Shown here: positions 1 through 64,000 of the stretch, piece after piece
How positions within the stretch are numbered: position 1 is the first letter of the stretch
Layout: each line of letters begins with the position of its first letter
Assembly (NCBI GenBank): GCA_020051175.1
Contig: JAGVJJ010000044.1
Span: 1 to 64,000, forward strand
Length of the DNA: 64,000 bases
Source of the DNA: Bacteroidia bacterium
Lineage (GTDB): Bacteria > Bacteroidota > Bacteroidia > 2-12-FULL-35-15
Direction: 5' to 3'
The notes under the pieces: model-generated
What the model saw: the letters and a program-made list of their open reading frames with translations, nothing else
Databases searched by the model: none
What the model was told of the DNA's origin: nothing
Translations under genes and position numbers: made by a program

Positions 1-164
1 GGAGGGTGGCCCACTTCCAGTTTATAAGCACAGGCAATATACTCACCGCAGTCCCAGAAGGATGCCGTAGATTCAATAGTACTAAGGTATACAAAGGAAG
101 AAATCAGGAAAATAACCCAGCCCAGGATATTGTTAAGGCGTTGGTAATTGGAAGTGTTATTCAT
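1..164 (-). CDS. DUF2723 family membrane protein, N-terminal fragment
   Basis: The gene enters from the left edge and only its first 54 codons are visible, reading leftward from an ATG at 164. The fragment has one hydrophobic segment (about residues 13-30) followed by a T-x-E-S-T-x-SFWDCGE motif and a Y-K-L-x-V-GHPP motif. These are the hallmark start of the DUF2723 (GT117-like) polytopic membrane proteins that are near-universal in Bacteroidota and related to protein O-mannosyltransferases. The WDCGE stretch is seen directly; a glycosyltransferase role is family-based inference. The remainder, normally around a thousand residues, lies outside the window. An ORF on the opposite strand (6-221) is only the shadow of this gene. 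Confidence 0.85.
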   Translation of the reverse strand, partial: MNNTSNYQRLNNILGWVIFLISSFVYLSTIESTASFWDCGEYIACAYKLEVGHP

Positions 165-359
165 ATAGGTTTTTTTGTTTTTTCTATATTTTTAAATAAA
201 ATACCTTTTGTACTTAATTAAAGTGCCGGAAGTTAAACCAGGCCTTGTAATGTCCTAAAATTGAAGCACTTTCTTAAGCGAAATTCCTTCATTTTTAGAA
301 TGCTCGCGAAGTTAAAAAATAAATTCAATTGTGACCGTTAAAAAAATAGAAGATTTCTG

Positions 360-389
360 TTGCAATCAGAAATATATTTATTAATTTTG
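360..389 (+). promoter_or_regulatory. Promoter of tRNA-Gln
   Basis: TTG at 360-362, a 19-base spacer, then TAATTTTG at 382-389 match the Bacteroidota housekeeping promoter (TTG-N17-23-TAnnTTTG) exactly. Predicted start near 396, about 17 bases before the tRNA. This is one of the cleanest promoter matches in the window. Confidence 0.65.
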
Positions 390-412
390 CAGCCCAATCA
401 TTACCGATTGAC

Positions 413-485
413 TGTCCGATGGTGTAATTGGCAACACGTCTGATTTTGGTTCAGAAGAGTCTAGGTTCGAGACCTAGTCGGACAA
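413..485 (+). tRNA. tRNA-Gln (anticodon TTG)
   Basis: A full cloverleaf can be folded by eye. The acceptor stem TGTCCGA (413-419) pairs perfectly with TCGGACA (478-484), with discriminator A at 485. The anticodon arm is TCTGA-TTTTGGT-TCAGA, giving anticodon TTG for glutamine. The T arm carries GGTTCGAGACC. CCA is not encoded. It has its own promoter (360-389) and a terminator immediately downstream, so it is a single-gene transcription unit. Confidence 0.95.
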
Positions 486-490
486 CGAAA

Positions 491-525
491 GCCCCTTAAA
501 AACTAAGTGTTTTAAGGGGCTTTTT
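491..525 (+). terminator. Rho-independent terminator of tRNA-Gln
   Basis: Perfect 11-bp stem GCCCCTTAAAA / TTTTAAGGGGC (491-501 with 510-520), 8-base loop, followed by five T residues. It starts six bases after the tRNA end. Confidence 0.85.
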
Positions 526-673
526 AGTTTTAGGTCTGGTATGCGGTCGAAAAATGGCTGAAAGGCACAGGGGACAATATGTTTCGGATTTATGCCGTCT
601 TTATTCCTTTTTGTCTTTTGGAGGAGGTTGCTGGGAATCTATTCTATGCCAATTCAATACCTTTTTATGATTT

Positions 674-2173
674 TTACTTTATAATCTTCAGCTCCTCCAC
701 ACTATTAAAAATAATAAGCTCCTTTTTTTTATCTCCCTCAATTTTAAGTGATTCAATAGATAGGTTTTTCACATCATCAAACACAAGAGCTGGCCGGTAA
801 TCTCGTTTCTCTATTTTAATTTTTATGTTTTTCAAGGTCAATCCTTTAACATGGCGCACATACATTCCCCATGCAGGTAATTCTCCAAACATGGAAAATT
901 CAGGGTATTTATCTTTCATTTCCGGTACATCTTTTAAACGCCACAGCGGCATATTCGCATAAGCCGGATTTCCTCCTCCGGGATAAATGATTTCTATATT
1001 TTCGAGATGAATATTTTCTATCGGCTGCTCCGGTATTCCGGTAATGGATGAAGGAAAGATGTTGTGAAAATATGGAAGTTCGGGTCCCCGGATTTCATAG
1101 GCATAATCTGCGCGCTCAAAAGGTACCTTCACTTTCACATTTTTAATAGTAATGTTTTTTATTTGTCCCACGGGCTCTTGTTTGCGCCTGTCTCCTAAAC
1201 GAATAAATATTGCATTGCCTGTATTCTTTGCTGTAATATTATTTATCATGATATTTTCCATTACCCCATCATCAACAAGCTCAAGGGCAATGGCGGAACG
1301 AAATGTATCGAAGATTTTAATATTTTCAATGGTAATGTTCTTAAAGCCCCCACAAGATGGGGTACCAAGTTTTATTGCACTGGCGCTGGAACGTACAGTA
1401 CAATCAGAAATGTAAATACTGTCGCAATATTCCGATTCTATTTTCGGATTTTTACAATATGATTTTAAACAAATTCCATCGTCTGATGAATTGATAGATG
1501 AGTGAGTGATCTGTACATTTTTGCAATTGGAAATATCTATTCCGTCATTGTTCCAATACGCATCGCTTTCCACTTTAATATTATCGATAATTAAATTTCG
1601 ACACAGCTCGTAGGTTTGAACCCAACAAGCGGCATTTTTTATAGTAACACCAGTTACCCTGATGTTGTTGCAATTCAAAAATTCTATGATCTGGGGCCTT
1701 AAGTGGCACGTTGGTCTTTTTTCATTTAATTCATAATCCGAGCTATCTATTTTTCCTGCATAGAAAAGGCTGTCAATCGTTAGTGCTAACTGTGCGCCTT
1801 GTCCATCCAATACACCTTTCCCGCTGATGCTAATATTGTTTGCACTATCAGCCATTACCAATGCCTTCCACCTGTTCATCTTCAAATAATCATCCGGATT
1901 GACGCTGCCTAATAAAACGGCTTGTTTCAATAAATGCAATTCCACATTAGATCTTAACACAATGCTTCCTGAAAGGAAACGGCCTGCCGGAATAATAACA
2001 CGGCCTCCACCTTCTTTATGCGCAAGGTTTATGGCAGCCTGAATCGCTTTTGTATTCAATGTTTTTCCGTCCGGAACAGCACCAAAAGAAAGAATATTAT
2101 AATCGTGTGATGCAACAGCGAATTGAGTAATAACAAAAAATATACAAGTGTTATATAGCTTTCTTGGAGTCAT
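674..2173 (-). CDS. Glycoside hydrolase family 28 (polygalacturonase-like)
   Basis: A 499-residue exported enzyme of the right-handed beta-helix class. A signal peptide (about 1-22) is followed by the DYNILSFGAVPDG start typical of GH28 and pectate-lyase-superfamily proteins. The catalytic signature is visible: NNDGID at 208-213 and the aspartate pair SSDDG at 229-233; the third motif, which usually contains the G-H-G histidine, reads GTPSCGGFKN (270-279). The C-terminal half has regular N-I-x-I-x-N rungs of a beta-helix. It likely cleaves galacturonans or related plant or algal polysaccharides in the periplasm or outside. It stands alone: no SusCD pair is adjacent. The missing histidine in the third motif makes exact substrate and activity uncertain. 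Confidence 0.85.
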   Translation of the reverse strand: MTPRKLYNTCIFFVITQFAVASHDYNILSFGAVPDGKTLNTKAIQAAINLAHKEGGGRVIIPAGRFLSGSIVLRSNVELHLLKQAVLLGSVNPDDYLKMNRWKALVMADSANNISISGKGVLDGQGAQLALTIDSLFYAGKIDSSDYELNEKRPTCHLRPQIIEFLNCNNIRVTGVTIKNAACWVQTYELCRNLIIDNIKVESDAYWNNDGIDISNCKNVQITHSSINSSDDGICLKSYCKNPKIESEYCDSIYISDCTVRSSASAIKLGTPSCGGFKNITIENIKIFDTFRSAIALELVDDGVMENIMINNITAKNTGNAIFIRLGDRRKQEPVGQIKNITIKNVKVKVPFERADYAYEIRGPELPYFHNIFPSSITGIPEQPIENIHLENIEIIYPGGGNPAYANMPLWRLKDVPEMKDKYPEFSMFGELPAWGMYVRHVKGLTLKNIKIKIEKRDYRPALVFDDVKNLSIESLKIEGDKKKELIIFNSVEELKIIK

Positions 2174-2360
2174 TTCTCTGCGAAAAATTGGTTAAAAATA
2201 AATCAAATAATAGCATTGCTATTCAAACGAACTCACGCGTTGTCAGATTATTAATCCCGCTGCGCAATATATTGAGTATGCAGGAAATTTTTCATAATAA
2301 AACAATTACGTAAATTTTAACTTTACTAAGATAAATAATCTTTATTACCTGTTTCTCTGA

Positions 2361-2392
2361 TTGGCTTTTTTAATGCTGTTTTATTAAGTTTG
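2361..2392 (+). promoter_or_regulatory. Promoter of lipoprotein gene 2406
   Basis: TTG at 2361-2363, a 21-base gap and TAAGTTTG at 2385-2392 fit the Bacteroidota consensus. The predicted start is near 2399, leaving a very short leader before the ATG at 2406. Confidence 0.45.
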
Positions 2393-2405
2393 TAAATCCT
2401 TTGCC

Positions 2406-3404
2406 ATGAAAGTATTCCAACTTGCTATATTCTTTTTATTATTTTTCTGTATTGGTTGTGATAAACCGTTATACAATATCTCAGATCCAAGCCTGAATCG
2501 TTGTGAATGTGACTCATCAGAGAACTCAACATCTTTAGGAATGAGAGGAGCACTTCTTGCAAGCAGGTTTACATCCCTTCAGGAATTCAAATCACTTGTT
2601 CAAATCCAATATGATATAGTGGGTGACACTATTAATAGGGTTCGTGTAAAACACTGTTCCTGCGGACAAGAAGTTACAAGCATATTAGAATCGGGTATTG
2701 CTCAGTCAAATATTACTTATGTCCGGGATAGCGGAGATTTTTTTGATTGCCTGGGTTTGGTTGTTGGTTCTCCTTTTGCAGTGGCCAATAGAAAAGAACT
2801 CTGCAGAGTATTTGTTCTTGCCAGGTGGAACCCTGGTTTATTTGGTGAAGGCGATGTAGCATTTTTTGATCTTGCCAGAGCAGCCGTAAATAAAATTAAT
2901 ACAAAGGACCTGGCATATAAAACTGCCAGGGACAGCAGCGAAAAAGGTTATGTAAATACCTTCAATCACATTGCAGCACAGGCTTTTATTACCTCCTGTT
3001 TCTCAGAAGAAATAGCTGATTTTATTGGTGATGTGCATGAACGTTATAATATGCCTCAATTGATAACAGGTAAGTTTACCAATGCTCAACTTTCAGATAT
3101 AGCAAATAGTCCGGTAGATAATTATGTTGATTTAATTAATAATGAATGGGGACAGGAAATTGGTAAACAGCTAAGAAAAAAATTCTGTATTGATACAGAC
3201 ACCTATTGGACTCCTGAATTGTTATCCAATTATCTCAATGAAATACAAAGTTGTTATCGTTGGGCCTTTCAGATCGGAATGGATCCATTTACGCCCGAAG
3301 ACGAGGTGGTTGTTAGATTTTCAGATAAAATTAATAAAGTAATGAAAGGTGCAGGAGTAACCAATTTATCATTAAACTCGCACAAATTTTCTAAGGGACA
3401 TTAA
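2406..3404 (+). CDS. Predicted lipoprotein, DUF6973-like C-terminal region
   Basis: 332 residues with an N-terminal lipoprotein signal (hydrophobic 4-16, lipobox FCIGC ending near residue 18), so it should be anchored in an envelope membrane. The mature N-terminus is cysteine-rich (CECDSS, HCSCGQ). The C-terminal third has FNHIAAQAF, then EEIADFIGDVHER, then LINNEWGQEIG. This spacing of a His-containing helix, a GD-HE motif and a late N-x-x-G-x-x-IG motif resembles DUF6973-type proteins; that match is by eye and not confirmed. It has its own promoter-like sequence. The last 14 bases overlap the end of the convergent pentapeptide-repeat gene. No enzymatic function is proposed. Confidence 0.75.
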   Translation: MKVFQLAIFFLLFFCIGCDKPLYNISDPSLNRCECDSSENSTSLGMRGALLASRFTSLQEFKSLVQIQYDIVGDTINRVRVKHCSCGQEVTSILESGIAQSNITYVRDSGDFFDCLGLVVGSPFAVANRKELCRVFVLARWNPGLFGEGDVAFFDLARAAVNKINTKDLAYKTARDSSEKGYVNTFNHIAAQAFITSCFSEEIADFIGDVHERYNMPQLITGKFTNAQLSDIANSPVDNYVDLINNEWGQEIGKQLRKKFCIDTDTYWTPELLSNYLNEIQSCYRWAFQIGMDPFTPEDEVVVRFSDKINKVMKGAGVTNLSLNSHKFSKGH

Positions 3405-4647
3405 TTTCCCTGAGAAAATATTTCTCTTCCTTGAATATAACGGATGAGTCTTTTATTACTTTGTAGGTCTTTAGAATTTGCATTGTTCCAATGACTTTCC
3501 AGTCTGCTAACTTCTTCATCCAATCTTTTTCAATAGGCACTTTTTCCAGGTCGACTCCGGTTAAGTCTGCCTCTGTCAGATCTGCGGTTCTCAGGCGGGC
3601 ATCATTCAATTTTGCTCCGCTCAGATTTGTCCTTATTAATTTCGAAGCTGCTAAATCAGCACCAGTAAGATTAGATTCATTCAGCATGGCACCGGTAAGA
3701 TTAGCCCAATGGAAGATGGCGTGTTGTATATCTGATTTTATTATCTGCGCATTTGTTAAATTGGCACCTTTAAGATTTGCACCTTTAAGATTTGCCTGAT
3801 TTATTTTTGTCCATTGCAGATCAGCCCCTCTCAAATTGGCCTTGCTTAGATTCGACATGCTTAGGTTTGCACCCCAAAAATTTGCACCCCAAAGATTCGC
3901 AGCACTTAGGTTAGTTTCACTCAAATTAGCACACCTTAAATCCGCATCTCGTAAATTAGCTCCGCTTAAGTTTGTGTTTTTTAAATCAGCACCACTCAAA
4001 TCTGCCGATGAAAACACTGCCGTTTGCTTTATTCTGGCATAAGAACCGGAATCTATTTTCATTAATGCAAGAGTTAATAGCAGCGCTCCTCTTTCAGGGC
4101 TTAACTTTCTGCCCGATATACTGTCTTCTTTGTAAGGTTTAAACAGGTCACTCGTTGCGGCTATCCTTGTTATGGTTAAATCACTTAATGTTCTTTTAGG
4201 AGTACTATTCAGTTCATTGTCAATCTTATCCAAAAGATTGCCCAGCAAAAATCCCAGATTGTTTTTTCTTGCCGATTCAAGTAATTCCGACTGTTGCTTA
4301 ATTTTCTTTTGCTGCTCTTCCGTTTGGAAAGTAAGGAGTTTATTTTGTTTGTAGAGTATAAAAGCACTAATCGATATTCCAGGAATAACAATTGCCAATA
4401 AAAATAAAATCCAAAGGGTTGTAAACTTTTTCCTTTCGGTTTTTATATTTAATGATGTAGGGATTTTGTTCCAGATGAAAACTAAATACAGCAAAAAGGA
4501 AATTACTGCCATGCAGGCTGTGAACCCAACCCAGAATACATGATTTTTTTCAATATAAGGAAAGCGAAGGAAGCCCAGTACCCAGCCCATTATACCACTG
4601 AGGCCACAAATGAGAATTTTTCCCAAAAATCTTCTCTTGTTTTTCAT
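3391..4647 (-). CDS. Membrane-anchored pentapeptide-repeat protein
   Basis: 418 residues in three parts. Three hydrophobic segments (about 7-27, 37-59 and 77-99) are predicted transmembrane helices. A charged, probably coiled-coil stretch (100-130) and a helical linker follow. Residues about 212-375 are a run of roughly thirty A(D/N)LxX pentapeptides, which fold into a right-handed quadrilateral beta-helix. The repeats are very regular at the DNA level, so several opposite-strand ORFs here are shadows. Pentapeptide proteins vary widely in function; membrane anchoring suggests a scaffolding or interaction role rather than gyrase mimicry, but this is inference. Its 3' end overlaps the convergent lipoprotein gene by 14 bases. 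Confidence 0.85.
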   Translation of the reverse strand: MKNKRRFLGKILICGLSGIMGWVLGFLRFPYIEKNHVFWVGFTACMAVISFLLYLVFIWNKIPTSLNIKTERKKFTTLWILFLLAIVIPGISISAFILYKQNKLLTFQTEEQQKKIKQQSELLESARKNNLGFLLGNLLDKIDNELNSTPKRTLSDLTITRIAATSDLFKPYKEDSISGRKLSPERGALLLTLALMKIDSGSYARIKQTAVFSSADLSGADLKNTNLSGANLRDADLRCANLSETNLSAANLWGANFWGANLSMSNLSKANLRGADLQWTKINQANLKGANLKGANLTNAQIIKSDIQHAIFHWANLTGAMLNESNLTGADLAASKLIRTNLSGAKLNDARLRTADLTEADLTGVDLEKVPIEKDWMKKLADWKVIGTMQILKTYKVIKDSSVIFKEEKYFLREINVP

Positions 4648-5117
4648 GAGATAAAGTTAACAGTTTTAGAAAGCCGCAAAAAAATTATATGCGGTTCTTT
4701 AATTAATTTCTGTTCTGGTGTATAGTTGAATTTTAACAATCGTATGTTTCGGATATAAACTAATGTGACATCAGCTGGTAAAAATCATACGGGTGCATTT
4801 TACCCTTCCTCAAAACCTTATGTGCGTTACCGGTGGTTTGCGAATGATCAAAAAAACTGATTCGAGGTACCAATTAGATTGGGTAAAAAGAATAATTTGT
4901 CATTGAGCCACATTGTTCGTCTCAATGATCAAAAGAATGACGAACTTCAGTACAGAACTTCTTCCAAAGTAATTTTCATTATTCTATATTTCGTAGCAAG
5001 ACTCCCCTTACTGCTGTCTTAATTTTATATTTTGAAATCCACTCATGCAATCGGGTATTGGCTGCTTCGGGTCTCAAATTTCTCATATTTCACGTCTCAA
5101 ATCTCATATCTAACAAA
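4648..5117. other. Gene-free region of 470 bases
   Basis: No ORF with a plausible start lies here on either strand. It contains an inverted-repeat cluster (4900-4945) and, just before the gene at 5118, an AT-rich low-complexity spacer in which a short TCTCA-type word recurs (about 5072-5110), common in Bacteroidota intergenic DNA. No good TAnnTTTG promoter was found. Confidence 0.5.
4900..4945. repeat. Interlocked inverted repeats (REP-like)
   Basis: Two perfect inverted repeats share territory. TCATTGAG (4900-4907) pairs with CTCAATGA (4921-4928), and GTTCGTC (4915-4921), inside the first loop, pairs with GACGAAC (4939-4945). The two stems would form either alternatively or as a pseudoknot. 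It could also be a decayed copy of the interspersed CATTGAG-type palindromes found in many Bacteroidota genomes. Confidence 0.4.
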
Positions 5118-5504
5118 ATGGAATTAGTATTAAAACGTCCGGTAGGCAAGCCCCCCTGCATCTGTATAAAGTTCGGTTCAAGTTATGAAGCTTCCAGGCA
5201 ACATTGTGTATTGCCCAATGAGCACCATAGTTCCCAGTTTTTTGTAAGGTTTGTGTTGGGGAGAAATGAAAGGCTGGACATGGTTGTTCTGGAAGAAGGA
5301 TATAAAATACCTTACCGGTATGAAAATTTAAAATATTCGGCCGAAAAACTCAGACGCTTTTTGGTTGAAACAGCGGGAAATGCTTCGTTTAATTTTTGCC
5401 ACATCATTACTGTAAAAAATAAGGATGAAGTGGTGTATACCCAGTACAAACGGAAAATGTGGGTTATTAAACTGTCTGGTGTGGAGCTGAAGCAAACTTC
5501 TTAG
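5118..5504 (+). CDS. Conserved-looking hypothetical protein, 128 residues
   Basis: Not recognised. The ATG at 5118 is preferred over an upstream TTG at 5058, because codons before 5118 come from the low-complexity TCTCA-type spacer. The product begins MELVLKRPVGKPP, lacks a signal peptide or transmembrane segment, and is mixed alpha/beta with a basic C-terminal half ending in a YKRKMWVIKLSG-type strand. It is therefore probably a small cytosolic protein. It ends two bases before the end of the convergent exonuclease gene. Composition is similar to its neighbours, with no sign of transfer. Confidence 0.65.
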   Translation: MELVLKRPVGKPPCICIKFGSSYEASRQHCVLPNEHHSSQFFVRFVLGRNERLDMVVLEEGYKIPYRYENLKYSAEKLRRFLVETAGNASFNFCHIITVKNKDEVVYTQYKRKMWVIKLSGVELKQTS

Positions 5505-5506
5505 TT

Positions 5507-6286
5507 TTATTTGTCCTTCAACTCAATCCAAACCGGTGCGTGGTCGCTGGTTTTCTCCCAGCCGCGCACTTCTTTGTCAACCCCCGCATTGATGAGGCGC
5601 TTTTCCAGCTGAGGGCTCAGTAAAAAATGATCAATGCGTAATCCCGCATTACGCGCATAAGCATTGCGGAAATAATCCCAAAAAGTATAAATAACTTCAT
5701 TCGGGTAGAGTGTGCGCAGTGCATCTGTCCAGCCTTGTTTTATGAGGTTTTTAAATGCGAGTCGTACTTCCGGTCTGAACAGGGCATCGTCCTGCCATCG
5801 CTCCGGTTTATACACGTCCTGTTCTGTGGGCATTACATTAAAATCACCTGCTAAAATTACAGGAGTTTTATGCTTTATGAGCTGTTTGCCACGGGAAGTA
5901 AGGCGTTTGAACCATTGCAGCTTGTACTCAAATTTAGGACCTGGTGCCGGATTTCCATTCGGCAGGTAAAGGCAGCAGATAACAATGCCGTTCACCATGG
6001 CTTCAATATAACGGCTCTGAGCATCATCATCATCACCTGGCAGAAAGCGGCCTATCTCCTGAATTTCATAGTGTTTCCGTGCAAGTACCGCAACACCGTT
6101 CCAGCTCTTCTGTCCGTGCCATATAGCATGATACCCGGCATCCTCTATTGCTTTCAGCGGAAATTTATCATTGGGTGCCTTCAGTTCCTGCAGGCACACT
6201 ATATCGGGCTTTGAGGCTTCCAGCCACCGCAGCAGCACCGGTAGCCGTCCATTTATGCCATTGACATTGTAAGTAGCAATTTTCAT
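5507..6286 (-). CDS. xth: Exodeoxyribonuclease III
   Basis: A 259-residue AP endonuclease/3'-5' exonuclease of the EEP superfamily, acting in base-excision repair by cutting 5' of abasic sites. Visible motifs in order: KIATYNVNGI at the N-terminus, the metal-binding LQELK (E34), the YxxNG strand CLYLPNGNP, AGDFNVMPTEQD (catalytic D and N), RIDHFLLS, and the terminal TSDHAPV with the catalytic D-H. The start at 6286 (MKIATYNVNG) is preferred to an in-frame ATG 24 bases upstream, because the family begins with this strand. Length is typical. All key residues are present. Confidence 0.93.
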   Translation of the reverse strand: MKIATYNVNGINGRLPVLLRWLEASKPDIVCLQELKAPNDKFPLKAIEDAGYHAIWHGQKSWNGVAVLARKHYEIQEIGRFLPGDDDDAQSRYIEAMVNGIVICCLYLPNGNPAPGPKFEYKLQWFKRLTSRGKQLIKHKTPVILAGDFNVMPTEQDVYKPERWQDDALFRPEVRLAFKNLIKQGWTDALRTLYPNEVIYTFWDYFRNAYARNAGLRIDHFLLSPQLEKRLINAGVDKEVRGWEKTSDHAPVWIELKDK

Positions 6287-6326
6287 TGTTTTAGCCCACA
6301 AAATAAACATGCCTCAAAATGAATAT

Positions 6327-8960
6327 TTACAATTTTGTGTCTGTTTGGATTTGTTCCTCCTCTGCAAGTGGCAATGGGGAAGGAGGGCTGTTTTTTGGAG
6401 TGTCGGGAAAAATTTCCGGTACAGGAATATTACTGCCATTTGTAAACGTATATGCACTTCTTTCCGAATACCAGATATAAGGAACCCAGATAACGGTGTA
6501 GATTATAACACGGATCATGGCTGTTGTTTCTTTTGAGAGTTCAGAACGGTCTTCAAAATTCGTAGAATCTCCATTGTAGTAGTTGAGCAAAATCACATCA
6601 AAAATCATAAATGCTACGCTCCCAATGCTGTAGTATGTGAATAATGTTTTGAAAGCCGCTTTGCGCTGGTAAAACAAAATCACAACCAGGATAGACATTA
6701 CAAAGAGAAAGGTATTGAGGAAATTTATAAAGAGTGCCAGGTAACCTTTCATTGGCGAAAAGTAGGGCGACAGCTCATCAAAATAAAAAACAGAATAATC
6801 AATGCCCGATTCATCTATGTAAAAAAGCAATAGCTGAACAAATGTCCGTAAAGGAGAAATAGTAATTCCAATGGCCAGCAATATAAGCCATCCGCCAATT
6901 ACATTGTACCGGGTTTCGTCTTCTGCTGCAAAAGGGCGTTTATAAAGGTATCGTACAAAAATACAGGAGAAAATCAGTGAGCATAAAGTAGTAAGTGTAA
7001 GCGCCCAGTTAAACCCCATCGTGCCATCGGAAAGAGGCGTTTCCTGGGCACTAAAAACAATATTCACATTCACAAAATCCATTTTCGATTTGTAATTGGC
7101 GTAATCCTTGGGTTCTACAACGCCCGTTTTTGTTTTAAAATCATATATCAGCTCAAGTGTCATAGCGCCCTGAACACGGCTGGTATAGCTATAGCTAAAA
7201 AATGGGTTGTCTTCTTCTTTTACCGATTCGGCTATGTTCCAGCCCTCCTTTTTAAATACAGTAATGGTTTGTTTGTGGTTTAATGGATACAGGATGCTTA
7301 GCGGATCTTTTCTTTTGCTTTCATCTCCGAAATTCAGTTTTGTAAGGAGTGCATAGGGAGCAAATTCTCGCACTATTGCTCTGGATTTTCCTGAATCCGG
7401 GGCTGCCCAGAAGTTTTTAAGAAGGTAACTTTCAACAACAGTAAATTCATTTCTCCTTGGGTTGTCTGAATAGGTTACTGTGTCTATCACTTCAATATCT
7501 GTTGTATATCTGGTGTAGAATTGCTTGAAGTTTTCCTGTATATCATCGAGGGAATTAGTAAGAAAAGTATACCGTATCTCATCGGCCAGGGAACCCGTAT
7601 ATACTGTGGTAGCGCGTAAACGTGTATCTCCGGATGCTTCAATTGTAAAATCTTCACGCACATCGCTTTTACTGGTTCTCTCATCAACAGGAATGGTGGT
7701 GAAGGTTTCCTCTTTACCATCCATTATCATGCCTGTTTCATAGGCGGGAACAAGCCTGCTTTCAAAATGCCCGCGCTGGTAGCTGATGGTGGGGTCAATA
7801 AACTGCAGCCGGTTTTTGTATACAAATACAGAAATGCAATGATCAAAGATGTTGATGGAAGGCACATGGTCCATAAGCCTTTTCCCGATTGTTGTGTTTA
7901 CAAGCACCGGGTAAGCTTCAACCTCCATCAGTTTCAGCATTTCATTTAATAGCACCGATTTTTCTTTGCAATCGCCATAACGGTTCTTTAATACCAGGTC
8001 CGGGGTTCGTGGAATGTGTGAATGAATGCCGCTTTCGTCACCTGAATAGCGCACCTGCTTTTGCACAAAGTCAACGATCCCGCTGATTTGAGCATCTTTG
8101 TATTTTGTTGAATTTACAATGGAGTCGACAATGATTTTTAACCCGGAATTATCATACTTTTTAAGATTAAAAAATGTCTGATAATGTTTTTTTGCTTCCT
8201 GCCAGCTGCCCAGGTTGCTTATTTGCACCTCCGCATAAGGATCATACCACTGTGGCGTGCTTGATTCAAGTGTAAGTACAGTCGGGTTGTTCACCTCCCA
8301 CACATAATCATTCACCGCTTCCTGTTTGATTACAGGCTTTATTTCCGTGTTTTTATAAATAATGTTCGGTGTAACCGATTTGGGAAATACAATGCGCGCA
8401 TATATCTTTCCTACCGGCTCCGAATACGAAAGGGAAAAGTTACGATTGAAATAATCCGCCATTATAGGGTTTTTACCGCTATAGGAATAGCAGAACTCCA
8501 CAATGTCGCCTTTCCTCACATCGCTCAGGTTGGTATAAAAGGTTTTTCTTCCACGCAATACACCGCTTCCACGCTGGCGTTCTTCATTCAGTATTTTTAC
8601 ATCAATGTCTTTTGTTTTATCAATGATTTCGCTTCCGCGGTGAATTCTAACAGAGTGCAGGCTGGCTTTTTCATAGGTGGGGTCGTAGCTGAATTCTATT
8701 TGTGAAACATGTACCAGGGCTTCCTCTGTTAATGCAGATTTGGCGCAATGAAAATACCGTTGTTTTAAAACTTCATTGAACTGTTCATCCAGCAATACAT
8801 AATAAAAGCCGTTCTGGACCTTGTTTTTATTCACCGGTCCAATAGATTTAATATCAATGGGGTTTACCCATTCCGGAACCTTACTTACAACCTGTGCTGC
8901 TACGTTAATTGTGTACAGGCTTAAAAGCACCAATAAACAAATCCGGAAAAACAATTTCAT
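6327..8960 (-). CDS. DUF3857 / transglutaminase-like / DUF2569 membrane protein
   Basis: An 877-residue envelope protein. A signal peptide (1-22) leads to a DUF3857 region (about 60-230). A transglutaminase-like domain (about 270-400) follows, with the Cys-His-Asp triad intact: C331 in YGDCKE, H374 in FDHC, and D389 in FIDP. After a beta-rich DUF3858-like segment (about 420-640), the C-terminus (about 660-845) has about four transmembrane helices beginning GGWLILLAIGITISP, which matches DUF2569. The catalytic part therefore probably faces the periplasm while the C-terminus anchors it in the inner membrane. Substrate is unknown; transglutaminase folds of this type usually act as proteases or amidases. 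No partner gene is adjacent. Confidence 0.85.
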   Translation of the reverse strand: MKLFFRICLLVLLSLYTINVAAQVVSKVPEWVNPIDIKSIGPVNKNKVQNGFYYVLLDEQFNEVLKQRYFHCAKSALTEEALVHVSQIEFSYDPTYEKASLHSVRIHRGSEIIDKTKDIDVKILNEERQRGSGVLRGRKTFYTNLSDVRKGDIVEFCYSYSGKNPIMADYFNRNFSLSYSEPVGKIYARIVFPKSVTPNIIYKNTEIKPVIKQEAVNDYVWEVNNPTVLTLESSTPQWYDPYAEVQISNLGSWQEAKKHYQTFFNLKKYDNSGLKIIVDSIVNSTKYKDAQISGIVDFVQKQVRYSGDESGIHSHIPRTPDLVLKNRYGDCKEKSVLLNEMLKLMEVEAYPVLVNTTIGKRLMDHVPSINIFDHCISVFVYKNRLQFIDPTISYQRGHFESRLVPAYETGMIMDGKEETFTTIPVDERTSKSDVREDFTIEASGDTRLRATTVYTGSLADEIRYTFLTNSLDDIQENFKQFYTRYTTDIEVIDTVTYSDNPRRNEFTVVESYLLKNFWAAPDSGKSRAIVREFAPYALLTKLNFGDESKRKDPLSILYPLNHKQTITVFKKEGWNIAESVKEEDNPFFSYSYTSRVQGAMTLELIYDFKTKTGVVEPKDYANYKSKMDFVNVNIVFSAQETPLSDGTMGFNWALTLTTLCSLIFSCIFVRYLYKRPFAAEDETRYNVIGGWLILLAIGITISPLRTFVQLLLFYIDESGIDYSVFYFDELSPYFSPMKGYLALFINFLNTFLFVMSILVVILFYQRKAAFKTLFTYYSIGSVAFMIFDVILLNYYNGDSTNFEDRSELSKETTAMIRVIIYTVIWVPYIWYSERSAYTFTNGSNIPVPEIFPDTPKNSPPSPLPLAEEEQIQTDTKL

Positions 8961-9077
8961 AAAAGAAACAGGGATATAAATGCGTAAAATAAATTCAAAG
9001 GTAAGGAAACTATAGAAGTATAAACAGGTGGGTTGAATTTTTAATCGCGGTGAAAATCATGCGAAATAAAACAGGCT

Positions 9078-9105
9078 TAAAATACAAACGCCCCTTTCGG
9101 GGCGT
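9078..9105 (-). terminator. Terminator of the 49-codon gene
   Basis: On the minus strand a 7-bp stem ACGCCCC / GGGGCGT with a GAAA tetraloop (9088-9105) is followed by TTGTATTTT. It lies ten bases after the stop codon of the small gene at 9116-9265. Confidence 0.7.
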
Positions 9106-9115
9106 CTGTTCAGGT

Positions 9116-9265
9116 TTAATTAGCACTATACTGTTTTGGCATTACGTACTCTCGGAGAGTATCCAATGACAATTTTTTTAGATCAGAAAATGATTTAACA
9201 TCAAAGTATTTTGCTAATTGTTGTACTACTACAACTCCCAGCGCCAATAAAATTAACTTTTTCAT
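9116..9265 (-). CDS. Small protein, 49 residues, with N-terminal hydrophobic helix
   Basis: ATG at 9265 and TAA at 9118-9116. The product starts MKKLILLALGVVVVQQLAKY and continues with a charged amphipathic stretch (residues 21-49). The first half is a single hydrophobic segment that could be a membrane anchor or an uncleaved signal. Support for a real gene: sensible codon use, a clean rho-independent terminator right after the stop, and a near-perfect palindrome upstream. No family is recognised. The nearest neighbours are a transglutaminase-like protein downstream and cdsA upstream, both on the same strand but well separated, so it is probably its own transcript. Confidence 0.65.
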   Translation of the reverse strand: MKKLILLALGVVVVQQLAKYFDVKSFSDLKKLSLDTLREYVMPKQYSAN

Positions 9266-9280
9266 GATTTCTACGTTTTA

Positions 9281-9296
9281 AGTTAGCGTACTAACT
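9281..9296. promoter_or_regulatory. Palindrome upstream of the small gene
   Basis: AGTTAG-CGTA-CTAACT is a perfect 6-bp inverted repeat with a self-complementary-like 4-base centre. It ends 15 bases upstream of the small-gene start codon. Position suggests an operator or a leader hairpin; no binding protein can be named. Confidence 0.3.
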
Positions 9297-9405
9297 AAAT
9301 TTCTAATGTAAAATTAAGCAAAATACGAGGCTTTTGCCCTTATATTCGTTGAACAAGAGCTTGTAATGGCTGGAATTACGAAATAAAAAGTGTACTCCTT
9401 AAGTA

Positions 9406-10227
9406 TTAAAAGGCCTTTGCAAGGTATAGGTAGCTGAAAACAAAAGGGGTAGCCAGGATTAGGCTGTCAAACCGATCCAATACGCCACCGTGGCCCGGAA
9501 GGAGGCTGCCTGAGTCCTTAACCCCGATGCTGCGCTTGAACAGAGATTCAACCAGATCTCCTAAAGTTCCAATAACAATTAAAATGCTTGCAACAACCAT
9601 CCAGTCTGTAGTAGTAATAACGGTGTACCATCCAGAAATAATAAAAGCAACAATATAACTTAGCACCGCACCTCCGATACTACCTTCCCATGATTTTCCG
9701 GGCGATACACGCGGGAACAGCTTTGTTTTTCCAATAGCAGAGCCGGTAAGATAAGCGCCTGTATCATTGCTCCACAGAATAAATAAGAAGCCGAATAAAA
9801 GCTCAAAGCTGTAAGTGCCGCTATAGCTGGTAATGAAGTTCAACAATGAAAAGGGCAGGGCTACATAAAAAATGCCAAGAAGTGTAAATGCTATATTCTT
9901 AAATGGGTTAGATGCTTTGGTATACAGCTCCAGTATGAAAATAATAAAACACAGCGGAATAATAACAATAAGCATTTGCGGCTTGCAATAGTTCATTGTT
10001 ACCAATGCACTAACCGCAAACAGGGCCGCTCCTGTAAAAGTGCCCATGAGCTTTTGGGGACGGGCATTTGTTTTTTCAGAGAGTCCGTAAAACTCCCAAA
10101 GGCCAAGCGTTGTAATAATAAAAAACAGCAGTGCAAATGAAAGCTGGCTGTAATACGTGCATCCCAGAAGCACTGCCACAAATACGGCAGCCGTTAATGT
10201 GCGTTTAACAAAATTACTCACAGGCAA
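9406..10227 (-). CDS. cdsA: Phosphatidate cytidylyltransferase
   Basis: 273 residues, seven to eight predicted membrane helices. The enzyme makes CDP-diacylglycerol from phosphatidic acid and CTP, the branch point of phospholipid synthesis at the inner membrane. The CdsA signature is clear near the C-terminus: SPGKSWEGSIGG, then DLVESLFKR-x-x-GVKDSGSLLPGHGGVLDRFDSL, with the metal-binding aspartates conserved. The start MPVSNFVKRT is accepted because the first helix begins right after. It lies at the end of a minus-strand run rsfS-ftsH-LUD-PorT-like-cdsA, an order seen often in Bacteroidota; gaps of 69 and 131 bases upstream leave room for internal promoters. Confidence 0.95.
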   Translation of the reverse strand: MPVSNFVKRTLTAAVFVAVLLGCTYYSQLSFALLFFIITTLGLWEFYGLSEKTNARPQKLMGTFTGAALFAVSALVTMNYCKPQMLIVIIPLCFIIFILELYTKASNPFKNIAFTLLGIFYVALPFSLLNFITSYSGTYSFELLFGFLFILWSNDTGAYLTGSAIGKTKLFPRVSPGKSWEGSIGGAVLSYIVAFIISGWYTVITTTDWMVVASILIVIGTLGDLVESLFKRSIGVKDSGSLLPGHGGVLDRFDSLILATPFVFSYLYLAKAF

Positions 10228-10296
10228 TAGTGGTTTTTGAGTTCAGGCCCTTATACAATTCCAAATATACATAAACCTGTGAAATGCAGAAAGCTA

Positions 10297-10914
10297 TCAG
10301 CCCTTAAAATGCACCACCAGAACAATATTGTGGAAATACAGGGAGCTTGGTATTGCCGGGTATTTATTTATATTGAAAAGCCCTGCCGAATACCTTATTT
10401 CCGGTGCAACAAATAACTTTGGAAAACTCTTTTCAAAGCCAAAGCCTATATCGGCAGCTAAATCAGGGTTAGAATCAAAACCAACAAATTTTGGCCGTTC
10501 ATAAAGCGGAAGTCTGATATTAGGGCCAAGAAGGAGATAGGGTTTTAATCTACCGTTCCCTTTTTTAACAACAATGTGCGTCATTAGCTCAAGGCTTTCC
10601 CAGAATATGGCATAATCATTCACGGAATTATCCGGGTTGGTCATCCGTATTTTACTATTGCTGAATGCCAGTTCTGCTTTGGGAGAAAAGCCAAGATGTT
10701 CATTGATGGAATAATCCAGCATTAAACCAAGCCGGAACCCTGCGCTGTTATACAACAATGCATTTTCAGGCAGAGGTGTGCTTGCCTGTATGTTGGAGTA
10801 GTTAAAGCCTGTAGTAAAGCCAAGAAGTTTTTTTGCCGGGCCAGGTCTAGCCGGGTTTTGAGCAAAAGCAGGAATAGTAAAGAGTATAAGCAGAATAAAA
10901 ACTACTTTTTTCAT
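10297..10914 (-). CDS. PorT-like outer-membrane beta-barrel protein
   Basis: 205 residues from the ATG at 10914; codons upstream (to 10977) do not look coding, and the chosen start gives a classic signal peptide (MKKVVFILLILF...AFAQ). The mature part has alternating beta strands with GFTTGFNYSNIQ, a GLMLDYSI strand, KAELAFSN and a C-terminal strand HNIVLVVHFKG ending in glycine. This is the pattern of outer membrane porin-family barrels (OMP_b-brl_2), to which the T9SS component PorT belongs. Whether it is the true PorT orthologue cannot be told by eye; location among essential housekeeping genes is compatible. No lipobox and no enzymatic motif are present. Confidence 0.7.
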   Translation of the reverse strand: MKKVVFILLILFTIPAFAQNPARPGPAKKLLGFTTGFNYSNIQASTPLPENALLYNSAGFRLGLMLDYSINEHLGFSPKAELAFSNSKIRMTNPDNSVNDYAIFWESLELMTHIVVKKGNGRLKPYLLLGPNIRLPLYERPKFVGFDSNPDLAADIGFGFEKSFPKLFVAPEIRYSAGLFNINKYPAIPSSLYFHNIVLVVHFKG

Positions 10915-11045
10915 CGTAAAAAACAGGATTTTAAAAAAGTAGTTTCTGTCAATAGAGTAAGAATTAAGATGTGACAATTTAAACGCTTAATGCGTTAAAA
11001 TGTTGTGTCAACAATCTTAAAAAATCTTAAAAAGCAGGAAAGCCC

Positions 11046-11705
11046 TTATGATTCCATAACTGGAATATCATCGATAAGAAAAACAAAAATTTCCATAGGC
11101 CCATGCGCTCCCTGAACCAGTGTTTTTTCAATATCGGAAGTGCGGCTAGGACCGGTAATTGTTGAAATCATGGACGGCATCTGGCTGCCATATTTGTCCC
11201 GCACAAACTTGAGCGCATCTTTAATGTTGTATACAAGTTGAGAAGTATAGGCAACTACAATGTGGTAGTTGGAATAAGCAGGTAACCTTCTGCCGGAAGC
11301 CTGCTTTGAGGTAATCATTACACTGCCTGTACGCGCCACCAGGCACTCGCAGAGGGTAATGCCTATGTCGGTAGCTGAAAAGTCTGTTTCCTGGTCAGAA
11401 AAAGGGATATTTCCCTTTTTTAAAAGCCCTTTTATGGCTGGTTCCAGACAAAAGATGTTTTTCCAGTTATGATCTTTGGCAATAAAGTCGAAATTTTCTA
11501 CAAACTCTTTTTCGTTTTCACAAAACACAAATTTACCGTTCACCGCAGAAAAATTTTGTGCAAACTGTATTTCCAGCGGTTCTTCAGAAGAGGTAAATAC
11601 ATCTGATTCCTTATCCACATCGCCAATTTCGCGTGTGGATTTCTGAATCAGTGCAGCCCTGATTTTTTTTAAGACCTTTTCCTTTGAAGTGGTGCTGTCG
11701 CGCAT
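11046..11705 (-). CDS. LUD-domain protein (LutC/YkgG family)
   Basis: 219 residues with an N-terminal helical part (KEKVLKKIRAALI) and a LUD fold. Characteristic stretches are ATDIGITLCECLVARTG, SVMITS and ITGPSRTSDIEKTLVQGAHGP near the C-terminus. LutC members help lactate oxidation together with LutA and LutB, but neither partner is nearby. Here the gene starts one base after the ftsH stop, so it is almost surely cotranslated with ftsH. In Bacteroidota this ftsH-linked LUD protein is a conserved neighbour of unknown role, and lactate use is not implied by context. Confidence 0.85.
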   Translation of the reverse strand: MRDSTTSKEKVLKKIRAALIQKSTREIGDVDKESDVFTSSEEPLEIQFAQNFSAVNGKFVFCENEKEFVENFDFIAKDHNWKNIFCLEPAIKGLLKKGNIPFSDQETDFSATDIGITLCECLVARTGSVMITSKQASGRRLPAYSNYHIVVAYTSQLVYNIKDALKFVRDKYGSQMPSMISTITGPSRTSDIEKTLVQGAHGPMEIFVFLIDDIPVMES

Positions 11706-11706
11706 G

Positions 11707-13839
11707 TTAAAACAACGTATTTACTGGTTTTTCAGGCTCCTTACCTGATTCAGGGTCGGAGTCGTTTTTCTTTTTTTTATCACTTTCTTTTTTACTTTCG
11801 TCCTTGGTACCGGTATCCCATGGCCAGGATGTTTTTGTTTCAGCAGATGCAGGTTCATTGCTGTCACCAGTTTTCAGCAAAGGCTGCTCTTCTTTGTCAA
11901 AAGGGCGCTGTCCAAAAATATGCTCCAAATCTTCCTTGAAAATCACTTCTTTCTCAAGCAGCTTTTCTGCAAGCTGTTTCAAAAGATGTTTGTTTTTAAT
12001 AAGTATGTCCTTGGCTCTTGCATAAGCCGTTTCAATCAGCTTGCTAGCTTCTTCATCTATTGTTTGAGCTGTTTTTTCGCTGTATGGCTTGGTAAATCCA
12101 TACTCATTTGCCCCGGTAGAGTCATAATAGCTGAGGTTACCCACTTTATCGTTCAAACCGTAAACGCTTACCATTGCGTAGGCCTGCTTCGTTACTTTTT
12201 CAAGGTCGCTTAAAGCACCGGTCGAAATTTTACCGAATATTACCTCTTCTGAAGCTCGTCCGCCCAATGTAGCGCACATTTCATCCATCAGCTGTTCAGT
12301 AGTGGTTATCTGGCGCTCTTCCGGCAGGTACCAGGCAGCACCCAGAGAACGTCCGCGTGGAACAATGGTAACTTTCACCAGTGGTGATGCATGTTCAAGC
12401 AACCAGCTTACTGCAGCATGTCCAGCCTCGTGGTACGCAATAACATTCTTTTCGTGTACCGAAATAATTTTATTTTTCTTTTCCAAACCTCCGATAATAC
12501 GGTCAACTGCATCCAGGAAGTCCTGCTTTTCTATGGATTTTTTATCTTGTCGTGCGGCAATCAGGGCTGCTTCATTACAGATATTGGCAATATCAGCACC
12601 AGAGAAGCCTGGTGTTTGTTTTGCAAGGAAATTAATATCAACCGATGTATCTATTCTTAATGGTTTTAAGTGGACCTTAAATATATCCTTACGCTCATTC
12701 AAATCCGGCATATCTACATAAATCTGGCGGTCGAAACGGCCAGCGCGCATCAGCGCCCTGTCAAGAATATCAGCGCGGTTGGTAGCAGCCAGGATAATTA
12801 CACCACTGTTGGTGCCAAAACCATCCATTTCGGTAAGTAGTTGGTTCAGAGTGTTTTCACGTTCGTCATTCGCTCCCTGTGCAGGGTTTTTACCACGGGC
12901 ACGGCCAATGGCATCAATCTCATCAATAAATATGATACAAGGTGACTTTTCTTTTGCCTGGCGGAAGAGGTCACGCACACGTGAGGCACCCACGCCCACA
13001 AACATTTCCACAAAGTCAGAGCCGGACAAAGAGAAAAACGGAACCTTTGCTTCTCCTGCAACTGCTTTTGCCAAAAGGGTTTTACCGGTGCCCGGAGGGC
13101 CTACCAGCAATGCACCTTTCGGGATCTTTGCTCCCAGGGCAGTATACTTTGTAGGGTTTTTCAGGAAGTCCACAATTTCTTTGATCTCGATTTTGGCTCC
13201 TTCAAGTCCTGCTACATCGTTAAACGTAACATTTACGTTAGAATCTTTATCGAATAAGGTCGCTTTTGATTTTCCAATGTTGAAAATCTGTCCGCCACCA
13301 CCGGCACCGCCCATTCTGCGCATCACCACAATCCACATAACAATAATGAAGGCAATTGGTAAAATCCATCCAAGGATATCAGTCCAGTCGCTGCGGGTTT
13401 CACTTTCCGGGTCAATCCTTTGGTCCTGTGGAAAATCGGCCTGCGCTTCTTTCAGCCTGTCGCCAAAGTTCTCTACCGAGAGGATTTTAACCCTGTAGTG
13501 CGGCCCGGCAGGGTGTTTATCAACCCCATCTTTTCTGTAGCGCTCATTCTGCAGATCGGCCCTGTTGATATAAATCTCCGCTATTTTCTGGTTTTCTACG
13601 ACCACAATACGTGATACGTGATGCTGTTTCAGCATATTTTCAATAAAATCGGATGATTTTATTTCCTGTACTGGCGTATTGAAATTAATAAGTTGTATTG
13701 CAATAATTGCAGCAGCAATAATTCCGTAAATCCAGTAAAAATTAAAAGGATTTTTAGGCAGATTGGGTTTCTTGGGAAACTTGCTTTTTAAGGAAGAACC
13801 TTTTTCTTCCGGTTTTATGTCTTCTTGTTGATCACTCAT
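11707..13839 (-). CDS. ftsH: ATP-dependent zinc metalloprotease FtsH
   Basis: 710 residues. Two membrane helices (about 35-53 and 153-172) flank a periplasmic domain. Next comes the AAA+ module with Walker A GPPGTGKT (247-254), Walker B IIFIDEIDAIG and the second region of homology ATNRADILDRALMRAGRFDRQ. The zinc site is HEAGH (470-474). The membrane-bound hexamer degrades misfolded membrane proteins and regulators such as LpxC. The C-terminal about 60 residues are a charged, low-complexity Lys/Glu/Asp tail. Genes rsfS upstream (26 bases) and the LUD protein downstream (1 base) are probably cotranscribed. All catalytic residues are intact. Confidence 0.97.
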   Translation of the reverse strand: MSDQQEDIKPEEKGSSLKSKFPKKPNLPKNPFNFYWIYGIIAAAIIAIQLINFNTPVQEIKSSDFIENMLKQHHVSRIVVVENQKIAEIYINRADLQNERYRKDGVDKHPAGPHYRVKILSVENFGDRLKEAQADFPQDQRIDPESETRSDWTDILGWILPIAFIIVMWIVVMRRMGGAGGGGQIFNIGKSKATLFDKDSNVNVTFNDVAGLEGAKIEIKEIVDFLKNPTKYTALGAKIPKGALLVGPPGTGKTLLAKAVAGEAKVPFFSLSGSDFVEMFVGVGASRVRDLFRQAKEKSPCIIFIDEIDAIGRARGKNPAQGANDERENTLNQLLTEMDGFGTNSGVIILAATNRADILDRALMRAGRFDRQIYVDMPDLNERKDIFKVHLKPLRIDTSVDINFLAKQTPGFSGADIANICNEAALIAARQDKKSIEKQDFLDAVDRIIGGLEKKNKIISVHEKNVIAYHEAGHAAVSWLLEHASPLVKVTIVPRGRSLGAAWYLPEERQITTTEQLMDEMCATLGGRASEEVIFGKISTGALSDLEKVTKQAYAMVSVYGLNDKVGNLSYYDSTGANEYGFTKPYSEKTAQTIDEEASKLIETAYARAKDILIKNKHLLKQLAEKLLEKEVIFKEDLEHIFGQRPFDKEEQPLLKTGDSNEPASAETKTSWPWDTGTKDESKKESDKKKKNDSDPESGKEPEKPVNTLF

Positions 13840-13865
13840 TTTTTTTAAGTCTTTCTTTGAATTTT

Positions 13866-14477
13866 TTAATCAAACGCAATTTTAGTCACCTCAGCATCGG
13901 CCCAAAGTGCCTCCAGGTTATAAAACTCACGTATATGTGATTGAAATACATGTACCACCACAGTCACATAGTCAATCAATATCCATTCAGAATTCTGAAA
14001 ACCTTCCGAATGGTATGGTCTTTCATTGATGCGTTTCTTTACAGTTTCCTCTACGGAATCGGCAATGGCATTCACCTGTGTGCTTGAATCTGCCTGGCAA
14101 ATAACGTAATAGTCACAAACACGGTTATGAAGGCCTGTAAGGTCCAGAACAGAAATATACTTACCTTTTATTTCTAAAATCCCATCCACTATTGCATCAA
14201 TAAGCGGTTGTGAAGGATTTTTTTCCGGCTTCTGCGCTTTTTTTACTGTGGAAGTTTTGCCACTTTGTTTTAAGGCGCTTTTTTTGGCTGGTGCCTTTCC
14301 CCCTGCCTGACGGACTGGTTTTGCAGTCTTTTTAGCCGCAGTTTTTGTTGCTGAAGAGCGACTGGTTTTTGCTGTTTTTGCAACTGCTTTACGGGCAGGT
14401 TTTGCAGCGTTTTTTTTTGATTTTTCCTCCATAATGATTGGAGATGTTGCAGCAGAAATCGTTTTCTTTACGGCCAT
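13866..14477 (-). CDS. rsfS: Ribosomal silencing factor RsfS with histone-H1-like N-terminal tail
   Basis: 203 residues. The C-terminal 115 are RsfS (Iojap): ILEIKGKYISVLDLTGL, CDYYVICQADSSTQV, and EGFQNSEWILIDYVTVVVHVF. RsfS binds ribosomal protein uL14 and blocks subunit joining in starvation. The first about 85 residues are unusual: a Lys/Ala-rich tail with repeated AAKKTAKP-like units, resembling bacterial histone H1-like proteins. Typical RsfS is only 105-120 residues. The internal candidate start, close to the RsfS core, has no clear Met, which supports a genuine extension. It is divergent from birA and heads the rsfS-ftsH-LUD run. Confidence 0.93.
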   Translation of the reverse strand: MAVKKTISAATSPIIMEEKSKKNAAKPARKAVAKTAKTSRSSATKTAAKKTAKPVRQAGGKAPAKKSALKQSGKTSTVKKAQKPEKNPSQPLIDAIVDGILEIKGKYISVLDLTGLHNRVCDYYVICQADSSTQVNAIADSVEETVKKRINERPYHSEGFQNSEWILIDYVTVVVHVFQSHIREFYNLEALWADAEVTKIAFD

Positions 14478-14525
14478 TAATTGAAATTATCTATTTTATT
14501 TCGTTCTTTACAGAACCGTTTCGCA

Positions 14526-14533
14526 CAAAAATA
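14526..14533 (-). promoter_or_regulatory. Possible -7 box for rsfS
   Basis: On the minus strand TATTTTTG fits TAnnTTTG, about 50 bases before the rsfS ATG. No TTG is found at the right distance upstream, so the call is weak. Confidence 0.25.
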
Positions 14534-14554
14534 ATCAAATCTTTTGCATTCTGT

Positions 14555-15316
14555 ATGAAAACATTGTTTGTCGGGCAAAACAGTATTCATCTCAAGTTAA
14601 TAGACTCTACCAACAGTTATGCCAGCGAATTACTTAAGGAAACCAAACCACCTGAAGGGACACTGATTTACACTTTTGAGCAAAAAAACGGAAAGGGGCA
14701 AAGAGGCAACAAATGGCAGAGCGAACCTAATAAGAACGGGGCTTTCAGCTTCTTATTGTACCCTGTTTTTTTGCGGGCTGAAGAACAGTTCCTGTTAACC
14801 AAAATAGCATCATTGGCCGTATATGACTTAATGTCAGTGCTTTTGGCTGATACCGACAAAATGCGGGAAATCAGGATAAAATGGCCGAATGACATCTATG
14901 TAGGATCCCGGAAAATTGCAGGAATTCTAATTGAGAATACACTTCGTGAAAAAAACATCCAGAATTCCATTGTAGGTATTGGGGCAAATATTAACCAAAC
15001 TGTATTTGAACCTGGTTTAAATGCTGTTTCGGTGGTTCAGCTTACAGGAAAAGAGTTTGAATTAAAGTCTGTAACGGAAAAGTTATGCGAATTTCTGGAA
15101 GCGCGTTATTTGCAGTTAAAATCAGGTAAGCTCGGGCTTATACATGCCCAATACTTACAACGCCTGTTCCGTTTTGATGAATGGCACTCGTACGCTTCTG
15201 CTGATGGTGTTTTTGAAGGGAAAATAAAAGGCGTATCAGAGCTGGGCCGGTTGAGGGTGGAGCTTGAAAATGCTGTTATTGCTGAGTTCGATTTGAAGCA
15301 GATACAGTTTTTATGA
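14555..15316 (+). CDS. birA: Biotin-[acetyl-CoA-carboxylase] ligase
   Basis: 253 residues from the ATG at 14555, chosen because upstream in-frame codons overlap the rsfS start and carry no family similarity. The enzyme activates biotin with ATP and attaches it to the carboxyl carrier protein of acetyl-CoA carboxylase. The biotin-adenylate loop is GKGQRGNKWQSEP. Then follow KWPNDIYV, the KIAGILIE strand and VGIGANINQ, all standard BPL catalytic-core motifs. There is no N-terminal helix-turn-helix, so it is the short, non-regulatory form. Divergent from rsfS with a 77-base shared upstream region. Confidence 0.93.
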   Translation: MKTLFVGQNSIHLKLIDSTNSYASELLKETKPPEGTLIYTFEQKNGKGQRGNKWQSEPNKNGAFSFLLYPVFLRAEEQFLLTKIASLAVYDLMSVLLADTDKMREIRIKWPNDIYVGSRKIAGILIENTLREKNIQNSIVGIGANINQTVFEPGLNAVSVVQLTGKEFELKSVTEKLCEFLEARYLQLKSGKLGLIHAQYLQRLFRFDEWHSYASADGVFEGKIKGVSELGRLRVELENAVIAEFDLKQIQFL

Positions 15317-15477
15317 TTTTTTTGCAGCACTAAAATAATTGCACAATGAGATGAGAGAATGATGCTTCCGGGGATTCTAAATATAGTTTTTAGTTAAGAG
15401 ATATGGAATCGGATAGTTTTTAAGGCCTCATTTACAATAAAAGTAAGCCTTCCAGCCAAAGAATGCAAAAAAATGAC

Positions 15478-15485
15478 TACCTTTG
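15478..15485 (+). promoter_or_regulatory. Possible -7 box for the ABC-F gene
   Basis: TACCTTTG fits TAnnTTTG, 58 bases before the ATG at 15544. No clear TTG at -33, so only the proximal element is supported. Confidence 0.35.
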
Positions 15486-15534
15486 CAGCCTTGCAAAACA
15501 TGAGTTGCAGGGTATTACAGAACTTTTATTTTAA

Positions 15535-17181
<1,647 letters not shown>

Positions 17182-17289
17182 TTGAAAGCTTTTCAATACT
17201 CTGAACCTGATTGAGGTGCCTTATGAATGCGTCTCACTTTGGCTCGGAAGTTTTTCTAAAAAGCCGAAAATCTGCGGCTCTATACCGCG

Positions 17290-18087
17290 TTACAGCTTAT
17301 TAAACTTCCTTATTGTGGATGTGTTGTTTTCCGTAACTATTTCCACAAAATAAACACCTTTCTCGTACAAGGCTACATCAATCTCATGTCGCTTTTCAAG
17401 GTTCAGGGATTTATTTACAAGTACATTTCCCAAAACGTCATATACCTTTACGTGGCTTAACTTATCTGTAATTCCGGCTTCTACGGTTACGGTATTCACA
17501 GCAGGGTTGGGATATACAGAAAGTTTTTCAGCCGCTGCCTGTTTGGCAACACCGGTAGTTAAACACGATTTCGGTTCAAGTTTGTGTTCATTGAAGAATG
17601 CTGTGAATGAGCTGGCATCATTGATTGGCCACATGTCCTGTTCTACAATCTGCTTGTTGGGCGCAATTAAAACGTAGGTTGGATATCCACCCAGGCTGTA
17701 GCTTGCATTTACAGCATCGCCACCGCCTTCTGTTCCGCTCACAGCGGGGTAGCCAGTGTTAGATCCCTGATAAGCAGCTTCGAAAGCTTTTACTTCATCA
17801 TTGTTGTTTCCAACATCTATAGTTATAAAAAATATGTCCTGCGAGTTGCATCCGAAATTGTTAACACTTTCTTTATAATAGGAGCGGGTTTGCTGGCAGG
17901 GCGGGCATGTTGTAAATAAAAAATTTATACAAACATATTTTCCGGAATTTAATATGGAAAACAGGTTGTGGGTGTTGCCATCCGTATCAGTAACAGTAAA
18001 GTCTGTAGCGGTGGTAAGTGACGTTTGTGCTCTCATAGGCAGCAGCCCGAGCAGACAAATAGCAGCGAGTAAAAAGTTCTTTTTCAT
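17290..18087 (-). CDS. Secreted thioredoxin/TlpA-like protein with T9SS sorting tail
   Basis: 265 residues: signal peptide (1-20), a thioredoxin-like domain (about 22-170) with active site CPPC at 61-64 in the FLFTTCPPCQQ context, then a C-terminal type IX secretion domain (about 190-265) beginning LSVYPNPAVNTVTVE and ending in RKFNKL. The last segment shows the usual GVYFVEI strand. The protein therefore probably crosses the outer membrane by T9SS, where it could reduce or isomerise disulfides at the surface, though peroxiredoxin-like (AhpC/TSA) activity is also possible. It is alone on its strand; both flanking genes face other directions. Confidence 0.88.
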   Translation of the reverse strand: MKKNFLLAAICLLGLLPMRAQTSLTTATDFTVTDTDGNTHNLFSILNSGKYVCINFLFTTCPPCQQTRSYYKESVNNFGCNSQDIFFITIDVGNNNDEVKAFEAAYQGSNTGYPAVSGTEGGGDAVNASYSLGGYPTYVLIAPNKQIVEQDMWPINDASSFTAFFNEHKLEPKSCLTTGVAKQAAAEKLSVYPNPAVNTVTVEAGITDKLSHVKVYDVLGNVLVNKSLNLEKRHEIDVALYEKGVYFVEIVTENNTSTIRKFNKL

Positions 18088-18309
18088 GGGGGGATCAGTT
18101 TAAAAGTTTTAAAAAGAGTATATACTGATTCAAAGAATAACCAAACGCCAGTTCCGGAAGACAATATATTCTAAAACGGACAGATAGTCTAAAAGTTACA
18201 AATTATTTTTTAATTATTTGAAAATCAATATTTTGAGTCTTTAAAATTCGTCTTTAAAAAATCATTAATATTGTAATAGAAATAACAACTATTATTCCAC
18301 TTTAAGAAT

Positions 18310-18720
18310 ATGCAGTATTGGTTAGTAAAATCAGAGCCCTTTAAGTACAGCTGGGAGCAGTTTGTAAAAGATAAGAAAGCCGTGTGGGACGGTGTCCGCA
18401 ACTATGCGGCCCGCAATAACATGCGTGCTATGAAAAAGGGAGACCTTGTGCTTTTTTATCACAGTAATGAAGGCCTTGCCATTGTTGGTATTGCAAAGGT
18501 TGTAAAAGAAGCTTACCAGGACCCTACAACGGAGGATACTGCATGGAGTGTGGTTGAAATCGCTCCTTTTAAAGCCTTGAAAAAGCCGGTAACGCTAGCG
18601 GAGATAAAAGCGGATAAAAAATTGTCTGAAATGCAGTTGGTAAAGCTGAGCCGTTTGTCGGTTTCTGCCGTGAAAGCCCATGAATTTGACCATATACTGG
18701 CGCTATCGGGAACAAAATAG
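18310..18720 (+). CDS. EVE domain protein
   Basis: 136 residues covering exactly one EVE (PUA-like) domain: MQYWLVKSEP at the start, then WDGVRNYAARNNMRAMKKGD, LVLFYHSN, GLAIVGIAKVVKEAYQDPT. EVE domains have an aromatic cage that reads modified bases (e.g. 5-methylcytosine derivatives) or modified RNA. No restriction enzyme is adjacent, so this is the stand-alone housekeeping form. The start is secure because the family begins with this strand. Followed 9 bases later by a small membrane protein, possibly cotranscribed. Confidence 0.9.
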   Translation: MQYWLVKSEPFKYSWEQFVKDKKAVWDGVRNYAARNNMRAMKKGDLVLFYHSNEGLAIVGIAKVVKEAYQDPTTEDTAWSVVEIAPFKALKKPVTLAEIKADKKLSEMQLVKLSRLSVSAVKAHEFDHILALSGTK

Positions 18721-18729
18721 TTTTATTCA

Positions 18730-19134
18730 ATGCAGCCGATAAGGAGAAGTGTAAAAGGACAAAGCGTATTTTTTTATGTTGCCTTGGGACTTGCTGTATT
18801 TGCAAATGCTTGGATGTCACTTATTGCTTATATACAATATAGCTGGTATCCTGGCAATTCTTTTTGGATAATGATGCTAATCCTATTTACGCTTTTGTTT
18901 TCAATTTTTTTTAAGTTTTATAGAATTTCACTAACTATATTGGCTTTAATCATTGTATTGGATTTTTTAATGGGTATGTTAATGTTTCGTTTAATAAACA
19001 ATGAAACAATAGTTTACCAATCTATAGTAAGGATGGATATAAAAGATGTGCTCATTGCGAGTATATCTTTTATTTTGCTTGGTTTAGATTGGGCTAATCG
19101 GTTATTGATTATCAGAAGGTATAGCCAAAAATAA
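18730..19134 (+). CDS. Small membrane protein, 134 residues
   Basis: Not recognised. Four predicted hydrophobic helices (about 14-36, 43-61, 66-88, 103-125) with a basic N-terminus (MQPIRRSVKGQ) and a basic C-terminus, consistent with both ends inside. It starts nine bases after the EVE gene stop. Its base composition is lower in GC than its upstream neighbour, but this is normal for membrane proteins. No motif allows a function. Confidence 0.7.
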   Translation: MQPIRRSVKGQSVFFYVALGLAVFANAWMSLIAYIQYSWYPGNSFWIMMLILFTLLFSIFFKFYRISLTILALIIVLDFLMGMLMFRLINNETIVYQSIVRMDIKDVLIASISFILLGLDWANRLLIIRRYSQK

Positions 19135-19165
19135 GAGCTTTAGAAGAGTTTATGATGATAGTTCT

Positions 19166-19771
19166 CTATTCTTCATTTTCAGTTTCCACCTCACTATAAT
19201 CCAGCCGGAAGCTCTTTCTGTGATGTACAGTGATTCCATGCGTCATTATGGCCTCGCGGTGTGTGCGTGTTGCATAAGCTTTATTATTAAGCCAGTCATA
19301 ATGAGGAAACTGTTCGTGTAACTGGTCCATGTAATCATCACGATAGGTTTTTGCAAGTATAGAGGCAGCCGCAATGCTCATGTATTTACCATCGCCTTCA
19401 ATAATGCAGTTGTGAGGAATAGTGCTGTGTTTATTGAACCTGTTGCCATCAATAAGCAGGCTCTGAGGAGTAACTTTTAGCTGGTCGATGGCGCGGTGCA
19501 TGGCAAGGAAAGAGGCATTCAGGATATTGATCGTATCAATCTCCTCAACACTTACGTGTGCAACAGCCCAGGCAACAGCCTTTTCTTCAATAATGGAACG
19601 CAGTTCCTTACGTTGTTTATCATTCAGTTTTTTAGAATCGTTGATTACTTTGTTTTTAAACTCCCTGGGTAGTATAACTGCTGCAGCAAACACAGGACCT
19701 GCTAAACAGCCCCTTCCTGCTTCATCGCAGCCAGCTTCAATTAGTGTTTTGTCGAAGTATTTTTTTAACAT
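19166..19771 (-). CDS. rnhB: Ribonuclease HII
   Basis: 201 residues. Removes ribonucleotides from DNA-RNA hybrids and single misincorporated ribonucleotides. The N-terminal signature EAGCDEAGRGCLAGPVF carries the catalytic D16-E17. Further acidic catalytic positions are found in LLIDGNRF and in the AAASILAKTYRD segment. Length is typical. The start MLKKYFDKTL is accepted as it precedes the first strand directly. It ends convergent with the small membrane protein gene (31 bases apart). Confidence 0.95.
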   Translation of the reverse strand: MLKKYFDKTLIEAGCDEAGRGCLAGPVFAAAVILPREFKNKVINDSKKLNDKQRKELRSIIEEKAVAWAVAHVSVEEIDTINILNASFLAMHRAIDQLKVTPQSLLIDGNRFNKHSTIPHNCIIEGDGKYMSIAAASILAKTYRDDYMDQLHEQFPHYDWLNNKAYATRTHREAIMTHGITVHHRKSFRLDYSEVETENEE

Positions 19772-19907
19772 TCAATGCGGACTCTTTACAATTTTATATT
19801 CAGTAAACTGCGAGTGACTGATAAAGCCTTCACTGAGACAAATGCTAATTTACAAATAGAACCGAATTTAGTTTGGTTTAAGCTGGAAATTAGTTATTCA
19901 CACAATG

Positions 19908-20483
19908 TTAATTGGAACCCAGTAATAACTTATGAATCACTTTCGGAAAAAACTCCATTTCCAGCTCATGTATTTTCTGAGCCACTGATTCGGGACTGTC
20001 GGTTGGTAATATGGCGCATTTGTGCTGGGCAATGAGCTTGCCTTCATCGTAATTGGCATCTACAAAATGAATGCTGATGCCGCTCTCTTTTTCTTTTGCT
20101 TCCACCACTGCTTTGTGAACGTGCATCCCATACATGCCCTTTCCTCCAAATTTGGGAAGTAATGCGGGATGAATATTAATAATTTGATGTGGGAATGCTG
20201 TAACCAGGTTTTCGGGTACTTTCCATAAAAAACCGGCAAGTACAATAAGGTCAATTTTCAGGTTCTTAAGGTGATCGATAAGGTAGCTGCTTTCGTAAAA
20301 GGTCTGGCGTTCAACAAGATATGTTCTTATGCCAGCATTTTTTGCCCTGTTCAGTACATTTGCTTTTGGGTTGTTGGAAACAATCAATTCAACCGATGCG
20401 ATACCCGAATTTTTAAAATAATCAATGATATTCTGAGCATTCGTACCCTCACCTGAAGCAAAAATGGCAATTTTCTTCATCAA
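19908..20483 (-). CDS. purN: Phosphoribosylglycinamide formyltransferase
   Basis: 191 residues. Transfers formyl from 10-formyl-tetrahydrofolate to GAR in purine synthesis. The glycine-rich start KIAIFASGEGTNAQNI binds the phosphoribosyl group. The catalytic trio is intact: N103 and H105 in NIHPALLP, and D146 in NYDEGKLIAQ. The MKKIAIF start is conserved; the ORF has MM at the start and either could be used. It is divergent from acpP across 270 bases, with a TAnnTTTG box 15 bases before the start codon. Confidence 0.95.
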   Translation of the reverse strand: MMKKIAIFASGEGTNAQNIIDYFKNSGIASVELIVSNNPKANVLNRAKNAGIRTYLVERQTFYESSYLIDHLKNLKIDLIVLAGFLWKVPENLVTAFPHQIINIHPALLPKFGGKGMYGMHVHKAVVEAKEKESGISIHFVDANYDEGKLIAQHKCAILPTDSPESVAQKIHELEMEFFPKVIHKLLLGSN

Positions 20484-20497
20484 TCCTTAATTTTTTG

Positions 20498-20505
20498 CAA
20501 AGCTA
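20498..20505 (-). promoter_or_regulatory. Possible -7 box for purN
   Basis: Minus-strand TAGCTTTG fits TAnnTTTG. It implies a leader of under ten bases, as for the lipoprotein gene at 2406. No matching -33 TTG. Confidence 0.3.
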
Positions 20506-20693
20506 CGCTTTTCTGAGCTGAGTTTTTATAAAAATCAGTACCGTTTTGCAGGGTCTTCAGGATAGTAAAAAGGCGTAATTTTTAATATTTTTTGGCAAAT
20601 AGGGCATATTGGTTAGTAACTTGTAAGTGTTTGTTTTTGAGACAATAATGGGCTTAATTAACGGGGTGTTAGCCAATTTTTCCGATAATTTTT

Positions 20694-20722
20694 TTGATAT
20701 TGTTCACATAACTATATCTTTG
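20694..20722 (+). promoter_or_regulatory. Promoter of acpP-fabF(-rnc)
   Basis: TTG at 20694-20696, an 18-base spacer and TATCTTTG at 20715-20722 match the Bacteroidota consensus. Start predicted near 20729, about 25 bases before the acpP ATG. Confidence 0.55.
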
Positions 20723-20753
20723 CACTCGAATTAACCATAAAAACATTTTAAAA

Positions 20754-20990
20754 ATGTCAGAAATTGCAACAAAAGTAAAAGCTATCATCGTTGATAAATT
20801 AGGTGTTGACGAAAAAGAAGTAACCCCTACAGCGAGCTTTACAAATGATTTAGGAGCAGACTCATTAGACACTGTGGAATTGATCATGGAGTTTGAAAAA
20901 GAATTTAACATTGCTATACCTGACGATCAAGCTGAGAAAATCTCTACCGTTGGTGATGCAGTTTCTTACATTGAAGCGAATGCAAAATAA
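20754..20990 (+). CDS. acpP: Acyl carrier protein
   Basis: 78 residues, four-helix acidic protein that carries growing fatty acyl chains on a 4'-phosphopantetheine arm. The attachment serine is S37 in [13 protein letters not shown]. The start [17 protein letters not shown] and length are standard. A strong promoter-like sequence lies 32 bases upstream, and fabF follows after 19 bases, an order conserved across bacteria. Confidence 0.97.
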
Positions 20991-21009
20991 TTTTTAAAAC
21001 AATTATTTT

Positions 21010-22266
21010 ATGAAATTAAGACGAGTAGTAGTTACAGGACTGGGTGCTATAACCCCATTGGGTAATAATGTTACCGATTACTGGAATAATCTTATTGCCG
21101 GTGTAAGCGGTGCTGCGCCTATTACTCGTTTTGACGCTTCCAAATTCAAAACTCGTTTTGCATGTGAAGTAAAGGGTTTTAATGTTGAAGATTATTTAGA
21201 GCGTAAAGAGGCCCGTAAAATGGATCCTTTTACTCAATACGGTGTATGTACCGCCATACAGGCTGTGCGTGATGCCGGATTGGATAAAGAAGGTGCATTT
21301 AACCCGGACAGAACAGGTGTAATATGGGGTACTGGGATTGGCGGTCTGCAAACATTCCAGGATGAGTGCCTGGGCTTTGCAAAAGGCGATGGTACACCAC
21401 GTTTCAATCCTTTCTTTATCCCTAAAATGATTGCCGACATTTGCTCCGGACATATCTCTATCATGTTTGGTATGCGTGGTCCTAATTTTACCACTGTATC
21501 GGCCTGTGCTTCTTCTACCAATGCAATTATTGATGCTGCTATGTATATTAAGCTTGGCAAGGCAGATGTGATTGTAACCGGTGGTTCTGAAGCTACTGTT
21601 TATGAAGCAGGTGTGGGAGGATTCAATGCAATGCATGCACTTTCCACAAGAAACGATTCTCCTGAAACAGCATCCCGTCCGTTTGATGTTGATCGCGATG
21701 GTTTTGTTCTTGGTGAAGGTGGTGGATGCCTGATTCTTGAAGAATTGGAACATGCTTTAAAACGCGGAGCTAAGATTTATGCTGAAGTTATGGGTGGCGG
21801 TGCTACTGCAGATGCCAACCACATTACAGCTCCTCATCCGGAAGGCTTGGGTGCATTGAATGTAATGAAGAATGCCCTGGAAGATTCTGAAATGACTCCT
21901 GACCAGATTGATTATGTGAATGTTCATGGTACATCTACCCCTTTGGGAGATGTTGCTGAAACAAAAGCTATTTTGAAGGTGTTTGGGGAGCATGCTTATA
22001 AATTAAATATCAGCTCTACCAAATCCATGACAGGTCATTTGCTGGGCGCTGCGGGTGCTATTGAAGCGATTGCTTCTGTACTTGCTGTTAAAAATGATAT
22101 TATCCCTCCGACCATCAACCATTTTAATGATGATCCAGCGTTGGACAATAAGCTGAACTTTACCTTTAACAAGGCTCAAAAACGCACCGTTAATGCTGCA
22201 TTGAGCAATACATTCGGGTTTGGCGGTCACAATGCTTCTATTATTGTAAAGAAGTACATCGCATAG
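21010..22266 (+). CDS. fabF: Beta-ketoacyl-ACP synthase II
   Basis: 418 residues, elongating condensing enzyme of type II fatty acid synthesis. The Cys-His-His triad is seen: C166 in TVSACASSTNAI, H306 in VNVHGTSTPLGD and H343 in STKSMTGHLLGAAGA. The thiolase-fold start RRVVVTGLGAITPLG and the C-terminal NTFGFGGHNAS are as in family members. Located between acpP and rnc, surely cotranscribed with acpP. Confidence 0.97.
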   Translation: MKLRRVVVTGLGAITPLGNNVTDYWNNLIAGVSGAAPITRFDASKFKTRFACEVKGFNVEDYLERKEARKMDPFTQYGVCTAIQAVRDAGLDKEGAFNPDRTGVIWGTGIGGLQTFQDECLGFAKGDGTPRFNPFFIPKMIADICSGHISIMFGMRGPNFTTVSACASSTNAIIDAAMYIKLGKADVIVTGGSEATVYEAGVGGFNAMHALSTRNDSPETASRPFDVDRDGFVLGEGGGCLILEELEHALKRGAKIYAEVMGGGATADANHITAPHPEGLGALNVMKNALEDSEMTPDQIDYVNVHGTSTPLGDVAETKAILKVFGEHAYKLNISSTKSMTGHLLGAAGAIEAIASVLAVKNDIIPPTINHFNDDPALDNKLNFTFNKAQKRTVNAALSNTFGFGGHNASIIVKKYIA

Positions 22267-22294
22267 TGATGTTTAAGTGTGCTGATGTGTTGAT

Positions 22295-23092
22295 GTGCGG
22301 ATTTACCCGAAAACGGATAAAGCTTTCTGCTTTTATCCACCTCAATTAATCCAGTTAACCTCTTTGTTTTTCAGGCCAAGACATATAAGGGTATACTTTT
22401 CACCTGATAAAGTATTATACAATTCTTTACGGAATCTTTTAGGATTTTATCCACGCAACATTGCTTTATACAAGCAGGCTTTCAGACATAGCTCTATTGC
22501 CCAGGTGATAAAGGACGGTGTGCGAGACAGCAACGAGCGCCTTGAATTTCTTGGTGATTCGGTTATTGGGGCTGTTACTGCCGATTATTTGTTTAAACGT
22601 TTTCCATATAAAGATGAAGGGTTTCTTACCAAAATGCGATCCCGCATGGTAAGCAGGGCTTCCCACAACCAGGTTGCCATGCGCCTTGGATTAAAAAAAT
22701 TTATTGTGCTGGATAACGATCGCTTTAAAGGTGCACAACCCATTTCCATTTATGGTGATGCCTACGAGGCCCTGATTGGCGCCATATACCTGGATTTGGG
22801 GTTTAAAGCCGCACAGCATTTTATTCTAACACGCATTATCAACATCCACATTGATATGGAAGAGGTAGAAACTAAGGAAATTGATTTTAAGAGTAAGTTT
22901 ATTGAATGGGTGCAGCGTGAAAAAAAGGAATATCGTTTTGAGGTAGTGCAGGATGGCAGCGGTTCGGTCGATAAACAGTTCATTATACAGCTGGTGGTTG
23001 ATAATGAAATAGTAAGCAGTGCCGAGCATGTATCAAAAAGGAAGGCAGAACAGTTGGTGGCAGAGCAGGTATGTATACTGCTGGAAATCTGA
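22295..23092 (+). CDS. rnc: Ribonuclease III
   Basis: Double-stranded-RNA endonuclease for rRNA maturation and RNA decay. The RNase III signature is NERLEFLGDSVIGAV with the catalytic Glu/Asp residues, and the second acidic cluster is GDAYEALIGAIYLD. The C-terminal about 70 residues form a dsRNA-binding domain. The conserved region begins only at about residue 25 (FFRPRHIRVYFSPDK), while the GTG at 22295 lies within a TGATGTG-type spacer. The true start is therefore possibly the TTG at 22364, and the annotated 5' end is uncertain. The acpP-fabF-rnc order is common in bacteria. No catalytic residue is missing. Confidence 0.9.
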   Translation: MRIYPKTDKAFCFYPPQLIQLTSLFFRPRHIRVYFSPDKVLYNSLRNLLGFYPRNIALYKQAFRHSSIAQVIKDGVRDSNERLEFLGDSVIGAVTADYLFKRFPYKDEGFLTKMRSRMVSRASHNQVAMRLGLKKFIVLDNDRFKGAQPISIYGDAYEALIGAIYLDLGFKAAQHFILTRIINIHIDMEEVETKEIDFKSKFIEWVQREKKEYRFEVVQDGSGSVDKQFIIQLVVDNEIVSSAEHVSKRKAEQLVAEQVCILLEI

Positions 23093-23108
23093 AGTTGTGA
23101 AGTTATTG

Positions 23109-23395
23109 GTTATAAGTTATTGGTTATTGGTTAACCGTTAGTTAGTTATTGAAATTTGCATATCCATCCTGCTTACAGTAATTACCTAACCACATTAATT
23201 AAATAACCAACTAATTAGATAAATGGGAAATTCAGAAGCACATCAGTTATAAGTTATTGGTTAACCGTTATTAGTTATTGAATTTGCATATCAAACCTTT
23301 TACTGTAATTACCTAATCATGAACTAAATAACTGATAACTTATAACCAATACCAATAACTGATAACTAAAAAACAAATGGGAAATCCAGAAACAA
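23109..23395 (+). repeat. Imperfect tandem duplication of the CDF gene's start region
   Basis: Copy 1 (23109-23245) and copy 2 (23246-23395) share GTTATAAGTTATTGGTTA, then TAACCGTTA, TTGCATATC, ACAGTAATTACCTAA-like and AAATGGGAAAT-CAGAA segments in the same order. Both carry an ATG followed by near-identical first codons (ATG at 23223 and at 23377). In copy 1 the frame closes after nine codons (TAA at 23250-23252). Copy 2 has extra TAACTGATAACT units that are partly complementary to the TTATTGGTTATTGG units at the left end, so long hairpins are possible. Confidence 0.75.
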
Positions 23396-24312
23396 AAGAC
23401 CACGGTACGGGGCATATTATTCAGAGCTTGCTGGTGAATGTTGTAATAGCAATATTCAAAGGGATTGCAGCGTTTATAACCGGCTCCGGTGCCATGTTTG
23501 CAGAAACCATCCACTCTTTTGCCGATTGTGCCAACCAGCTGCTGCTATTAGTAGGCGTGAGGCAAAGCAGGCGTTTGCCAAATGAAAAACATCCGATAGG
23601 ATATGGGCGTGCGGCATATTTCTGGTCGTTCATGGTAGCTATGCTGCTTTTTTCTGTTGGCGGTATGTTCTCTGTTTATGAAGGGGTGCATAAATTTAAT
23701 CACCCTGAACCTGTCGAAGACATTGTTTGGGCATTGGCAGTGATCTTCTTTGCCATCGTGCTGGAGGGGTATTCCACCATTTCAAATATTAAAGAAATCA
23801 ATAAACGTAAAGGCAATAAAAGCTTTTTCGGTTATATATCCGGTACAAAGGATAGTGATTTAATTGTTGTTTTTGGTGAGAACTCCGCTGCCGTTCTTGG
23901 TCTGATTGTGGCGCTTGTTGCTTTGTTGGCTGCATATTTCACGGGGGATGGACGTTACGATGCAATTGGTTCGGTAATAATCGGGCTTATTCTAATCCTG
24001 GTAGCTGTGTTCCTTGCTACAGAAGTAAAATCGCTGCTGATAGGTGAAAGTGCCGACCCGAATATAATAGAAGGCATTTATTCCACTGCCGCTACACAAA
24101 CCGGGATCATTGAGGTGGTCAATTGCAGGACAGTGCAACAGGGGCCTGGTGAAGTACTTGCCTGTGTTAAAATAAACTGCCAGCCAACACTCACAACCCT
24201 TGAACTAAGTACTATTATCAATAGCTTCGAGCACCAGCTCAGAACCAGACATCCCGAAATAAAATGGCTTTACATTGAGCCGGATGTACAGGAGTGGAAG
24301 CAGAATAAATAG
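23377..24312 (+). CDS. Cation diffusion facilitator family transporter
   Basis: 311 residues. Five to six membrane helices (about 15-215) and a cytoplasmic C-terminal ferredoxin-like domain (about 220-305). The metal-site motif of TM2 is visible as E43-T-I-H46-S-F-A-D50, typical for CDF antiporters that export zinc, iron, manganese or cobalt. The second intramembrane site, at NSAAVLGL in TM5, lacks the usual HxxxD, placing it in a divergent CDF subgroup with unknown metal. The start codon belongs to the second copy of a tandem duplication (see 23109-23395), so the upstream copy is a relic start. Metal specificity cannot be read from the sequence. Confidence 0.87.
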   Translation: MGNPETKDHGTGHIIQSLLVNVVIAIFKGIAAFITGSGAMFAETIHSFADCANQLLLLVGVRQSRRLPNEKHPIGYGRAAYFWSFMVAMLLFSVGGMFSVYEGVHKFNHPEPVEDIVWALAVIFFAIVLEGYSTISNIKEINKRKGNKSFFGYISGTKDSDLIVVFGENSAAVLGLIVALVALLAAYFTGDGRYDAIGSVIIGLILILVAVFLATEVKSLLIGESADPNIIEGIYSTAATQTGIIEVVNCRTVQQGPGEVLACVKINCQPTLTTLELSTIINSFEHQLRTRHPEIKWLYIEPDVQEWKQNK

Positions 24313-24374
24313 GTGGACTGATTTATACCTTAAGAATATTATTTTATATTTACCGTATAAAACAAATCGGCATT

Positions 24375-24725
24375 TTGTACAAAAAAGGCTTACATCTTAT
24401 TTCTGAATTTTCTGTGGCAGATCCCCTTGTGCTGAAAGATATGGATCGGGTTAAAACCTTTTTGAATGCTGCTGTTTACAATGCCGGCCTGTCAAAGGTA
24501 GGTGAAGTATTTCACCAGTTTTCGGATGCCGGGTATACAGGTATTATCTGCCTTACAGAATCACACATTTCCATCCATACATGGCCTGAATTCAACAGGG
24601 TCACGTTTGATGTGTTCCTTAGCAATTTTCTGAAGTACAATGATGATATAGCGGAGAAAATACATTCCGATTTATTATTGTTGCTGGACGCTGACGAAGT
24701 AAATATAACACGTTTAAACAGGTAA
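24375..24725 (+). CDS. SpeD-like pyruvoyl-dependent decarboxylase (AdoMet decarboxylase family)
   Basis: 116 residues starting at TTG. The family's self-processing site is present: TESHISIHTWPE, with S63 as the pyruvoyl precursor after E62, and H68 of the catalytic/processing site. Canonical bacterial SpeD continues with VDVFTCG, giving catalytic Cys83; here the sequence is FDVFLSN, so position 83 is Ser. Position 55, usually Ser, is Thr. Processing is plausible, but AdoMet decarboxylation is doubtful. SpeD-family enzymes that use L-arginine or L-ornithine instead are known. First gene of an eight-gene operon with a spermidine-synthase-like enzyme; 3 bases separate it from the next gene. A weak TATATTTA box lies at 24345-24352. 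Confidence 0.85.
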   Translation: MYKKGLHLISEFSVADPLVLKDMDRVKTFLNAAVYNAGLSKVGEVFHQFSDAGYTGIICLTESHISIHTWPEFNRVTFDVFLSNFLKYNDDIAEKIHSDLLLLLDADEVNITRLNR

Positions 24726-24728
24726 GTT

Positions 24729-25385
24729 ATGCTGAGTGTAATTGTCAATAAATCTGTTTGCCCCTCATGCTCCGCTACACATCAGCTTTCCATTGCACTT
24801 CCCCTGTTTGCTGGCTGCGTATCCTGCGGTTGCGTTTACTTTGTCGATAAAGAAAAAGTTACAACTAAAACAGACCTGAAAGCAATGCCTGTTCAGCCCT
24901 TCAGTATTATCTCAGTTGGTACAAAAGGAAAGTACAAGGGCACCGAGTTTGAAGTCATAGGGCACATCCGCAGCATTGGTTCCGGGGCAATCAGCAACGA
25001 ATGGCTGATGAAGATGGCAACTGGCCTGCTGTTATGGCTTTGTGAATGTGGCTTTAATTATTCTGTTTTTGATCCCAGGCCTGTAAAGCTAACGCAGGAT
25101 CACATCAGGCATATCAAAGCCGGGGAATGGATGTCTGTTGAGAACAAAGACTATACAGTCACTGATTTATCAAAGCAGGTTGAGTTCCAGATGGAGGGCC
25201 AACTTCCCGAGGAGTGTTTTAACAATGAGCCTTATTTTGAGTACAACGCCATTGATATAAAGGATAAGGGGCTGTTATCGGTTTGTATTTTTGATAAAAA
25301 TACGATTGAAGGATTCCGGGGACAGAGTATTTCACTTAACAGTCTTGAGCTTTCGGGTATGGATAAATTTAAAAGCTGGATATAA
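24729..25385 (+). CDS. Zinc-ribbon DUF4178 protein
   Basis: 218 residues. An N-terminal zinc ribbon holds C11-x-x-C14 and C30-x-x-C33, with C35 extra. The DUF4178 domain (about 55-205) opens with IISVGTKGKYKGTEFEVIGH and ends with a FKSWI tail; an internal stretch is rich in beta strands. There is no signal peptide or membrane helix, so it is cytoplasmic. DUF4178 has no established biochemical activity; the family tends to lie near DUF350 and spermidine-synthase genes, as here. Three bases after the speD-like gene and 12 before the next DUF4178 gene. Confidence 0.8.
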   Translation: MLSVIVNKSVCPSCSATHQLSIALPLFAGCVSCGCVYFVDKEKVTTKTDLKAMPVQPFSIISVGTKGKYKGTEFEVIGHIRSIGSGAISNEWLMKMATGLLLWLCECGFNYSVFDPRPVKLTQDHIRHIKAGEWMSVENKDYTVTDLSKQVEFQMEGQLPEECFNNEPYFEYNAIDIKDKGLLSVCIFDKNTIEGFRGQSISLNSLELSGMDKFKSWI

Positions 25386-25397
25386 TACATCAACTGG

Positions 25398-26675
25398 TTG
25401 GAGAAAAATACTGAAATAGAAGTTTCAAAGGCTGCTTGCGGAAAGTGCGGTACAGTATTACAAATGTATTTGCGTGCAAGCGCATATTCTGTTGTTTGTT
25501 CCTCCTGTGGTGCAATTCATAATTGTTATAATGGGGAGCCTGAGCTTACCAACCATATCGTGGGGAAGGCTGCTGATTCGCATATTTCAGTTGGTATCCG
25601 TGGTACGCTTAAAGGAATCCCTTACCTGGTTACAGGTTATGTGTATAAAAAAGAAAATGGTACCAATTATTGCTGGGAAGAATATGTACTGTTTAATCCG
25701 GTTCATGGACAAGCCTATTTATCGCAATTTGACGGGCACTGGATGTGCCTGTGTGAAATGGCAGACATCCCTTCTGCAACCGGCCTGGTTGCTACCCATG
25801 ACGGCTCAACCTACAACCTGTATTCAAAATATAAATCGAAGATACTGAGTGCAAGGGGGGAGTTTGTTTATAAGATCGATCCTTCGGAGACCCCTATAGT
25901 AGAGGAGTATATAAGGCCCGGGTATTTGGTTTCAAAGGAGCGTACAAAAGATTATGCTACCTGGTACAAGGGTGAATACATTCAGCCCTCTGTAATAAAA
26001 AGTAGTTTTCAGCTAGCATCAGTACCTGAAACCAAAGGTGTAGGGATGATTCAGCCCTTTCTGGGAAAATTCTCGCAAGAAGGTTTGCGCAAGGTTTTTA
26101 TATTTTTATTTATTTTCTGGAGCCTCCTTCAATTCTATTTTACATTTGCCTCACGTGAGGAAATTGTGTTTGAGCAGCCTTTCAGTATTACCGATTCATT
26201 GCACGGAAAGGAAATCAATTCCAGGTCCTTTGAGCTGAAAGGCGGAACCTGCAATGCCGAAATACAGGTACATACCAATGTGCAAAATAACTGGATGTGT
26301 ACTGCTGTTACACTAGTAAATGAAAAAACAGGCGACATTTTTGATGTGGGACTGGAGGCTGAATACTATTATGGCTATACGGATGGAGAAAGCTGGTCAG
26401 AAGGTACAGGCTGGGTTTCAAAGGTTGTGTCACAGGTGCCTGAAGGTACGTATTACATGGTCATTACTCCCGAAAAGCCCACTTCGGTGCCGGTTGTAAA
26501 CATAACAGTAACAGTTATAAGAGATGTGTTTATCATGTCGAATGGCTTGATAGTATTGGCGTTGCTGAGTATTTACCCGATATACTATCATTTCAAAAAG
26601 AATAAGTTTGAAAAGCAGAGGTGGTACAACAGTGATTATTCACCATACGAAAATAATGATGAAGACAATTATTGA
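25398..26675 (+). CDS. Zinc-ribbon DUF4178 protein with membrane anchors
   Basis: 425 residues from a TTG start. N-terminal zinc ribbon C14-x-x-C17 and C34-x-x-C37, then a DUF4178 domain (about 68-200; VGIRGTLKGIPYLVTGYVY, FDGHWMCLCEM), like its upstream neighbour but longer. Residues about 230-250 form a transmembrane helix. A beta-rich segment of about 130 residues follows, probably outside the membrane, and a second helix lies near 380-402. The topology thus places the zinc ribbon and DUF4178 on one side and the beta domain on the other. Its 3' end overlaps the next small gene by 20 bases. Function unknown. Confidence 0.8.
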   Translation: MEKNTEIEVSKAACGKCGTVLQMYLRASAYSVVCSSCGAIHNCYNGEPELTNHIVGKAADSHISVGIRGTLKGIPYLVTGYVYKKENGTNYCWEEYVLFNPVHGQAYLSQFDGHWMCLCEMADIPSATGLVATHDGSTYNLYSKYKSKILSARGEFVYKIDPSETPIVEEYIRPGYLVSKERTKDYATWYKGEYIQPSVIKSSFQLASVPETKGVGMIQPFLGKFSQEGLRKVFIFLFIFWSLLQFYFTFASREEIVFEQPFSITDSLHGKEINSRSFELKGGTCNAEIQVHTNVQNNWMCTAVTLVNEKTGDIFDVGLEAEYYYGYTDGESWSEGTGWVSKVVSQVPEGTYYMVITPEKPTSVPVVNITVTVIRDVFIMSNGLIVLALLSIYPIYYHFKKNKFEKQRWYNSDYSPYENNDEDNY

Positions 26676-26844
26676 TAAAGAAGATCTGAAAGGGTTAAAA
26701 TATTACCTGATTTTCGCAGGTATTTTAATGACATTTTATATTTATTCTATGGCTACAGGGCTGCGTTATTTAAGCTTTGGTGAATCCAGCCACAGCCGTG
26801 AAAAAGGCAGCTCCGGCCGAAGCCACTATTATTACCATAAATAA
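26656..26844 (+). CDS. Small membrane protein, 62 residues, His/Tyr tail
   Basis: ATG at 26656 (or 26659), within the end of the preceding gene; the longer in-frame form starting at 26608 is less likely because it lies fully in the upstream coding sequence. One hydrophobic helix (about 13-34), then a tail containing SSHSREKGSSGRSHYYYHK. The tail ends in Tyr, His and Lys and could bind metal or polyanions. No family match by eye. Overlap and position between DUF4178 and DUF350 genes argue that it is expressed as part of this operon. Confidence 0.6.
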   Translation: MMKTIIDKEDLKGLKYYLIFAGILMTFYIYSMATGLRYLSFGESSHSREKGSSGRSHYYYHK

Positions 26845-26865
26845 ATTTAAAAAGCAAAAATAAAA

Positions 26866-27081
26866 ATGGAAACTTTACACTTACAGTATCTTACAGCAGC
26901 AGTGGTTTATGCCCTTATAGGGATTGTTATCCTGGTTGTATCTTTTTGGGTCATTGAAAGAATATCGCCTGAAAACCTTTGGAAAGAAATTATTGAAAAA
27001 CAAAACAAGGCACTTGCAATACTTGCAGCGGCTTTCATGATTGCAATTGCAATCATTATTTCATCGGCCATACACGGTTAA
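26866..27081 (+). CDS. DUF350 family membrane protein
   Basis: 71 residues with two membrane helices (about 8-30 and 46-68) separated by a short charged loop: an amphipathic VIERISPENLWKEII segment followed by a QNKALAILAAAFMIAIAIII helix. This is the DUF350 (YjfL-type) pattern, in a short one-unit form; larger members repeat the hairpin. DUF350 often co-occurs with DUF4178, PspA-like proteins and polyamine or ATP-grasp ligase genes. Nine bases before the spermidine-synthase-like gene. Confidence 0.82.
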   Translation: METLHLQYLTAAVVYALIGIVILVVSFWVIERISPENLWKEIIEKQNKALAILAAAFMIAIAIIISSAIHG

Positions 27082-27089
27082 GCATCTGA

Positions 27090-28604
27090 ATGTCGGGTAC
27101 CAGGGAAAAAAAGAACCAGCTGTTATTGCTGATTTCAGTTTTTGTAATCGCAACATGCGGTCTTATTTATGAGCTGATAGCAGGAACACTGGCCAGTTAC
27201 CTGCTTGGTGATTCTGTTACCCAGTTTTCTGTCATTATTGGTATTTATCTCTTTTCAATGGGGATTGGTTCATACCTTTCCAAGTTCTTCCGTACCAATC
27301 TTTTGGTATGGTTTATACAGATTGAAATACTGGTAGGTGTTGTAGGGGGTATCAGCTCTACACTCCTTTTCTTTTCATTCGAACACGCATCCGGTTTTCA
27401 CATCATACTTTACAGCCTTATTGTTCTTACAGGAACCTTGGTAGGCCTTGAAATACCTTTGCTGATGCGTATTTTAAAAGACGAATTTGATTTCAGCGAA
27501 CTGGTGTCGAAAGTTTTTACATTTGATTATATCGGTGCTTTGTTTGCATCCATACTATTTCCCTTGTTTATGGTGCCTTACCTGGGGCTTTTGAAAACAT
27601 CATTTCTTTTCGGATTGTTGAATGTGATGGTGGCCATTATCCTGTGCTTTACATTTGAATCAATCAAATACCTCAGTTTTTTACGCATACAGGCCATAGT
27701 AGCAGCCTTCCTGCTACTTATCGGCTTTGTGTTTGCGGAGCAGATACAATCCTATTCTGAGACAATTACCCTAGGGGAAAATATTATTTTCAGCAAGTCC
27801 TCGCCCTATCAGCGCATTATTGTTACAAGCGAAAAAGGGGTAACCAAACTGTATCTCAACAATAACCTGCAGTTTAGCTCTGCTGATGAATACCGTTATC
27901 ATGAAGCGCTCGTGCATCCAGGTCTTTCGCGTATTAAGGAACCTTCACGCGTACTCATACTTGGAGGTGGTGATGGTTTTGCCGTGCGCGAAGTTTTGAA
28001 ATACCCTACAGTAAGCAGCATTACACTTGTTGACCTGGATTCTGCTGTAACCAGTATTTTCAGGCAATCGGACTTTTTATCTGCGCTCAACAGTGGTGCG
28101 CTCAACAGTCCGAGGTTGAAAGTAATCAATACCGATGCGTTTCGTTGGCTCAAAGAAAATAGCGAAACTTATGATTTTATTGTAATCGATTTTCCCGATC
28201 CTTCCAACTTCTCTGTAGGCAAGCTATACACCACGTCTTTTTACAAAGAAGTACGAAAGGCACTGGCTCCGGGGGCTTCATTCGTTGTTCAGAGTACTTC
28301 GCCTTATATGGCCCGTAAATCTTTCTGGTGTGTGAACAACACCATTGCAGCCACCGGTTTTAAAACAATGCCATATCACGTTTATGTTCCTTCGTTTGGT
28401 GAATGGGGATATGTGATGGCCTTTGATACACTTGCTGCTAAATCCTATTACATACCCCAGCAATTAAAATTTTATGATGAGGCCCGGTATGCAGAGATGA
28501 CAACCTTTCCTAAGGATATGGCTTATGAGCCTACGGAAATCAATAAGCTGAACAACCAGATTCTTATACATTATTTCGAAGATGAGTGGGGAAGGGTTCA
28601 ATAA
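27090..28604 (+). CDS. Membrane-embedded spermidine-synthase-like aminopropyltransferase
   Basis: 504 residues. The N-terminal half (about 10-215) has six or seven membrane helices; the C-terminal half (about 230-490) is a spermidine-synthase-type methyltransferase fold. Family motifs are present: DEYRYHEALVHPGL (YHE), LILGGGDGFAVREVL, LVDLD, NTDAFRW and the DFPDP loop that replaces the usual D-x-x-DP. Soluble SpeE moves aminopropyl from decarboxylated AdoMet to putrescine; here the acceptor could be membrane-bound or polymeric. Location next to the SpeD-like gene gives a plausible source of donor. Overlaps the next gene by 23 bases. Confidence 0.83.
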   Translation: MSGTREKKNQLLLLISVFVIATCGLIYELIAGTLASYLLGDSVTQFSVIIGIYLFSMGIGSYLSKFFRTNLLVWFIQIEILVGVVGGISSTLLFFSFEHASGFHIILYSLIVLTGTLVGLEIPLLMRILKDEFDFSELVSKVFTFDYIGALFASILFPLFMVPYLGLLKTSFLFGLLNVMVAIILCFTFESIKYLSFLRIQAIVAAFLLLIGFVFAEQIQSYSETITLGENIIFSKSSPYQRIIVTSEKGVTKLYLNNNLQFSSADEYRYHEALVHPGLSRIKEPSRVLILGGGDGFAVREVLKYPTVSSITLVDLDSAVTSIFRQSDFLSALNSGALNSPRLKVINTDAFRWLKENSETYDFIVIDFPDPSNFSVGKLYTTSFYKEVRKALAPGASFVVQSTSPYMARKSFWCVNNTIAATGFKTMPYHVYVPSFGEWGYVMAFDTLAAKSYYIPQQLKFYDEARYAEMTTFPKDMAYEPTEINKLNNQILIHYFEDEWGRVQ

Positions 28605-30204
28605 AGATATTTCACGAAGAACATTTGTAAAGCTGGCGGGTGTTGCATTGGCTTTTCCTTCCTGCAGTTTTCTGAAGGAAAAAGACTCATTTCCTGTTAC
28701 TATTGCCGGTTCCGCTTCCAAAACCGGTCATTTGCTGCGCGAAAATAAATTTCCTGAACCTGCTGAGACAGTTCGTGTAACAACACTGATTGTAGGTGGT
28801 GGCATTTCGGGGTTAAGTGCGGCCCGCTGGTTAAAGAAAAACGGGCTGTCTGATTTTAAGCTGCTGGAGCTGGATACAGAGGCTGGTGGTAATTCAAAAG
28901 GTGGGGAAAATGCTGTAAGCAGGTATCCATTCGCGGCTCATTACCTTCCTATACCAAATGAAAAGTTTCAGGAGCTGATTGATTTTTTACATGAACATGC
29001 TGTTATTACAGGTTTTGATCAGAATGGCCTGCCCGTATACAACGATTATTATATCTGCTTTGAGCCCGAGGAACGGCTTTTCTACCGAGGCCTCTGGCAG
29101 GAAGGTCTGCCACCTAAGACTGGTCTTATTGACGAAGAGACCGCTGAGCTGGCGCGCTTTATGAAGGAAATGGACAGGTATAAAGAGCATATAGGTTCAG
29201 ATAAACGCAAGTCCTTTACCATTCCTCTTGAGCTAAGCAGTACTGATCCCGAGCTTATGAAGCTGGATGGCATGACTATGGCCGAATACCTTGAAAGGGA
29301 AAATTACAAAACGCCTTTTATCCGCTGGTATCTTGATTATTGCTGCAAGGATGATTTCGGAACTTCCATAAAAAATACTTCTGCATGGGCGGCATGCCAT
29401 TACTTTGCATGCAGGACGGGAAAGGCTTCCAATGCTGATGCTTCGGATGTTTTAACCTGGCCGGAAGGAAATAATTTTCTTGCAAAAAAATTGCTGTCTG
29501 AAGTGCAATCAAATGTTGAGGTGCAGATGCTTACCTATAAAATTGAACAGGTAGGCGATGAATGGCATAGTTACGTTTACGATGTGCAAAATCAAAAAAG
29601 TATAAAATATGTTTCTAAATCGGTAATACTTGCTACTCCCCAGTTTGTAAATAAAAAAATTCTTTCTCTTCAAACCGCTGTCAATTGGGATGAGTTCAGC
29701 TATTACCCGTGGATTGTAGCCAACATTACCATCCATGATAAAAAAAGCCTGAACGGTGGAGTGGAGCTTTGCTGGGACAATGTGCTTTACAACTCAACTT
29801 CACTGGGCTATGTGAATGCCTGTCACCAGAGTGTGAACGTGCAGGAAAAAACAGTGCTTACGTATTATTACAATTTTTCTGAACGGTCTGCCCGGGAAGA
29901 GCGGCAGGAGATTTACAGCAAAGACGAAAATTATTGGAAAAATTTTATCCTCGAAGATTTAAGAACTGCCCATCCTCATATTGCTGAGCATATTGAGTCG
30001 GTTGAGGTGAATGTGCTCGGGCACGGAATGATTAGTCCGGTGGCAGGTTTCAGAACCAGTCCTTCGCGTGCAAAGCTGGCCGAGGGACACAGCGGACTTT
30101 ATTTTGCCCACTCCGATGTAAGTGGTATTTCTATTTTTGAACAGGCATTTTACCGTGGTATATGTGCCGCGAAGCAGGCGTTGCAGAGCAATCAGAGGGC
30201 ATGA
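28582..30204 (+). CDS. Tat-exported lipoprotein FAD amine-oxidase-like enzyme
   Basis: 540 residues. The N-terminus has twin-arginine SRRTFVKLAG (12-21), a hydrophobic stretch and a lipobox ending at the Cys of FPSC, so it should be folded in the cytoplasm with FAD, exported by Tat and lipidated. The Rossmann motif TLIVGGGISGLSAARWL and the downstream LLELDTEAGGNS are typical of the flavin amine oxidase/protoporphyrinogen oxidase family; the C-terminal FAD contact is GLYFAHSDVSGISIFEQAFYRG. Substrate is unknown; a polyamine or aminopropyl product of the neighbouring gene is the obvious idea. The start overlaps the preceding gene by 23 bases, and the stop overlaps the next ATG (ATGA). Confidence 0.83.
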   Translation: MSGEGFNKDISRRTFVKLAGVALAFPSCSFLKEKDSFPVTIAGSASKTGHLLRENKFPEPAETVRVTTLIVGGGISGLSAARWLKKNGLSDFKLLELDTEAGGNSKGGENAVSRYPFAAHYLPIPNEKFQELIDFLHEHAVITGFDQNGLPVYNDYYICFEPEERLFYRGLWQEGLPPKTGLIDEETAELARFMKEMDRYKEHIGSDKRKSFTIPLELSSTDPELMKLDGMTMAEYLERENYKTPFIRWYLDYCCKDDFGTSIKNTSAWAACHYFACRTGKASNADASDVLTWPEGNNFLAKKLLSEVQSNVEVQMLTYKIEQVGDEWHSYVYDVQNQKSIKYVSKSVILATPQFVNKKILSLQTAVNWDEFSYYPWIVANITIHDKKSLNGGVELCWDNVLYNSTSLGYVNACHQSVNVQEKTVLTYYYNFSERSAREERQEIYSKDENYWKNFILEDLRTAHPHIAEHIESVEVNVLGHGMISPVAGFRTSPSRAKLAEGHSGLYFAHSDVSGISIFEQAFYRGICAAKQALQSNQRA

Positions 30205-31304
30205 AAACAAAAAGCTGGATATTATCACCCGTTTTTGATACAGTATTTATCCTGTTTCCACCATTTGCCTGCCTGCTGATTATTTTTTTATTTCCCGGTC
30301 TGTTTGATACTGCCGGTACTGAAAATGAATGGATATGGTTCCTGTTGGTGGTCTGCATTGATGTCGGCCACGTATACAGCACCATTTACCGTACGTACAT
30401 GGATAAGGAAACCATCAGCAAAAATAAGCTGTTGTTCTACCTGAGCCCGGTAGCTATTTATTTTGTTTGTGTGCTCATGCATTCCATGAACCCCTTGTTT
30501 TTCTGGAGAGGGATGGCCTATCTGGCCGTATTTCACTTTATTCGACAGCAATACGGCTTTCTGCGCTTGTATTCCCGTAAAGAGCAACAATCCCTCTTTT
30601 ATAGAAGCATGGATACCATTACCATTTATGCAGCAACCTTATACCCCCTTGTATACTGGCATTTGCAAGGTAAACAACAATTCAACTGGTTTGTGGATAA
30701 TGACTTCGTTTACATCAATCAGCCCTGGCTCATTCCTGTATTTCAAATCATATACGTGTTGGTACTGCTGCTGTACATTGCTAAAGAAGTCCACGGCTTC
30801 ATAAAAAGCAGGCAAATCAATATTCCTAAAAATATTTTAGTGGCCGGAACGGTTTTGTCATGGTACATTGGTATTGTTTACCTGAAAGGCGATCTCACTT
30901 TTACTCTTCTGAATGTTGTGAGCCACGGAGTGCCGTACTATGCGCTGGTGTGGGCTTTTGGCAATAAGCAGCAGCAACAGGCTAACGACAAGCCCAGCAG
31001 GATAAAGCTTTTTTTTAAACCGCAGAATATCTTGTTGTTCCTCGGATTCCTTTTGTTGCTGGCCTATTTGGAAGAATTGCTCTGGGATGGGTTTGTTTGG
31101 AAAGAGCACACAATGGTATTCCCAACCACAGCATTCCTGCCCGATATAAGCGATAGTAAAAGTCTGATGTCATTGCTTGTACCACTTTTAGCCCTTCCCC
31201 AGCTGCTTCATTACTTTATTGATGGTTTTATCTGGAAAATAAAAAAGGATCGCTATGGCTGGAGTACACTGCTATTGGGCACTCTGCCAGAAAAAAAGGA
31301 ATAA
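30201..31304 (+). CDS. Multipass membrane protein with conserved-looking histidines
   Basis: 367 residues from the ATG at 30201 that overlaps the previous stop as ATGA. Eight or nine membrane helices. Histidines sit at or near helix ends in distinctive contexts: CIDVGHVYSTIYRTY, FHFIRQQYGFLRL, VVSHGVPYYALVW, LLHYFIDGFIWK. This pattern resembles integral membrane oxygenases or desaturases, and some relatives are loosely labelled as carotene-monooxygenase-like; no such activity is shown. It is the last gene of the operon that starts at 24375. No signal peptide beyond the first helix. Confidence 0.75.
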   Translation: MKTKSWILSPVFDTVFILFPPFACLLIIFLFPGLFDTAGTENEWIWFLLVVCIDVGHVYSTIYRTYMDKETISKNKLLFYLSPVAIYFVCVLMHSMNPLFFWRGMAYLAVFHFIRQQYGFLRLYSRKEQQSLFYRSMDTITIYAATLYPLVYWHLQGKQQFNWFVDNDFVYINQPWLIPVFQIIYVLVLLLYIAKEVHGFIKSRQINIPKNILVAGTVLSWYIGIVYLKGDLTFTLLNVVSHGVPYYALVWAFGNKQQQQANDKPSRIKLFFKPQNILLFLGFLLLLAYLEELLWDGFVWKEHTMVFPTTAFLPDISDSKSLMSLLVPLLALPQLLHYFIDGFIWKIKKDRYGWSTLLLGTLPEKKE

Positions 31305-31471
31305 TATTACAGCAAAAAGGTACTTAATTTAATCCGGGCTCGGTTAAAGTATAACATATCAGTTGAACCGCAAATAGATTTGAATGGGGTACCGGAATTG
31401 TAATGTATTCGGTCCGGCTGACAGGCTTTAAATAGTAAAGTTGAAGACTAATGCGGGCATTCCGAATTGTC

Positions 31472-31891
31472 TTAATTCAGCGCAGGGAGCTCAATTTCAT
31501 CCTGAACAATAAATGCAGCCGGAAAGTCTGGTTGTATTTCCTTTAAAAATTTGTAAGCTTCCAGTTTGGTCCTGAAATCACCTACACGGATATTAAAATT
31601 GGGCTGATCGTACTTCTCGTAAGCAGGCACATCCGGAAATTTTGCAATAAATGCACCTTTTACCTCTTTTGCTTTATTTTTATCAGTTCCGAAATGAATT
31701 TTAACCCTGTAGCCCTTAATAGGCACTTTTGAATTTATCTCGATGTGCTTTTCAAGCAAATCCCTTATTTTATAATCCTGCACAATTTCCACTTTAGCTG
31801 AGTCACTTATCTGTGCATGAGTTTTATAGCAAAAAAATGCCATTAAACACAAAAAAATCAGGCTCTTAGGAGATTTATGAAAATTATTCAT
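31472..31891 (-). CDS. Exported SPOR-domain protein
   Basis: 139 residues: a signal peptide (to about residue 26, ending in THAQ), a short linker, then a SPOR-like domain (about 55-135) with strand-helix units GYRVKIHFG, KGAFIAKFPDVPAY, FNIRVGDFRTKLEAYKFLKEIQPDFPAAFIV. SPOR domains bind denuded glycan strands of septal peptidoglycan. It is small, without a membrane anchor apart from the signal, so probably periplasmic. Convergent with the end of the 24375-31304 operon, which lies 167 bases away. Confidence 0.78.
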   Translation of the reverse strand: MNNFHKSPKSLIFLCLMAFFCYKTHAQISDSAKVEIVQDYKIRDLLEKHIEINSKVPIKGYRVKIHFGTDKNKAKEVKGAFIAKFPDVPAYEKYDQPNFNIRVGDFRTKLEAYKFLKEIQPDFPAAFIVQDEIELPALN

Positions 31892-32212
31892 TGCAAAAAT
31901 TACTTGTGTGGGACAAAGGTAATTTATTAAAACGTTTAAAACAGGAATTTGGTATACATTTTTTAGTGGCCTCCTTTTTCCACACTCCCAAAACGGACAT
32001 TCGACAAATATTGGATTTTATTTGATAAAATATTCATTTTGAAAGTCTAAAAAAAACAGTAAAAAAGAGCCTTATTAAGAATGATTATAAATTAAGTTTT
32101 TTTAACAATTTTTGAATCGCAAATGAATGTTTCTTATAATTTTGTCGCTCGAGTATAAAATACCTCCTCAAAACCGGGGATTTTTCATAGAAGTTAACAA
32201 TTAGCAAAGTAT
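31892..32212. other. Gene-free region of 321 bases upstream of the respiratory operon
   Basis: AT-rich, no ORF of interest on either strand. It holds the promoter at 32112-32144 and a long leader of about 60 bases before actA. A-tract clusters (AAAAAAA near 32050) may bend the DNA or bind a regulator. Confidence 0.5.
32112..32144 (+). promoter_or_regulatory. Promoter of the act-cox operon
   Basis: TTG at 32112-32114, a 22-base spacer and TAATTTTG at 32137-32144 match the consensus. Start predicted near 32151, leaving about 60 bases of leader before the actA ATG at 32213. Confidence 0.55.
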
Positions 32213-33484
32213 ATGGATACAATTTTGATTAAGCCACAAAGACGACTTCTGGCAGCTATTTCCTTCCTATTTTTAGTTTTAACCAGCTTTAATCAGGCGT
32301 TTGCTGAGGCTGATGGAGCAAAGCTGTTTAAACAGAACTGTGCCGTTTGTCATAGTCTGGGCGATAATAAAATCACTGGTCCCGGCCTGAAAGGTGTTGC
32401 TGCCCGTGTTCCAGCTGACCCATGGTTGTTTAACTGGATTAAAAACAACAAGGAAGTTATCAAAAGCGGTGATGCATATGCTAAGAAGATCCTTGCTGAA
32501 TATAATGGTGCGGACATGAGCACTTTTACTCACTTAACAGATGATGAAATCAATGCGTTGGTTGCTTTTGTTAAGAACCCTCCTGTTGAAGTTAAAACAA
32601 CTACTCCAACTGATGAGGCTAAGGGCCCTAAAGGTGCTACAGAGGAAGGTGTGAACCCCCTTGCTATCCTTATTGGCGTTATCGCTTTCCTAATCATTAT
32701 CATTGGTGTATTGCGCGGTGTTACCCACTCACTTAAAAATATCCAGAACGAAAAGCAAGGCTTGCCTGAAGAAGAAGCTGTTGGTCCTTGGGATGAAATT
32801 AAAAACTGGATCGTTACACATAAAACAACAACCGCTGTAATTATCCTTATCATTCTTGGTGGACTTCTAACAGAAGGGTGGTACGCTTTAAAAGGTATTG
32901 GTGTATACGAAGGCTATCAGCCTGTACAACCGATTGCGTTCTCTCATAAAATTCACGCGGGCGACAATGCTATTAACTGCCAGTATTGCCACTCCGGTGT
33001 TGAGAAAAGTAAAACAGCAGGTATTCCTTCTGTAAATGTGTGTATGAACTGCCACAAAGGAATTTCCAGTGGTCCAACTACCGGAACAGAAGAGATTGCG
33101 AAAATATACGAGGCTGCTGGTTTCGACCCGAAAAGCGGTGAATACACCAAGCCACAGAAACCTATCCAATGGATAAAGGTTCACAACCTTCAGGATTTTG
33201 TTTATTTCTCTCACCAGCAACACGTAAAAGTAGGTAAACAGGATTGTGCAAACTGTCACGGTGATGTAAAAACAATGACCGTTGCAAAACAGGTAAGTCC
33301 TTTAACAATGGGCTGGTGTATCGACTGTCACAGAAAGACGGAAGTACCAGGCATGAAAGACAACCCATACTATGAAAGCCTGCACAAAAAGCTTGCTGAG
33401 AAATACAAAGGCCTTCCAAAAGAAGAGCAGGTAATTACCGTTGCAAAAATGGGCGGTATCGACTGCGGAAGATGTCACTACTAA
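32213..33484 (+). CDS. actA: Alternative complex III subunit ActA, multihaem cytochrome c
   Basis: 423 residues with six CxxCH haem sites. An N-terminal signal (1-31) precedes a monohaem cytochrome c domain (CAVCH 43-47). Two membrane helices (about 150-168 and 207-226) come next. The C-terminal five sites are CQYCH 256-260, CMNCH 277-281, CANCH 345-349, CIDCH 369-373 and CGRCH 418-422, the last at the very end. The pentahaem part is the usual ActA that passes electrons from the quinol-oxidising module; the extra N-terminal haem is a fused domain. First gene of the respiratory operon; 68 bases before actB. A complete set of conserved ligands is seen. Confidence 0.93.
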   Translation: MDTILIKPQRRLLAAISFLFLVLTSFNQAFAEADGAKLFKQNCAVCHSLGDNKITGPGLKGVAARVPADPWLFNWIKNNKEVIKSGDAYAKKILAEYNGADMSTFTHLTDDEINALVAFVKNPPVEVKTTTPTDEAKGPKGATEEGVNPLAILIGVIAFLIIIIGVLRGVTHSLKNIQNEKQGLPEEEAVGPWDEIKNWIVTHKTTTAVIILIILGGLLTEGWYALKGIGVYEGYQPVQPIAFSHKIHAGDNAINCQYCHSGVEKSKTAGIPSVNVCMNCHKGISSGPTTGTEEIAKIYEAAGFDPKSGEYTKPQKPIQWIKVHNLQDFVYFSHQQHVKVGKQDCANCHGDVKTMTVAKQVSPLTMGWCIDCHRKTEVPGMKDNPYYESLHKKLAEKYKGLPKEEQVITVAKMGGIDCGRCHY

Positions 33485-33552
33485 TATCTTGAACAGATAC
33501 AACAGTCAAGCGTTTAGAATTTAGAAATCAGAGATTAGAATTTATACAAGAT

Positions 33553-36500
33553 ATGGCAACAAAAAAATACTGGAAAGGACTTGAAGAGTTAAGCAACAGT
33601 CCTGAGTTTGTTCAAAAAGTAAATAATGAATTTGCGGAACAAATACCTGTAGAAGAGTTTTTAGGCGATAATAACCTGGCTTCCAACAACGGTACAAACC
33701 GCAGGGATTTTTTAAAATTCTTAGGTTTCAGTGTTGCTGCTGCATCCCTGGCTGCCTGCGAAGCCCCTGTAAACAAAGCTATCCCTTATGTTGTAAAACC
33801 TGAGGAAATTACTCCGGGTGTTGCCAACTGGTATGCTTCTACTTACTTTGACGGACGTGATTATGCTGCCCTTGTTGTTAAAACAAGAGAAGGCCGACCG
33901 ATTAAAGTTACGGGTAACACCTTATCAAAAGTGTCAAATGGTGCTACCAACGCACGTATTCAGGCTTCCATACTTTCATTATACGATTCATCACGTTTAA
34001 CTGGTCCTGTTGCTGATAAAAAAGCTTCAACCTGGTCTGCTGTTGATTCTGAAATAGGTGGTAAGCTTGCTGCTATTGTTGCAAAAGGTGGTGCTATCCG
34101 CATTTTATCTTCAACCATTATCAGCCCTTCTACAAAAGCTGTAATGGACGAGTTCATGGCAAAATATCCGGGTACAAAGCACGTAACGTATGATGCTATC
34201 TCTTATTCAGCAATAACAAACGCCAATGCACAAACTTTCGGTCAGGGAATTATCCCTACGTACCGTTTTGAGGATGCACAGGTGGTTGTGAGTATCGGAG
34301 CTGATTTCCTTGCAAACTGGATCGAAGATTTCTCTGTTGCTTATGGAAAAAACAGGAAAGTAAGCAAAGAAAAAGCGGTGATGTCAAAACATTACCAGTT
34401 CGAGTCTAACCTTTCGTTAACAGGTGCTAATGCCGATGAGCGTGTTCCTGTTAAAGTTTCTGAGCAGGCTAAAGTGGTTGTAAACCTGCACAATGAAGTG
34501 GCTAAGCTTGTTGGTGTTGCTACACTGCCTTCTGCTGAGCTGGCTTGTGATGCAATGATTGCTAAAGTTGCAAAAGACCTGGTTGCAAACAAAGGGAAAT
34601 CATTGGTGGTGAGCGGTTCTAACGATACCAATGTTCAGCTGATTGTGAACGAAATCAATACCTTGATTGGAAGCTACGGAAAAACCATTGATATGGAAAC
34701 TCCAAGCTACATCAATCAAAGTGATGACAAAGCATTCACAGCCCTTGTTGCGGATATGGCAGCAGGAAAAGTTGATGCCATCATCACTTACAATACTAAC
34801 CCTGTGTATACCGCTCCTGCAGCCTTAAAATTTGCTGAAGCATATAACAAAGTAGGTCTTCGTATTTCATTTGCCGACAGGGCCGATGAAACAGCAGATC
34901 TTGCAAACTATATCTGTCCTGACCACCATTACTTAGAGTCATGGAATGATTTTAACCCGAGAAAAACTCATTTTAGCCTTTCTCAGCCAACTATCCGCCC
35001 TTTGTTTGCGGATATTAACTCAGGAACACGTCAGGCACAGGATACACTATTGAAATGGGCTGGTAACACTACAGACTATTATACTTACATTCAGAAAATT
35101 TGGGCTGAGCGTGTGTTCCCGATGCAGGGCAAATACATGACATTTACTGAATTCTGGAACAATGCATTGCACGATGGCGCTATTGAAGTAGGCAAAGGGA
35201 CTGAAGGGCCTGTTGCTGCGGAGAAAGATGGAAAAGCAAAACCTGTAGCTGCTGCAAAAACAGAAGATGCAGAGAAAAAAGAAGAAGAGAAACCAGCTTC
35301 GGCTGTAAACTTAAAACAGGCAGCACGTGAAATCAACGCTGTTCAAGGCGGTGAATTTGAGCTTGCACTGTATGAAAAAACCGGTATCGGTAATGGTAAC
35401 CAGGCAAACAACCCTTGGTTGCAGGAATTACCGGATCCTATCACCAAAATTACCTGGGATAATTATGTTACCATGTCGCCTTTAGACATGAAAGACAAAT
35501 ATAATCTGATGGAGCGCCAGGACCGTGAAGCAAGCGTTGTAACGGTTACAGTTGACGGGCTTTCAGTCGAACTGCCTGTCGTACCTCAGCCTGGACAAGC
35601 GCGTGGAACTATTGGTATAGCTGTTGGTTACGGCAGGGAAAAAGCTGGTAAACTAAGCACACAGGTTGGAGTTGTTGGTAAAAATGTATTCCCATTCACA
35701 CAGGTGGTGAACGGTACATTGAGCTATGCAGCCCTGGATGCTAAAGTTGCAAGTGCAAACAAAACAACTGAAATTGCCGGGACTCAGATACATCACACGC
35801 TGATGGGCCGTGAGATTGTAAAAGAAACCAATTTAGAGAACTATAAAAAGAACCCTAAATCCGGTAACCACGATGAAATGATCATCACTCACTCCGGCCC
35901 TAAAAAGGCGGAAACTATTGACTTGTGGGATGAGCACGTAAAACCGGGTCACCACTGGGGAATGACCATTGACCTTAACTCCTGTTTCGGTTGTGGTGCC
36001 TGCGTAGTAAGCTGTACTGCCGAAAACAACGTTGCTGTTGTTGGTAAAGAGCAGGTAATGAAAACCCGCGAAATGCACTGGCTGCGTATCGACCGCTATT
36101 ACAGCAGTGATATGAATGAAGTGGTTGCGCACAAAGATCACAAAGGTGCTATTGATATGTACCTTGAAATGGAAAATCCATCAGCTGCAAATCCTAAAGT
36201 AGTTTTCCAGCCAATGCTTTGCCAGCACTGTAACCACGCACCATGCGAAAATGTGTGTCCGGTTCTTGCTACCAACCATAGCAATGATGGATTAAACGTA
36301 ATGACTTATAACCGCTGTGTTGGTACACGCTACTGTGCAAACAACTGTCCTTATAAAGTTAGACGTTTCAACTGGTTCAACTATAACGGAAATTCAGATT
36401 TTGCATTCAACCCTACACAGGACGATTTAGGACGCATGGTGTTAAACCCTGACGTAGTAGTACGTTCACGTGGTGTAATGGAAAAATGTACAATGTGTAT

Positions 36501-36816
36501 CCAGCGTATCCAGGCAGGTAAGCTGGATGCTAAAAAAGCAGAGCGTCCATTGATTGATGGAGAAGTAAATACAGCTTGTGCTGAAGCTTGCCCTACTAAC
36601 GCTATCGTGTTTGGTGACTTAAATGATCCGAACAGCGCAATCAGCAAATTGAGAAAACAAGAAGCTGATGGCCGTGATTACCATGTATTGGGTGAAATCG
36701 GAACTAAGCCAGGTATCTCTTACTTAACGAAAGTAAGGAACTGTGAAGAAACAATTGGCGGGCCTTCAGAGCACGGACATGAGGCTGCACATACTGAGGA
36801 AAAAGCAGAAGCGTAA
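33553..36816 (+). CDS. actB: Alternative complex III subunit ActB, molybdopterin-oxidoreductase-like Fe-S protein
   Basis: 1087 residues. Tat signal NRRDFLKFLG (49-58) with a following AAC site (C69), suggesting export and lipidation. The large N-terminal region (about 70-720) is like the catalytic chain of molybdopterin oxidoreductases but serves as a structural, cofactor-free domain in ACIII. The C-terminal part (about 790-1050) binds Fe-S clusters: CFGCGACVVSC, CQHCNHAPCENVCP, CVGTRYCANNCPYKVRRF, CTMCIQR and CAEACPTNAI are visible. An Ala/Lys/Glu-rich segment (about 555-590) is an insertion between domains. It transfers electrons within the quinol:cytochrome c oxidoreductase complex. Encoded between actA and actC. 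Confidence 0.94.
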   Translation: MATKKYWKGLEELSNSPEFVQKVNNEFAEQIPVEEFLGDNNLASNNGTNRRDFLKFLGFSVAAASLAACEAPVNKAIPYVVKPEEITPGVANWYASTYFDGRDYAALVVKTREGRPIKVTGNTLSKVSNGATNARIQASILSLYDSSRLTGPVADKKASTWSAVDSEIGGKLAAIVAKGGAIRILSSTIISPSTKAVMDEFMAKYPGTKHVTYDAISYSAITNANAQTFGQGIIPTYRFEDAQVVVSIGADFLANWIEDFSVAYGKNRKVSKEKAVMSKHYQFESNLSLTGANADERVPVKVSEQAKVVVNLHNEVAKLVGVATLPSAELACDAMIAKVAKDLVANKGKSLVVSGSNDTNVQLIVNEINTLIGSYGKTIDMETPSYINQSDDKAFTALVADMAAGKVDAIITYNTNPVYTAPAALKFAEAYNKVGLRISFADRADETADLANYICPDHHYLESWNDFNPRKTHFSLSQPTIRPLFADINSGTRQAQDTLLKWAGNTTDYYTYIQKIWAERVFPMQGKYMTFTEFWNNALHDGAIEVGKGTEGPVAAEKDGKAKPVAAAKTEDAEKKEEEKPASAVNLKQAAREINAVQGGEFELALYEKTGIGNGNQANNPWLQELPDPITKITWDNYVTMSPLDMKDKYNLMERQDREASVVTVTVDGLSVELPVVPQPGQARGTIGIAVGYGREKAGKLSTQVGVVGKNVFPFTQVVNGTLSYAALDAKVASANKTTEIAGTQIHHTLMGREIVKETNLENYKKNPKSGNHDEMIITHSGPKKAETIDLWDEHVKPGHHWGMTIDLNSCFGCGACVVSCTAENNVAVVGKEQVMKTREMHWLRIDRYYSSDMNEVVAHKDHKGAIDMYLEMENPSAANPKVVFQPMLCQHCNHAPCENVCPVLATNHSNDGLNVMTYNRCVGTRYCANNCPYKVRRFNWFNYNGNSDFAFNPTQDDLGRMVLNPDVVVRSRGVMEKCTMCIQRIQAGKLDAKKAERPLIDGEVNTACAEACPTNAIVFGDLNDPNSAISKLRKQEADGRDYHVLGEIGTKPGISYLTKVRNCEETIGGPSEHGHEAAHTEEKAEA

Positions 36817-36872
36817 ACAATAGCAAACAGAATTTAGATATTAAATATTTATAATTTTTTTAAGATTAAAAT

Positions 36873-38276
36873 ATGCAGCACGAATCGGAAATCAGAGAGC
36901 CCTTAATCCTTGGTAATAAATCGTATCATCAGATCACTGAAGATATTGTTAAACCAATCGAGGGAAAAGCTACAAAGTATTGGTACATGCTACTCACCGT
37001 ATCGGTTATTTGTTTTCTATGGGGTATATGGTGTTTATCCTATACCATAGGAACAGGTATCGGGGTGTGGGGTTCCAACAACGGTGTTGATTGGGCATGG
37101 GACATTACCAACTTCGTATGGTGGATTGGTATCGGCCACGCGGGTACGCTAATCTCTGCGGTATTGTTGTTGTTCCGTCAGAAATGGAGAATGGCGATCA
37201 ACCGCTCTGCTGAAGCGATGACCATCTTTGCCGTAATGTGTGCTGCTATCTTCGTATTGTTGCACACAGGCCGTCCATGGTTAGACTACTGGTTGTTCCC
37301 ATTGCCAAACCAATTCGGTTCTTTGTGGGTAAACTTTAACTCTCCGCTTATGTGGGATGTTTTTGCAGTATCTACCTACTTCTCTGTATCATTGGTATTC
37401 TGGTACACAGGTCTGGTTCCTGACTTCGCTATGATTCGTGACAGAGCAGTAAAGCCAATGGCAAAGAAAGTATACAGCCTGTTGAGCTTTGGCTGGGGTG
37501 GAAGTGCACGTCACTGGCACCGTTTCGAAGAAGTATCCCTGGTACTTGCAGGTTTATCTACTCCACTTGTATTCTCCGTTCACTCAATCGTATCTACCGA
37601 CTTCGCAACCTCTGTTGTTCCGGGTTGGCACACTACCATCTTCCCTCCATATTTCGTTGCAGGTGCCGTATTCTCAGGGTTTGCAATGGTATTGACACTG
37701 TTGTTGATTATGCGTAAGATATACGCTTTGGAGAACTACATTACCATCAAGCACATCGAGTATATGAACATCGTTATCATTGTAACTGGTTCAATCGTGG
37801 GTGTTGCTTATTTAACAGAGTTATTTATTTCCTGGTATTCAGGTGTGGAATATGAGCAATATGCATTCCTGAACCGTGCTACAGGTCCATACTGGTGGGC
37901 ATATGCAGCCATGATGACTTGTAACGTTATTTCTCCACAGTTGTTCTGGTTCAAAAAATTACGTACCAATCTGACCTTTACCTTCATTATGTCTATCATT
38001 GTGAACATAGGTATGTGGTTCGAGCGTTTCGTAATTATCGTTCCTACATTGTGCCGTACATTCCTTCCTTCGTCATGGAATATGTACCACCCAACATTTG
38101 TGGACATTGGAATCTATACAGGTACTATCGGTATGTTCTTTACATTCTTCCTGTTGTTTACCCGTTATTTCCCGGTAATTGCGCAGGCCGAGTTAAAGTC
38201 TATTTTGAAATCATCCGGACAGGAATTTAAAGAAAAACACGCAGCACATGGTCATTCGCATGATGCAGCACACTAA
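36873..38276 (+). CDS. actC: Alternative complex III subunit ActC (NrfD/PsrC-like quinol-site membrane protein)
   Basis: 467 residues, ten predicted membrane helices, NrfD/PsrC family. Binds quinol at the cytoplasmic-periplasmic boundary for ACIII. Typical segments: SYTIGTGIGVWGSNN, WWIGIGHAGTLISAVLLL, RPWLDYWLFPLPNQFG, HRFEEVSLVLAGLSTPLV, SIVSTDFATSVVPGWH. The C-terminus is His-rich (AHGHSHDAAH). The stop codon TAA (38274-38276) forms part of the inverted-repeat element that follows. Confidence 0.95.
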   Translation: MQHESEIREPLILGNKSYHQITEDIVKPIEGKATKYWYMLLTVSVICFLWGIWCLSYTIGTGIGVWGSNNGVDWAWDITNFVWWIGIGHAGTLISAVLLLFRQKWRMAINRSAEAMTIFAVMCAAIFVLLHTGRPWLDYWLFPLPNQFGSLWVNFNSPLMWDVFAVSTYFSVSLVFWYTGLVPDFAMIRDRAVKPMAKKVYSLLSFGWGGSARHWHRFEEVSLVLAGLSTPLVFSVHSIVSTDFATSVVPGWHTTIFPPYFVAGAVFSGFAMVLTLLLIMRKIYALENYITIKHIEYMNIVIIVTGSIVGVAYLTELFISWYSGVEYEQYAFLNRATGPYWWAYAAMMTCNVISPQLFWFKKLRTNLTFTFIMSIIVNIGMWFERFVIIVPTLCRTFLPSSWNMYHPTFVDIGIYTGTIGMFFTFFLLFTRYFPVIAQAELKSILKSSGQEFKEKHAAHGHSHDAAH

Positions 38277-38416
38277 CCTCTCCCCTTGCCCCTCTCTTCA
38301 GGAGAGTGGAGAAATGGGAAGGCTTGAATAAAAATTTAGTAGAGATTATAGTCAGTACAAAAATAAAACATAACACAAACCCCCTCTCCTGAGGAGAGGG
38401 ATAAAGGGAGAGGTTA
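38274..38416. repeat. Palindromic inverted-repeat element between actC and actD
   Basis: Perfect 11-bp terminal inverted repeats: TAACCTCTCCC (38274-38284) and GGGAGAGGTTA (38406-38416). Each arm carries a second palindrome: CCCTCTCC-TGA-GGAGAGGG on the right (38382-38400) and an imperfect CTCTCTTCAGGAGAG on the left (38291-38306). An AT-rich centre of about 60 bases separates them. The element includes the actC stop codon and ends four bases before the actD ATG. The element at 42049-42181 has the same architecture. Confidence 0.75.
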
Positions 38417-38420
38417 AATT

Positions 38421-38939
38421 ATGAGCAAAGTAGCAATACACGCAATTTATGACGATGAAGAGCCATTGATGGCTACAGCTAAAGAGCTTCGTTCAAAAGG
38501 CATTAAAGTAAAAGATGTTTATTCACCTTTTCCTATCCACGGAATAGATGCAGTTATCGGTACTCCGAGAACGCGTATCGCCATCTGTGCCTTCATTTAT
38601 GGGATTACAGGAACCTGCCTGGCTACACTGATGATGTGGTACATGATGATCCACGACTGGCCAACGGATGTAGGTGGTAAACCAAGCTTTGCTTACTATA
38701 TGAACGTTCCGGCATTCATCCCTATTACGTTTGAAGCAACTGTACTTTGTGCTGCACACGGCATGGCAATCACGTATTACCTGCGTTGCTGGATGCTTCC
38801 GGGAGTAAAAGCTAAAAACCCTGATCCGAGAACTACAGACGATAAGTTCCTGATGATTGTGGAAACAAAAGAAGAGAACAAAAACAACATTGAAGCAGTG
38901 TTGAAAAACGGTGGTGCTTCTGAAATATCTTATAAATAA
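38421..38939 (+). CDS. actD: Alternative complex III subunit ActD (DUF3341)
   Basis: 172 residues, two membrane helices (about 52-74 and 98-120). Begins SKVAIHAIYDDEEPLMATAKELRSKG; the DUF3341 signature continues with VYSPFPIHGIDAVIG, RIAICAFIYGITGTCLATLMMWY and YYMNVPAFIPITFEATVL. ActD is a membrane subunit that packs on ActC. The ATG follows the inverted-repeat element by four bases. Followed by actE after 62 bases. Confidence 0.94.
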   Translation: MSKVAIHAIYDDEEPLMATAKELRSKGIKVKDVYSPFPIHGIDAVIGTPRTRIAICAFIYGITGTCLATLMMWYMMIHDWPTDVGGKPSFAYYMNVPAFIPITFEATVLCAAHGMAITYYLRCWMLPGVKAKNPDPRTTDDKFLMIVETKEENKNNIEAVLKNGGASEISYK

Positions 38940-39001
38940 AATAAACTGTAAGGCTTTAAACGCTTTATAATAAACGTATACGCATACATAATACTGTTAC
39001 G

Positions 39002-39673
39002 ATGAATAAAAATGTAATACGAATTGTTTCTGCAATGAGCTTGTTCAGCTGTATGACCATCGGCTTTACATCCTGCCAAAAACACGATGAAAACAGTCCC
39101 GGAGTGGAATTTATGCCGGATATGTACCGCTCTCCTTCCCTGGAAAGCAATATGGCTTATACTTCGCTCGAAACCGGTGAGGAAAAGCAGGCAAACATGC
39201 TTCCTGTAAAAGGAGCCATTGCAAGAGGGTATATGCCGTATATCTATGGCAATGACACTGCCGGATATTCAAATGCAGGAAAGTACCTGCGTAACCCGCT
39301 CGGTAGAACCGAGGCAAACTTAAAGCAGGGCGAAGAGCTTTATGGAAAGTTCTGTGTTCACTGTCATGGGGCAACAGGTCAGGGAGATGGACTGGTAGGT
39401 GGTAAATTGCCAGGAGCACCTCCTTCATATTCAGCAGGGGCTTTAAAGACATTGCCTGAAGGAAAAATTTTCCACTCTATTACTTACGGTAAAGGTCTGA
39501 TGGGGCCTCATGCTCCTTTAATGACCCAGGAAGAACGCTGGAAAGTTGTATTGTTTGTTCAGAAATTACAAAACCCGGGAGGTACTGCTCCTGCTGCCGA
39601 GGCCAATACTGTTGTACCGGCTGCTGAAGGTGCAGCTGTACCTGCCGAAGCACCTGCTGAAGGAAAAAAATAA
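39002..39673 (+). CDS. actE: Alternative complex III subunit ActE, monohaem cytochrome c lipoprotein
   Basis: 223 residues. Lipoprotein signal with a FTSC lipobox (C25), so membrane anchored by acyl chains. One CxxCH haem site, CVHCH (118-122), within a class I cytochrome c domain (about 100-195: GKFCVHCHGATGQGDG, with the distal Met segment GLMGPHAPLM). The C-terminal 30 residues are Ala/Pro/Glu-rich. ActE is the exit cytochrome that passes electrons to the oxidase. Together with the six haems of ActA, the operon encodes seven c-type haem sites. Confidence 0.93.
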   Translation: MNKNVIRIVSAMSLFSCMTIGFTSCQKHDENSPGVEFMPDMYRSPSLESNMAYTSLETGEEKQANMLPVKGAIARGYMPYIYGNDTAGYSNAGKYLRNPLGRTEANLKQGEELYGKFCVHCHGATGQGDGLVGGKLPGAPPSYSAGALKTLPEGKIFHSITYGKGLMGPHAPLMTQEERWKVVLFVQKLQNPGGTAPAAEANTVVPAAEGAAVPAEAPAEGKK

Positions 39674-39719
39674 TTGACAATAGTAAAAACAGTAAGAGTT
39701 TTTTGAGAATAAAAGATAA

Positions 39720-40964
39720 ATGCAAACAGATATGAACAATTTGAACTATACATTTACTAAAAAAACCAAAAACATTACCATTGGTTTAATGGTAATTGGC
39801 TTTATTACCATTGTTGCAGGTTTTTTAACTGACCATGCTCCTGATGGTGTGAGCCATGACGAGTACCATCATAACCGTTTCTGGGCAAACCTGCTGGTAA
39901 ATGGCTGGTTTTATATGGGTATAGCGCTGTTGGCCACGTTCTTTATGGCTCTTCAGTACGTTGCGGAGGTAGCATGGTCTGTTGCTGTAAAAAGGGTTTT
40001 TGAAGCGGTTTCCAGCTATCTTCCTATTGGCGGAGCTGTAATGCTTGTAATTTTGCTTGCCGGCCAGTTTGGTGTTCACCACCTGTACCACTGGATGGAC
40101 CCGGAAGTGATTAATCCGGAATCACCGAAGTACGATGAAGTAATTGCAAACAAACACGGTTATTTTGCTCCATGGTTCTTTTGGCTTAGAGCTTTGATTT
40201 ATGTGGGTGTTTGGGTAATGTTCCAGAGAGGTTTCTTAAAGCGTTCATTGGAGCAGGATTTGCAAGGCGGTACAGCACTGCATTTCAAACAAATGGGTAA
40301 GGCAGCAGCATTTATGGTATTCTTTGCTGTTACCTCTTCTACAGCTGCGTGGGATTGGATGATGTCGCTTGATGTACACTGGTTCAGCACCATGTATGGC
40401 TGGTATGCATTCTCCGGAATGTGGATTTCTGCATTGACCACTATTATCTTATTTGTATTGTACCTGAAACGCAAAGGTTATTTACAGCATGTAAACGACA
40501 GCCATATCCATGACTTGGGTAAATGGGTGTTTGCAATCAGCTTCCTTTGGAGTTACCTGTGGTTCTGCCAGTTCATGCTTATCTGGTATACCAACATCCC
40601 TGAGGAGATTGTGTATTTCCAGGAGCGCTTGCACGATTTCGGTTACATGGGCCTTATGTGGACCGTATTCTTCATGAACTTTGTATTCCCGATGATTTTG
40701 CTAATGAGCCGCGATGCAAAACGCAACTACTACTTCCTTGTAATTGTTGGCTCTATCATATTTGTAGGTCACTGGCTGGACGTGTTCATGATGGTAATGC
40801 CTGCAACAGTGAATGGTCACTGGCATTTAGGATGGATAGAGATTGGAATGGCTTTAGGTTTCCTTGGAGCAATGTTGTTCACTATTCACAGTGCGCTTGC
40901 AAAACGTCCTTTATTGGTAAAACAGCATCCTTACCTTGACGAAAGTCTTCATCACCAGGTTTAA
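39720..40964 (+). CDS. actF: Alternative complex III subunit ActF (quinol-site membrane subunit)
   Basis: 414 residues, ten predicted membrane helices, related to ActC/NrfD. Motifs: HHNRFWANLLVNGWFYMGIAL, YLPIGGAVMLVILLAGQFGVHHLYHW, AAWDWMMSLDVHWFSTMYG, FQERLHDFGYMGLMWTVFF. In ACIII, ActF is the second quinol-binding-type subunit that packs against ActC. An alternative start at M5 is possible; neither is decisively supported. Sits 46 bases after actE and 60 before coxB. Confidence 0.94.
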   Translation: MQTDMNNLNYTFTKKTKNITIGLMVIGFITIVAGFLTDHAPDGVSHDEYHHNRFWANLLVNGWFYMGIALLATFFMALQYVAEVAWSVAVKRVFEAVSSYLPIGGAVMLVILLAGQFGVHHLYHWMDPEVINPESPKYDEVIANKHGYFAPWFFWLRALIYVGVWVMFQRGFLKRSLEQDLQGGTALHFKQMGKAAAFMVFFAVTSSTAAWDWMMSLDVHWFSTMYGWYAFSGMWISALTTIILFVLYLKRKGYLQHVNDSHIHDLGKWVFAISFLWSYLWFCQFMLIWYTNIPEEIVYFQERLHDFGYMGLMWTVFFMNFVFPMILLMSRDAKRNYYFLVIVGSIIFVGHWLDVFMMVMPATVNGHWHLGWIEIGMALGFLGAMLFTIHSALAKRPLLVKQHPYLDESLHHQV

Positions 40965-41024
40965 TAATTATATTTAGGAATACTATAGAAATTCATCAAT
41001 TCAACAATATATAAGTAAAGTACT

Positions 41025-42050
41025 ATGATAAAGTTTTTGATTTACGTAGCTATCATTTTAACGGTTTTTGCAATCGGTTATTTAGTAAGGGTATTCGAGC
41101 TTGCGTCAGGCCTGAAAGGCAATAAGCCACACATTATTACCGAGAAAGATAATCGGTTGAATGGAAGGATCATGCTTACATTCCTGGTAGTGTTTTTTCT
41201 TTTCGTTATCTGGAACCTGAAAAGCTTTGTGCCTTTAACGCTGCCTAAATCTGCATCTGAGCATGGAGATGATTTGGACTGGTTATTCAATTTTAACATG
41301 GCTATCCTCTTCATTGTATTTACGCTTACCCATATTTTGTTGTTTTACTTCGCTTACAAATACTATGGCCGTGATAACAACAGAGCTACCTATTTCCCTC
41401 ACAGCAACAAGCTGGAGATGATCTGGACTGTAATTCCTGCAATTGTGCTTGCCGTTATCATCATTTTCGGATTGAGAGCATGGAATAAAATCACTGCTAA
41501 GGCATCTGACGATGCAATTGTAATACAGCTGTATGCAAAGCAGTTTGACTGGACGGCCCGCTACGCAGGTGCTGATAATAAACTGGGCGATTCCAACTAC
41601 AAATTGATTACCGATGAGAATGCTTTGGGTATGGATGAGAAAGATGCAAAAGGTGCGGATGACATTGTTGTGAGAAATGAATTCCATATCCCGGTTGGAA
41701 AAGAAATCGAATTTAAACTGAATGCACGCGAAGTCATCCACAGTGCTTTTATGCCTCACTTTAGGGCACAGATGAACTGTGTTCCGGGAATGACGACCAT
41801 GCTTCACTTTACACCTACAGTTACTACGGAGGAGATGAGGAAAGACCCTTATGTAATTGAACTGATGAAAGGCATAAATGAAGCACGTGCTAAACGTGGT
41901 GAAAAACCTGAGGAATTCAACTACATGTTGTTGTGTAATAAAATTTGCGGAAACAGCCACTACAACATGCAGATGACAATTATTGTGGAATCAGAGGCTG
42001 ACTACAACAAATGGTTAAGCAGCCAGAAACCGTTTTTTGCGAAAAAGTAA
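41025..42050 (+). CDS. coxB: Cytochrome c oxidase subunit II
   Basis: 341 residues. Two membrane helices, one at the N-terminus and one near 85-110, and a periplasmic cupredoxin domain. The dinuclear CuA site is C304-x-x-x-C308-x-x-x-H312-x-x-M315 in LLCNKICGNSHYNM; the upstream His is in REVIHSAFMP, with FRAQMNCVPG following. The CuA Glu position is a Lys, as in other Bacteroidota CoxB. Electron entry point from ActE to the oxidase. The stop codon TAA (42048-42050) is within the second inverted-repeat element. Confidence 0.94.
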   Translation: MIKFLIYVAIILTVFAIGYLVRVFELASGLKGNKPHIITEKDNRLNGRIMLTFLVVFFLFVIWNLKSFVPLTLPKSASEHGDDLDWLFNFNMAILFIVFTLTHILLFYFAYKYYGRDNNRATYFPHSNKLEMIWTVIPAIVLAVIIIFGLRAWNKITAKASDDAIVIQLYAKQFDWTARYAGADNKLGDSNYKLITDENALGMDEKDAKGADDIVVRNEFHIPVGKEIEFKLNAREVIHSAFMPHFRAQMNCVPGMTTMLHFTPTVTTEEMRKDPYVIELMKGINEARAKRGEKPEEFNYMLLCNKICGNSHYNMQMTIIVESEADYNKWLSSQKPFFAKK

Positions 42051-42181
42051 AAGCCCCACCCTCGCCAAAGGGGAGGTATAAAGGAGACTTAATGAATATT
42101 AGTAAATATAAGTAACAGATAATTATAACCCATCTCACCAGTAACCCCTCTCCTTTGGAGAGGGGAAGGGGTGAGGCCTTT
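42049..42181. repeat. Palindromic inverted-repeat element between coxB and coxA
   Basis: Same architecture as 38274-38416: a left arm starting AAAAGCCCCACCC (42049-42061), an AT-rich centre and a right arm whose end GGGTGAGGCCTTT (42169-42181) is an 11-of-13 complement. The right arm contains a perfect 9-bp hairpin CCCCTCTCC-TTT-GGAGAGGGG (42145-42165). The element covers the last bases of the coxB stop codon and ends 16 bases before the coxA ATG. Confidence 0.75.
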
Positions 42182-42197
42182 AATTAGAATAATATCA

Positions 42198-44006
42198 ATG
42201 GAGAATCACGATTTACACGCGCACGCACATCATCATGGACATGAAGAGGAGCATCACCACGAAGAATCATTTGTGAGCAAGTACATTTTTAGTATGGATC
42301 ACAAAACCATTTCACGCCAGTTCCTGATAACTGCTGTGATAATGGCTTTCATTGCGATGATTATGTCTATCCTGTTCCGTTTGCAGCTCGCATGGCCTGG
42401 GGAAAAATTCTGGATCATGAATTTCCTTCTTGGTGATAAGTGGGCGCCAGGTGGAGTATTGGATGCCGGTATGTATATGCAGCTGGTAACGATTCACGGT
42501 ACCATCATGGTGTTTATGGTGCTAACAGGTGGTTTGAGCGGTACGTTCAGTAACCTTCTTATCCCTTACCAGATTGGTGCGCGCGATATGGCTTCAGGAT
42601 TTCTGAATATGTTGTCGTATTGGTTCTTCTTCCTTTCAAGTGTATTCATGTTAATGGGCTTTATGGTGGAAAGTGGTGCTGCTTCCGGTGGATGGACAGT
42701 TTATCCTCCTTTGAGTGCATTACCACAGGCAATGGAAGGTTCAAGAATGGGTATGACACTTTGGTTGGTTTCCATGTCGTTCTTCATCGTTTCATCACTT
42801 TTGGGCGGTCTGAACTACATTACTACTGTAATTAACTTACGTACCAAAGGTATGTCGATGACCCGCTTGCCGCTTACCATCTGGGCATTCTTTGTAACAG
42901 CTATCCTGGGTGTACTTTCTTTCCCTGTATTATTTTCTGCAGCATTGCTGTTGATTTTTGACAGAAGCTTCGGTACATCTTTCTACCTGTCGGATATTTA
43001 TATTGGCGGACAAGCCTTGGAGCAAACAGGTGGTAGCCCGATTCTTTACGAGCACTTATTCTGGTTCTTAGGTCACCCTGAGGTGTATATCATCATTTTA
43101 CCTGCATTGGGTTTAACATCAGAAATCATCTCTGTAAATGCACGTAAACCAATTTTTGGTTACCGTGCCATGATTGGCTCCATCCTTGCGATCGGCTTCC
43201 TTTCTTTCATCGTATGGGGTCACCATATGTTTATTACCGGTATGAATCCATTCTTAGGTTCTGTGTTCGTATTCACCACCTTGTTGATTGCGATCCCTTC
43301 TGCGGTAAAAGCGTTTAACTACATTACTACATTGTGGAAAGGTAACATCCGTTACACTCCGGCAATGTTGTTTGCTATCGGATTGGTGTCTACCTTTATT
43401 TCCGGTGGTTTAACAGGTATTATCCTTGCTGACTCTGCTTTGGATATTCCAATCCACGATACATTGTTTGTGGTAGCCCACTTCCACATTGTAATGGGGC
43501 TTTCGGCAATTTTGGGTATGTTGGCCGGTGTTTATCACTGGTTCCCTAAAATGTTCCTGCGCCACATGAACAAGAAGCTTGGGTATATCCACTTCTGGGG
43601 AACATTTGTTGCTGCCTACGGTGTATTCTTCCCGATGCACTTCTTAGGATTAGCTGGTCTTCCAAGAAGGTATTATACCAATTCAGCATTCCCGATGTTT
43701 GATAACCTGATCGACATCAACATCATTATGACCAGCTTCGCTATCCTGGGTGGTTTGATGCAGTTGGTATTCCTGTTCAACTTCTTCTATTCGATGTTCC
43801 GTGGTCCTAAGTCGGAGCAAAACCCATGGGGCTCAAACACACTGGAGTGGACAACACCGATGGCGAACATACACGGCAACTGGCCTGGTGCTTTACCTGT
43901 AGTTCACCGCTGGCCGTATGACTACAGCAAGCCTGGTAAAGAAGCTGATTTCGTACCTCAGACCGTGCCTTTGGCAGATGGAGAGGTTGATGGTGGTGGT
44001 CACTAA
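42198..44006 (+). CDS. coxA: Cytochrome c oxidase subunit I
   Basis: 602 residues from the ATG at 42198; an in-frame GTG at 42171 lies inside the inverted-repeat element and is rejected. A His-rich cytoplasmic N-terminus (HAHAHHHGHEEEHHHEE) precedes twelve or more helices. Haem/copper ligands are visible: the haem-a His in TIHGTIMVFM, the CuB His-Tyr motif WFLGHPEVYII, WGHHMFITG with the paired His, and VAHFHIVMG. It reduces O2 and pumps protons. The K- and D-channel assignment was not checked. No subunit III/IV follows. A terminator lies 24 bases after the stop. Confidence 0.96.
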   Translation: MENHDLHAHAHHHGHEEEHHHEESFVSKYIFSMDHKTISRQFLITAVIMAFIAMIMSILFRLQLAWPGEKFWIMNFLLGDKWAPGGVLDAGMYMQLVTIHGTIMVFMVLTGGLSGTFSNLLIPYQIGARDMASGFLNMLSYWFFFLSSVFMLMGFMVESGAASGGWTVYPPLSALPQAMEGSRMGMTLWLVSMSFFIVSSLLGGLNYITTVINLRTKGMSMTRLPLTIWAFFVTAILGVLSFPVLFSAALLLIFDRSFGTSFYLSDIYIGGQALEQTGGSPILYEHLFWFLGHPEVYIIILPALGLTSEIISVNARKPIFGYRAMIGSILAIGFLSFIVWGHHMFITGMNPFLGSVFVFTTLLIAIPSAVKAFNYITTLWKGNIRYTPAMLFAIGLVSTFISGGLTGIILADSALDIPIHDTLFVVAHFHIVMGLSAILGMLAGVYHWFPKMFLRHMNKKLGYIHFWGTFVAAYGVFFPMHFLGLAGLPRRYYTNSAFPMFDNLIDINIIMTSFAILGGLMQLVFLFNFFYSMFRGPKSEQNPWGSNTLEWTTPMANIHGNWPGALPVVHRWPYDYSKPGKEADFVPQTVPLADGEVDGGGH

Positions 44007-44029
44007 TAACTTAAATAATATCATGAAGG

Positions 44030-44065
44030 ATCCCTTAACAAATAAATGTTAAGGGATTTTTTATT
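44030..44065 (+). terminator. Rho-independent terminator of the act-cox operon
   Basis: Perfect 10-bp stem ATCCCTTAAC / GTTAAGGGAT (44030-44039 and 44048-44057), 8-base loop and a following run TTTTTTATTT. Placed 24 bases after coxA, it separates the respiratory operon from the lipoprotein operon. Confidence 0.85.
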
Positions 44066-44095
44066 TCAACTATTTTTCTTATCTTAGCTATCAAC

Positions 44096-44971
44096 ATGCG
44101 CAAAAAACATCTTTTCATAGTCGCTATATTTAGCATTGCTGTTTTCAGCTGTAAAAAAGAAGCTGAACTTATTGAAATACCCGGAAATCAACCTCCTCCG
44201 GACAATACGATTTCTTCTGTAGTAAAGGAGAGCTATATCAATAAAGTATATATCAGCGTTCTTGGCCGTGAGCCTGAAGCTTCTGAATTAAGCTCAGGGT
44301 TAAATAAAATCAATCAGCATAACCTTTCAATGGCTGACAGGGAAGCTTTTTTGGACGAGGTTTTTAATAAACCTGAATACTATCAGAAACTATACGAAAC
44401 TACTTCCATTAAATTTTTAAATTCCTTTGATACAGGTGCAATATCGGAGCAGATTTATTTGTACGACTTTCTGCTTACTGACTCTACTTATGCCCCCATT
44501 TTCGACCTTATTCATATGGAAAAGGCCAGAATGATTGAACTGAAAAACGTTCCGGCTGACCTTAATAATGGTACCTTAACCATGACCGGTATGCACCGCA
44601 GAATGATCAACAATAATTTTTATGATGAAATAAACATGGGGACTGAGAATTTTGTTGTTTCCACGTTCCAGCACTTTATGGATCGTTATCCTACCGCAAC
44701 TGAACTGGAACAAGGCAAAAGCATGGTGGATGGTTTAAATGCAATTATTTTTCTTACACAAGGGAATACAAAAGACAACTACATGGACATTATTCTTGGT
44801 ACCAGCAATTATTTTGAAGGCCAGGTGAGGGAGCTTTACCTGCGTTACCTTTTCAGACAGCCTACTTCGGCAGAAATGGTGCAGTATACTGCGGAGTATA
44901 AAGCTTCGCTTGATTATATAGAATTACAGAAAACCATACTTTCAACCGATGAATATGTTGGGATTAATTAA
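44096..44971 (+). CDS. Lipoprotein, 291 residues, DUF4214/DUF1549-like helical domain
   Basis: A lipoprotein signal (lipobox AVFSC, Cys at residue 19, then KKE). The first repeat-like unit, ESYINKVYISVLGREPEASELSSG, followed by FLDEVFNKPEYYQKLY, recalls the helical domains found in DUF1549/DUF4214 proteins, with the LGREP-type turn; a second such unit, FQHFMDRYPTATELEQG, is in the middle, and a third, LYLRYLFRQPTSAEMVQ, near the end. It may be a multi-repeat helical protein. First gene of an operon whose members overlap or touch: the next gene starts 23 bases inside it. No enzyme motif. Confidence 0.75.
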   Translation: MRKKHLFIVAIFSIAVFSCKKEAELIEIPGNQPPPDNTISSVVKESYINKVYISVLGREPEASELSSGLNKINQHNLSMADREAFLDEVFNKPEYYQKLYETTSIKFLNSFDTGAISEQIYLYDFLLTDSTYAPIFDLIHMEKARMIELKNVPADLNNGTLTMTGMHRRMINNNFYDEINMGTENFVVSTFQHFMDRYPTATELEQGKSMVDGLNAIIFLTQGNTKDNYMDIILGTSNYFEGQVRELYLRYLFRQPTSAEMVQYTAEYKASLDYIELQKTILSTDEYVGIN

Positions 44972-45470
44972 AAACAGCAAGTATACAGCCTTCTCATTTC
45001 TTTTGTTGATGGCCTTTGGTATTGGTGGATGTAAAAAGGATCCGCCCAAAAGCTATATCTATGGGGTTAATGGCACGAGTGTTACCCAGGATGGAGTATC
45101 TAAGCCGAATGTAAAGTCTACAGTGGAATTTATTTCTATTGCTTATTCTGACCTTTTTGGGAATACGATCGATCAAAATACACTTACAGAGCTGGGTACT
45201 GCATACGTTGCTTTTGGCGACAGGAAGCTGATTGAAGATTTAATTATCAGAAATTTTCTGAATGCGCAGGGAGCTTCAATTCCATCAACATCACAGATGA
45301 ATGCAGATGTGCCATTGTTTATTGTAAATACATATAAGAAGTTTTATAACCGTGAACCTAACGAATTTGAGCTTTGGCAGTTTACTAATTTGATAAGCAA
45401 CGATGCCAATATAACACCGGAGCTGGTGTACTATGCATTTATGACTTCGAATGAATACAGGTATTATTGA
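44949..45470 (+). CDS. Lipoprotein, 173 residues, same repeat family
   Basis: A lipoprotein signal with the lipobox IGGC, the Cys followed by KKDPP. The body has TVEFISIAYSDLFGNTIDQNTLTELG and FIVNTYKKFYNREPNEFELWQF, which have the same Y-x-x-x-F/Y-x-R-E/P turn as its upstream neighbour, so the two may be distant paralogues or domains of one original gene. The start overlaps the upstream gene by 23 bases. Function unknown. The DUF1501 gene follows after 108 bases. Confidence 0.72.
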   Translation: MNMLGLIKNSKYTAFSFLLLMAFGIGGCKKDPPKSYIYGVNGTSVTQDGVSKPNVKSTVEFISIAYSDLFGNTIDQNTLTELGTAYVAFGDRKLIEDLIIRNFLNAQGASIPSTSQMNADVPLFIVNTYKKFYNREPNEFELWQFTNLISNDANITPELVYYAFMTSNEYRYY

Positions 45471-45578
45471 GATGTAAGATGGGAGATTGCAAAAATAGTT
45501 TAAACAAATTGTAATGCAGAGAGTGCTTGTGTGATAAGAAAATACATTTTCCATCATACATTATCCATAACATAAACC

Positions 45579-46904
45579 ATGAACAGAAGAAAATTCATTA
45601 AGCAATCATTATTGGCAAGTGCCGGTGCTGCTGCATTTCCATACATTCTGCCATCGGGAAGGTTGTTTGCCGCTTCCGGAACCCGGAAGGCTGATCATGT
45701 GGTGTTTTGCTTGTTTGCAGGCGGTGTAAGAAATTTTGAGTCTGTCCACAAAATGGATGGCAACCTGATGCCTCATATCCTTACAGGCTCCGAAAACATT
45801 TCAGCAGACATTGCTGCCGGTATTGATTTTTTGCCGCCACTGGGTGGTGCTCCCTTGCAGACACTGGGAACGCTTTTCAAAGAGTTTAGATACAACCAGG
45901 GGCCGACAGGACACTTTAATGGTCATACTACTGCCATGACCGGTATATACACCACCACCGATTTAAACATAAAAGCGCCACCTGTAAACCCTACTGTTTT
46001 CGAATATTACAGAAAACACACATCGCCTACCATGTCAGCGCTTAATTCCTGGTGGGTGTCTAACGCCTTGGGGCCTTATCCTTCATTGAATTATAGCTCA
46101 GATCCTAATTATGGGGCATTGTATGGCGCTAATTATGTTCAGCCATCCTCCCTTATTAGTGCAGCAGCTTATAACGTACTTGGTAACCCAAAGAATTTTA
46201 ACAATACCCAGCTTACCAGCTCTTCAAAGGTGAAAGATGTACTGAATAAAAATTTCGGGAGCCAGTACCAGCCTGGTGATGCAGGAATTGAAAATACTTC
46301 GGAAGATGCAGCAACTCTGAATACTTTTATCAATAGCTGCTATGCAACTGCTATGAGCGGTGGATATAATGACCCCTGGGGTGTTGGTGCCGCCAATATG
46401 AACAATGATATGCGTAATGTGTTTTTTGCAGAAAATATCATTACCACATTTAAACCTGAGCTTCTGGTTGTAAATATGCAGGATGTAGATGTATGTCACT
46501 CCGATTTTACCGGTTATTGCAACAACCTGCGTAAAGCAAGCTATGCTTTGGCACACTTGTGGCAAACCATACAGAATACGCCAGGCATGGCAAACAATAC
46601 CGTGCTGATAGCCGCACCTGAGCATGGTAGGAATGAAACAGCTAACACACTTGTGGATCCTTTTGGCCGTTTTGCTTTGGATCATACAGGTGAAGTAGTG
46701 AATGGCAGGGCGGTATCAAGGGAAATATTCTGCCTGGTTTTAGGGCCTTATGGAGTGGTAAAACAAAATACTGCCTATTCAACCCCAATGGGCGAAAGTA
46801 TTGATATAGTCCCTACAATTGCTGATGTGCTTGGCTTTTATACGGATATTCCGGCAAACTATAGAAATCAAATGGGAAGTGTATTAACTCAGGCTTTTGT
46901 ATAA
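45579..46904 (+). CDS. Tat-exported DUF1501 protein
   Basis: 441 residues. Tat signal MNRRKFIKQSLLASAGAAAF (RR at 3-4) and an alanine-rich helix. DUF1501 proteins resemble alkaline-phosphatase/sulfatase-type hydrolases; visible features include ADHVVFCLFAGGVRNFESVHKM near the start, GHFNGHTTAMTG, VVNMQDVDVCHSDFTGY and APEHGRNE with a His-rich end (FALDHTG). In Planctomycetes and Bacteroidota, DUF1501 is typically paired with DUF1800 or DUF1549-type proteins, as here with lipoproteins. The sulfatase activity is inferred from family, not shown. The next gene overlaps its stop by one base. Confidence 0.85.
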   Translation: MNRRKFIKQSLLASAGAAAFPYILPSGRLFAASGTRKADHVVFCLFAGGVRNFESVHKMDGNLMPHILTGSENISADIAAGIDFLPPLGGAPLQTLGTLFKEFRYNQGPTGHFNGHTTAMTGIYTTTDLNIKAPPVNPTVFEYYRKHTSPTMSALNSWWVSNALGPYPSLNYSSDPNYGALYGANYVQPSSLISAAAYNVLGNPKNFNNTQLTSSSKVKDVLNKNFGSQYQPGDAGIENTSEDAATLNTFINSCYATAMSGGYNDPWGVGAANMNNDMRNVFFAENIITTFKPELLVVNMQDVDVCHSDFTGYCNNLRKASYALAHLWQTIQNTPGMANNTVLIAAPEHGRNETANTLVDPFGRFALDHTGEVVNGRAVSREIFCLVLGPYGVVKQNTAYSTPMGESIDIVPTIADVLGFYTDIPANYRNQMGSVLTQAFV

Positions 46905-47869
46905 TGAAAAAACGTATTTCGAAAAATATATTTTTGCTCCTGGCATTGCTTGCTGTGGTCGTACTGATTCAGCAAAGCTGCAGAAAGAAGGAGGCTGATG
47001 TGTTGCCTGCTAACCCATTTGCCAATATTGATTATGGGACTTTGCCTGTAGATTCAACTGCTGATCCGAATTCATTAGCAGGTATTCACAAAAATATTTT
47101 TCAGACACGATGTGCCATTCCGGGCTGTCATGACGGAAACTTTGAACCTGATTTCAGAACACCTCAATCGGCTTATGCAACATTGGTTTATCATCCCATT
47201 ATAAAAAATAATGAAGCTGAAACGTTCAGCTACCGTGTGGTTCCTTACCAGCCATTAAAATCCGTATTGTATGAGCGTATCACAAACTGTTGTTTTGTGA
47301 ATCAGGACGACCGTATGCCACAGGATAATATTGGCGTGCCTTTGAGCGATGCCGACATATTGTCAATTAAAACCTGGATTGAAAACGGGGCAAAAGATAT
47401 TTCGGGCAATGTGGCCGAATATCCTAATTTACCTCCAAACATTTCGCCTTATTATGCTGTGGTGGATGCTGCTACCTACCAGACCAATTATGCTTCTGAA
47501 GATAACCGGCTGGACAGTGTGTTCTATAATCCTTTTGAGCTGCCTGACAGCACCAATGTAGTGTTTGCCTTTATTGTGAAGGATGATAGTACTGCGTATC
47601 CGCAATTACAGGTGAACCAGCTGAAACTTTCGTTTGACCCTGATGATTTCAGCAATGCTATAACCCTTACGGCCCAATACATACACGTTCCACCTCCTGA
47701 TGAAACAGATTTTTTTGGAATAACGGTAAACACAGCGACTTTACCGCATGGCCAGGTTGTGTATATGCGTTATTTTGTGAATGATGGTGATCACCCCGAT
47801 AATACTCAGTTCCCAACAGACAATCTTCCGGATGCTTATAAAACATACTGGGCATTCTATATTCAATAA
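46904..47869 (+). CDS. Lipoprotein with CX4CH haem-like motif
   Basis: 321 residues. Lipoprotein signal with lipobox IQQSC (C26). The central region (about 60-165) resembles planctomycete-type cytochrome c domains: IHKNIFQTRCAIPGCHDG has the haem-type motif C70-x4-C75-H76 in place of CXXCH. A possible distal Met lies in DDRMPQDN. A following ILSIKTWIENGAKD helix is also typical. The C-terminal half is beta-rich with no recognised domain. Touches the DUF1501 gene (1-base overlap) and the next lipoprotein gene (1-base overlap). Covalent haem attachment is plausible but not proven. Confidence 0.75.
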   Translation: MKKRISKNIFLLLALLAVVVLIQQSCRKKEADVLPANPFANIDYGTLPVDSTADPNSLAGIHKNIFQTRCAIPGCHDGNFEPDFRTPQSAYATLVYHPIIKNNEAETFSYRVVPYQPLKSVLYERITNCCFVNQDDRMPQDNIGVPLSDADILSIKTWIENGAKDISGNVAEYPNLPPNISPYYAVVDAATYQTNYASEDNRLDSVFYNPFELPDSTNVVFAFIVKDDSTAYPQLQVNQLKLSFDPDDFSNAITLTAQYIHVPPPDETDFFGITVNTATLPHGQVVYMRYFVNDGDHPDNTQFPTDNLPDAYKTYWAFYIQ

Positions 47870-48315
47870 TGATGAAAAAAGTTTGGCTTTTATATATCCT
47901 CGTTAGTTCTGTATTGTTTTCCTGCAAAAAGGACGATGCTGTTGAGGTTTCAACTACACCTGCAATTGAATTTGTAAGTATTTCACCAGGAACAGCAGTT
48001 GAATATCAGGATAAAATAACAATTATAATTTCCTATACAGATGGAGATGGGGATTTGGGTGAAAATACACCGGATGTGAAGAACCTGTATTTAACAGATA
48101 CACGAAATAATGTTACGTACCAGTACCGTATTTCTCAGTTGGCTCCAACAGGCTCTGCTATTGCCATAAAAGGCACATTGGCTGTAGAGTTAAAAAATAC
48201 GGCCATTACCAATGGCTCCACTTCTCAATCCGTTTCTTACCTTCTTTATGTAAAAGACAGGGCTGGTAATGCAAGTAATACCGTTACTACTTCTGCAATT
48301 ACGGTTACGCAATAA
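47869..48315 (+). CDS. Lipoprotein, 148 residues, beta-sandwich
   Basis: Lipobox LFSC with KKDD after the Cys. The mature part is a single beta-sandwich-like domain with alternate strands FVSISPG, DKITIIISYTDGDGDLGEN (Asp-rich, possibly calcium binding), and YLLYVKDRAGNASNTVTTS. The D-G-D-G-D-L-G turn is seen in other Bacteroidota lipoproteins and in Ig-like or cadherin-like domains. Unknown function. It overlaps the upstream gene by one base and is followed by the T9SS cargo gene 20 bases later. Confidence 0.72.
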   Translation: MMKKVWLLYILVSSVLFSCKKDDAVEVSTTPAIEFVSISPGTAVEYQDKITIIISYTDGDGDLGENTPDVKNLYLTDTRNNVTYQYRISQLAPTGSAIAIKGTLAVELKNTAITNGSTSQSVSYLLYVKDRAGNASNTVTTSAITVTQ

Positions 48316-48335
48316 TTTCAATTGAATTAAATAGC

Positions 48336-49256
48336 ATGAGAGCCGGATTGTTGCTTTTTATCATTTCAGTATTGGTTTGTAATAGTTCTATTTGCCAGGT
48401 AAATACCTATTTTGAGAATAACCCTGTATGGCAGGATGGCACTTCCTGCGCTGTTCCCTACCCTTGTATTAAGAATGAAACACTTATTTATAAGGTACAA
48501 GGCGATACCCTCATAAATGCCGTTCTTTATAAGAAAATTTTGAAAAAATCACAAGGGTATTATTACTATATAAATGGTCCGGATACAGGCTGTAGCGGTA
48601 GCTTTTCGACTGTAGATTCTATTCCATCTTATTTTCTTCGTTCTGAAGACAAAAAAATGTTTGTGCTTCTTCCCGGTGATACTTCAGAGCATTTATTGTA
48701 TGATTTTAATTTAGTTGTTGGCGATACCTTGCCACTTAGCTATACGACTTTTACCAATGATATTATTGTGTCTGCTATTGATAGTGTTTATACTGCTTAT
48801 GGATATTTAAAGCGTTTTGCGCTGACGGGTAATGGTGCAGCTTCCTATTTGATAGAAGGAATAGGGAGCTCGCACGGTTTGTTCGCTCCTATATCAGTAA
48901 TGCTTGAGTGTGGTTATACGCAAAATTGTTTTAGCCTGAATGATACAGCTTATTATCCGCAAGCAGGTCCAACGTGTGACTTAAATGTTGGGATGCTTCA
49001 ATTGAAAAGGCTTACGAATTATCGGTTTGCTCCTAATCCTTTAAGTGTGGGAACAGTTTTAATGTCAGACATTTATTTGCAAAATGCAACTTTGATAATT
49101 TATAACTCTTTTGGCATGGTGGTAAAACAGGTGAATGGTTTGTCGGGTGTAGCGGTAAGTATAGACACCAAAGAACTTTCAACAGGTTTATATTTTACCT
49201 GTCTTATTCAAAGCAATACCCTTTTGCACAAAGAAAAGCTGATTATTAAAAAGTAG
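48336..49256 (+). CDS. Secreted protein with T9SS sorting tail
   Basis: 306 residues. Signal peptide (about 1-20), an unrecognised beta-rich region with several cysteines (CAVPYPCIKN, DTGCSGS, LECGYTQNCFS), then a C-terminal sorting domain (about 225-306) with RFAPNPLSVG, ATLIIYNSFGMVVKQV and the GLYFTCLI strand, ending in KLIIKK. Likely exported through T9SS and anchored or released at the surface. Last gene of the 44096-49256 operon; its end is seven bases from the convergent response-regulator gene. Confidence 0.8.
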   Translation: MRAGLLLFIISVLVCNSSICQVNTYFENNPVWQDGTSCAVPYPCIKNETLIYKVQGDTLINAVLYKKILKKSQGYYYYINGPDTGCSGSFSTVDSIPSYFLRSEDKKMFVLLPGDTSEHLLYDFNLVVGDTLPLSYTTFTNDIIVSAIDSVYTAYGYLKRFALTGNGAASYLIEGIGSSHGLFAPISVMLECGYTQNCFSLNDTAYYPQAGPTCDLNVGMLQLKRLTNYRFAPNPLSVGTVLMSDIYLQNATLIIYNSFGMVVKQVNGLSGVAVSIDTKELSTGLYFTCLIQSNTLLHKEKLIIKK

Positions 49257-49263
49257 TCAGAAG

Positions 49264-49959
49264 TTATTTTCCCGTAAGCAGTTTAAATCCTTTACCGTGA
49301 ACATTGATAAGTTCTACAGAGCTATCCTCTTTCAGGTATTTTCTGAGCTTTGCAATGTATACGTCCATGCTGCGGCCACTGAAATAATTGTCATCGTGCC
49401 ATATAGATTTTAGTGCGAAATTCCTGTCGAGAATGTCGTTGGCATTTAAACAAAGTAGTTTCAAAAGGTCGGCTTCTTTGGTGGTGAGCTTTTGCTGTGT
49501 TCCTTTTATTTCAAGCGTTTGGTGCTTGTAATCAAATTTGTAGTTGCCAATCTTGAATTCCGATTGCTCCGATTGCAGCGATGGTTTGTTATCTGTCCTG
49601 CGCAGAATGGCTTTGATACGCACTAACAGTTCTTCCATGCTGAACGGCTTGGTAATATAATCGTCTGCACCAGCATTAAAGCCTTCAATGGTATCTTCTT
49701 TCATTGATTTGGCAGTAAGAAACACAACAGGTACATTAGCATCAATAGCCCTTATTTCCTTTGCAAGTGTAAAGCCATCTTTAATAGGCATCATCACGTC
49801 CAGGATGCAGATATTGAATTTATCTTTGGAAAATACATCGTATCCCTGCTTGCCGTTTGTTGCAAGTACGGTTGAAAAACCTTTTGCTTCAAGGTATTCT
49901 TTCAAAAGACTGCCCAGGTTAGGATCGTCTTCTACCAGTAGAACTTTTACTTTTTCCAT
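49264..49959 (-). CDS. OmpR-family response regulator
   Basis: 231 residues. Receiver domain (1-120) with acidic pair E10-D11 and phosphoacceptor D54 in CILDVMMPIKDGF, and the switch Thr/Lys in VVFLTAKS. The C-terminal winged-helix DNA-binding domain (about 130-230) has LTTKEADLLKLLCLNAND and GRSMDVYIAKLRKYLKED. Located 44 bases downstream of its histidine kinase, with which it forms a two-component system. All phosphotransfer residues are present. Targets not known. Confidence 0.95.
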   Translation of the reverse strand: MEKVKVLLVEDDPNLGSLLKEYLEAKGFSTVLATNGKQGYDVFSKDKFNICILDVMMPIKDGFTLAKEIRAIDANVPVVFLTAKSMKEDTIEGFNAGADDYITKPFSMEELLVRIKAILRRTDNKPSLQSEQSEFKIGNYKFDYKHQTLEIKGTQQKLTTKEADLLKLLCLNANDILDRNFALKSIWHDDNYFSGRSMDVYIAKLRKYLKEDSSVELINVHGKGFKLLTGK

Positions 49960-50003
49960 ATTAACTGAATGTTTGGTTTTTTTCCTTTATTTTATAAAAC
50001 TAC

Positions 50004-51611
50004 TTAAACAACTGTATTTTTTGGTAAATAAACTGTAAATGTACTTCCTTTTCCCAGCTCGCTGTCTACATCAATAGTTCCACCATGCTTTTCCACTACG
50101 GCTTTCACATAACTCAATCCCAGTCCAAATCCCTTTACATTGTGAATATTTCCGGTAGGTACACGGTACATGGTATCAAAAATACGTTTCTGGTTTTCCT
50201 TGCTGATACCAATTCCATTATCTTTTACAGAAATAAATATGCCACTTTCATTGCTCCGGGTACTTATTTTAATTTCAGGGTGGATGCTTGAATATTTTAA
50301 TGCATTGTCAATAAGGTTAAAAATAATATTAGTGACATGCACCCTGTCGGCATTAATTACAGGAGAGCTGGCCTTTAGCTCGGTGCTTATTTCACCATGT
50401 TTGTTTTCTACCTGTAACTTGATATTGGCAATTGTGTGCTCAATCAGCGTATGCAGATCAATGCTTTGTACTTTTAGTTTAAATTCGCCTTTGTCCAGAA
50501 TTGCTGTTTGAAGGATGTTCTCTACCAGCAGGCTAAGACGCTTGTTTTCGTCCCCAATCATTTTTACATAGTTGCTCACACGTTCCTCGGATTTCTCCAC
50601 ACTTTTATCATTCAATACCTCGCAGGCAAGCGAAATAGTTGAAATCGGGGTTTTGAACTCATGCGTCATATTACTTATAAAGTCGTTCTTTATTTCCGAA
50701 AGCTTTTTCTGCTTGAAAATGGTTGAAACTGTATAGTAGAAGGAGAAAATAAGCACCATCATGAATGAGCCGGAAATAAACAGCATAAACCACATGGAGC
50801 TTAAAATATAGGAATTCTCAGAAGGGAAATGGACCGATAAGTACTGTGGTTTTATAAAAACATTGTCAGGCGATAAATTTATTTTGTAACTGGAGGCATA
50901 AAGCGCAGATTCTTTTTCTGTTAACTTTCCAAATTCATCACTGGTAATGCTTTTGGCAGGTAGTATTCCGTATATATATTTGGCCGAAATACCTTGCTGG
51001 AGGAACTCCAGACGTATTACAGAATCAAGCAGGGCGGAATCTATTTTGTTTGAAAAATCATTGTAAATATTGATACTTACAAGCTCATCAAAAATATCAT
51101 TGACCATCTCTTTGTTCTCTGAGTACCACTTCCCCTGCAGCTCCCCGGAGTTAAACTGCTGAATGTAAGATGGGAAGGCCATATCATTCTGCATTTTGAT
51201 ATCCAGTTCGGACGATGAACTGTCACTGAGATAATCCTTATGACGTGATTTTTTTACAATAACTCCATTAGAGTCTGAAGAATACTCTTCATAAATTTTT
51301 ACATTTATCTTGTCGTTTTCTGCTATCGTATTGCCATCCTCTTTAACACCATAAGGAACTTTGGCAGTATCTTTTGGAGCGAACCAGCGGATTCCTTGTT
51401 TTCGGAAATTGAATTTCTTGCTGATTTTTGAAGCTGCCCTCTGTTTTTCCATCATTGACACTACCTTGTCCAGGGCCTCGTTTACATCCTGTTCAAAGCG
51501 TTGTTTTCCCAGTGTAATGGCATTGTTTATCCAATACACCTGAATAGCAATAAGGCCCATTAGTGCCAGGCTGGCAATCATTGTTATGATTTTAACATTG
51601 CTCTTATTCAT
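50004..51611 (-). CDS. Sensor histidine kinase
   Basis: 535 residues. Two membrane helices (about 7-28 and 270-295) bracket a large extracytoplasmic sensor domain (about 240 residues) with no recognised fold. The kinase part has the H box FISNMTHEFKTPIS (H317), followed by the N box NIIFNLIDNALKYSS and glycine-rich VKDNGIGISKENQKRIF and GFGLGLSYVKAVVEKHGG. The C-terminus ends in VYLPKNTVV. First gene of the pair with the response regulator. A -7-like box is upstream. Confidence 0.95.
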   Translation of the reverse strand: MNKSNVKIITMIASLALMGLIAIQVYWINNAITLGKQRFEQDVNEALDKVVSMMEKQRAASKISKKFNFRKQGIRWFAPKDTAKVPYGVKEDGNTIAENDKINVKIYEEYSSDSNGVIVKKSRHKDYLSDSSSSELDIKMQNDMAFPSYIQQFNSGELQGKWYSENKEMVNDIFDELVSINIYNDFSNKIDSALLDSVIRLEFLQQGISAKYIYGILPAKSITSDEFGKLTEKESALYASSYKINLSPDNVFIKPQYLSVHFPSENSYILSSMWFMLFISGSFMMVLIFSFYYTVSTIFKQKKLSEIKNDFISNMTHEFKTPISTISLACEVLNDKSVEKSEERVSNYVKMIGDENKRLSLLVENILQTAILDKGEFKLKVQSIDLHTLIEHTIANIKLQVENKHGEISTELKASSPVINADRVHVTNIIFNLIDNALKYSSIHPEIKISTRSNESGIFISVKDNGIGISKENQKRIFDTMYRVPTGNIHNVKGFGLGLSYVKAVVEKHGGTIDVDSELGKGSTFTVYLPKNTVV

Positions 51612-51636
51612 TTACGGGTGATGTATATAGATAATG

Positions 51637-51644
51637 CAAAAGTA
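51637..51644 (-). promoter_or_regulatory. Possible -7 box of the histidine kinase operon
   Basis: Minus-strand TACTTTTG fits TAnnTTTG, 26 bases upstream of the kinase ATG at 51611. No clear TTG at -33. Confidence 0.3.
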
Positions 51645-51811
51645 TTGCTTATTAGAGGCGGCTGAAGGTGACTTAACATAATTTAACACATGTGCTTTAA
51701 ATGCAATATTCAGCTTTTAAAGCTCTGTAAAATCTATTAATATTTTGTATTTTTACTATGTGGGCTGAGTTTATTTAAGTCTTCTTCAATCAATTTACAG
51801 TACTTAATTAT

Positions 51812-53257
51812 ATGCAAAAATTACAAAATTATATAAATGGGGAGTTGGTAGCTCCGGTTGGTGAGCAATATATTGATAATTATAATCCCGCCACCGGAAA
51901 AGTGTATTCATTGATTCCGGATTCAGATGAAAGAGATGTTAACCTTGCAACGGAAGCTGCTAAAGCGGCTTTCCCGAAATGGTCAGTAACCCCGAAAGAA
52001 GAACGTTCCAGGATCATGTTGAAAGTGTCTGAATTAATTGAGAAGAATCTGGAACGCCTTGCACTTGCAGAGTCAACAGATAATGGAAAACCTGTAGCAT
52101 TGGCCAGAATGGTAGATATACCGCGTGCAGCAAGCAATTTTCATTTTTATGCTACAGCAATCCTTCATTTTGCTTCAGAAAGCCATGCCATGGAAGACAC
52201 TGCGCTGAATTATACATTGCGCAGTCCGGTTGGAGTAGCTGGCTGCATTTCTCCCTGGAACCTGCCATTGTACCTTTTTACGTGGAAAATTGCACCTGCA
52301 ATAGCCTCAGGAAACTGTGTTGTTGCAAAGCCTTCGGAAATAACGCCCATGACAGCTTACCTGCTTTCTGAGCTTTGTATGGAGGCGGGTTTGCCTAAAG
52401 GTGTTTTAAATATTGTGCATGGTTATGGACATAAGGTTGGCAGCGCTATTACAAAGCATCCGGCAATACCATTGATATCGTTCACTGGTGGTACAAAAAC
52501 CGGTGCGGAAATTGCACGGGTTGCGGCACCCATGTTTAAAAAACTTTCACTGGAGCTGGGTGGTAAAAACCCGAACCTGATTTTTGCCGATTGTAATTTT
52601 GAGAATGCCCTTAAAACTACGCTTAACTCATCGTTTGCCAACCAGGGACAGATTTGTCTATGTGGTTCACGCATCTTTATCGAGAAATCCATTTACGAAA
52701 AGTTTAAATCTGAATTTGTTTCAAGAGCAAAGGCAATGAAGGTAGGTAACCCGGCCGATAGTAGCAGCAAATTGGGAGCCGTGGTTTCAAAGGCGCATAT
52801 GGAAAAAATACTGTCGTACATCCAATTGGCAGAGGAGGAAGGCGGAACTGTTTTATGCGGTGGCCACCAGGTGAAGCAGGAAGGAGAATTTGCCGAAGGC
52901 TACTATATCGCGCCAACCATAATCGAAGGTTTGCCGCATGATTGCCGCACCAATCAGGAAGAGATTTTCGGGCCTGTTGTAACAATTGCCCCTTTCGAGT
53001 CCGAAGAAGAAGTTCTGAAGTATGCGAACAGTACCCAATACGGGCTCGCATCCATTGTGTGGACGGAAAATCTCACACGAGCACATCGTTTGGCGGGTTT
53101 ATTACATTCCGGTATTGTTTGGATCAACTGCTGGCTGCTTCGTGATTTGAGAACCCCGTTTGGTGGAGTGAAGAACTCTGGTGTTGGAAGAGAAGGAGGC
53201 TTTGAAGCATTGCACTTTTTTACAGAACCTAAAAATGTCTGTATAAAGCTTAAATAG
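51812..53257 (+). CDS. NAD-dependent aldehyde dehydrogenase (aminomuconate-semialdehyde type)
   Basis: 481 residues. Complete ALDH active site: N150 (SPWNLPLY), E248 (LSLELGGKN) and C282 (NQGQICLCGSRIF). The C-terminal EEIFGPVV, the NSTQYGLAS and the FGGVKNSGVGREGG motifs are typical. The overall look is closest to the 2-aminomuconate or 2-hydroxymuconate semialdehyde dehydrogenase group, but substrate cannot be fixed by eye. It is divergent from the histidine kinase; 90 bases separate it from the next cluster, which has its own promoter-like box. No obvious pathway partner is adjacent. Confidence 0.88.
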   Translation: MQKLQNYINGELVAPVGEQYIDNYNPATGKVYSLIPDSDERDVNLATEAAKAAFPKWSVTPKEERSRIMLKVSELIEKNLERLALAESTDNGKPVALARMVDIPRAASNFHFYATAILHFASESHAMEDTALNYTLRSPVGVAGCISPWNLPLYLFTWKIAPAIASGNCVVAKPSEITPMTAYLLSELCMEAGLPKGVLNIVHGYGHKVGSAITKHPAIPLISFTGGTKTGAEIARVAAPMFKKLSLELGGKNPNLIFADCNFENALKTTLNSSFANQGQICLCGSRIFIEKSIYEKFKSEFVSRAKAMKVGNPADSSSKLGAVVSKAHMEKILSYIQLAEEEGGTVLCGGHQVKQEGEFAEGYYIAPTIIEGLPHDCRTNQEEIFGPVVTIAPFESEEEVLKYANSTQYGLASIVWTENLTRAHRLAGLLHSGIVWINCWLLRDLRTPFGGVKNSGVGREGGFEALHFFTEPKNVCIKLK

Positions 53258-53312
53258 CCCTGGCCGGTAAAGTTCAATCAGCTATTCAAATATAGCTTTC
53301 AACGAATAACGG

Positions 53313-53341
53313 TTGTTTTTTTTGCGGTTGAATTATATTTA
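53313..53341 (+). promoter_or_regulatory. Possible promoter of the polyketide cluster
   Basis: TTG at 53313-53315, an 18-base gap and TATATTTA at 53334-53341, one base short of TAnnTTTG. The same TATATTTAC word stands before the SpeD-like gene. Confidence 0.35.
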
Positions 53342-53347
53342 CTTGTT

Positions 53348-54253
53348 ATGTCTGATATAAGCAGTGTTTACTGGTTTGATAAAAGTACGGTGAAACACCT
53401 GCGTTTTCCGTTTTCTTATCACCTGATGCCAGTATTTTTATTTGCACTCAGCCAGACAGCAGATATCAATTGGAAAAATACTGCTGTTGCATTCATAATT
53501 TTGCATTTCTTTATTTACCCCGCCAGCAATGGTTATAACAGCTATCAGGACAGGGATGAAACAAGTATTGGTGGAATAAAACATCCGCCTAAAGTAACAG
53601 AGAACTTATTTTATGCCACGCTATTGCTTGATATAACTGGTGTTTTAACGGCATTGTACGTGTCCGTTTATTTTTCATTATTTGTTTTAATATACGTGCT
53701 TGTTTCAAGGGCATATAGCTTTCGCAATCTGAGGCTGAAAAAATATGCGTTGGTCGGATTTCTTACAGTAATGGTATTTCAGGGCGGATTTTCGTACCTG
53801 ATGGTTTTTTCTGCAACTAAAGCCGATTTTACATGGACCATGCTGAACCAAAGTTCAGTGTTATGTATGTTGGTGGCAAGCTTTTTTATCGGGAGTGTAT
53901 ATCCCTTAACGCAAATATATCAGCATAGATCCGATCGTGCAGACGGGGTAACCACAATTAGTTATAAACTTGGGTATACGGGTACTTTTGTTTTTTCATC
54001 ACTATTGTTCTTTTGTGCCTTGATAGTTTTGTGTTTTCACTTTATGTTAATTGAAAAACAGGTTTATTTTTTATTGTTCCTTTTGTTAATGCTGCCGGTT
54101 GTTGGGCGTTTACTGTACTGGTTTATCAATGTGAGAAAAGATGTGTCAAAGGCAGACTTTGATAATACAATGACAATGAACCTGCTGGCATCATCCTGTA
54201 TGAATGTATATTTTATAATTTTAACAGTGAACAACCACTATAACTGGTTTTAA
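53348..54253 (+). CDS. UbiA-family prenyltransferase
   Basis: 301 residues, seven to nine membrane helices. The first polyprenyl-diphosphate site is NSYQDRDETS (N64, D68, D70), a variant of NDxxDxxxD; the second is HRSDRADGVTTI, with SYKLG after it. UbiA enzymes attach isoprenoid chains to aromatic acceptors such as hydroxybenzoate, homogentisate or naphthoate. Here the most likely aromatic acceptor is the type III polyketide made by the next gene. First gene of the cluster; the PKS starts five bases after its stop. Confidence 0.82.
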   Translation: MSDISSVYWFDKSTVKHLRFPFSYHLMPVFLFALSQTADINWKNTAVAFIILHFFIYPASNGYNSYQDRDETSIGGIKHPPKVTENLFYATLLLDITGVLTALYVSVYFSLFVLIYVLVSRAYSFRNLRLKKYALVGFLTVMVFQGGFSYLMVFSATKADFTWTMLNQSSVLCMLVASFFIGSVYPLTQIYQHRSDRADGVTTISYKLGYTGTFVFSSLLFFCALIVLCFHFMLIEKQVYFLLFLLLMLPVVGRLLYWFINVRKDVSKADFDNTMTMNLLASSCMNVYFIILTVNNHYNWF

Positions 54254-54258
54254 TATTC

Positions 54259-55353
54259 ATGGCAAGCAGAATTATTTCAATAGGTACGGCAGTTCCTGAA
54301 TATGGCACCCGGCAGGGAGCGATACTAGGCTTTATGCATGATGCTTATAAAGATGTAGCAGCTTCCCGGAAATTAAATACACTTTTCAGTTATAGTGGTA
54401 TAGATACGAGATATTCTGCAATAGCTGATTTCGATAATCCAGAAGGGGAGGGGAGGTTCTTTGATAAGGATTACAAGGCCTCCGTTGATATTCGTCTTGC
54501 TGAATACAGAAGAAAAGCATTGCCGCTTGCAATGGATGCGGTTGATGCCGGTTTCAGAAAGCTGAACAGCTCAGTAAAAGATTTTGGAGTAACACATTTA
54601 ATTACAGTATCCTGTACTGGTATGTATGCGCCTGGGATAGATGCTGAACTTATCGAACAGCTTGAACTCCCATCCGACATATTTCGTACCTGTGTAAATT
54701 TTATGGGTTGTAATGCTGCGTTTCATGCATTGAAAATTGCCGATATGATAGTACAGTCGGAAGTAAAAGCAAAAGTTCTGATTGTTTGCGTGGAGCTTTG
54801 TACACTGCATTTTCAGCCAAAAGATTCTAACGATTATTTATTGTCCAATACAGTTTTTGGGGATGGTGCGGCTGCTGTGGTGGTTACTTCGGGTGCATAC
54901 GCTGAACAGAAGGGTTTAAAAGGTTTTAATGTCAATGGGTTTTATTCCACGCTATTGCATAAAGGTAAAAACCTGATGGGCTGGAACATTACACCAGTGA
55001 GCTTTGAAATGGTGCTGAATGCGAAAATTCCGGATTTTATTGGAGAGCAGATGGGGTCGTTACTGGAGCAGTCTTCCAGAAAATACAATATGGATTTAAC
55101 AACTGTTTCCGGATGGGCCATTCATCCAGGAGGTAAAAAAATACTGGATACTGTTCAGAATAAGCTACAGCTCGATAAAGAAAAGACACGGTATTCTTAT
55201 GAAGTACTTCAGAAATATGGAAACATGTCTTCACCCACAATCTTGTTTGTGTTGCAAGGTTTATTGCAGGATTACAGGAAGAACGAAACTGTTTTTTCAA
55301 TTGGCTTTGGTCCTGGTATAAGTATAGAAACTGCCCTTCTTTCCTATGCTTGA
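54259..55353 (+). CDS. Type III polyketide synthase
   Basis: 364 residues of the chalcone-synthase/stilbene-synthase superfamily. The Cys-His-Asn triad is intact: C151 in VNFMGCNAAFHAL, H289 in GWAIHPGGKKILD and N322 in YGNMSSPTILFVL. Uses a starter acyl-CoA or acyl-ACP and several malonyl-CoA to form alkylpyrone or alkylresorcinol products. The C-terminal IGFGPGISIE ends the fold. Overlaps the methyltransferase gene by eight bases. No loop residues were assigned to a specific product. Confidence 0.93.
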   Translation: MASRIISIGTAVPEYGTRQGAILGFMHDAYKDVAASRKLNTLFSYSGIDTRYSAIADFDNPEGEGRFFDKDYKASVDIRLAEYRRKALPLAMDAVDAGFRKLNSSVKDFGVTHLITVSCTGMYAPGIDAELIEQLELPSDIFRTCVNFMGCNAAFHALKIADMIVQSEVKAKVLIVCVELCTLHFQPKDSNDYLLSNTVFGDGAAAVVVTSGAYAEQKGLKGFNVNGFYSTLLHKGKNLMGWNITPVSFEMVLNAKIPDFIGEQMGSLLEQSSRKYNMDLTTVSGWAIHPGGKKILDTVQNKLQLDKEKTRYSYEVLQKYGNMSSPTILFVLQGLLQDYRKNETVFSIGFGPGISIETALLSYA

Positions 55354-56068
55354 TCGTTTCCAACACCGTTCTTACGAAGCAGAGCTTATGGATGCCCCAG
55401 ATGTTGCCAGGGAAGCATTGTTTCGCAACCTTCACGAATTGAACTTTATTAATCGTACTCTTGGTGGGCATTCGGTTACGATTAAAGGAATGAAAGAATT
55501 AATAACGGATAAGAATAAGGAATATCATATCGTTGATATCGGTTGTGGAGGTGGTGATGCCATGATTGCAATTGCAGAATGGGCCAGGCGCAATGTATTT
55601 AAAGTAAAAATAACAGGAGTTGATATTAATCCACATGCAATGGAGTTTGCAAATGGTTATTGCAAAAATTATAGGGAGATAAGTTGTATCCAAAGTGATT
55701 ACAAGGATTACTTGACCTCTGGTGCAACTGTAGATATTGCTCATTGCGCTTTGTTTTGTCACCACCTGAAGGACCAGGAGCTTGTAGAGCTGTTTGATCG
55801 TATGGCCAATGGTTCCCGTGTAGGCTTCGTAATTAATGATTTGCAGCGCAATTGGTTCGCATATCACAGTATTAAAGTCCTTACTTCTTTTTTTAGCTCA
55901 TCGGTACTCGTTAAGAATGATGCCCCTCTTTCGGTGCTTCGGGGTTTTAGCAGGGATGAACTTTTGCGTATGCTGAAGAGCGCGAATGTAAAAGATGTTT
56001 ATGTCGCCTGGAAGTGGGCATTTCGTTACCTGGTTGTGTTTAAAAAGAATCATGAAAATAATTTATGA
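55346..56068 (+). CDS. SAM-dependent methyltransferase
   Basis: 240 residues, class I Rossmann methyltransferase. Motif I is HIVDIGCGGGDAM (62-72). Then follow ITGVDINPHAMEFA (motif II/acidic loop) and HCALFCHHLKDQ with acid/His residues. The C-terminus contains a hydrophobic part consistent with a bulky lipid-like substrate. In this cluster it probably methylates the aromatic product of the PKS. Both ends overlap its neighbours: 8 bases with the PKS and 4 (ATGA) with the FAD gene. Confidence 0.87.
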   Translation: MLDRFQHRSYEAELMDAPDVAREALFRNLHELNFINRTLGGHSVTIKGMKELITDKNKEYHIVDIGCGGGDAMIAIAEWARRNVFKVKITGVDINPHAMEFANGYCKNYREISCIQSDYKDYLTSGATVDIAHCALFCHHLKDQELVELFDRMANGSRVGFVINDLQRNWFAYHSIKVLTSFFSSSVLVKNDAPLSVLRGFSRDELLRMLKSANVKDVYVAWKWAFRYLVVFKKNHENNL

Positions 56069-57213
56069 ACCGTATGATTCAAGAACACAATAAATTCCAG
56101 GTTGCAATTATTGGTGGAGGAGTTTCCGGGCTCACTCTTGCCGTTCAATTGGCCGATGCCGGTTATTCATGTGTACTGTTTGAACGCAACCGTTACCCTT
56201 TTCATAAAGTTTGCGGAGAGTATGTTTCAATGGAATCGTGGCACTTTCTGGAAAGAATAGGTCTGGATTTAACTGAGATGAAGTTGCCTCAGATAAAAGA
56301 AGTACGTGTTTCATCTCCGTCTGGCCATATGTTTTCACAAATGCACCCTATCGGGGGCTTTGGTATTAGTCGTTACACTCTTGATTCTGAACTTGCAAAG
56401 CTGGCAAAGGATAAGGGTGTACAGGTGAAGGATGCCTGCAAAGTAACAGACCTGAAGTTTGATTCCGAAGTTTTTACTATTGTATCAGAAAAGGGGATTT
56501 ATACCTCCGAATTGTGTGTAGGTGCCTGGGGGAAACAAAGCGGCCTTGATAATAAACTTTCACGTGGTTTTCTTAAAAAGCAGGATCGCACACAAAACTA
56601 CGTTGGAATAAAGTATCATGTAACACTTGATTTCCCTGATGATATAATTGAGCTGCATAATTTTAAAAATGGCTATTGCGGTATGTCAAAAATTGAAGAA
56701 AATAAATATTGTTTATGTTATATGACAGTAGCAGAGAACCTGAAAAAACATGGTGGAGATATAAAAAGGATGGAAAAAGAGGTGTTATACCAAAACCCAT
56801 TTTTAAAAACTTATTTTACAAAGTCACACTTTTTATTTGAAAAGCCAGTAGCAATTTCACAAATTAAAATAGGTTATAAAAGTGCTGTTGAGGCCCATGT
56901 ATTAATGCTGGGCGATACCGCGGGCAATATTGCTCCGCTCAGTGGAAATGGTATGAGTATTGCCATGCGCAGCTCATTTTTTTTGTGTCAGCAGGTAGAG
57001 CGCTATTTTAAACAACAAATTTCCCGTGAGCAGCTGGAAAAAAGGTATGAACGTTTTTGGAAATCACAATTTCGCAGCCGTATCAGAATTTCGGGGTGTC
57101 TCCAATACCTTTTGAAAAATACAGCATTGACGAATATGGCGATTGGTCTGTTTAAGCGAATTCCTGCTCTCGGGGATAAAGTAATCAGGGCCACGTATGG
57201 TTCCCCATTCTAG
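56065..57213 (+). CDS. FAD-dependent oxidoreductase (geranylgeranyl reductase/hydroxylase family)
   Basis: 382 residues. GxGxxG motif VAIIGGGVSGLTLAVQLA, ribose-binding E40 in VLFERNRYPFHKVCGEY, and the second FAD site LMLGDTAGNIAPLSGNGMSIAM. This order fits the family that includes geranylgeranyl reductases and aromatic hydroxylases of the SrsC type. Function in the cluster: either hydroxylation of the phenolic ring to a quinone, or saturation of the prenyl tail. An in-frame Met at residue 4 is also a possible start. Last gene of the polyketide set. Confidence 0.85.
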   Translation: MNRMIQEHNKFQVAIIGGGVSGLTLAVQLADAGYSCVLFERNRYPFHKVCGEYVSMESWHFLERIGLDLTEMKLPQIKEVRVSSPSGHMFSQMHPIGGFGISRYTLDSELAKLAKDKGVQVKDACKVTDLKFDSEVFTIVSEKGIYTSELCVGAWGKQSGLDNKLSRGFLKKQDRTQNYVGIKYHVTLDFPDDIIELHNFKNGYCGMSKIEENKYCLCYMTVAENLKKHGGDIKRMEKEVLYQNPFLKTYFTKSHFLFEKPVAISQIKIGYKSAVEAHVLMLGDTAGNIAPLSGNGMSIAMRSSFFLCQQVERYFKQQISREQLEKRYERFWKSQFRSRIRISGCLQYLLKNTALTNMAIGLFKRIPALGDKVIRATYGSPF

Positions 57214-57238
57214 AATGCCCCATGTTAAAATGTAAAGG

Positions 57239-57934
57239 ATGTACGAAGGATTAAAAATACCAGAGGCTGTAAAAATCCAGAATGAATTGCGTGCAACAAT
57301 TGATGTGCAGGAAAGGGCGCTGAGTATTCATACCATTGCCGGAGCTGATATATCCCTCAACCTGTATAGCACAACAATTTACGCTGGTATTATAGTTATG
57401 TCATTCCCCGATTTAAGACCTATAGGGTATTCATTGGTAAAAGCCGAAACGCGCTTTCCTTATGTTCCGGGGTTCCTTGCTTTCAGGGAGGTGCCCGCGC
57501 TGGTACAAGTTTGGGAACGCATTCCTGTAAAGCCCGATTTGCTTGTTGTTGACGGGCATGGAATAGCGCATCCCCGAAGATTAGGGATAGCGGCTCATTT
57601 TGGAGGTATTACTGGTCAGCCGAGCATGGGCTGTGCGAAAAAGATATTGTTTGGTAAATTTCGGGAACCTGAATTAAAACAAGGTTCCTTCAGCGAAATA
57701 TATGATGGTTCGGAACTTTTGGGTTATGCATATAGGAGCAAGGCCAATGTTAAACCTGTTTTTGTTTCACCGGGACATAAAATTGGTGTAAAAAATAGTC
57801 TTGATACAATAAAACAATGCACCGGAAAATACAGGATACCGGAACCTACACGTCTGGCACATGAACTAGTGAACCGTTTCAGAAGAGGGGAGCTTACTGA
57901 GGGTTATAAGGAAGTAGAGAATCTTATACTTTAA
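57239..57934 (+). CDS. nfi: Endonuclease V
   Basis: 231 residues. Cleaves DNA (or RNA) near deoxyinosine from adenine deamination. Catalytic residues of the family are present: D37 in IAGADIS, E84 in LAFREVPAL, D105 in VVDGHGIAHPRRLG, and the conserved PYVPGFLAF wedge. Length is standard. It starts 25 bases after the FAD gene; may be cotranscribed but is functionally unrelated to it. Confidence 0.94.
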   Translation: MYEGLKIPEAVKIQNELRATIDVQERALSIHTIAGADISLNLYSTTIYAGIIVMSFPDLRPIGYSLVKAETRFPYVPGFLAFREVPALVQVWERIPVKPDLLVVDGHGIAHPRRLGIAAHFGGITGQPSMGCAKKILFGKFREPELKQGSFSEIYDGSELLGYAYRSKANVKPVFVSPGHKIGVKNSLDTIKQCTGKYRIPEPTRLAHELVNRFRRGELTEGYKEVENLIL

Positions 57935-57970
57935 AAATTGTATTTCTTCCGACCCGGAATAGTTCAATGA

Positions 57971-58915
57971 TTATTTTTTTCTTTTCCTTACATCATAATA
58001 AATCTGGGTCGGATTGATTTGTATGCCCAGTGACGGAACAAATGTTACCCCTCTGAAGCCGGCTTTACTTCCGTCAAGCAACATGAAGCTGCCATAGTTC
58101 TGGTAATACATGGCAAAAGCAGGGAGCGCATAAATATATTTGTATCCCAGCTTAAGGTTGAAGAAAATCCCAACACCTCCATAATTTGCTTTGTTATTTA
58201 ATGATTGCAGTGCAACAGGCGCGGTCTGTGCAATGGTATCAAATATTTTATTGCTTTTAAAGCCATAATTTAAGAAGGAACGTGTATAAACCATTCCGAA
58301 GGAAAAATTACCTATAGTTTCTTCGGGCCCGAAAGGAATGCTAAAAATTAAAGGGATTATAAAGTCTTTGCGTTTCATTTCAAAGCCTAGTATGGTCTGT
58401 GCTTTATTCAAGCCATTCCAGCCCGGTAATTCATAGCTTTTGGAAGAGAACTGTAGTCCAATGCTTCCACACATTTTGTTTTCACCAGGTTCATTGATGG
58501 ATCCCGTAGAGCCCATGAACTGGTACATTGCGTCAAATGTGTGTGTGCCAGACGCATATTTGTACCCAACATCAAATTTTTTTAAAATTCCATAGCGTGC
58601 ATAATAGTGATATCCTACCCCAATTGGCTCTATTGCATAAGCAAGTGCAGTGCGGTTAAGCCCCATAAGCTGCGCGTCTACATAAATGGTATCCTTGCTC
58701 AGAAGCGGCCCAACAATTGAACCTACATTGTCATAAATTGATCGTACGACATGTGTTGGGACATTAACTGAATAATCCATTCCTACTTTAACCTGGCCTT
58801 TGGGTGTAACTTTTCCTGATTGTGTAATGGTTTTAGGCGGAGTGCAGGAATAAGCCAGAGTGAGCAGGCAGGCAGCCAAAATATGAATCGCCTTAAGTTC
58901 TTTAGTGGTGAACAT
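57971..58915 (-). CDS. Predicted outer-membrane lipoprotein, barrel-like
   Basis: 314 residues. An N-terminal lipoprotein signal with lipobox LAYSC and mature CTPPKTITQSGKV; the rest consists of alternating beta strands rich in Tyr, Phe and Gly (HYYARYGILKKFDVGYKYA, NYGGVGIFFNLKLGYKYIYA), the pattern of an outer-membrane barrel. Not recognised as a named family. It lies 26 bases after trpS on the same strand, so possibly cotranscribed, but functionally separate. The last residues YDVRKRKK are basic, unlike normal barrel ends. Confidence 0.7.
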   Translation of the reverse strand: MFTTKELKAIHILAACLLTLAYSCTPPKTITQSGKVTPKGQVKVGMDYSVNVPTHVVRSIYDNVGSIVGPLLSKDTIYVDAQLMGLNRTALAYAIEPIGVGYHYYARYGILKKFDVGYKYASGTHTFDAMYQFMGSTGSINEPGENKMCGSIGLQFSSKSYELPGWNGLNKAQTILGFEMKRKDFIIPLIFSIPFGPEETIGNFSFGMVYTRSFLNYGFKSNKIFDTIAQTAPVALQSLNNKANYGGVGIFFNLKLGYKYIYALPAFAMYYQNYGSFMLLDGSKAGFRGVTFVPSLGIQINPTQIYYDVRKRKK

Positions 58916-58941
58916 TGGTTGCTAAAACAGTTATATGTTGA

Positions 58942-59916
58942 TTAAGCCTTCAATCCAAGTTGCTCTCTGAGGCGCTTCAGCGTTGCCTTTGCAACTACAC
59001 GGGCTTTGTCTGCCCCTACCTGCAACCTTGCATCCAGCTCATTGCGGTTGTTCATGTAATAGTCAAACATTTTACGTTGTTCGCTGAATTTTTCCAGGAT
59101 TAATTCGTATAGTGCGGTTTTTGCATGGCCATACCCATAACCACCATTGGCATACAGTTTGCGCATTTCAGCGGTTTTCGCTTCGTTTGCAAGTAATTTG
59201 TATAAAGCGAAAACATTGCAGGTGTCAGGATTTTTAGGCGCTTCCAGTGGAGTGGCATCGGTAATAATACTCATTACCACTTTTTTTAGTTCCTTTTCAG
59301 GAAGAAAAATATTAATAAAGTTGTTGTAGGATTTACTCATTTTCTGTCCGTCAATACCCGGTACAATCATTACAGTCTCATCAATCTTAGCTTCCGGAAC
59401 TACAAATATGTTCCCCAATTTGTTGTTCACCTTTTCCGCAATATCCCTCGCCATTTCCAGGTGTTGCAGCTGATCTTTTCCAACAGGTACGTAGTTGGCA
59501 TCGTATAAAATAATATCAGCTGTCATCAGCACAGGGTAAGTAAACAAACCCGCATTCACATCAGCCAAGCGCTCTGATTTATCTTTGAAGGAGTGTGCAT
59601 TTGCAAGCATTGGATATGGCGTAAAGCAATTCAGGTACCAGGTAAGTTCACATACTTCTGTTACATCGCTCTGGCGGTAAAATACATTCTTTTCAGTATC
59701 AAAACCGAATGCAAGCCATGTCGCTGCCACTGCGTCAGTGCTGTTTTTCAGAAATGCAGCATCTTTAATGGTTGTTAATGAATGCAGATCTGCGATGAAA
59801 AAGTATGAATCGTTTTCTGCTTTTTTTGAAAGTTCGATTGCAGGCATGATTGCCCCTAATATATTTCCAAGATGAGGAATGTTTGTACTTTGTATTCCTG
59901 TAAGTATTCGTGCCAT
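58942..59916 (-). CDS. trpS: Tryptophanyl-tRNA synthetase
   Basis: 324 residues, class I synthetase. HIGH-type motif PHLGN (14-18) after ILTGIQSTN, and the KMSKS loop (192-196) in GQKMSKSYNNF. The Trp/ATP pocket has GKDQLQHLEMARDIA. Charges tRNA-Trp. The start MARILTGIQST is conserved. Confidence 0.96.
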   Translation of the reverse strand: MARILTGIQSTNIPHLGNILGAIMPAIELSKKAENDSYFFIADLHSLTTIKDAAFLKNSTDAVAATWLAFGFDTEKNVFYRQSDVTEVCELTWYLNCFTPYPMLANAHSFKDKSERLADVNAGLFTYPVLMTADIILYDANYVPVGKDQLQHLEMARDIAEKVNNKLGNIFVVPEAKIDETVMIVPGIDGQKMSKSYNNFINIFLPEKELKKVVMSIITDATPLEAPKNPDTCNVFALYKLLANEAKTAEMRKLYANGGYGYGHAKTALYELILEKFSEQRKMFDYYMNNRNELDARLQVGADKARVVAKATLKRLREQLGLKA

Positions 59917-59954
59917 GGTAAAGGTTCAGTTTTTATAATCTTCAGGCTTGTTGG

Positions 59955-59962
59955 CAAAGATA
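59955..59962 (-). promoter_or_regulatory. Possible -7 box for trpS
   Basis: Minus-strand TATCTTTG fits TAnnTTTG, about 39 bases before the trpS start. No TTG is found at the right upstream distance. Confidence 0.3.
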
Positions 59963-59995
59963 ATGTTATTCAAATGTAATTTATGGATTTCTATT

Positions 59996-61240
59996 TTAAC
60001 TTTTTATGGCATTCATTATTCTTAATGTGGCACCAGCGTTTGATGCAACATAGTTTTTTGATGCAAATGAGGCTGCTTTTAATGTGTCTTTATTTAAGAA
60101 GCCCAGAAGTTTTTGCAGTTCCGCTGCAGAAGCAATTGAAAATGCTCCTCCTGCCTTTATTAATTCTTTTGCTTCGTTGAATTTATCGTAATTCGGGCCA
60201 AAGATAACCGGTAATCCGAATGTTGCCGGTTCAAGAATGTTGTGTATCCCTTTACCAAATCCCCCTCCAATGTATGCGATAGTTCCATATTGGTATAGCG
60301 ATGAAAGCATCCCGATATTGTCGATGATTAAAATGTTAGCAGCCGCTACAGTTTTCTCTGTCGCTACGGAATAGCGCATTATATTTAAGTCCGAAGAAGA
60401 CTTTTCAAAAAGAGAAATGGTAGTGCGGATGCTGGTTTCAGATATTTCATGAGGGGCAATAATCAATTTATATTCCGCATCCTGGAACGGAATGTGAGAA
60501 ATGCGTTCAATGTCGGGTTGCCAGGTGCTTCCTGCAACAATGACGCTTTTAGCGCCTATAAATTGATTTATGAGTGGAATATCTTTTGCTGTTTTTGTAA
60601 TTTCAATAACCCGGTCAAATCTTGTATCGCCTGCAACAGTTGCGTTTTGATAACCAATACTTTTTAAAAGAGATTCTGATGCTTCATTCTGCAAGTAAAA
60701 GTGCATGAATGCATTGAGATGTTTACGAAACCAGAAACCATAGTTTTTAAAAAAGTGCTGGTCAGGCCTGAAAATACCGCATACCAGGTAGGTAGGGACT
60801 TTCTGGTTTTTGAGCTCATTCAAATAATTAAACCAGAATTCATATTTTACAAAAAGAACTTTGCTGGGCTTCACAACAGAAATAAACCTTGCTGCATTCG
60901 ATGCTGTATCTGCCGGCAGGTAAAAGATGAAATCTGCTCCGCTGTAATTTTTACGCACTTCATAACCTGAAGGTGAAAAGAAAGTAAGCAGGATTTTGTT
61001 TTCCTGGTTTTCTCTTTTTATCTGTTCCATAAGCGGGCGCCCCTGCTCAAATTCGCCTAAAGAGGCGCAATGCACCCATATCAGTTTTTTTATATTGCTC
61101 CTGTTCTGAAAAGCGTATTCGAGCTGTTGGAAAATATTTTTTCTGCCATTTATCCATAGTTTGGCCTTGGGACTAAATAGAGATGCAACATGTATTGCCA
61201 GTGTATAAAGGTGAATGGAAAAACTGTATATGAGCCGCAT
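59996..61240 (-). CDS. waaA: 3-deoxy-D-manno-octulosonic acid (Kdo) transferase
   Basis: 414 residues, GT30-type GT-B glycosyltransferase that adds Kdo to lipid A precursor at the inner membrane. Motifs: N-terminal hydrophobic helix, WVHCASLGEFEQGRPLMEQ, LTFFSPSGYE, FVKYEFWFNYL, VAGSTWQPD, APHEI and YIGGGFGKGIHNILEPATFGLPVIFGPNY. Last-named motif is the nucleotide site. Together with the neighbouring sugar genes, it indicates LPS-type outer membrane synthesis. Confidence 0.93.
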   Translation of the reverse strand: MRLIYSFSIHLYTLAIHVASLFSPKAKLWINGRKNIFQQLEYAFQNRSNIKKLIWVHCASLGEFEQGRPLMEQIKRENQENKILLTFFSPSGYEVRKNYSGADFIFYLPADTASNAARFISVVKPSKVLFVKYEFWFNYLNELKNQKVPTYLVCGIFRPDQHFFKNYGFWFRKHLNAFMHFYLQNEASESLLKSIGYQNATVAGDTRFDRVIEITKTAKDIPLINQFIGAKSVIVAGSTWQPDIERISHIPFQDAEYKLIIAPHEISETSIRTTISLFEKSSSDLNIMRYSVATEKTVAAANILIIDNIGMLSSLYQYGTIAYIGGGFGKGIHNILEPATFGLPVIFGPNYDKFNEAKELIKAGGAFSIASAAELQKLLGFLNKDTLKAASFASKNYVASNAGATLRIMNAIKS

Positions 61241-61267
61241 CTATGCTGTGAAATCTGCTTTGTAGTC

Positions 61268-62020
61268 CTAATAGATATAAAATTCCTGTGGTGCTTTTTT
61301 ATACAACGGCAGTATCCAGGCAATTTTGCCACCGTAGAATATATCCAGCCTTTTCTTAGTGTCCTGTTTCCTTAAATCATAATCGTAGGAGCGTCTGTTT
61401 TGGGTAAAGCCCTGCAGACATTCAAAACCAAAATAAAAGTTTAGGAGCCGGTTATTGCTGAGATACATGTATCCCAGATTTTCACTAAGCAAAAGGCCGT
61501 TGGTAAGCCTGTCATATCCTTTTTTATATTCGGTCGACAGTTGCGGAACATTATTTCCAATAGTTTCAATTCTTAGTTTGTGCTGGATGAACCCAATACC
61601 AACATTTAGCACTATTCCGCTATTGGGGTTTGGTTTTTTCAATGCAAACATCCGTCCGGCAGTAACGGACACTGTAAAACCGCGCTCATATACCCGTACA
61701 TCTGCAAATTCACCATTACGGTTGATGATATTACCGTCAGATGTAACAATACTGTCGAAAATACCTTTTTCTCTGATGTCTTTACCAAAAAAATAACCGC
61801 CATTTACACCAAACATCCACTGTTTCCGGGTTTTGTAATCAATATTTAACTGGAGGGCCGAATTATTACCAAAACGCTCGGCCATATCGCCAGCCGGCAT
61901 CTGGTACAAATATGAGGCGCTTATAAGAGGCGTGGAAATAGCGGAATCCTTTACACTCACCTGAGCTACAGCGGTTATGGAGAAAACAAAAAAAACAATA
62001 AATAAGTACTTTCGGAACAT
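61268..62020 (-). CDS. Predicted outer-membrane protein, 250 residues
   Basis: Signal peptide (1-19, ending AVAQ), then beta-strand-rich sequence with repeating aromatic strands: ALQLNIDYKTRKQWMFGVNGGYFFG, FTVSVTAGRMFAL, NVGIGFIQHKLRIE, RLLNFYFGFECLQGF. Resembles an eight-stranded barrel; no named family was recognised. Followed by waaA 27 bases later on the same strand, so likely one transcript; a role in surface polysaccharide or LPS assembly is a guess from position. Divergent from the aminotransferase gene. Confidence 0.72.
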   Translation of the reverse strand: MFRKYLFIVFFVFSITAVAQVSVKDSAISTPLISASYLYQMPAGDMAERFGNNSALQLNIDYKTRKQWMFGVNGGYFFGKDIREKGIFDSIVTSDGNIINRNGEFADVRVYERGFTVSVTAGRMFALKKPNPNSGIVLNVGIGFIQHKLRIETIGNNVPQLSTEYKKGYDRLTNGLLLSENLGYMYLSNNRLLNFYFGFECLQGFTQNRRSYDYDLRKQDTKKRLDIFYGGKIAWILPLYKKAPQEFYIY

Positions 62021-62144
62021 TTACATACTGATTTTAAAATGACTGCTAATATACGCTAATTTTATAGGGAATTCTCACCATTAAAACGTGAATAAAATTG
62101 GTTTATTTTAACTATATTCGCGTTTCAAATAAAATCAATAAAAA

Positions 62145-63287
62145 ATGGAAAAAGTAGCCAAGAAAATCCAGATGGTTGACTTAAAAGGTCAGTATGAAAA
62201 AATAAAGCCCCAGGTAGATGCTGCCATACAAAGTGTGATTGATAATACGGCTTTTATCAACGGTCCGGAAGTGAAGGCCTTCCAGGCAGAACTTGAAAGA
62301 TATTTGTCCGTGAAACATGTTATTCCATGTGCCAATGGCACGGATGCATTGCAGATCGCAATGATGGCTTTGGATTTGAAACCGGGAGATGAAGTAATTA
62401 CTGCTGATTTTACCTATGTGGCTACAGCTGAAGTGATTGGTTTATTGGGCCTTAAGCCGGTGCTTGTAGATGTAATTCCTGATACATTTGATATTGATAT
62501 AACAGCTATTGAAAAAGCAATCACTCCCAAAACAAAAGCGATTGTTCCCGTTCACCTTTTCGGACAGTGTGCCAATATGGAGGCTTTAATGGCTCTGGCT
62601 AAAAAGTACAATCTGTATGTGATTGAAGATACAGCACAGGCAATTGGAGCAGATTATTTTTTCAAAGATGGATCCAAGAAAAAGGCTGGAACAATTGGTA
62701 CTATTGGATGTACATCTTTTTTTCCTTCGAAAAATTTAGGTTGTTATGGTGATGGTGGTGCAATGTTTACAAATGACGATGCACTTGCAGCTAAAATACG
62801 AATGATTTCCAATCACGGTCAGTCAGTACAGTACGTACACGACTCAATAGGTGTGAATTCCCGTCTGGACAGCATTCAGGCAGCTATTCTAAGAGTAAAA
62901 TTGCGCGATCTTGACAACTACGCGTCAGCCCGTAATAAAGCTGCGAATTACTATGATAAAGCTTTCGCAAATCATCCTAAAGTTAAAGCGCCTGCAAGAG
63001 CGAGCTACTCCAACCATGTATTTCATCAGTATACGCTTCAGCTGAATGGTGTTGATCGGACTGCTTTAAAAGAGTTTTTGGCGAGCCGTGATATTCCGGC
63101 AATGATCTATTATCCAATTCCTCTACACATGCAGAAGGCGTACCTAGATCCCCGCTATAAAGCAGGAGATTTCCCGATTACGGAAAAGCTTTGTGCTTCC
63201 GTGATGTCTTTGCCAATGCATACAGAGCTTGATGAAGAAACACTAAAGTACATTACTGACTCAGTATTGGAATTTTTAAATAAATGA
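62145..63287 (+). CDS. DegT/DnrJ/EryC1-family sugar aminotransferase
   Basis: 380 residues, PLP-dependent fold-type I enzyme. The PLP lysine is K196 in SFFPSKNLGCYGDGGAMF, D161 (VIEDTAQAIGA) contacts the cofactor, and N64-G-T-D with CANGTDALQIA forms the phosphate pocket. It aminates a keto-sugar nucleotide; the look is closest to enzymes acting on UDP-3-keto-GlcNAcA (WbpE-like), which fits the UDP-glucose dehydrogenase gene that follows. Sugar specificity is inferred. ATG at 62145 is clear. Confidence 0.9.
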   Translation: MEKVAKKIQMVDLKGQYEKIKPQVDAAIQSVIDNTAFINGPEVKAFQAELERYLSVKHVIPCANGTDALQIAMMALDLKPGDEVITADFTYVATAEVIGLLGLKPVLVDVIPDTFDIDITAIEKAITPKTKAIVPVHLFGQCANMEALMALAKKYNLYVIEDTAQAIGADYFFKDGSKKKAGTIGTIGCTSFFPSKNLGCYGDGGAMFTNDDALAAKIRMISNHGQSVQYVHDSIGVNSRLDSIQAAILRVKLRDLDNYASARNKAANYYDKAFANHPKVKAPARASYSNHVFHQYTLQLNGVDRTALKEFLASRDIPAMIYYPIPLHMQKAYLDPRYKAGDFPITEKLCASVMSLPMHTELDEETLKYITDSVLEFLNK

Positions 63288-63341
63288 TACTGTAAGGATG
63301 GAATACTGGAATTATGGTATAATTGTTTAATCGTACCTTGA

Positions 63342-63506
63342 ATGTTGGATTTACAACATTATAAGGTTGAAAATAAACTTATAAAACTAATTGAATCTAT
63401 TCAAAGGAAAAAGAAATCGAATGACTGGGAGGATGAGTTTACTATTGAAGCCAATAGGTTATATAACTCATTAACCCACTATTCCAAAATTCCATTAAGT
63501 GTATGA
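63342..63506 (+). CDS. Small protein, 54 residues, overlapping the next start
   Basis: Starts MLDLQHYKVENKLIKLIESI and ends YNSLTHYSKIPLSV; charged, probably helical, no signal or membrane helix. Its stop (63504-63506) overlaps the ATG of the UDP-glucose dehydrogenase gene as ATGA, a classic coupling arrangement, which is the strongest argument that it is translated. No family was recognised. Confidence 0.5.
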   Translation: MLDLQHYKVENKLIKLIESIQRKKKSNDWEDEFTIEANRLYNSLTHYSKIPLSV

Positions 63507-64000
63507 ATATAGCAGTAGTAGGTACAGGGTATGTTGGTCTGGTAACGGGAACATGTCTTGCTGAAACAGGGAACAATGTGGTATGTGTTGATATTAATGC
63601 AGAAAAGATCCAAAAGCTGCAATCTGGCATTGTGCCTATATATGAGCCGCACCTGGATACATTGTTTGAGCGGAATATTAAACAAGGGCGTTTAACATTT
63701 ACAACTAACCTTGCCGAAGCTGTAGGGCAGGTAAAAATTATATTTCTTGCTCTGCCAACCCCTCCGGGTGAAGATGGTTCGGCAGACTTAAGCTATATAC
63801 TGGGCGTGGCTAAAGAGCTGGGCAAACTGATAACAGATTATAAGGTTGTTGTTGACAAAAGTACCGTGCCAGTGGGGACTGCTGAAAAAGTAAGAAAAGC
63901 GATTTCGGAAAATCTTCCTGCTGATAAGGTAAACAGCGAATTATTTGACGTTGTTTCCAATCCCGAATTTCTGAGGGAAGGTTTTGCCGTGGATGATTTT
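63503..64000 (+). CDS. ugd: UDP-glucose 6-dehydrogenase, N-terminal part
   Basis: The first 166 codons are in the window; the rest lies beyond the right edge. The NAD-binding Rossmann motif MNIAVVGTGYVGLVTGTCLAE and acidic VCVDINAEKI are clear. Then come IFLALPTPPGEDGSAD (family loop), VDKSTVPVGTAEKV and the NPEFLREGFAVDDF motif near the edge. It makes UDP-glucuronate from UDP-glucose, a precursor for capsule or LPS sugars and consistent with the aminotransferase upstream. Overlaps the 54-codon gene by four bases. Confidence 0.93.
   Translation, partial: MNIAVVGTGYVGLVTGTCLAETGNNVVCVDINAEKIQKLQSGIVPIYEPHLDTLFERNIKQGRLTFTTNLAEAVGQVKIIFLALPTPPGEDGSADLSYILGVAKELGKLITDYKVVVDKSTVPVGTAEKVRKAISENLPADKVNSELFDVVSNPEFLREGFAVDDF

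Follow-up and report, generated by a model that had tools for sequence, protein, structure and literature searches.

Eight conserved genes suggest transfer of an aminopropyl group to a protein tail outside the cytoplasm

The window, a 64,000-nucleotide stretch of the genome of a Bacteroidia bacterium, harbors eight ORFs at positions 24375–31304, all on the + strand (Table 1). The intergenic gaps are 3, 12, 21 and 8 bases. Genes 3 and 4 overlap by 20 bases if gene 4 begins at ATG 26656 (17 with ATG 26659), genes 6 and 7 by 23 bases, and genes 7 and 8 by 4 bases, given a gene 8 start at ATG 30201. An original prediction, made from the window alone, had described one strand, small gaps and overlaps of 20, 23 and 4 bases, and the ORF coordinates confirm this arrangement.

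Table 1. Genes of the operon, with positions in the window.
Gene	Product or feature	Position	Strand	Basis
1	SpeD-like class 1b AdoMet decarboxylase proenzyme, TTG start	24375..24725	+	PF02675, TIGR03330
2	DUF4178-like, Cys pairs near N-terminus	24729..25385	+	DUF4178 below cut-off
3	Cys pairs near N-terminus, DUF4178, two hydrophobic segments	25398..26675	+	DUF4178 3.6e-13
4	Small single-TM protein, Ser/Gly/Arg tail ending His-Lys	26659..26844 (in-frame ATG also 26656)	+	
5	Half-length DUF350, 71 aa	26866..27081	+	PF03994 2.9e-15
6	Membrane SpeE: seven predicted TM helices and aminopropyltransferase domain	27090..28604	+	NF002956
7	FAD oxidoreductase, predicted monoamine/polyamine oxidase fold, Tat-like signal	28582..30204	+	Predicted structure, motif counts
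8	Polytopic membrane protein, invariant His/Asp/Glu	30201..31304	+	Alignment of 57 sequences

The view that these genes form one unit held when gene co-occurrence was checked. In all 80 of the named loci, which hold the 80 top-ranking oxidase relatives of the genome collection, several Flavobacterium species being among the carriers of the module, a membrane SpeE gene is found on the strand of the oxidase gene, mostly directly upstream of it, and most of these loci also hold SpeD, DUF4178, DUF350 and the membrane protein of gene 8. Among 395 Bacteroidota genomes, membrane SpeE lies beside the oxidase on the same strand for 14 of 14 close oxidase homologues. The co-conservation of the oxidase with membrane SpeE is far beyond chance, and the eight genes are a real, tightly conserved unit.

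The oxidase and gene 8 are undetected by profiles in 13 more distant membrane-SpeE loci. Eleven of these 13 encode an anchored protein with a Ser/Arg/Gly tail ending in Lys, and Gly stands where gene 4 has its penultimate His. The other two, L093 and L095, combine membrane SpeE with a YGG-ending protein encoded next to an ATP-grasp gene, for which GSP_synth scored in L093. Across relatives, the minimal unit pairs membrane SpeE with an anchored protein that has a Lys tail; DUF350, DUF4178 and SpeD usually accompany them, while the oxidase and gene 8 appear to be additions to this unit.

Gene 1 matches AdoMet_dc (3.7e-24), the only such match in the window's genome (82% complete), and reaches 78.2 bits against the class 1b model (cut-off 75.65). 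S63, the pyruvoyl site, and H68 are kept in 90 of 90 sequences of the family. Position 83 is Ser in 47 of the 90 and Cys in 43; because Ser occupies it in about half of the family, including the window's gene 1 (Cys83 to Ser), the activity of SpeD could be altered. Profiles do not detect SpeD in 9 of the 80 loci, including L166, L174 and L186, which have full flanks. From homology we infer that SpeD produces decarboxylated AdoMet in the cytoplasm.

The DUF4178 match of gene 2 (1.4e-4) reaches 22.5 of the 25 bits of the Pfam cut-off, and only 14 of the 80 loci show gene 2 as a gene of its own; in L038, a single 629-aa gene stands where genes 2 and 3 would be. Gene 3 is found in 75 of the 80 loci, and in its translation a region of about 120 residues, judged by eye, separates the two hydrophobic segments. 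The DUF350 identity given earlier to gene 5 stands, but the match spans only model positions 3–66 of 133, a half-length unit that had been missed. The family is found in 70 of the 80 loci.

Gene 6 matches Spermine_synth (6e-41) and, over its full length (residues 6–503), the NCBIfam model NF002956 (PRK03612 polyamine aminopropyltransferase) at 650 bits (cut-off 472); its 141 bits against TIGR00417, canonical spermidine synthase, lie below that cut-off of 249.55. Its closest solved relatives are a thermospermine synthase and a polyamine aminopropyltransferase, both of which we take to be from Thermus. Genomes and MAGs assigned by their labels to several bacterial phyla encode a membrane-bound SpeE with an adjoining SpeD. 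K/R content is greater in the predicted inside than in the outside loops in 96 of 96 sequences of the gene 6 family, and such charge rules predict that the transferase domain faces away from the cytoplasm, on the outer side. The same 96 sequences all carry the equivalents of Y76, D101, D173 and D176 (T. maritima numbers), the catalytic set given in PMC7298707. The membrane-fused aminopropyltransferase of the original prediction, probably with an acceptor in the envelope, is supported. SpeE2 of the Pseudomonas ISS locus, as described in PMC7298707, is similar to gene 6 in having a spermidine-synthase-like domain fused to N-terminal TM segments, and it is not redundant with SpeE1. In SpeE2, however, the catalytic Asp residues are lost (T556, E624, P627), whereas all are kept in gene 6.

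An acceptor in the membrane or envelope could in principle be a lipid or a glycan, as the earlier wording allowed, and this would suit both the polytopic nature of gene 6 and the PspA, CesT-like and DUF350 genes that adjoin its homologue in related operons. However, the profile search of the eight genes turned up no enzyme acting on lipids or glycans, and there is no positive evidence for a lipid acceptor in the gene content of the module. Such an acceptor would also leave the conserved Lys-tailed protein unexplained, and we consider it very unlikely.

Polyamine biosynthesis as the role of the module was set aside, given a separate polyamine route that is likely in 17 operon genomes. This likelihood follows from gene counts. 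In each of the 17 there is one AdoMet_dc match, inside the module; membrane SpeE is the only Spermine_synth match above the Pfam cut-off in 12, and 5 have a second, weaker match (38.6–58.7 bits). A match to nspC above cut-off occurs in none of the 17 (below-cut-off matches in 11), and a DS-family (homospermidine-synthase-like) gene is present in all 17, in one case adjoining a PLP decarboxylase gene of the Orn/Arg family. Because of this DS-family gene a triamine acceptor may exist, and the module could instead aminopropylate a free polyamine, homospermidine being one conceivable starting point, and release the product to the outside for oxidation there, with gene 4 as no more than a small structural subunit and its His-Lys end as a docking or assembly signal. 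The solved relatives of gene 6 and the retention of all four catalytic residues are consistent with this proposal. However, bacterial homologues of a fungal membrane-APT fusion are experimentally uninvolved in spermidine/spermine synthesis according to PMC12803844 (citing Li 2019), and these probably belong to the gene 6 family. A docking role is also a poor account of the Lys end on other anchored proteins in the distant operons. A free product seems unlikely, though worth bearing in mind.

Genes 4 and 8 match no family above cut-off in the profile search. The gene 4 protein ends in His-Lys in all 93 loci with enough upstream sequence, after 5 of the 98 loci taken had proved to be cut at a contig end; 97 of the 98 membrane SpeE proteins of these loci are distinct. 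All 50 database homologues of gene 4 end in the same way. The body of the protein is highly variable, with no invariant column besides HK in 36 aligned sequences, all of which were drawn from HK-ending ORFs. The HK end occurs in 56 of the 10,921 other ORFs of the loci, but 47 of these turn out to be gene 4, missed by its profile. The tail tracks membrane SpeE rather than the oxidase, as L090 and L091 encode the HK protein although profiles detect neither the oxidase nor gene 8 there. Charge rules predict an N-in/C-out topology with the tail outside the cytoplasm. The original prediction, which named no acceptor, had regarded gene 4 as an accessory small TM protein, and this is not borne out; because of its C-terminal His-Lys it is the best candidate for the acceptor. 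A small precursor with a hypervariable body and fixed terminal residues, encoded in a cluster of modifying enzymes, would also suit a RiPP-like scheme in which gene 4 is first modified, then cleaved off its anchor and released as a peptide or a cofactor derived from one. However, the profile search revealed no member of a protease or peptidase family in the module, and the inspected gene 4 homologues show a hydrophobic anchor, which makes this the least probable of the alternatives, with only a slight chance of being correct.

Gene 7 matches NAD_binding_8 (2.6e-8) and reaches 17.8 bits against Amino_oxidase PF01593, below the cut-off of 19.8; 55 of 62 aligned homologues match PF01593 at E<=0.01. 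The best PDB match of its predicted structure (pLDDT 89.9) is monoamine oxidase B (E 2.5e-22, TM 0.65). According to this model, gene 7 folds like the oxidases of monoamines, putrescine and spermidine. TM values are about 0.65 for flavin amine oxidases (MAO, putrescine oxidase, spermidine dehydrogenase), but identity is 12–17% among the 50 matches listed. Many enzymes of the flavin amine oxidase fold use a Lys near the flavin. Gene 7 differs from the known enzymes in having a Tat-like signal and in lacking a conserved Lys column: none of the columns in the alignment of 62 homologues has >80% Lys. The Tat-like R[RK]x[FLAVIY] motif is found in 59 of the 62, in agreement with the exported flavin oxidase downstream of the transferase that had been predicted. 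The lipobox predicted with it is weak (strict in 11 of 62, relaxed in 41 of 62), the strict form being rare among the homologues.

The gene 8 protein had been called His-rich, but His makes up only 8 of its 367 residues. It is distinguished instead by residues that are invariant in 57 aligned homologues: H57, H112, H154, H242 and H337, as well as D54, D168, D231, E291, E292 and D341. Its predicted structure (pLDDT 88.7) has no PDB match at E<=0.001. These residues, together with the penultimate His kept in the gene 4 clade, could indicate that gene 4 contributes its His-Lys end, as a ligand or as a catalytic element, to a metal or flavin centre of gene 7 or gene 8, and that gene 6 has its target elsewhere. 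Yet the HK end persists in L090 and L091, in which neither gene 7 nor gene 8 was detected, and only the Lys is conserved in the more distant operons, so that a ligand role appears decidedly unlikely.

The operon may best be read as an envelope protein-modification unit, in which gene 6 aminopropylates the C-terminal Lys of gene 4 and flavin oxidation by gene 7 follows; we give this reading an even chance. In its side chain, Lys offers the aminobutyl group that is also found in putrescine, on which enzymes of the aminopropyltransferase fold normally act. Decarboxylated AdoMet made by SpeD would serve as the donor, and it is conceivable, if speculative, that the seven helices of gene 6 carry it across the membrane. 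The transferase domain, the gene 4 tail and the oxidase are all predicted to lie outside the cytoplasm. There, the flexible tail would offer its His-Lys end, and gene 6 would place the aminopropyl group on the side-chain amine of the terminal Lys. The oxidase would then act on N-epsilon-aminopropyl-lysine, and gene 8 could perform or aid a further step, perhaps a metal-dependent one; DUF350 and DUF4178 could be partners of the transferase. The extended form, in which an outside-facing membrane aminopropyltransferase acts on the C-terminal Lys of a dedicated membrane-anchored protein and the product is processed by the Tat-exported flavin oxidase and by a membrane protein of a new His/Asp/Glu class, we hold to be somewhat short of an even chance. 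What the analysis shows is the association of the genes, the His-Lys end, the retained catalytic residues and the predicted topology and folds; from these, Lys as the acceptor, the sequence of steps and the product are inferred. The single unit, the envelope acceptor and the exported oxidase are carried over from the original prediction, while the accessory role of the small TM protein, the His-rich gene 8 and a strict lipobox lack support.

Several observations count against aminopropylation of the Lys. Decarboxylated AdoMet must reach the outer face, and we know of no carrier that would take it there. The His of the HK end is unexplained by lysine aminopropylation alone. Distant operons have Gly before the Lys, L093 and L095 have a GG tail despite their membrane SpeE, and the Lys-tailed protein of distant locus L103 has DUF4178-like sequence and an internal hydrophobic segment rather than a signal. 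To these can be added the topology, predicted from charge rules, the oxidase alignment without a predominantly Lys column, the Ser at SpeD position 83, and the loci in which SpeD is undetected.

A comparable arrangement is found in the E. coli YgiC/YjfC peptide-spermidine ligase systems, reportedly the subject of work by Pederick et al. in 2023. These systems likewise combine polyamine chemistry with an adjacent anchored protein whose tail is rich in Ser, Arg and Gly, and yjfC adjoins DUF350 and PspA-family genes. They rely on an ATP-grasp ligase and a partner with a Gly-Gly tail, whereas an aminopropyltransferase and a Lys end are found here, and the profile search found no GSP_synth ATP-grasp gene among the eight genes. 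YgiB and YjfM, encoded beside the ligases, end Gly-Gly. Taken with the YGG ends in L093 and L095, this makes the C-terminal tail a plausible polyamine target in the sister systems.

A membrane spermine synthase is among the genes of the PSP-associated CesT/Tir-PspA operon (mSystems 2024, PMC11237479), the layout of which was recovered in L098. As presented in that paper, this operon and the present one have in common a 7TM-fused aminopropyltransferase, DUF350, DUF4178 and an envelope-anchored protein. The present eight genes differ in that CesT/Tir and PspA genes are absent, a 61-aa single-TM protein replaces the lipoprotein, DUF350 is half-length, and the exported oxidase and gene 8 are added. 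The word "lysine" occurs 0 times in the main text of PMC11237479. Related operons are thus in print, but neither the Lys tail nor the present oxidase variant was found in the literature passages searched, nor was any acceptor for membrane-bound SpeE.

If the Lys end of the co-encoded small protein is the acceptor, this would constitute a new protein modification and would give a context to DUF350 and DUF4178. Decarboxylated AdoMet would then have to be present on the outer side of the membrane. Psp-type membrane-stress operons and the E. coli peptide-spermidine ligases would share a common theme, in which an envelope-anchored protein bears a cationic polyamine group on its tail, and the new modification, taken together with the ATP-grasp systems acting on Gly-Gly tails, would define a superfamily of polyamines tethered to envelope proteins of bacteria.

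A defence role was considered and set aside. In a search for defence systems with PADLOC, gene 6 gave a partial mad2 match (9.9e-17, residues 279–412), and genes 5, 7 and 8 gave weak matches (0.0033 to 0.033).

Positions 24375 to 31304 of the window hold eight open reading frames, all on the plus strand. No gap between neighbors exceeds 21 bases, and three pairs overlap, by 20 (or 17), 23, and 4 bases.

Genes of the module and its downstream neighbors in the window
Feature	Coordinates	Strand	Description	Basis
Gene 1		+	AdoMet decarboxylase (SpeD-like)	Family scan
Genes 2 and 3		+	Two DUF4178 proteins; gene 2 below Pfam's cut-off	Family scan
Gene 4		+	Small transmembrane protein	No family assignment in scans
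Gene 5	26866–27081	+	DUF350, half-length, ~71 aa	
Gene 6		+	Full-length polyamine aminopropyltransferase, membrane form	NF002956, 650 bits
Gene 7		+	FAD oxidoreductase, Tat-like start	
Gene 8		+	Membrane protein	No family assignment in scans
Downstream genes	32213–36816		Presumably similar to alternative complex III subunits: one multihaem cytochrome c protein, one Fe-S/molybdopterin-like protein	

The genes of this module, which the original prediction took to act as one unit, are co-conserved. Among 395 Bacteroidota genomes, 57 contain an oxidase (gene 7) match at E ≤ 1e-3, and only 15, the window's own included, reach E < 1e-100. Membrane SpeE (gene 6), DUF350, DUF4178 (gene 3), and SpeD homologs adjoin the oxidase in all 14 of the other strong-match genomes, and gene 8 is also found at the locus in 10 of them. 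Of the 42 weaker-match genomes, four were inspected, and none of these five genes was found at their oxidase loci. SpeE matches at E ≤ 1e-30 occur in 30 of the 395 genomes; 17 of these (own included) show at least 52% identity to gene 6 of the window, and 15 of the 17 harbor the oxidase. The gene 8 matches, in 23 of the 395 genomes, comprise 11 strong ones (own included), all within the module, one broken fragment, and 11 distant relatives. The distribution of the module is patchy within the window's own genus, where 2 of 36 genomes (own included) have a strong gene 8 match. Genome G418 harbors a decayed module (L224:9072–9388), with gene 8 present as fragments only and the other module genes not detected in the 19 kb of sequence read.

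A wider scan of genome contigs, with the oxidase as query, found at least 580 relatives. Among the best 80, which were retained, membrane SpeE is found in 80, DUF4178 (gene 3) in 75, gene 8 in 72, SpeD in 71, and DUF350 in 70, counts affected by several loci that end early at contig ends. In 83 of the 96 loci with both genes (16 + 80), the oxidase follows SpeE within 60 bases or overlaps it; in the other 13 it lies further away, by at most 3387 bases (L172). These two locus sets are not fully separate: L040 and L147 encode an identical SpeE, and each of the remaining 96 SpeE proteins is distinct. Some or all of the module's genes also occur in records whose labels (MAG labels taken as given) include Leptospiraceae, FCPU426, Deltaproteobacteria, Vampirovibrio, Alphaproteobacteria, and Acidobacteria. 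SpeD was not detected in three loci despite full flanks (L166, L174, L186). It is located at the 3′ rather than the 5′ end of the operon in L045, L047, L195, L202, L204, and L208, and that of L045 and L047 (genomes G346 and G433) is nearer to canonical SpeD (E about 1e-33).

Gene 4 ends in lysine. The ORF between genes 3 and 5 is a differing short sequence in most loci, consisting of a hydrophobic helix and then a Ser/Gly/Thr/Arg/Asn-rich tail ending in His-Lys (HK). By a strict count, an HK-ending ORF is found within 700 bases upstream of membrane SpeE in 91 of 98 loci; five of the seven misses are contigs cut at or near the gene 4 position (L185, L195, L202, L208, L212), and in the other two, L157 and L176, the HK gene is further upstream, beyond inserted sequence. 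An HK-ending gene 4 is thus present in all 93 testable loci. In L157 (2934–7446), the HK gene is separated from membrane SpeE by roughly 4.3 kb that contains an XRE-like ORF and one of 1263 aa; no DUF350 was detected in this interval. Across the 115 scanned loci, 56 of 10,921 other ORFs have the HK end, 47 of the 56 being gene 4 itself, missed by the profile. C-terminal residue pairs of the module's other seven families are kept less strictly, the strongest being the HG of the short (~71 aa) DUF350 of the window unit and its relatives (71 of 89 loci). The final H and K are the only invariant columns when 36 gene 4 sequences, each taken from the HK-ending set, are aligned. A profile searched against 5.8 billion proteins recovered 50 homologs, all with the HK end; since the HK columns were part of that profile, these homologs do not attest the motif independently. 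The mean net charge of gene 4 is +1.31 over the 15 residues before the helix versus −0.68 over the 15 after it, with the N-side higher in 73 of 91 sequences (reverse in 4, ties in 14), and from this difference the tail is predicted to lie outside the cytoplasm. A Cys-Asp-Cys motif directly follows the helix in Flavobacterium-type loci (L039–L042, L144–L149); many other loci are without it.

The HK protein is still present in two membrane SpeE loci without a detected oxidase or gene 8 (L090, L091). A more distant set of membrane SpeE loci (36–42% identity) comprises 13, of which 12 came from the SpeE matches in the 395 genomes and one from a separate search. Most of these operons have a DUF350 of 280–300 aa, as opposed to ~71 aa in the window and its relatives. 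One, L098, has the order CesT_Tir, PspA, DUF4178, lipoprotein, DUF350, membrane SpeE, the kind of operon described in PMC11237479. Eleven of the 13 have a protein whose Ser/Arg/Gly-rich tail terminates in Lys, the ending being FGK in seven (L092, L098–L103) and GGK in four (L094, L096, L097, L223); all except that of L223 were chosen by a tail-composition scan. Eight (L096–L102, L223) are ORFs of 232–266 aa in which a Cys comes after a signal-like hydrophobic start. The proteins of L092 and L094 (76 and 78 aa, with an N-terminal hydrophobic segment) are weaker cases because the scan also gave spurious ORFs. That of L103 (7759–8463) appears to be a fusion tying DUF4178 to the tail, with DUF4178-like sequence, a hydrophobic stretch near residue 180, and then the Lys-ending tail.

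In the remaining two distant loci, L093 and L095 (same genus), a GSP_synth-like ATP-grasp gene (GSP_synth scored in L093 only) adjoins a protein ending in YGG. Similarly, E. coli YjfM (WGG) and YgiB (MGG) adjoin YjfC and YgiC, respectively, annotated as peptide-spermidine ligases. Tail end and enzyme type thus go together, Lys with the aminopropyltransferase alone and Gly-Gly with ATP-grasp, the Gly-Gly half resting on four proteins. Both enzyme types occur at one locus in L093 and L095, where a divergent membrane SpeE, on the opposite strand and with Glu at the D101 position, adjoins SpeD, the ATP-grasp gene, and the YGG-ending protein.

SpeD residues S63 and H68 are kept in all 90 sequences, and position 83 is Ser in 47, the window included, and Cys in 43; S63, H68, and C83 are essential for self-processing in T. 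maritima, according to PMC10407285. The four catalytic residues of membrane SpeE are kept in 96 of 96 sequences. In contrast, Pseudomonas SpeE2 no longer has the catalytic Asp residues (PMC7298707). Read together, hydropathy and charges indicate seven helices; the N-terminus and the even loops are rich in Lys/Arg. With loop borders set by the analyst from the first 19 sequences, K/R averages 11.3 inside versus 1.1 outside, the inside being larger in 96 of 96. This pattern would place the catalytic domain outside the cytoplasm, and the more distant group has a similar-looking one.

In the 17 operon genomes, AdoMet_dc matches nothing outside the module, and the one strong Spermine_synth match also lies within it. 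All 17 carry a homospermidine-synthase-like DS gene, and in none does nspC score above its cut-off. PMC12803844, citing Li 2019, states that bacterial homologs of a fungal membrane-aminopropyltransferase fusion were shown to have no part in spermidine or spermine synthesis; we infer that these belong to the same family as gene 6. Considering the co-conservation and the Lys end, we regard it as roughly evenly balanced whether gene 4 is the acceptor, its C-terminal lysine being aminopropylated and then oxidised outside the cytoplasm; the main alternative is that the module produces free polyamines. Such a modification of the lysine was not found in the literature searched and, if real, would apparently be new; the operon kind itself has known relatives, in the PSP-associated operon of PMC11237479 and in YgiC/YjfC.

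The oxidase structure model (pLDDT 89.9) best matches monoamine oxidases; putrescine oxidase and spermidine dehydrogenase also rank high, with TM about 0.65. No conserved Lys column was found in the oxidase homolog alignment. For the gene 8 model (pLDDT 88.7), Foldseek gave no match in the PDB at E ≤ 0.001. Five His and six acidic residues are invariant in gene 8, which suggests a putative metal site.
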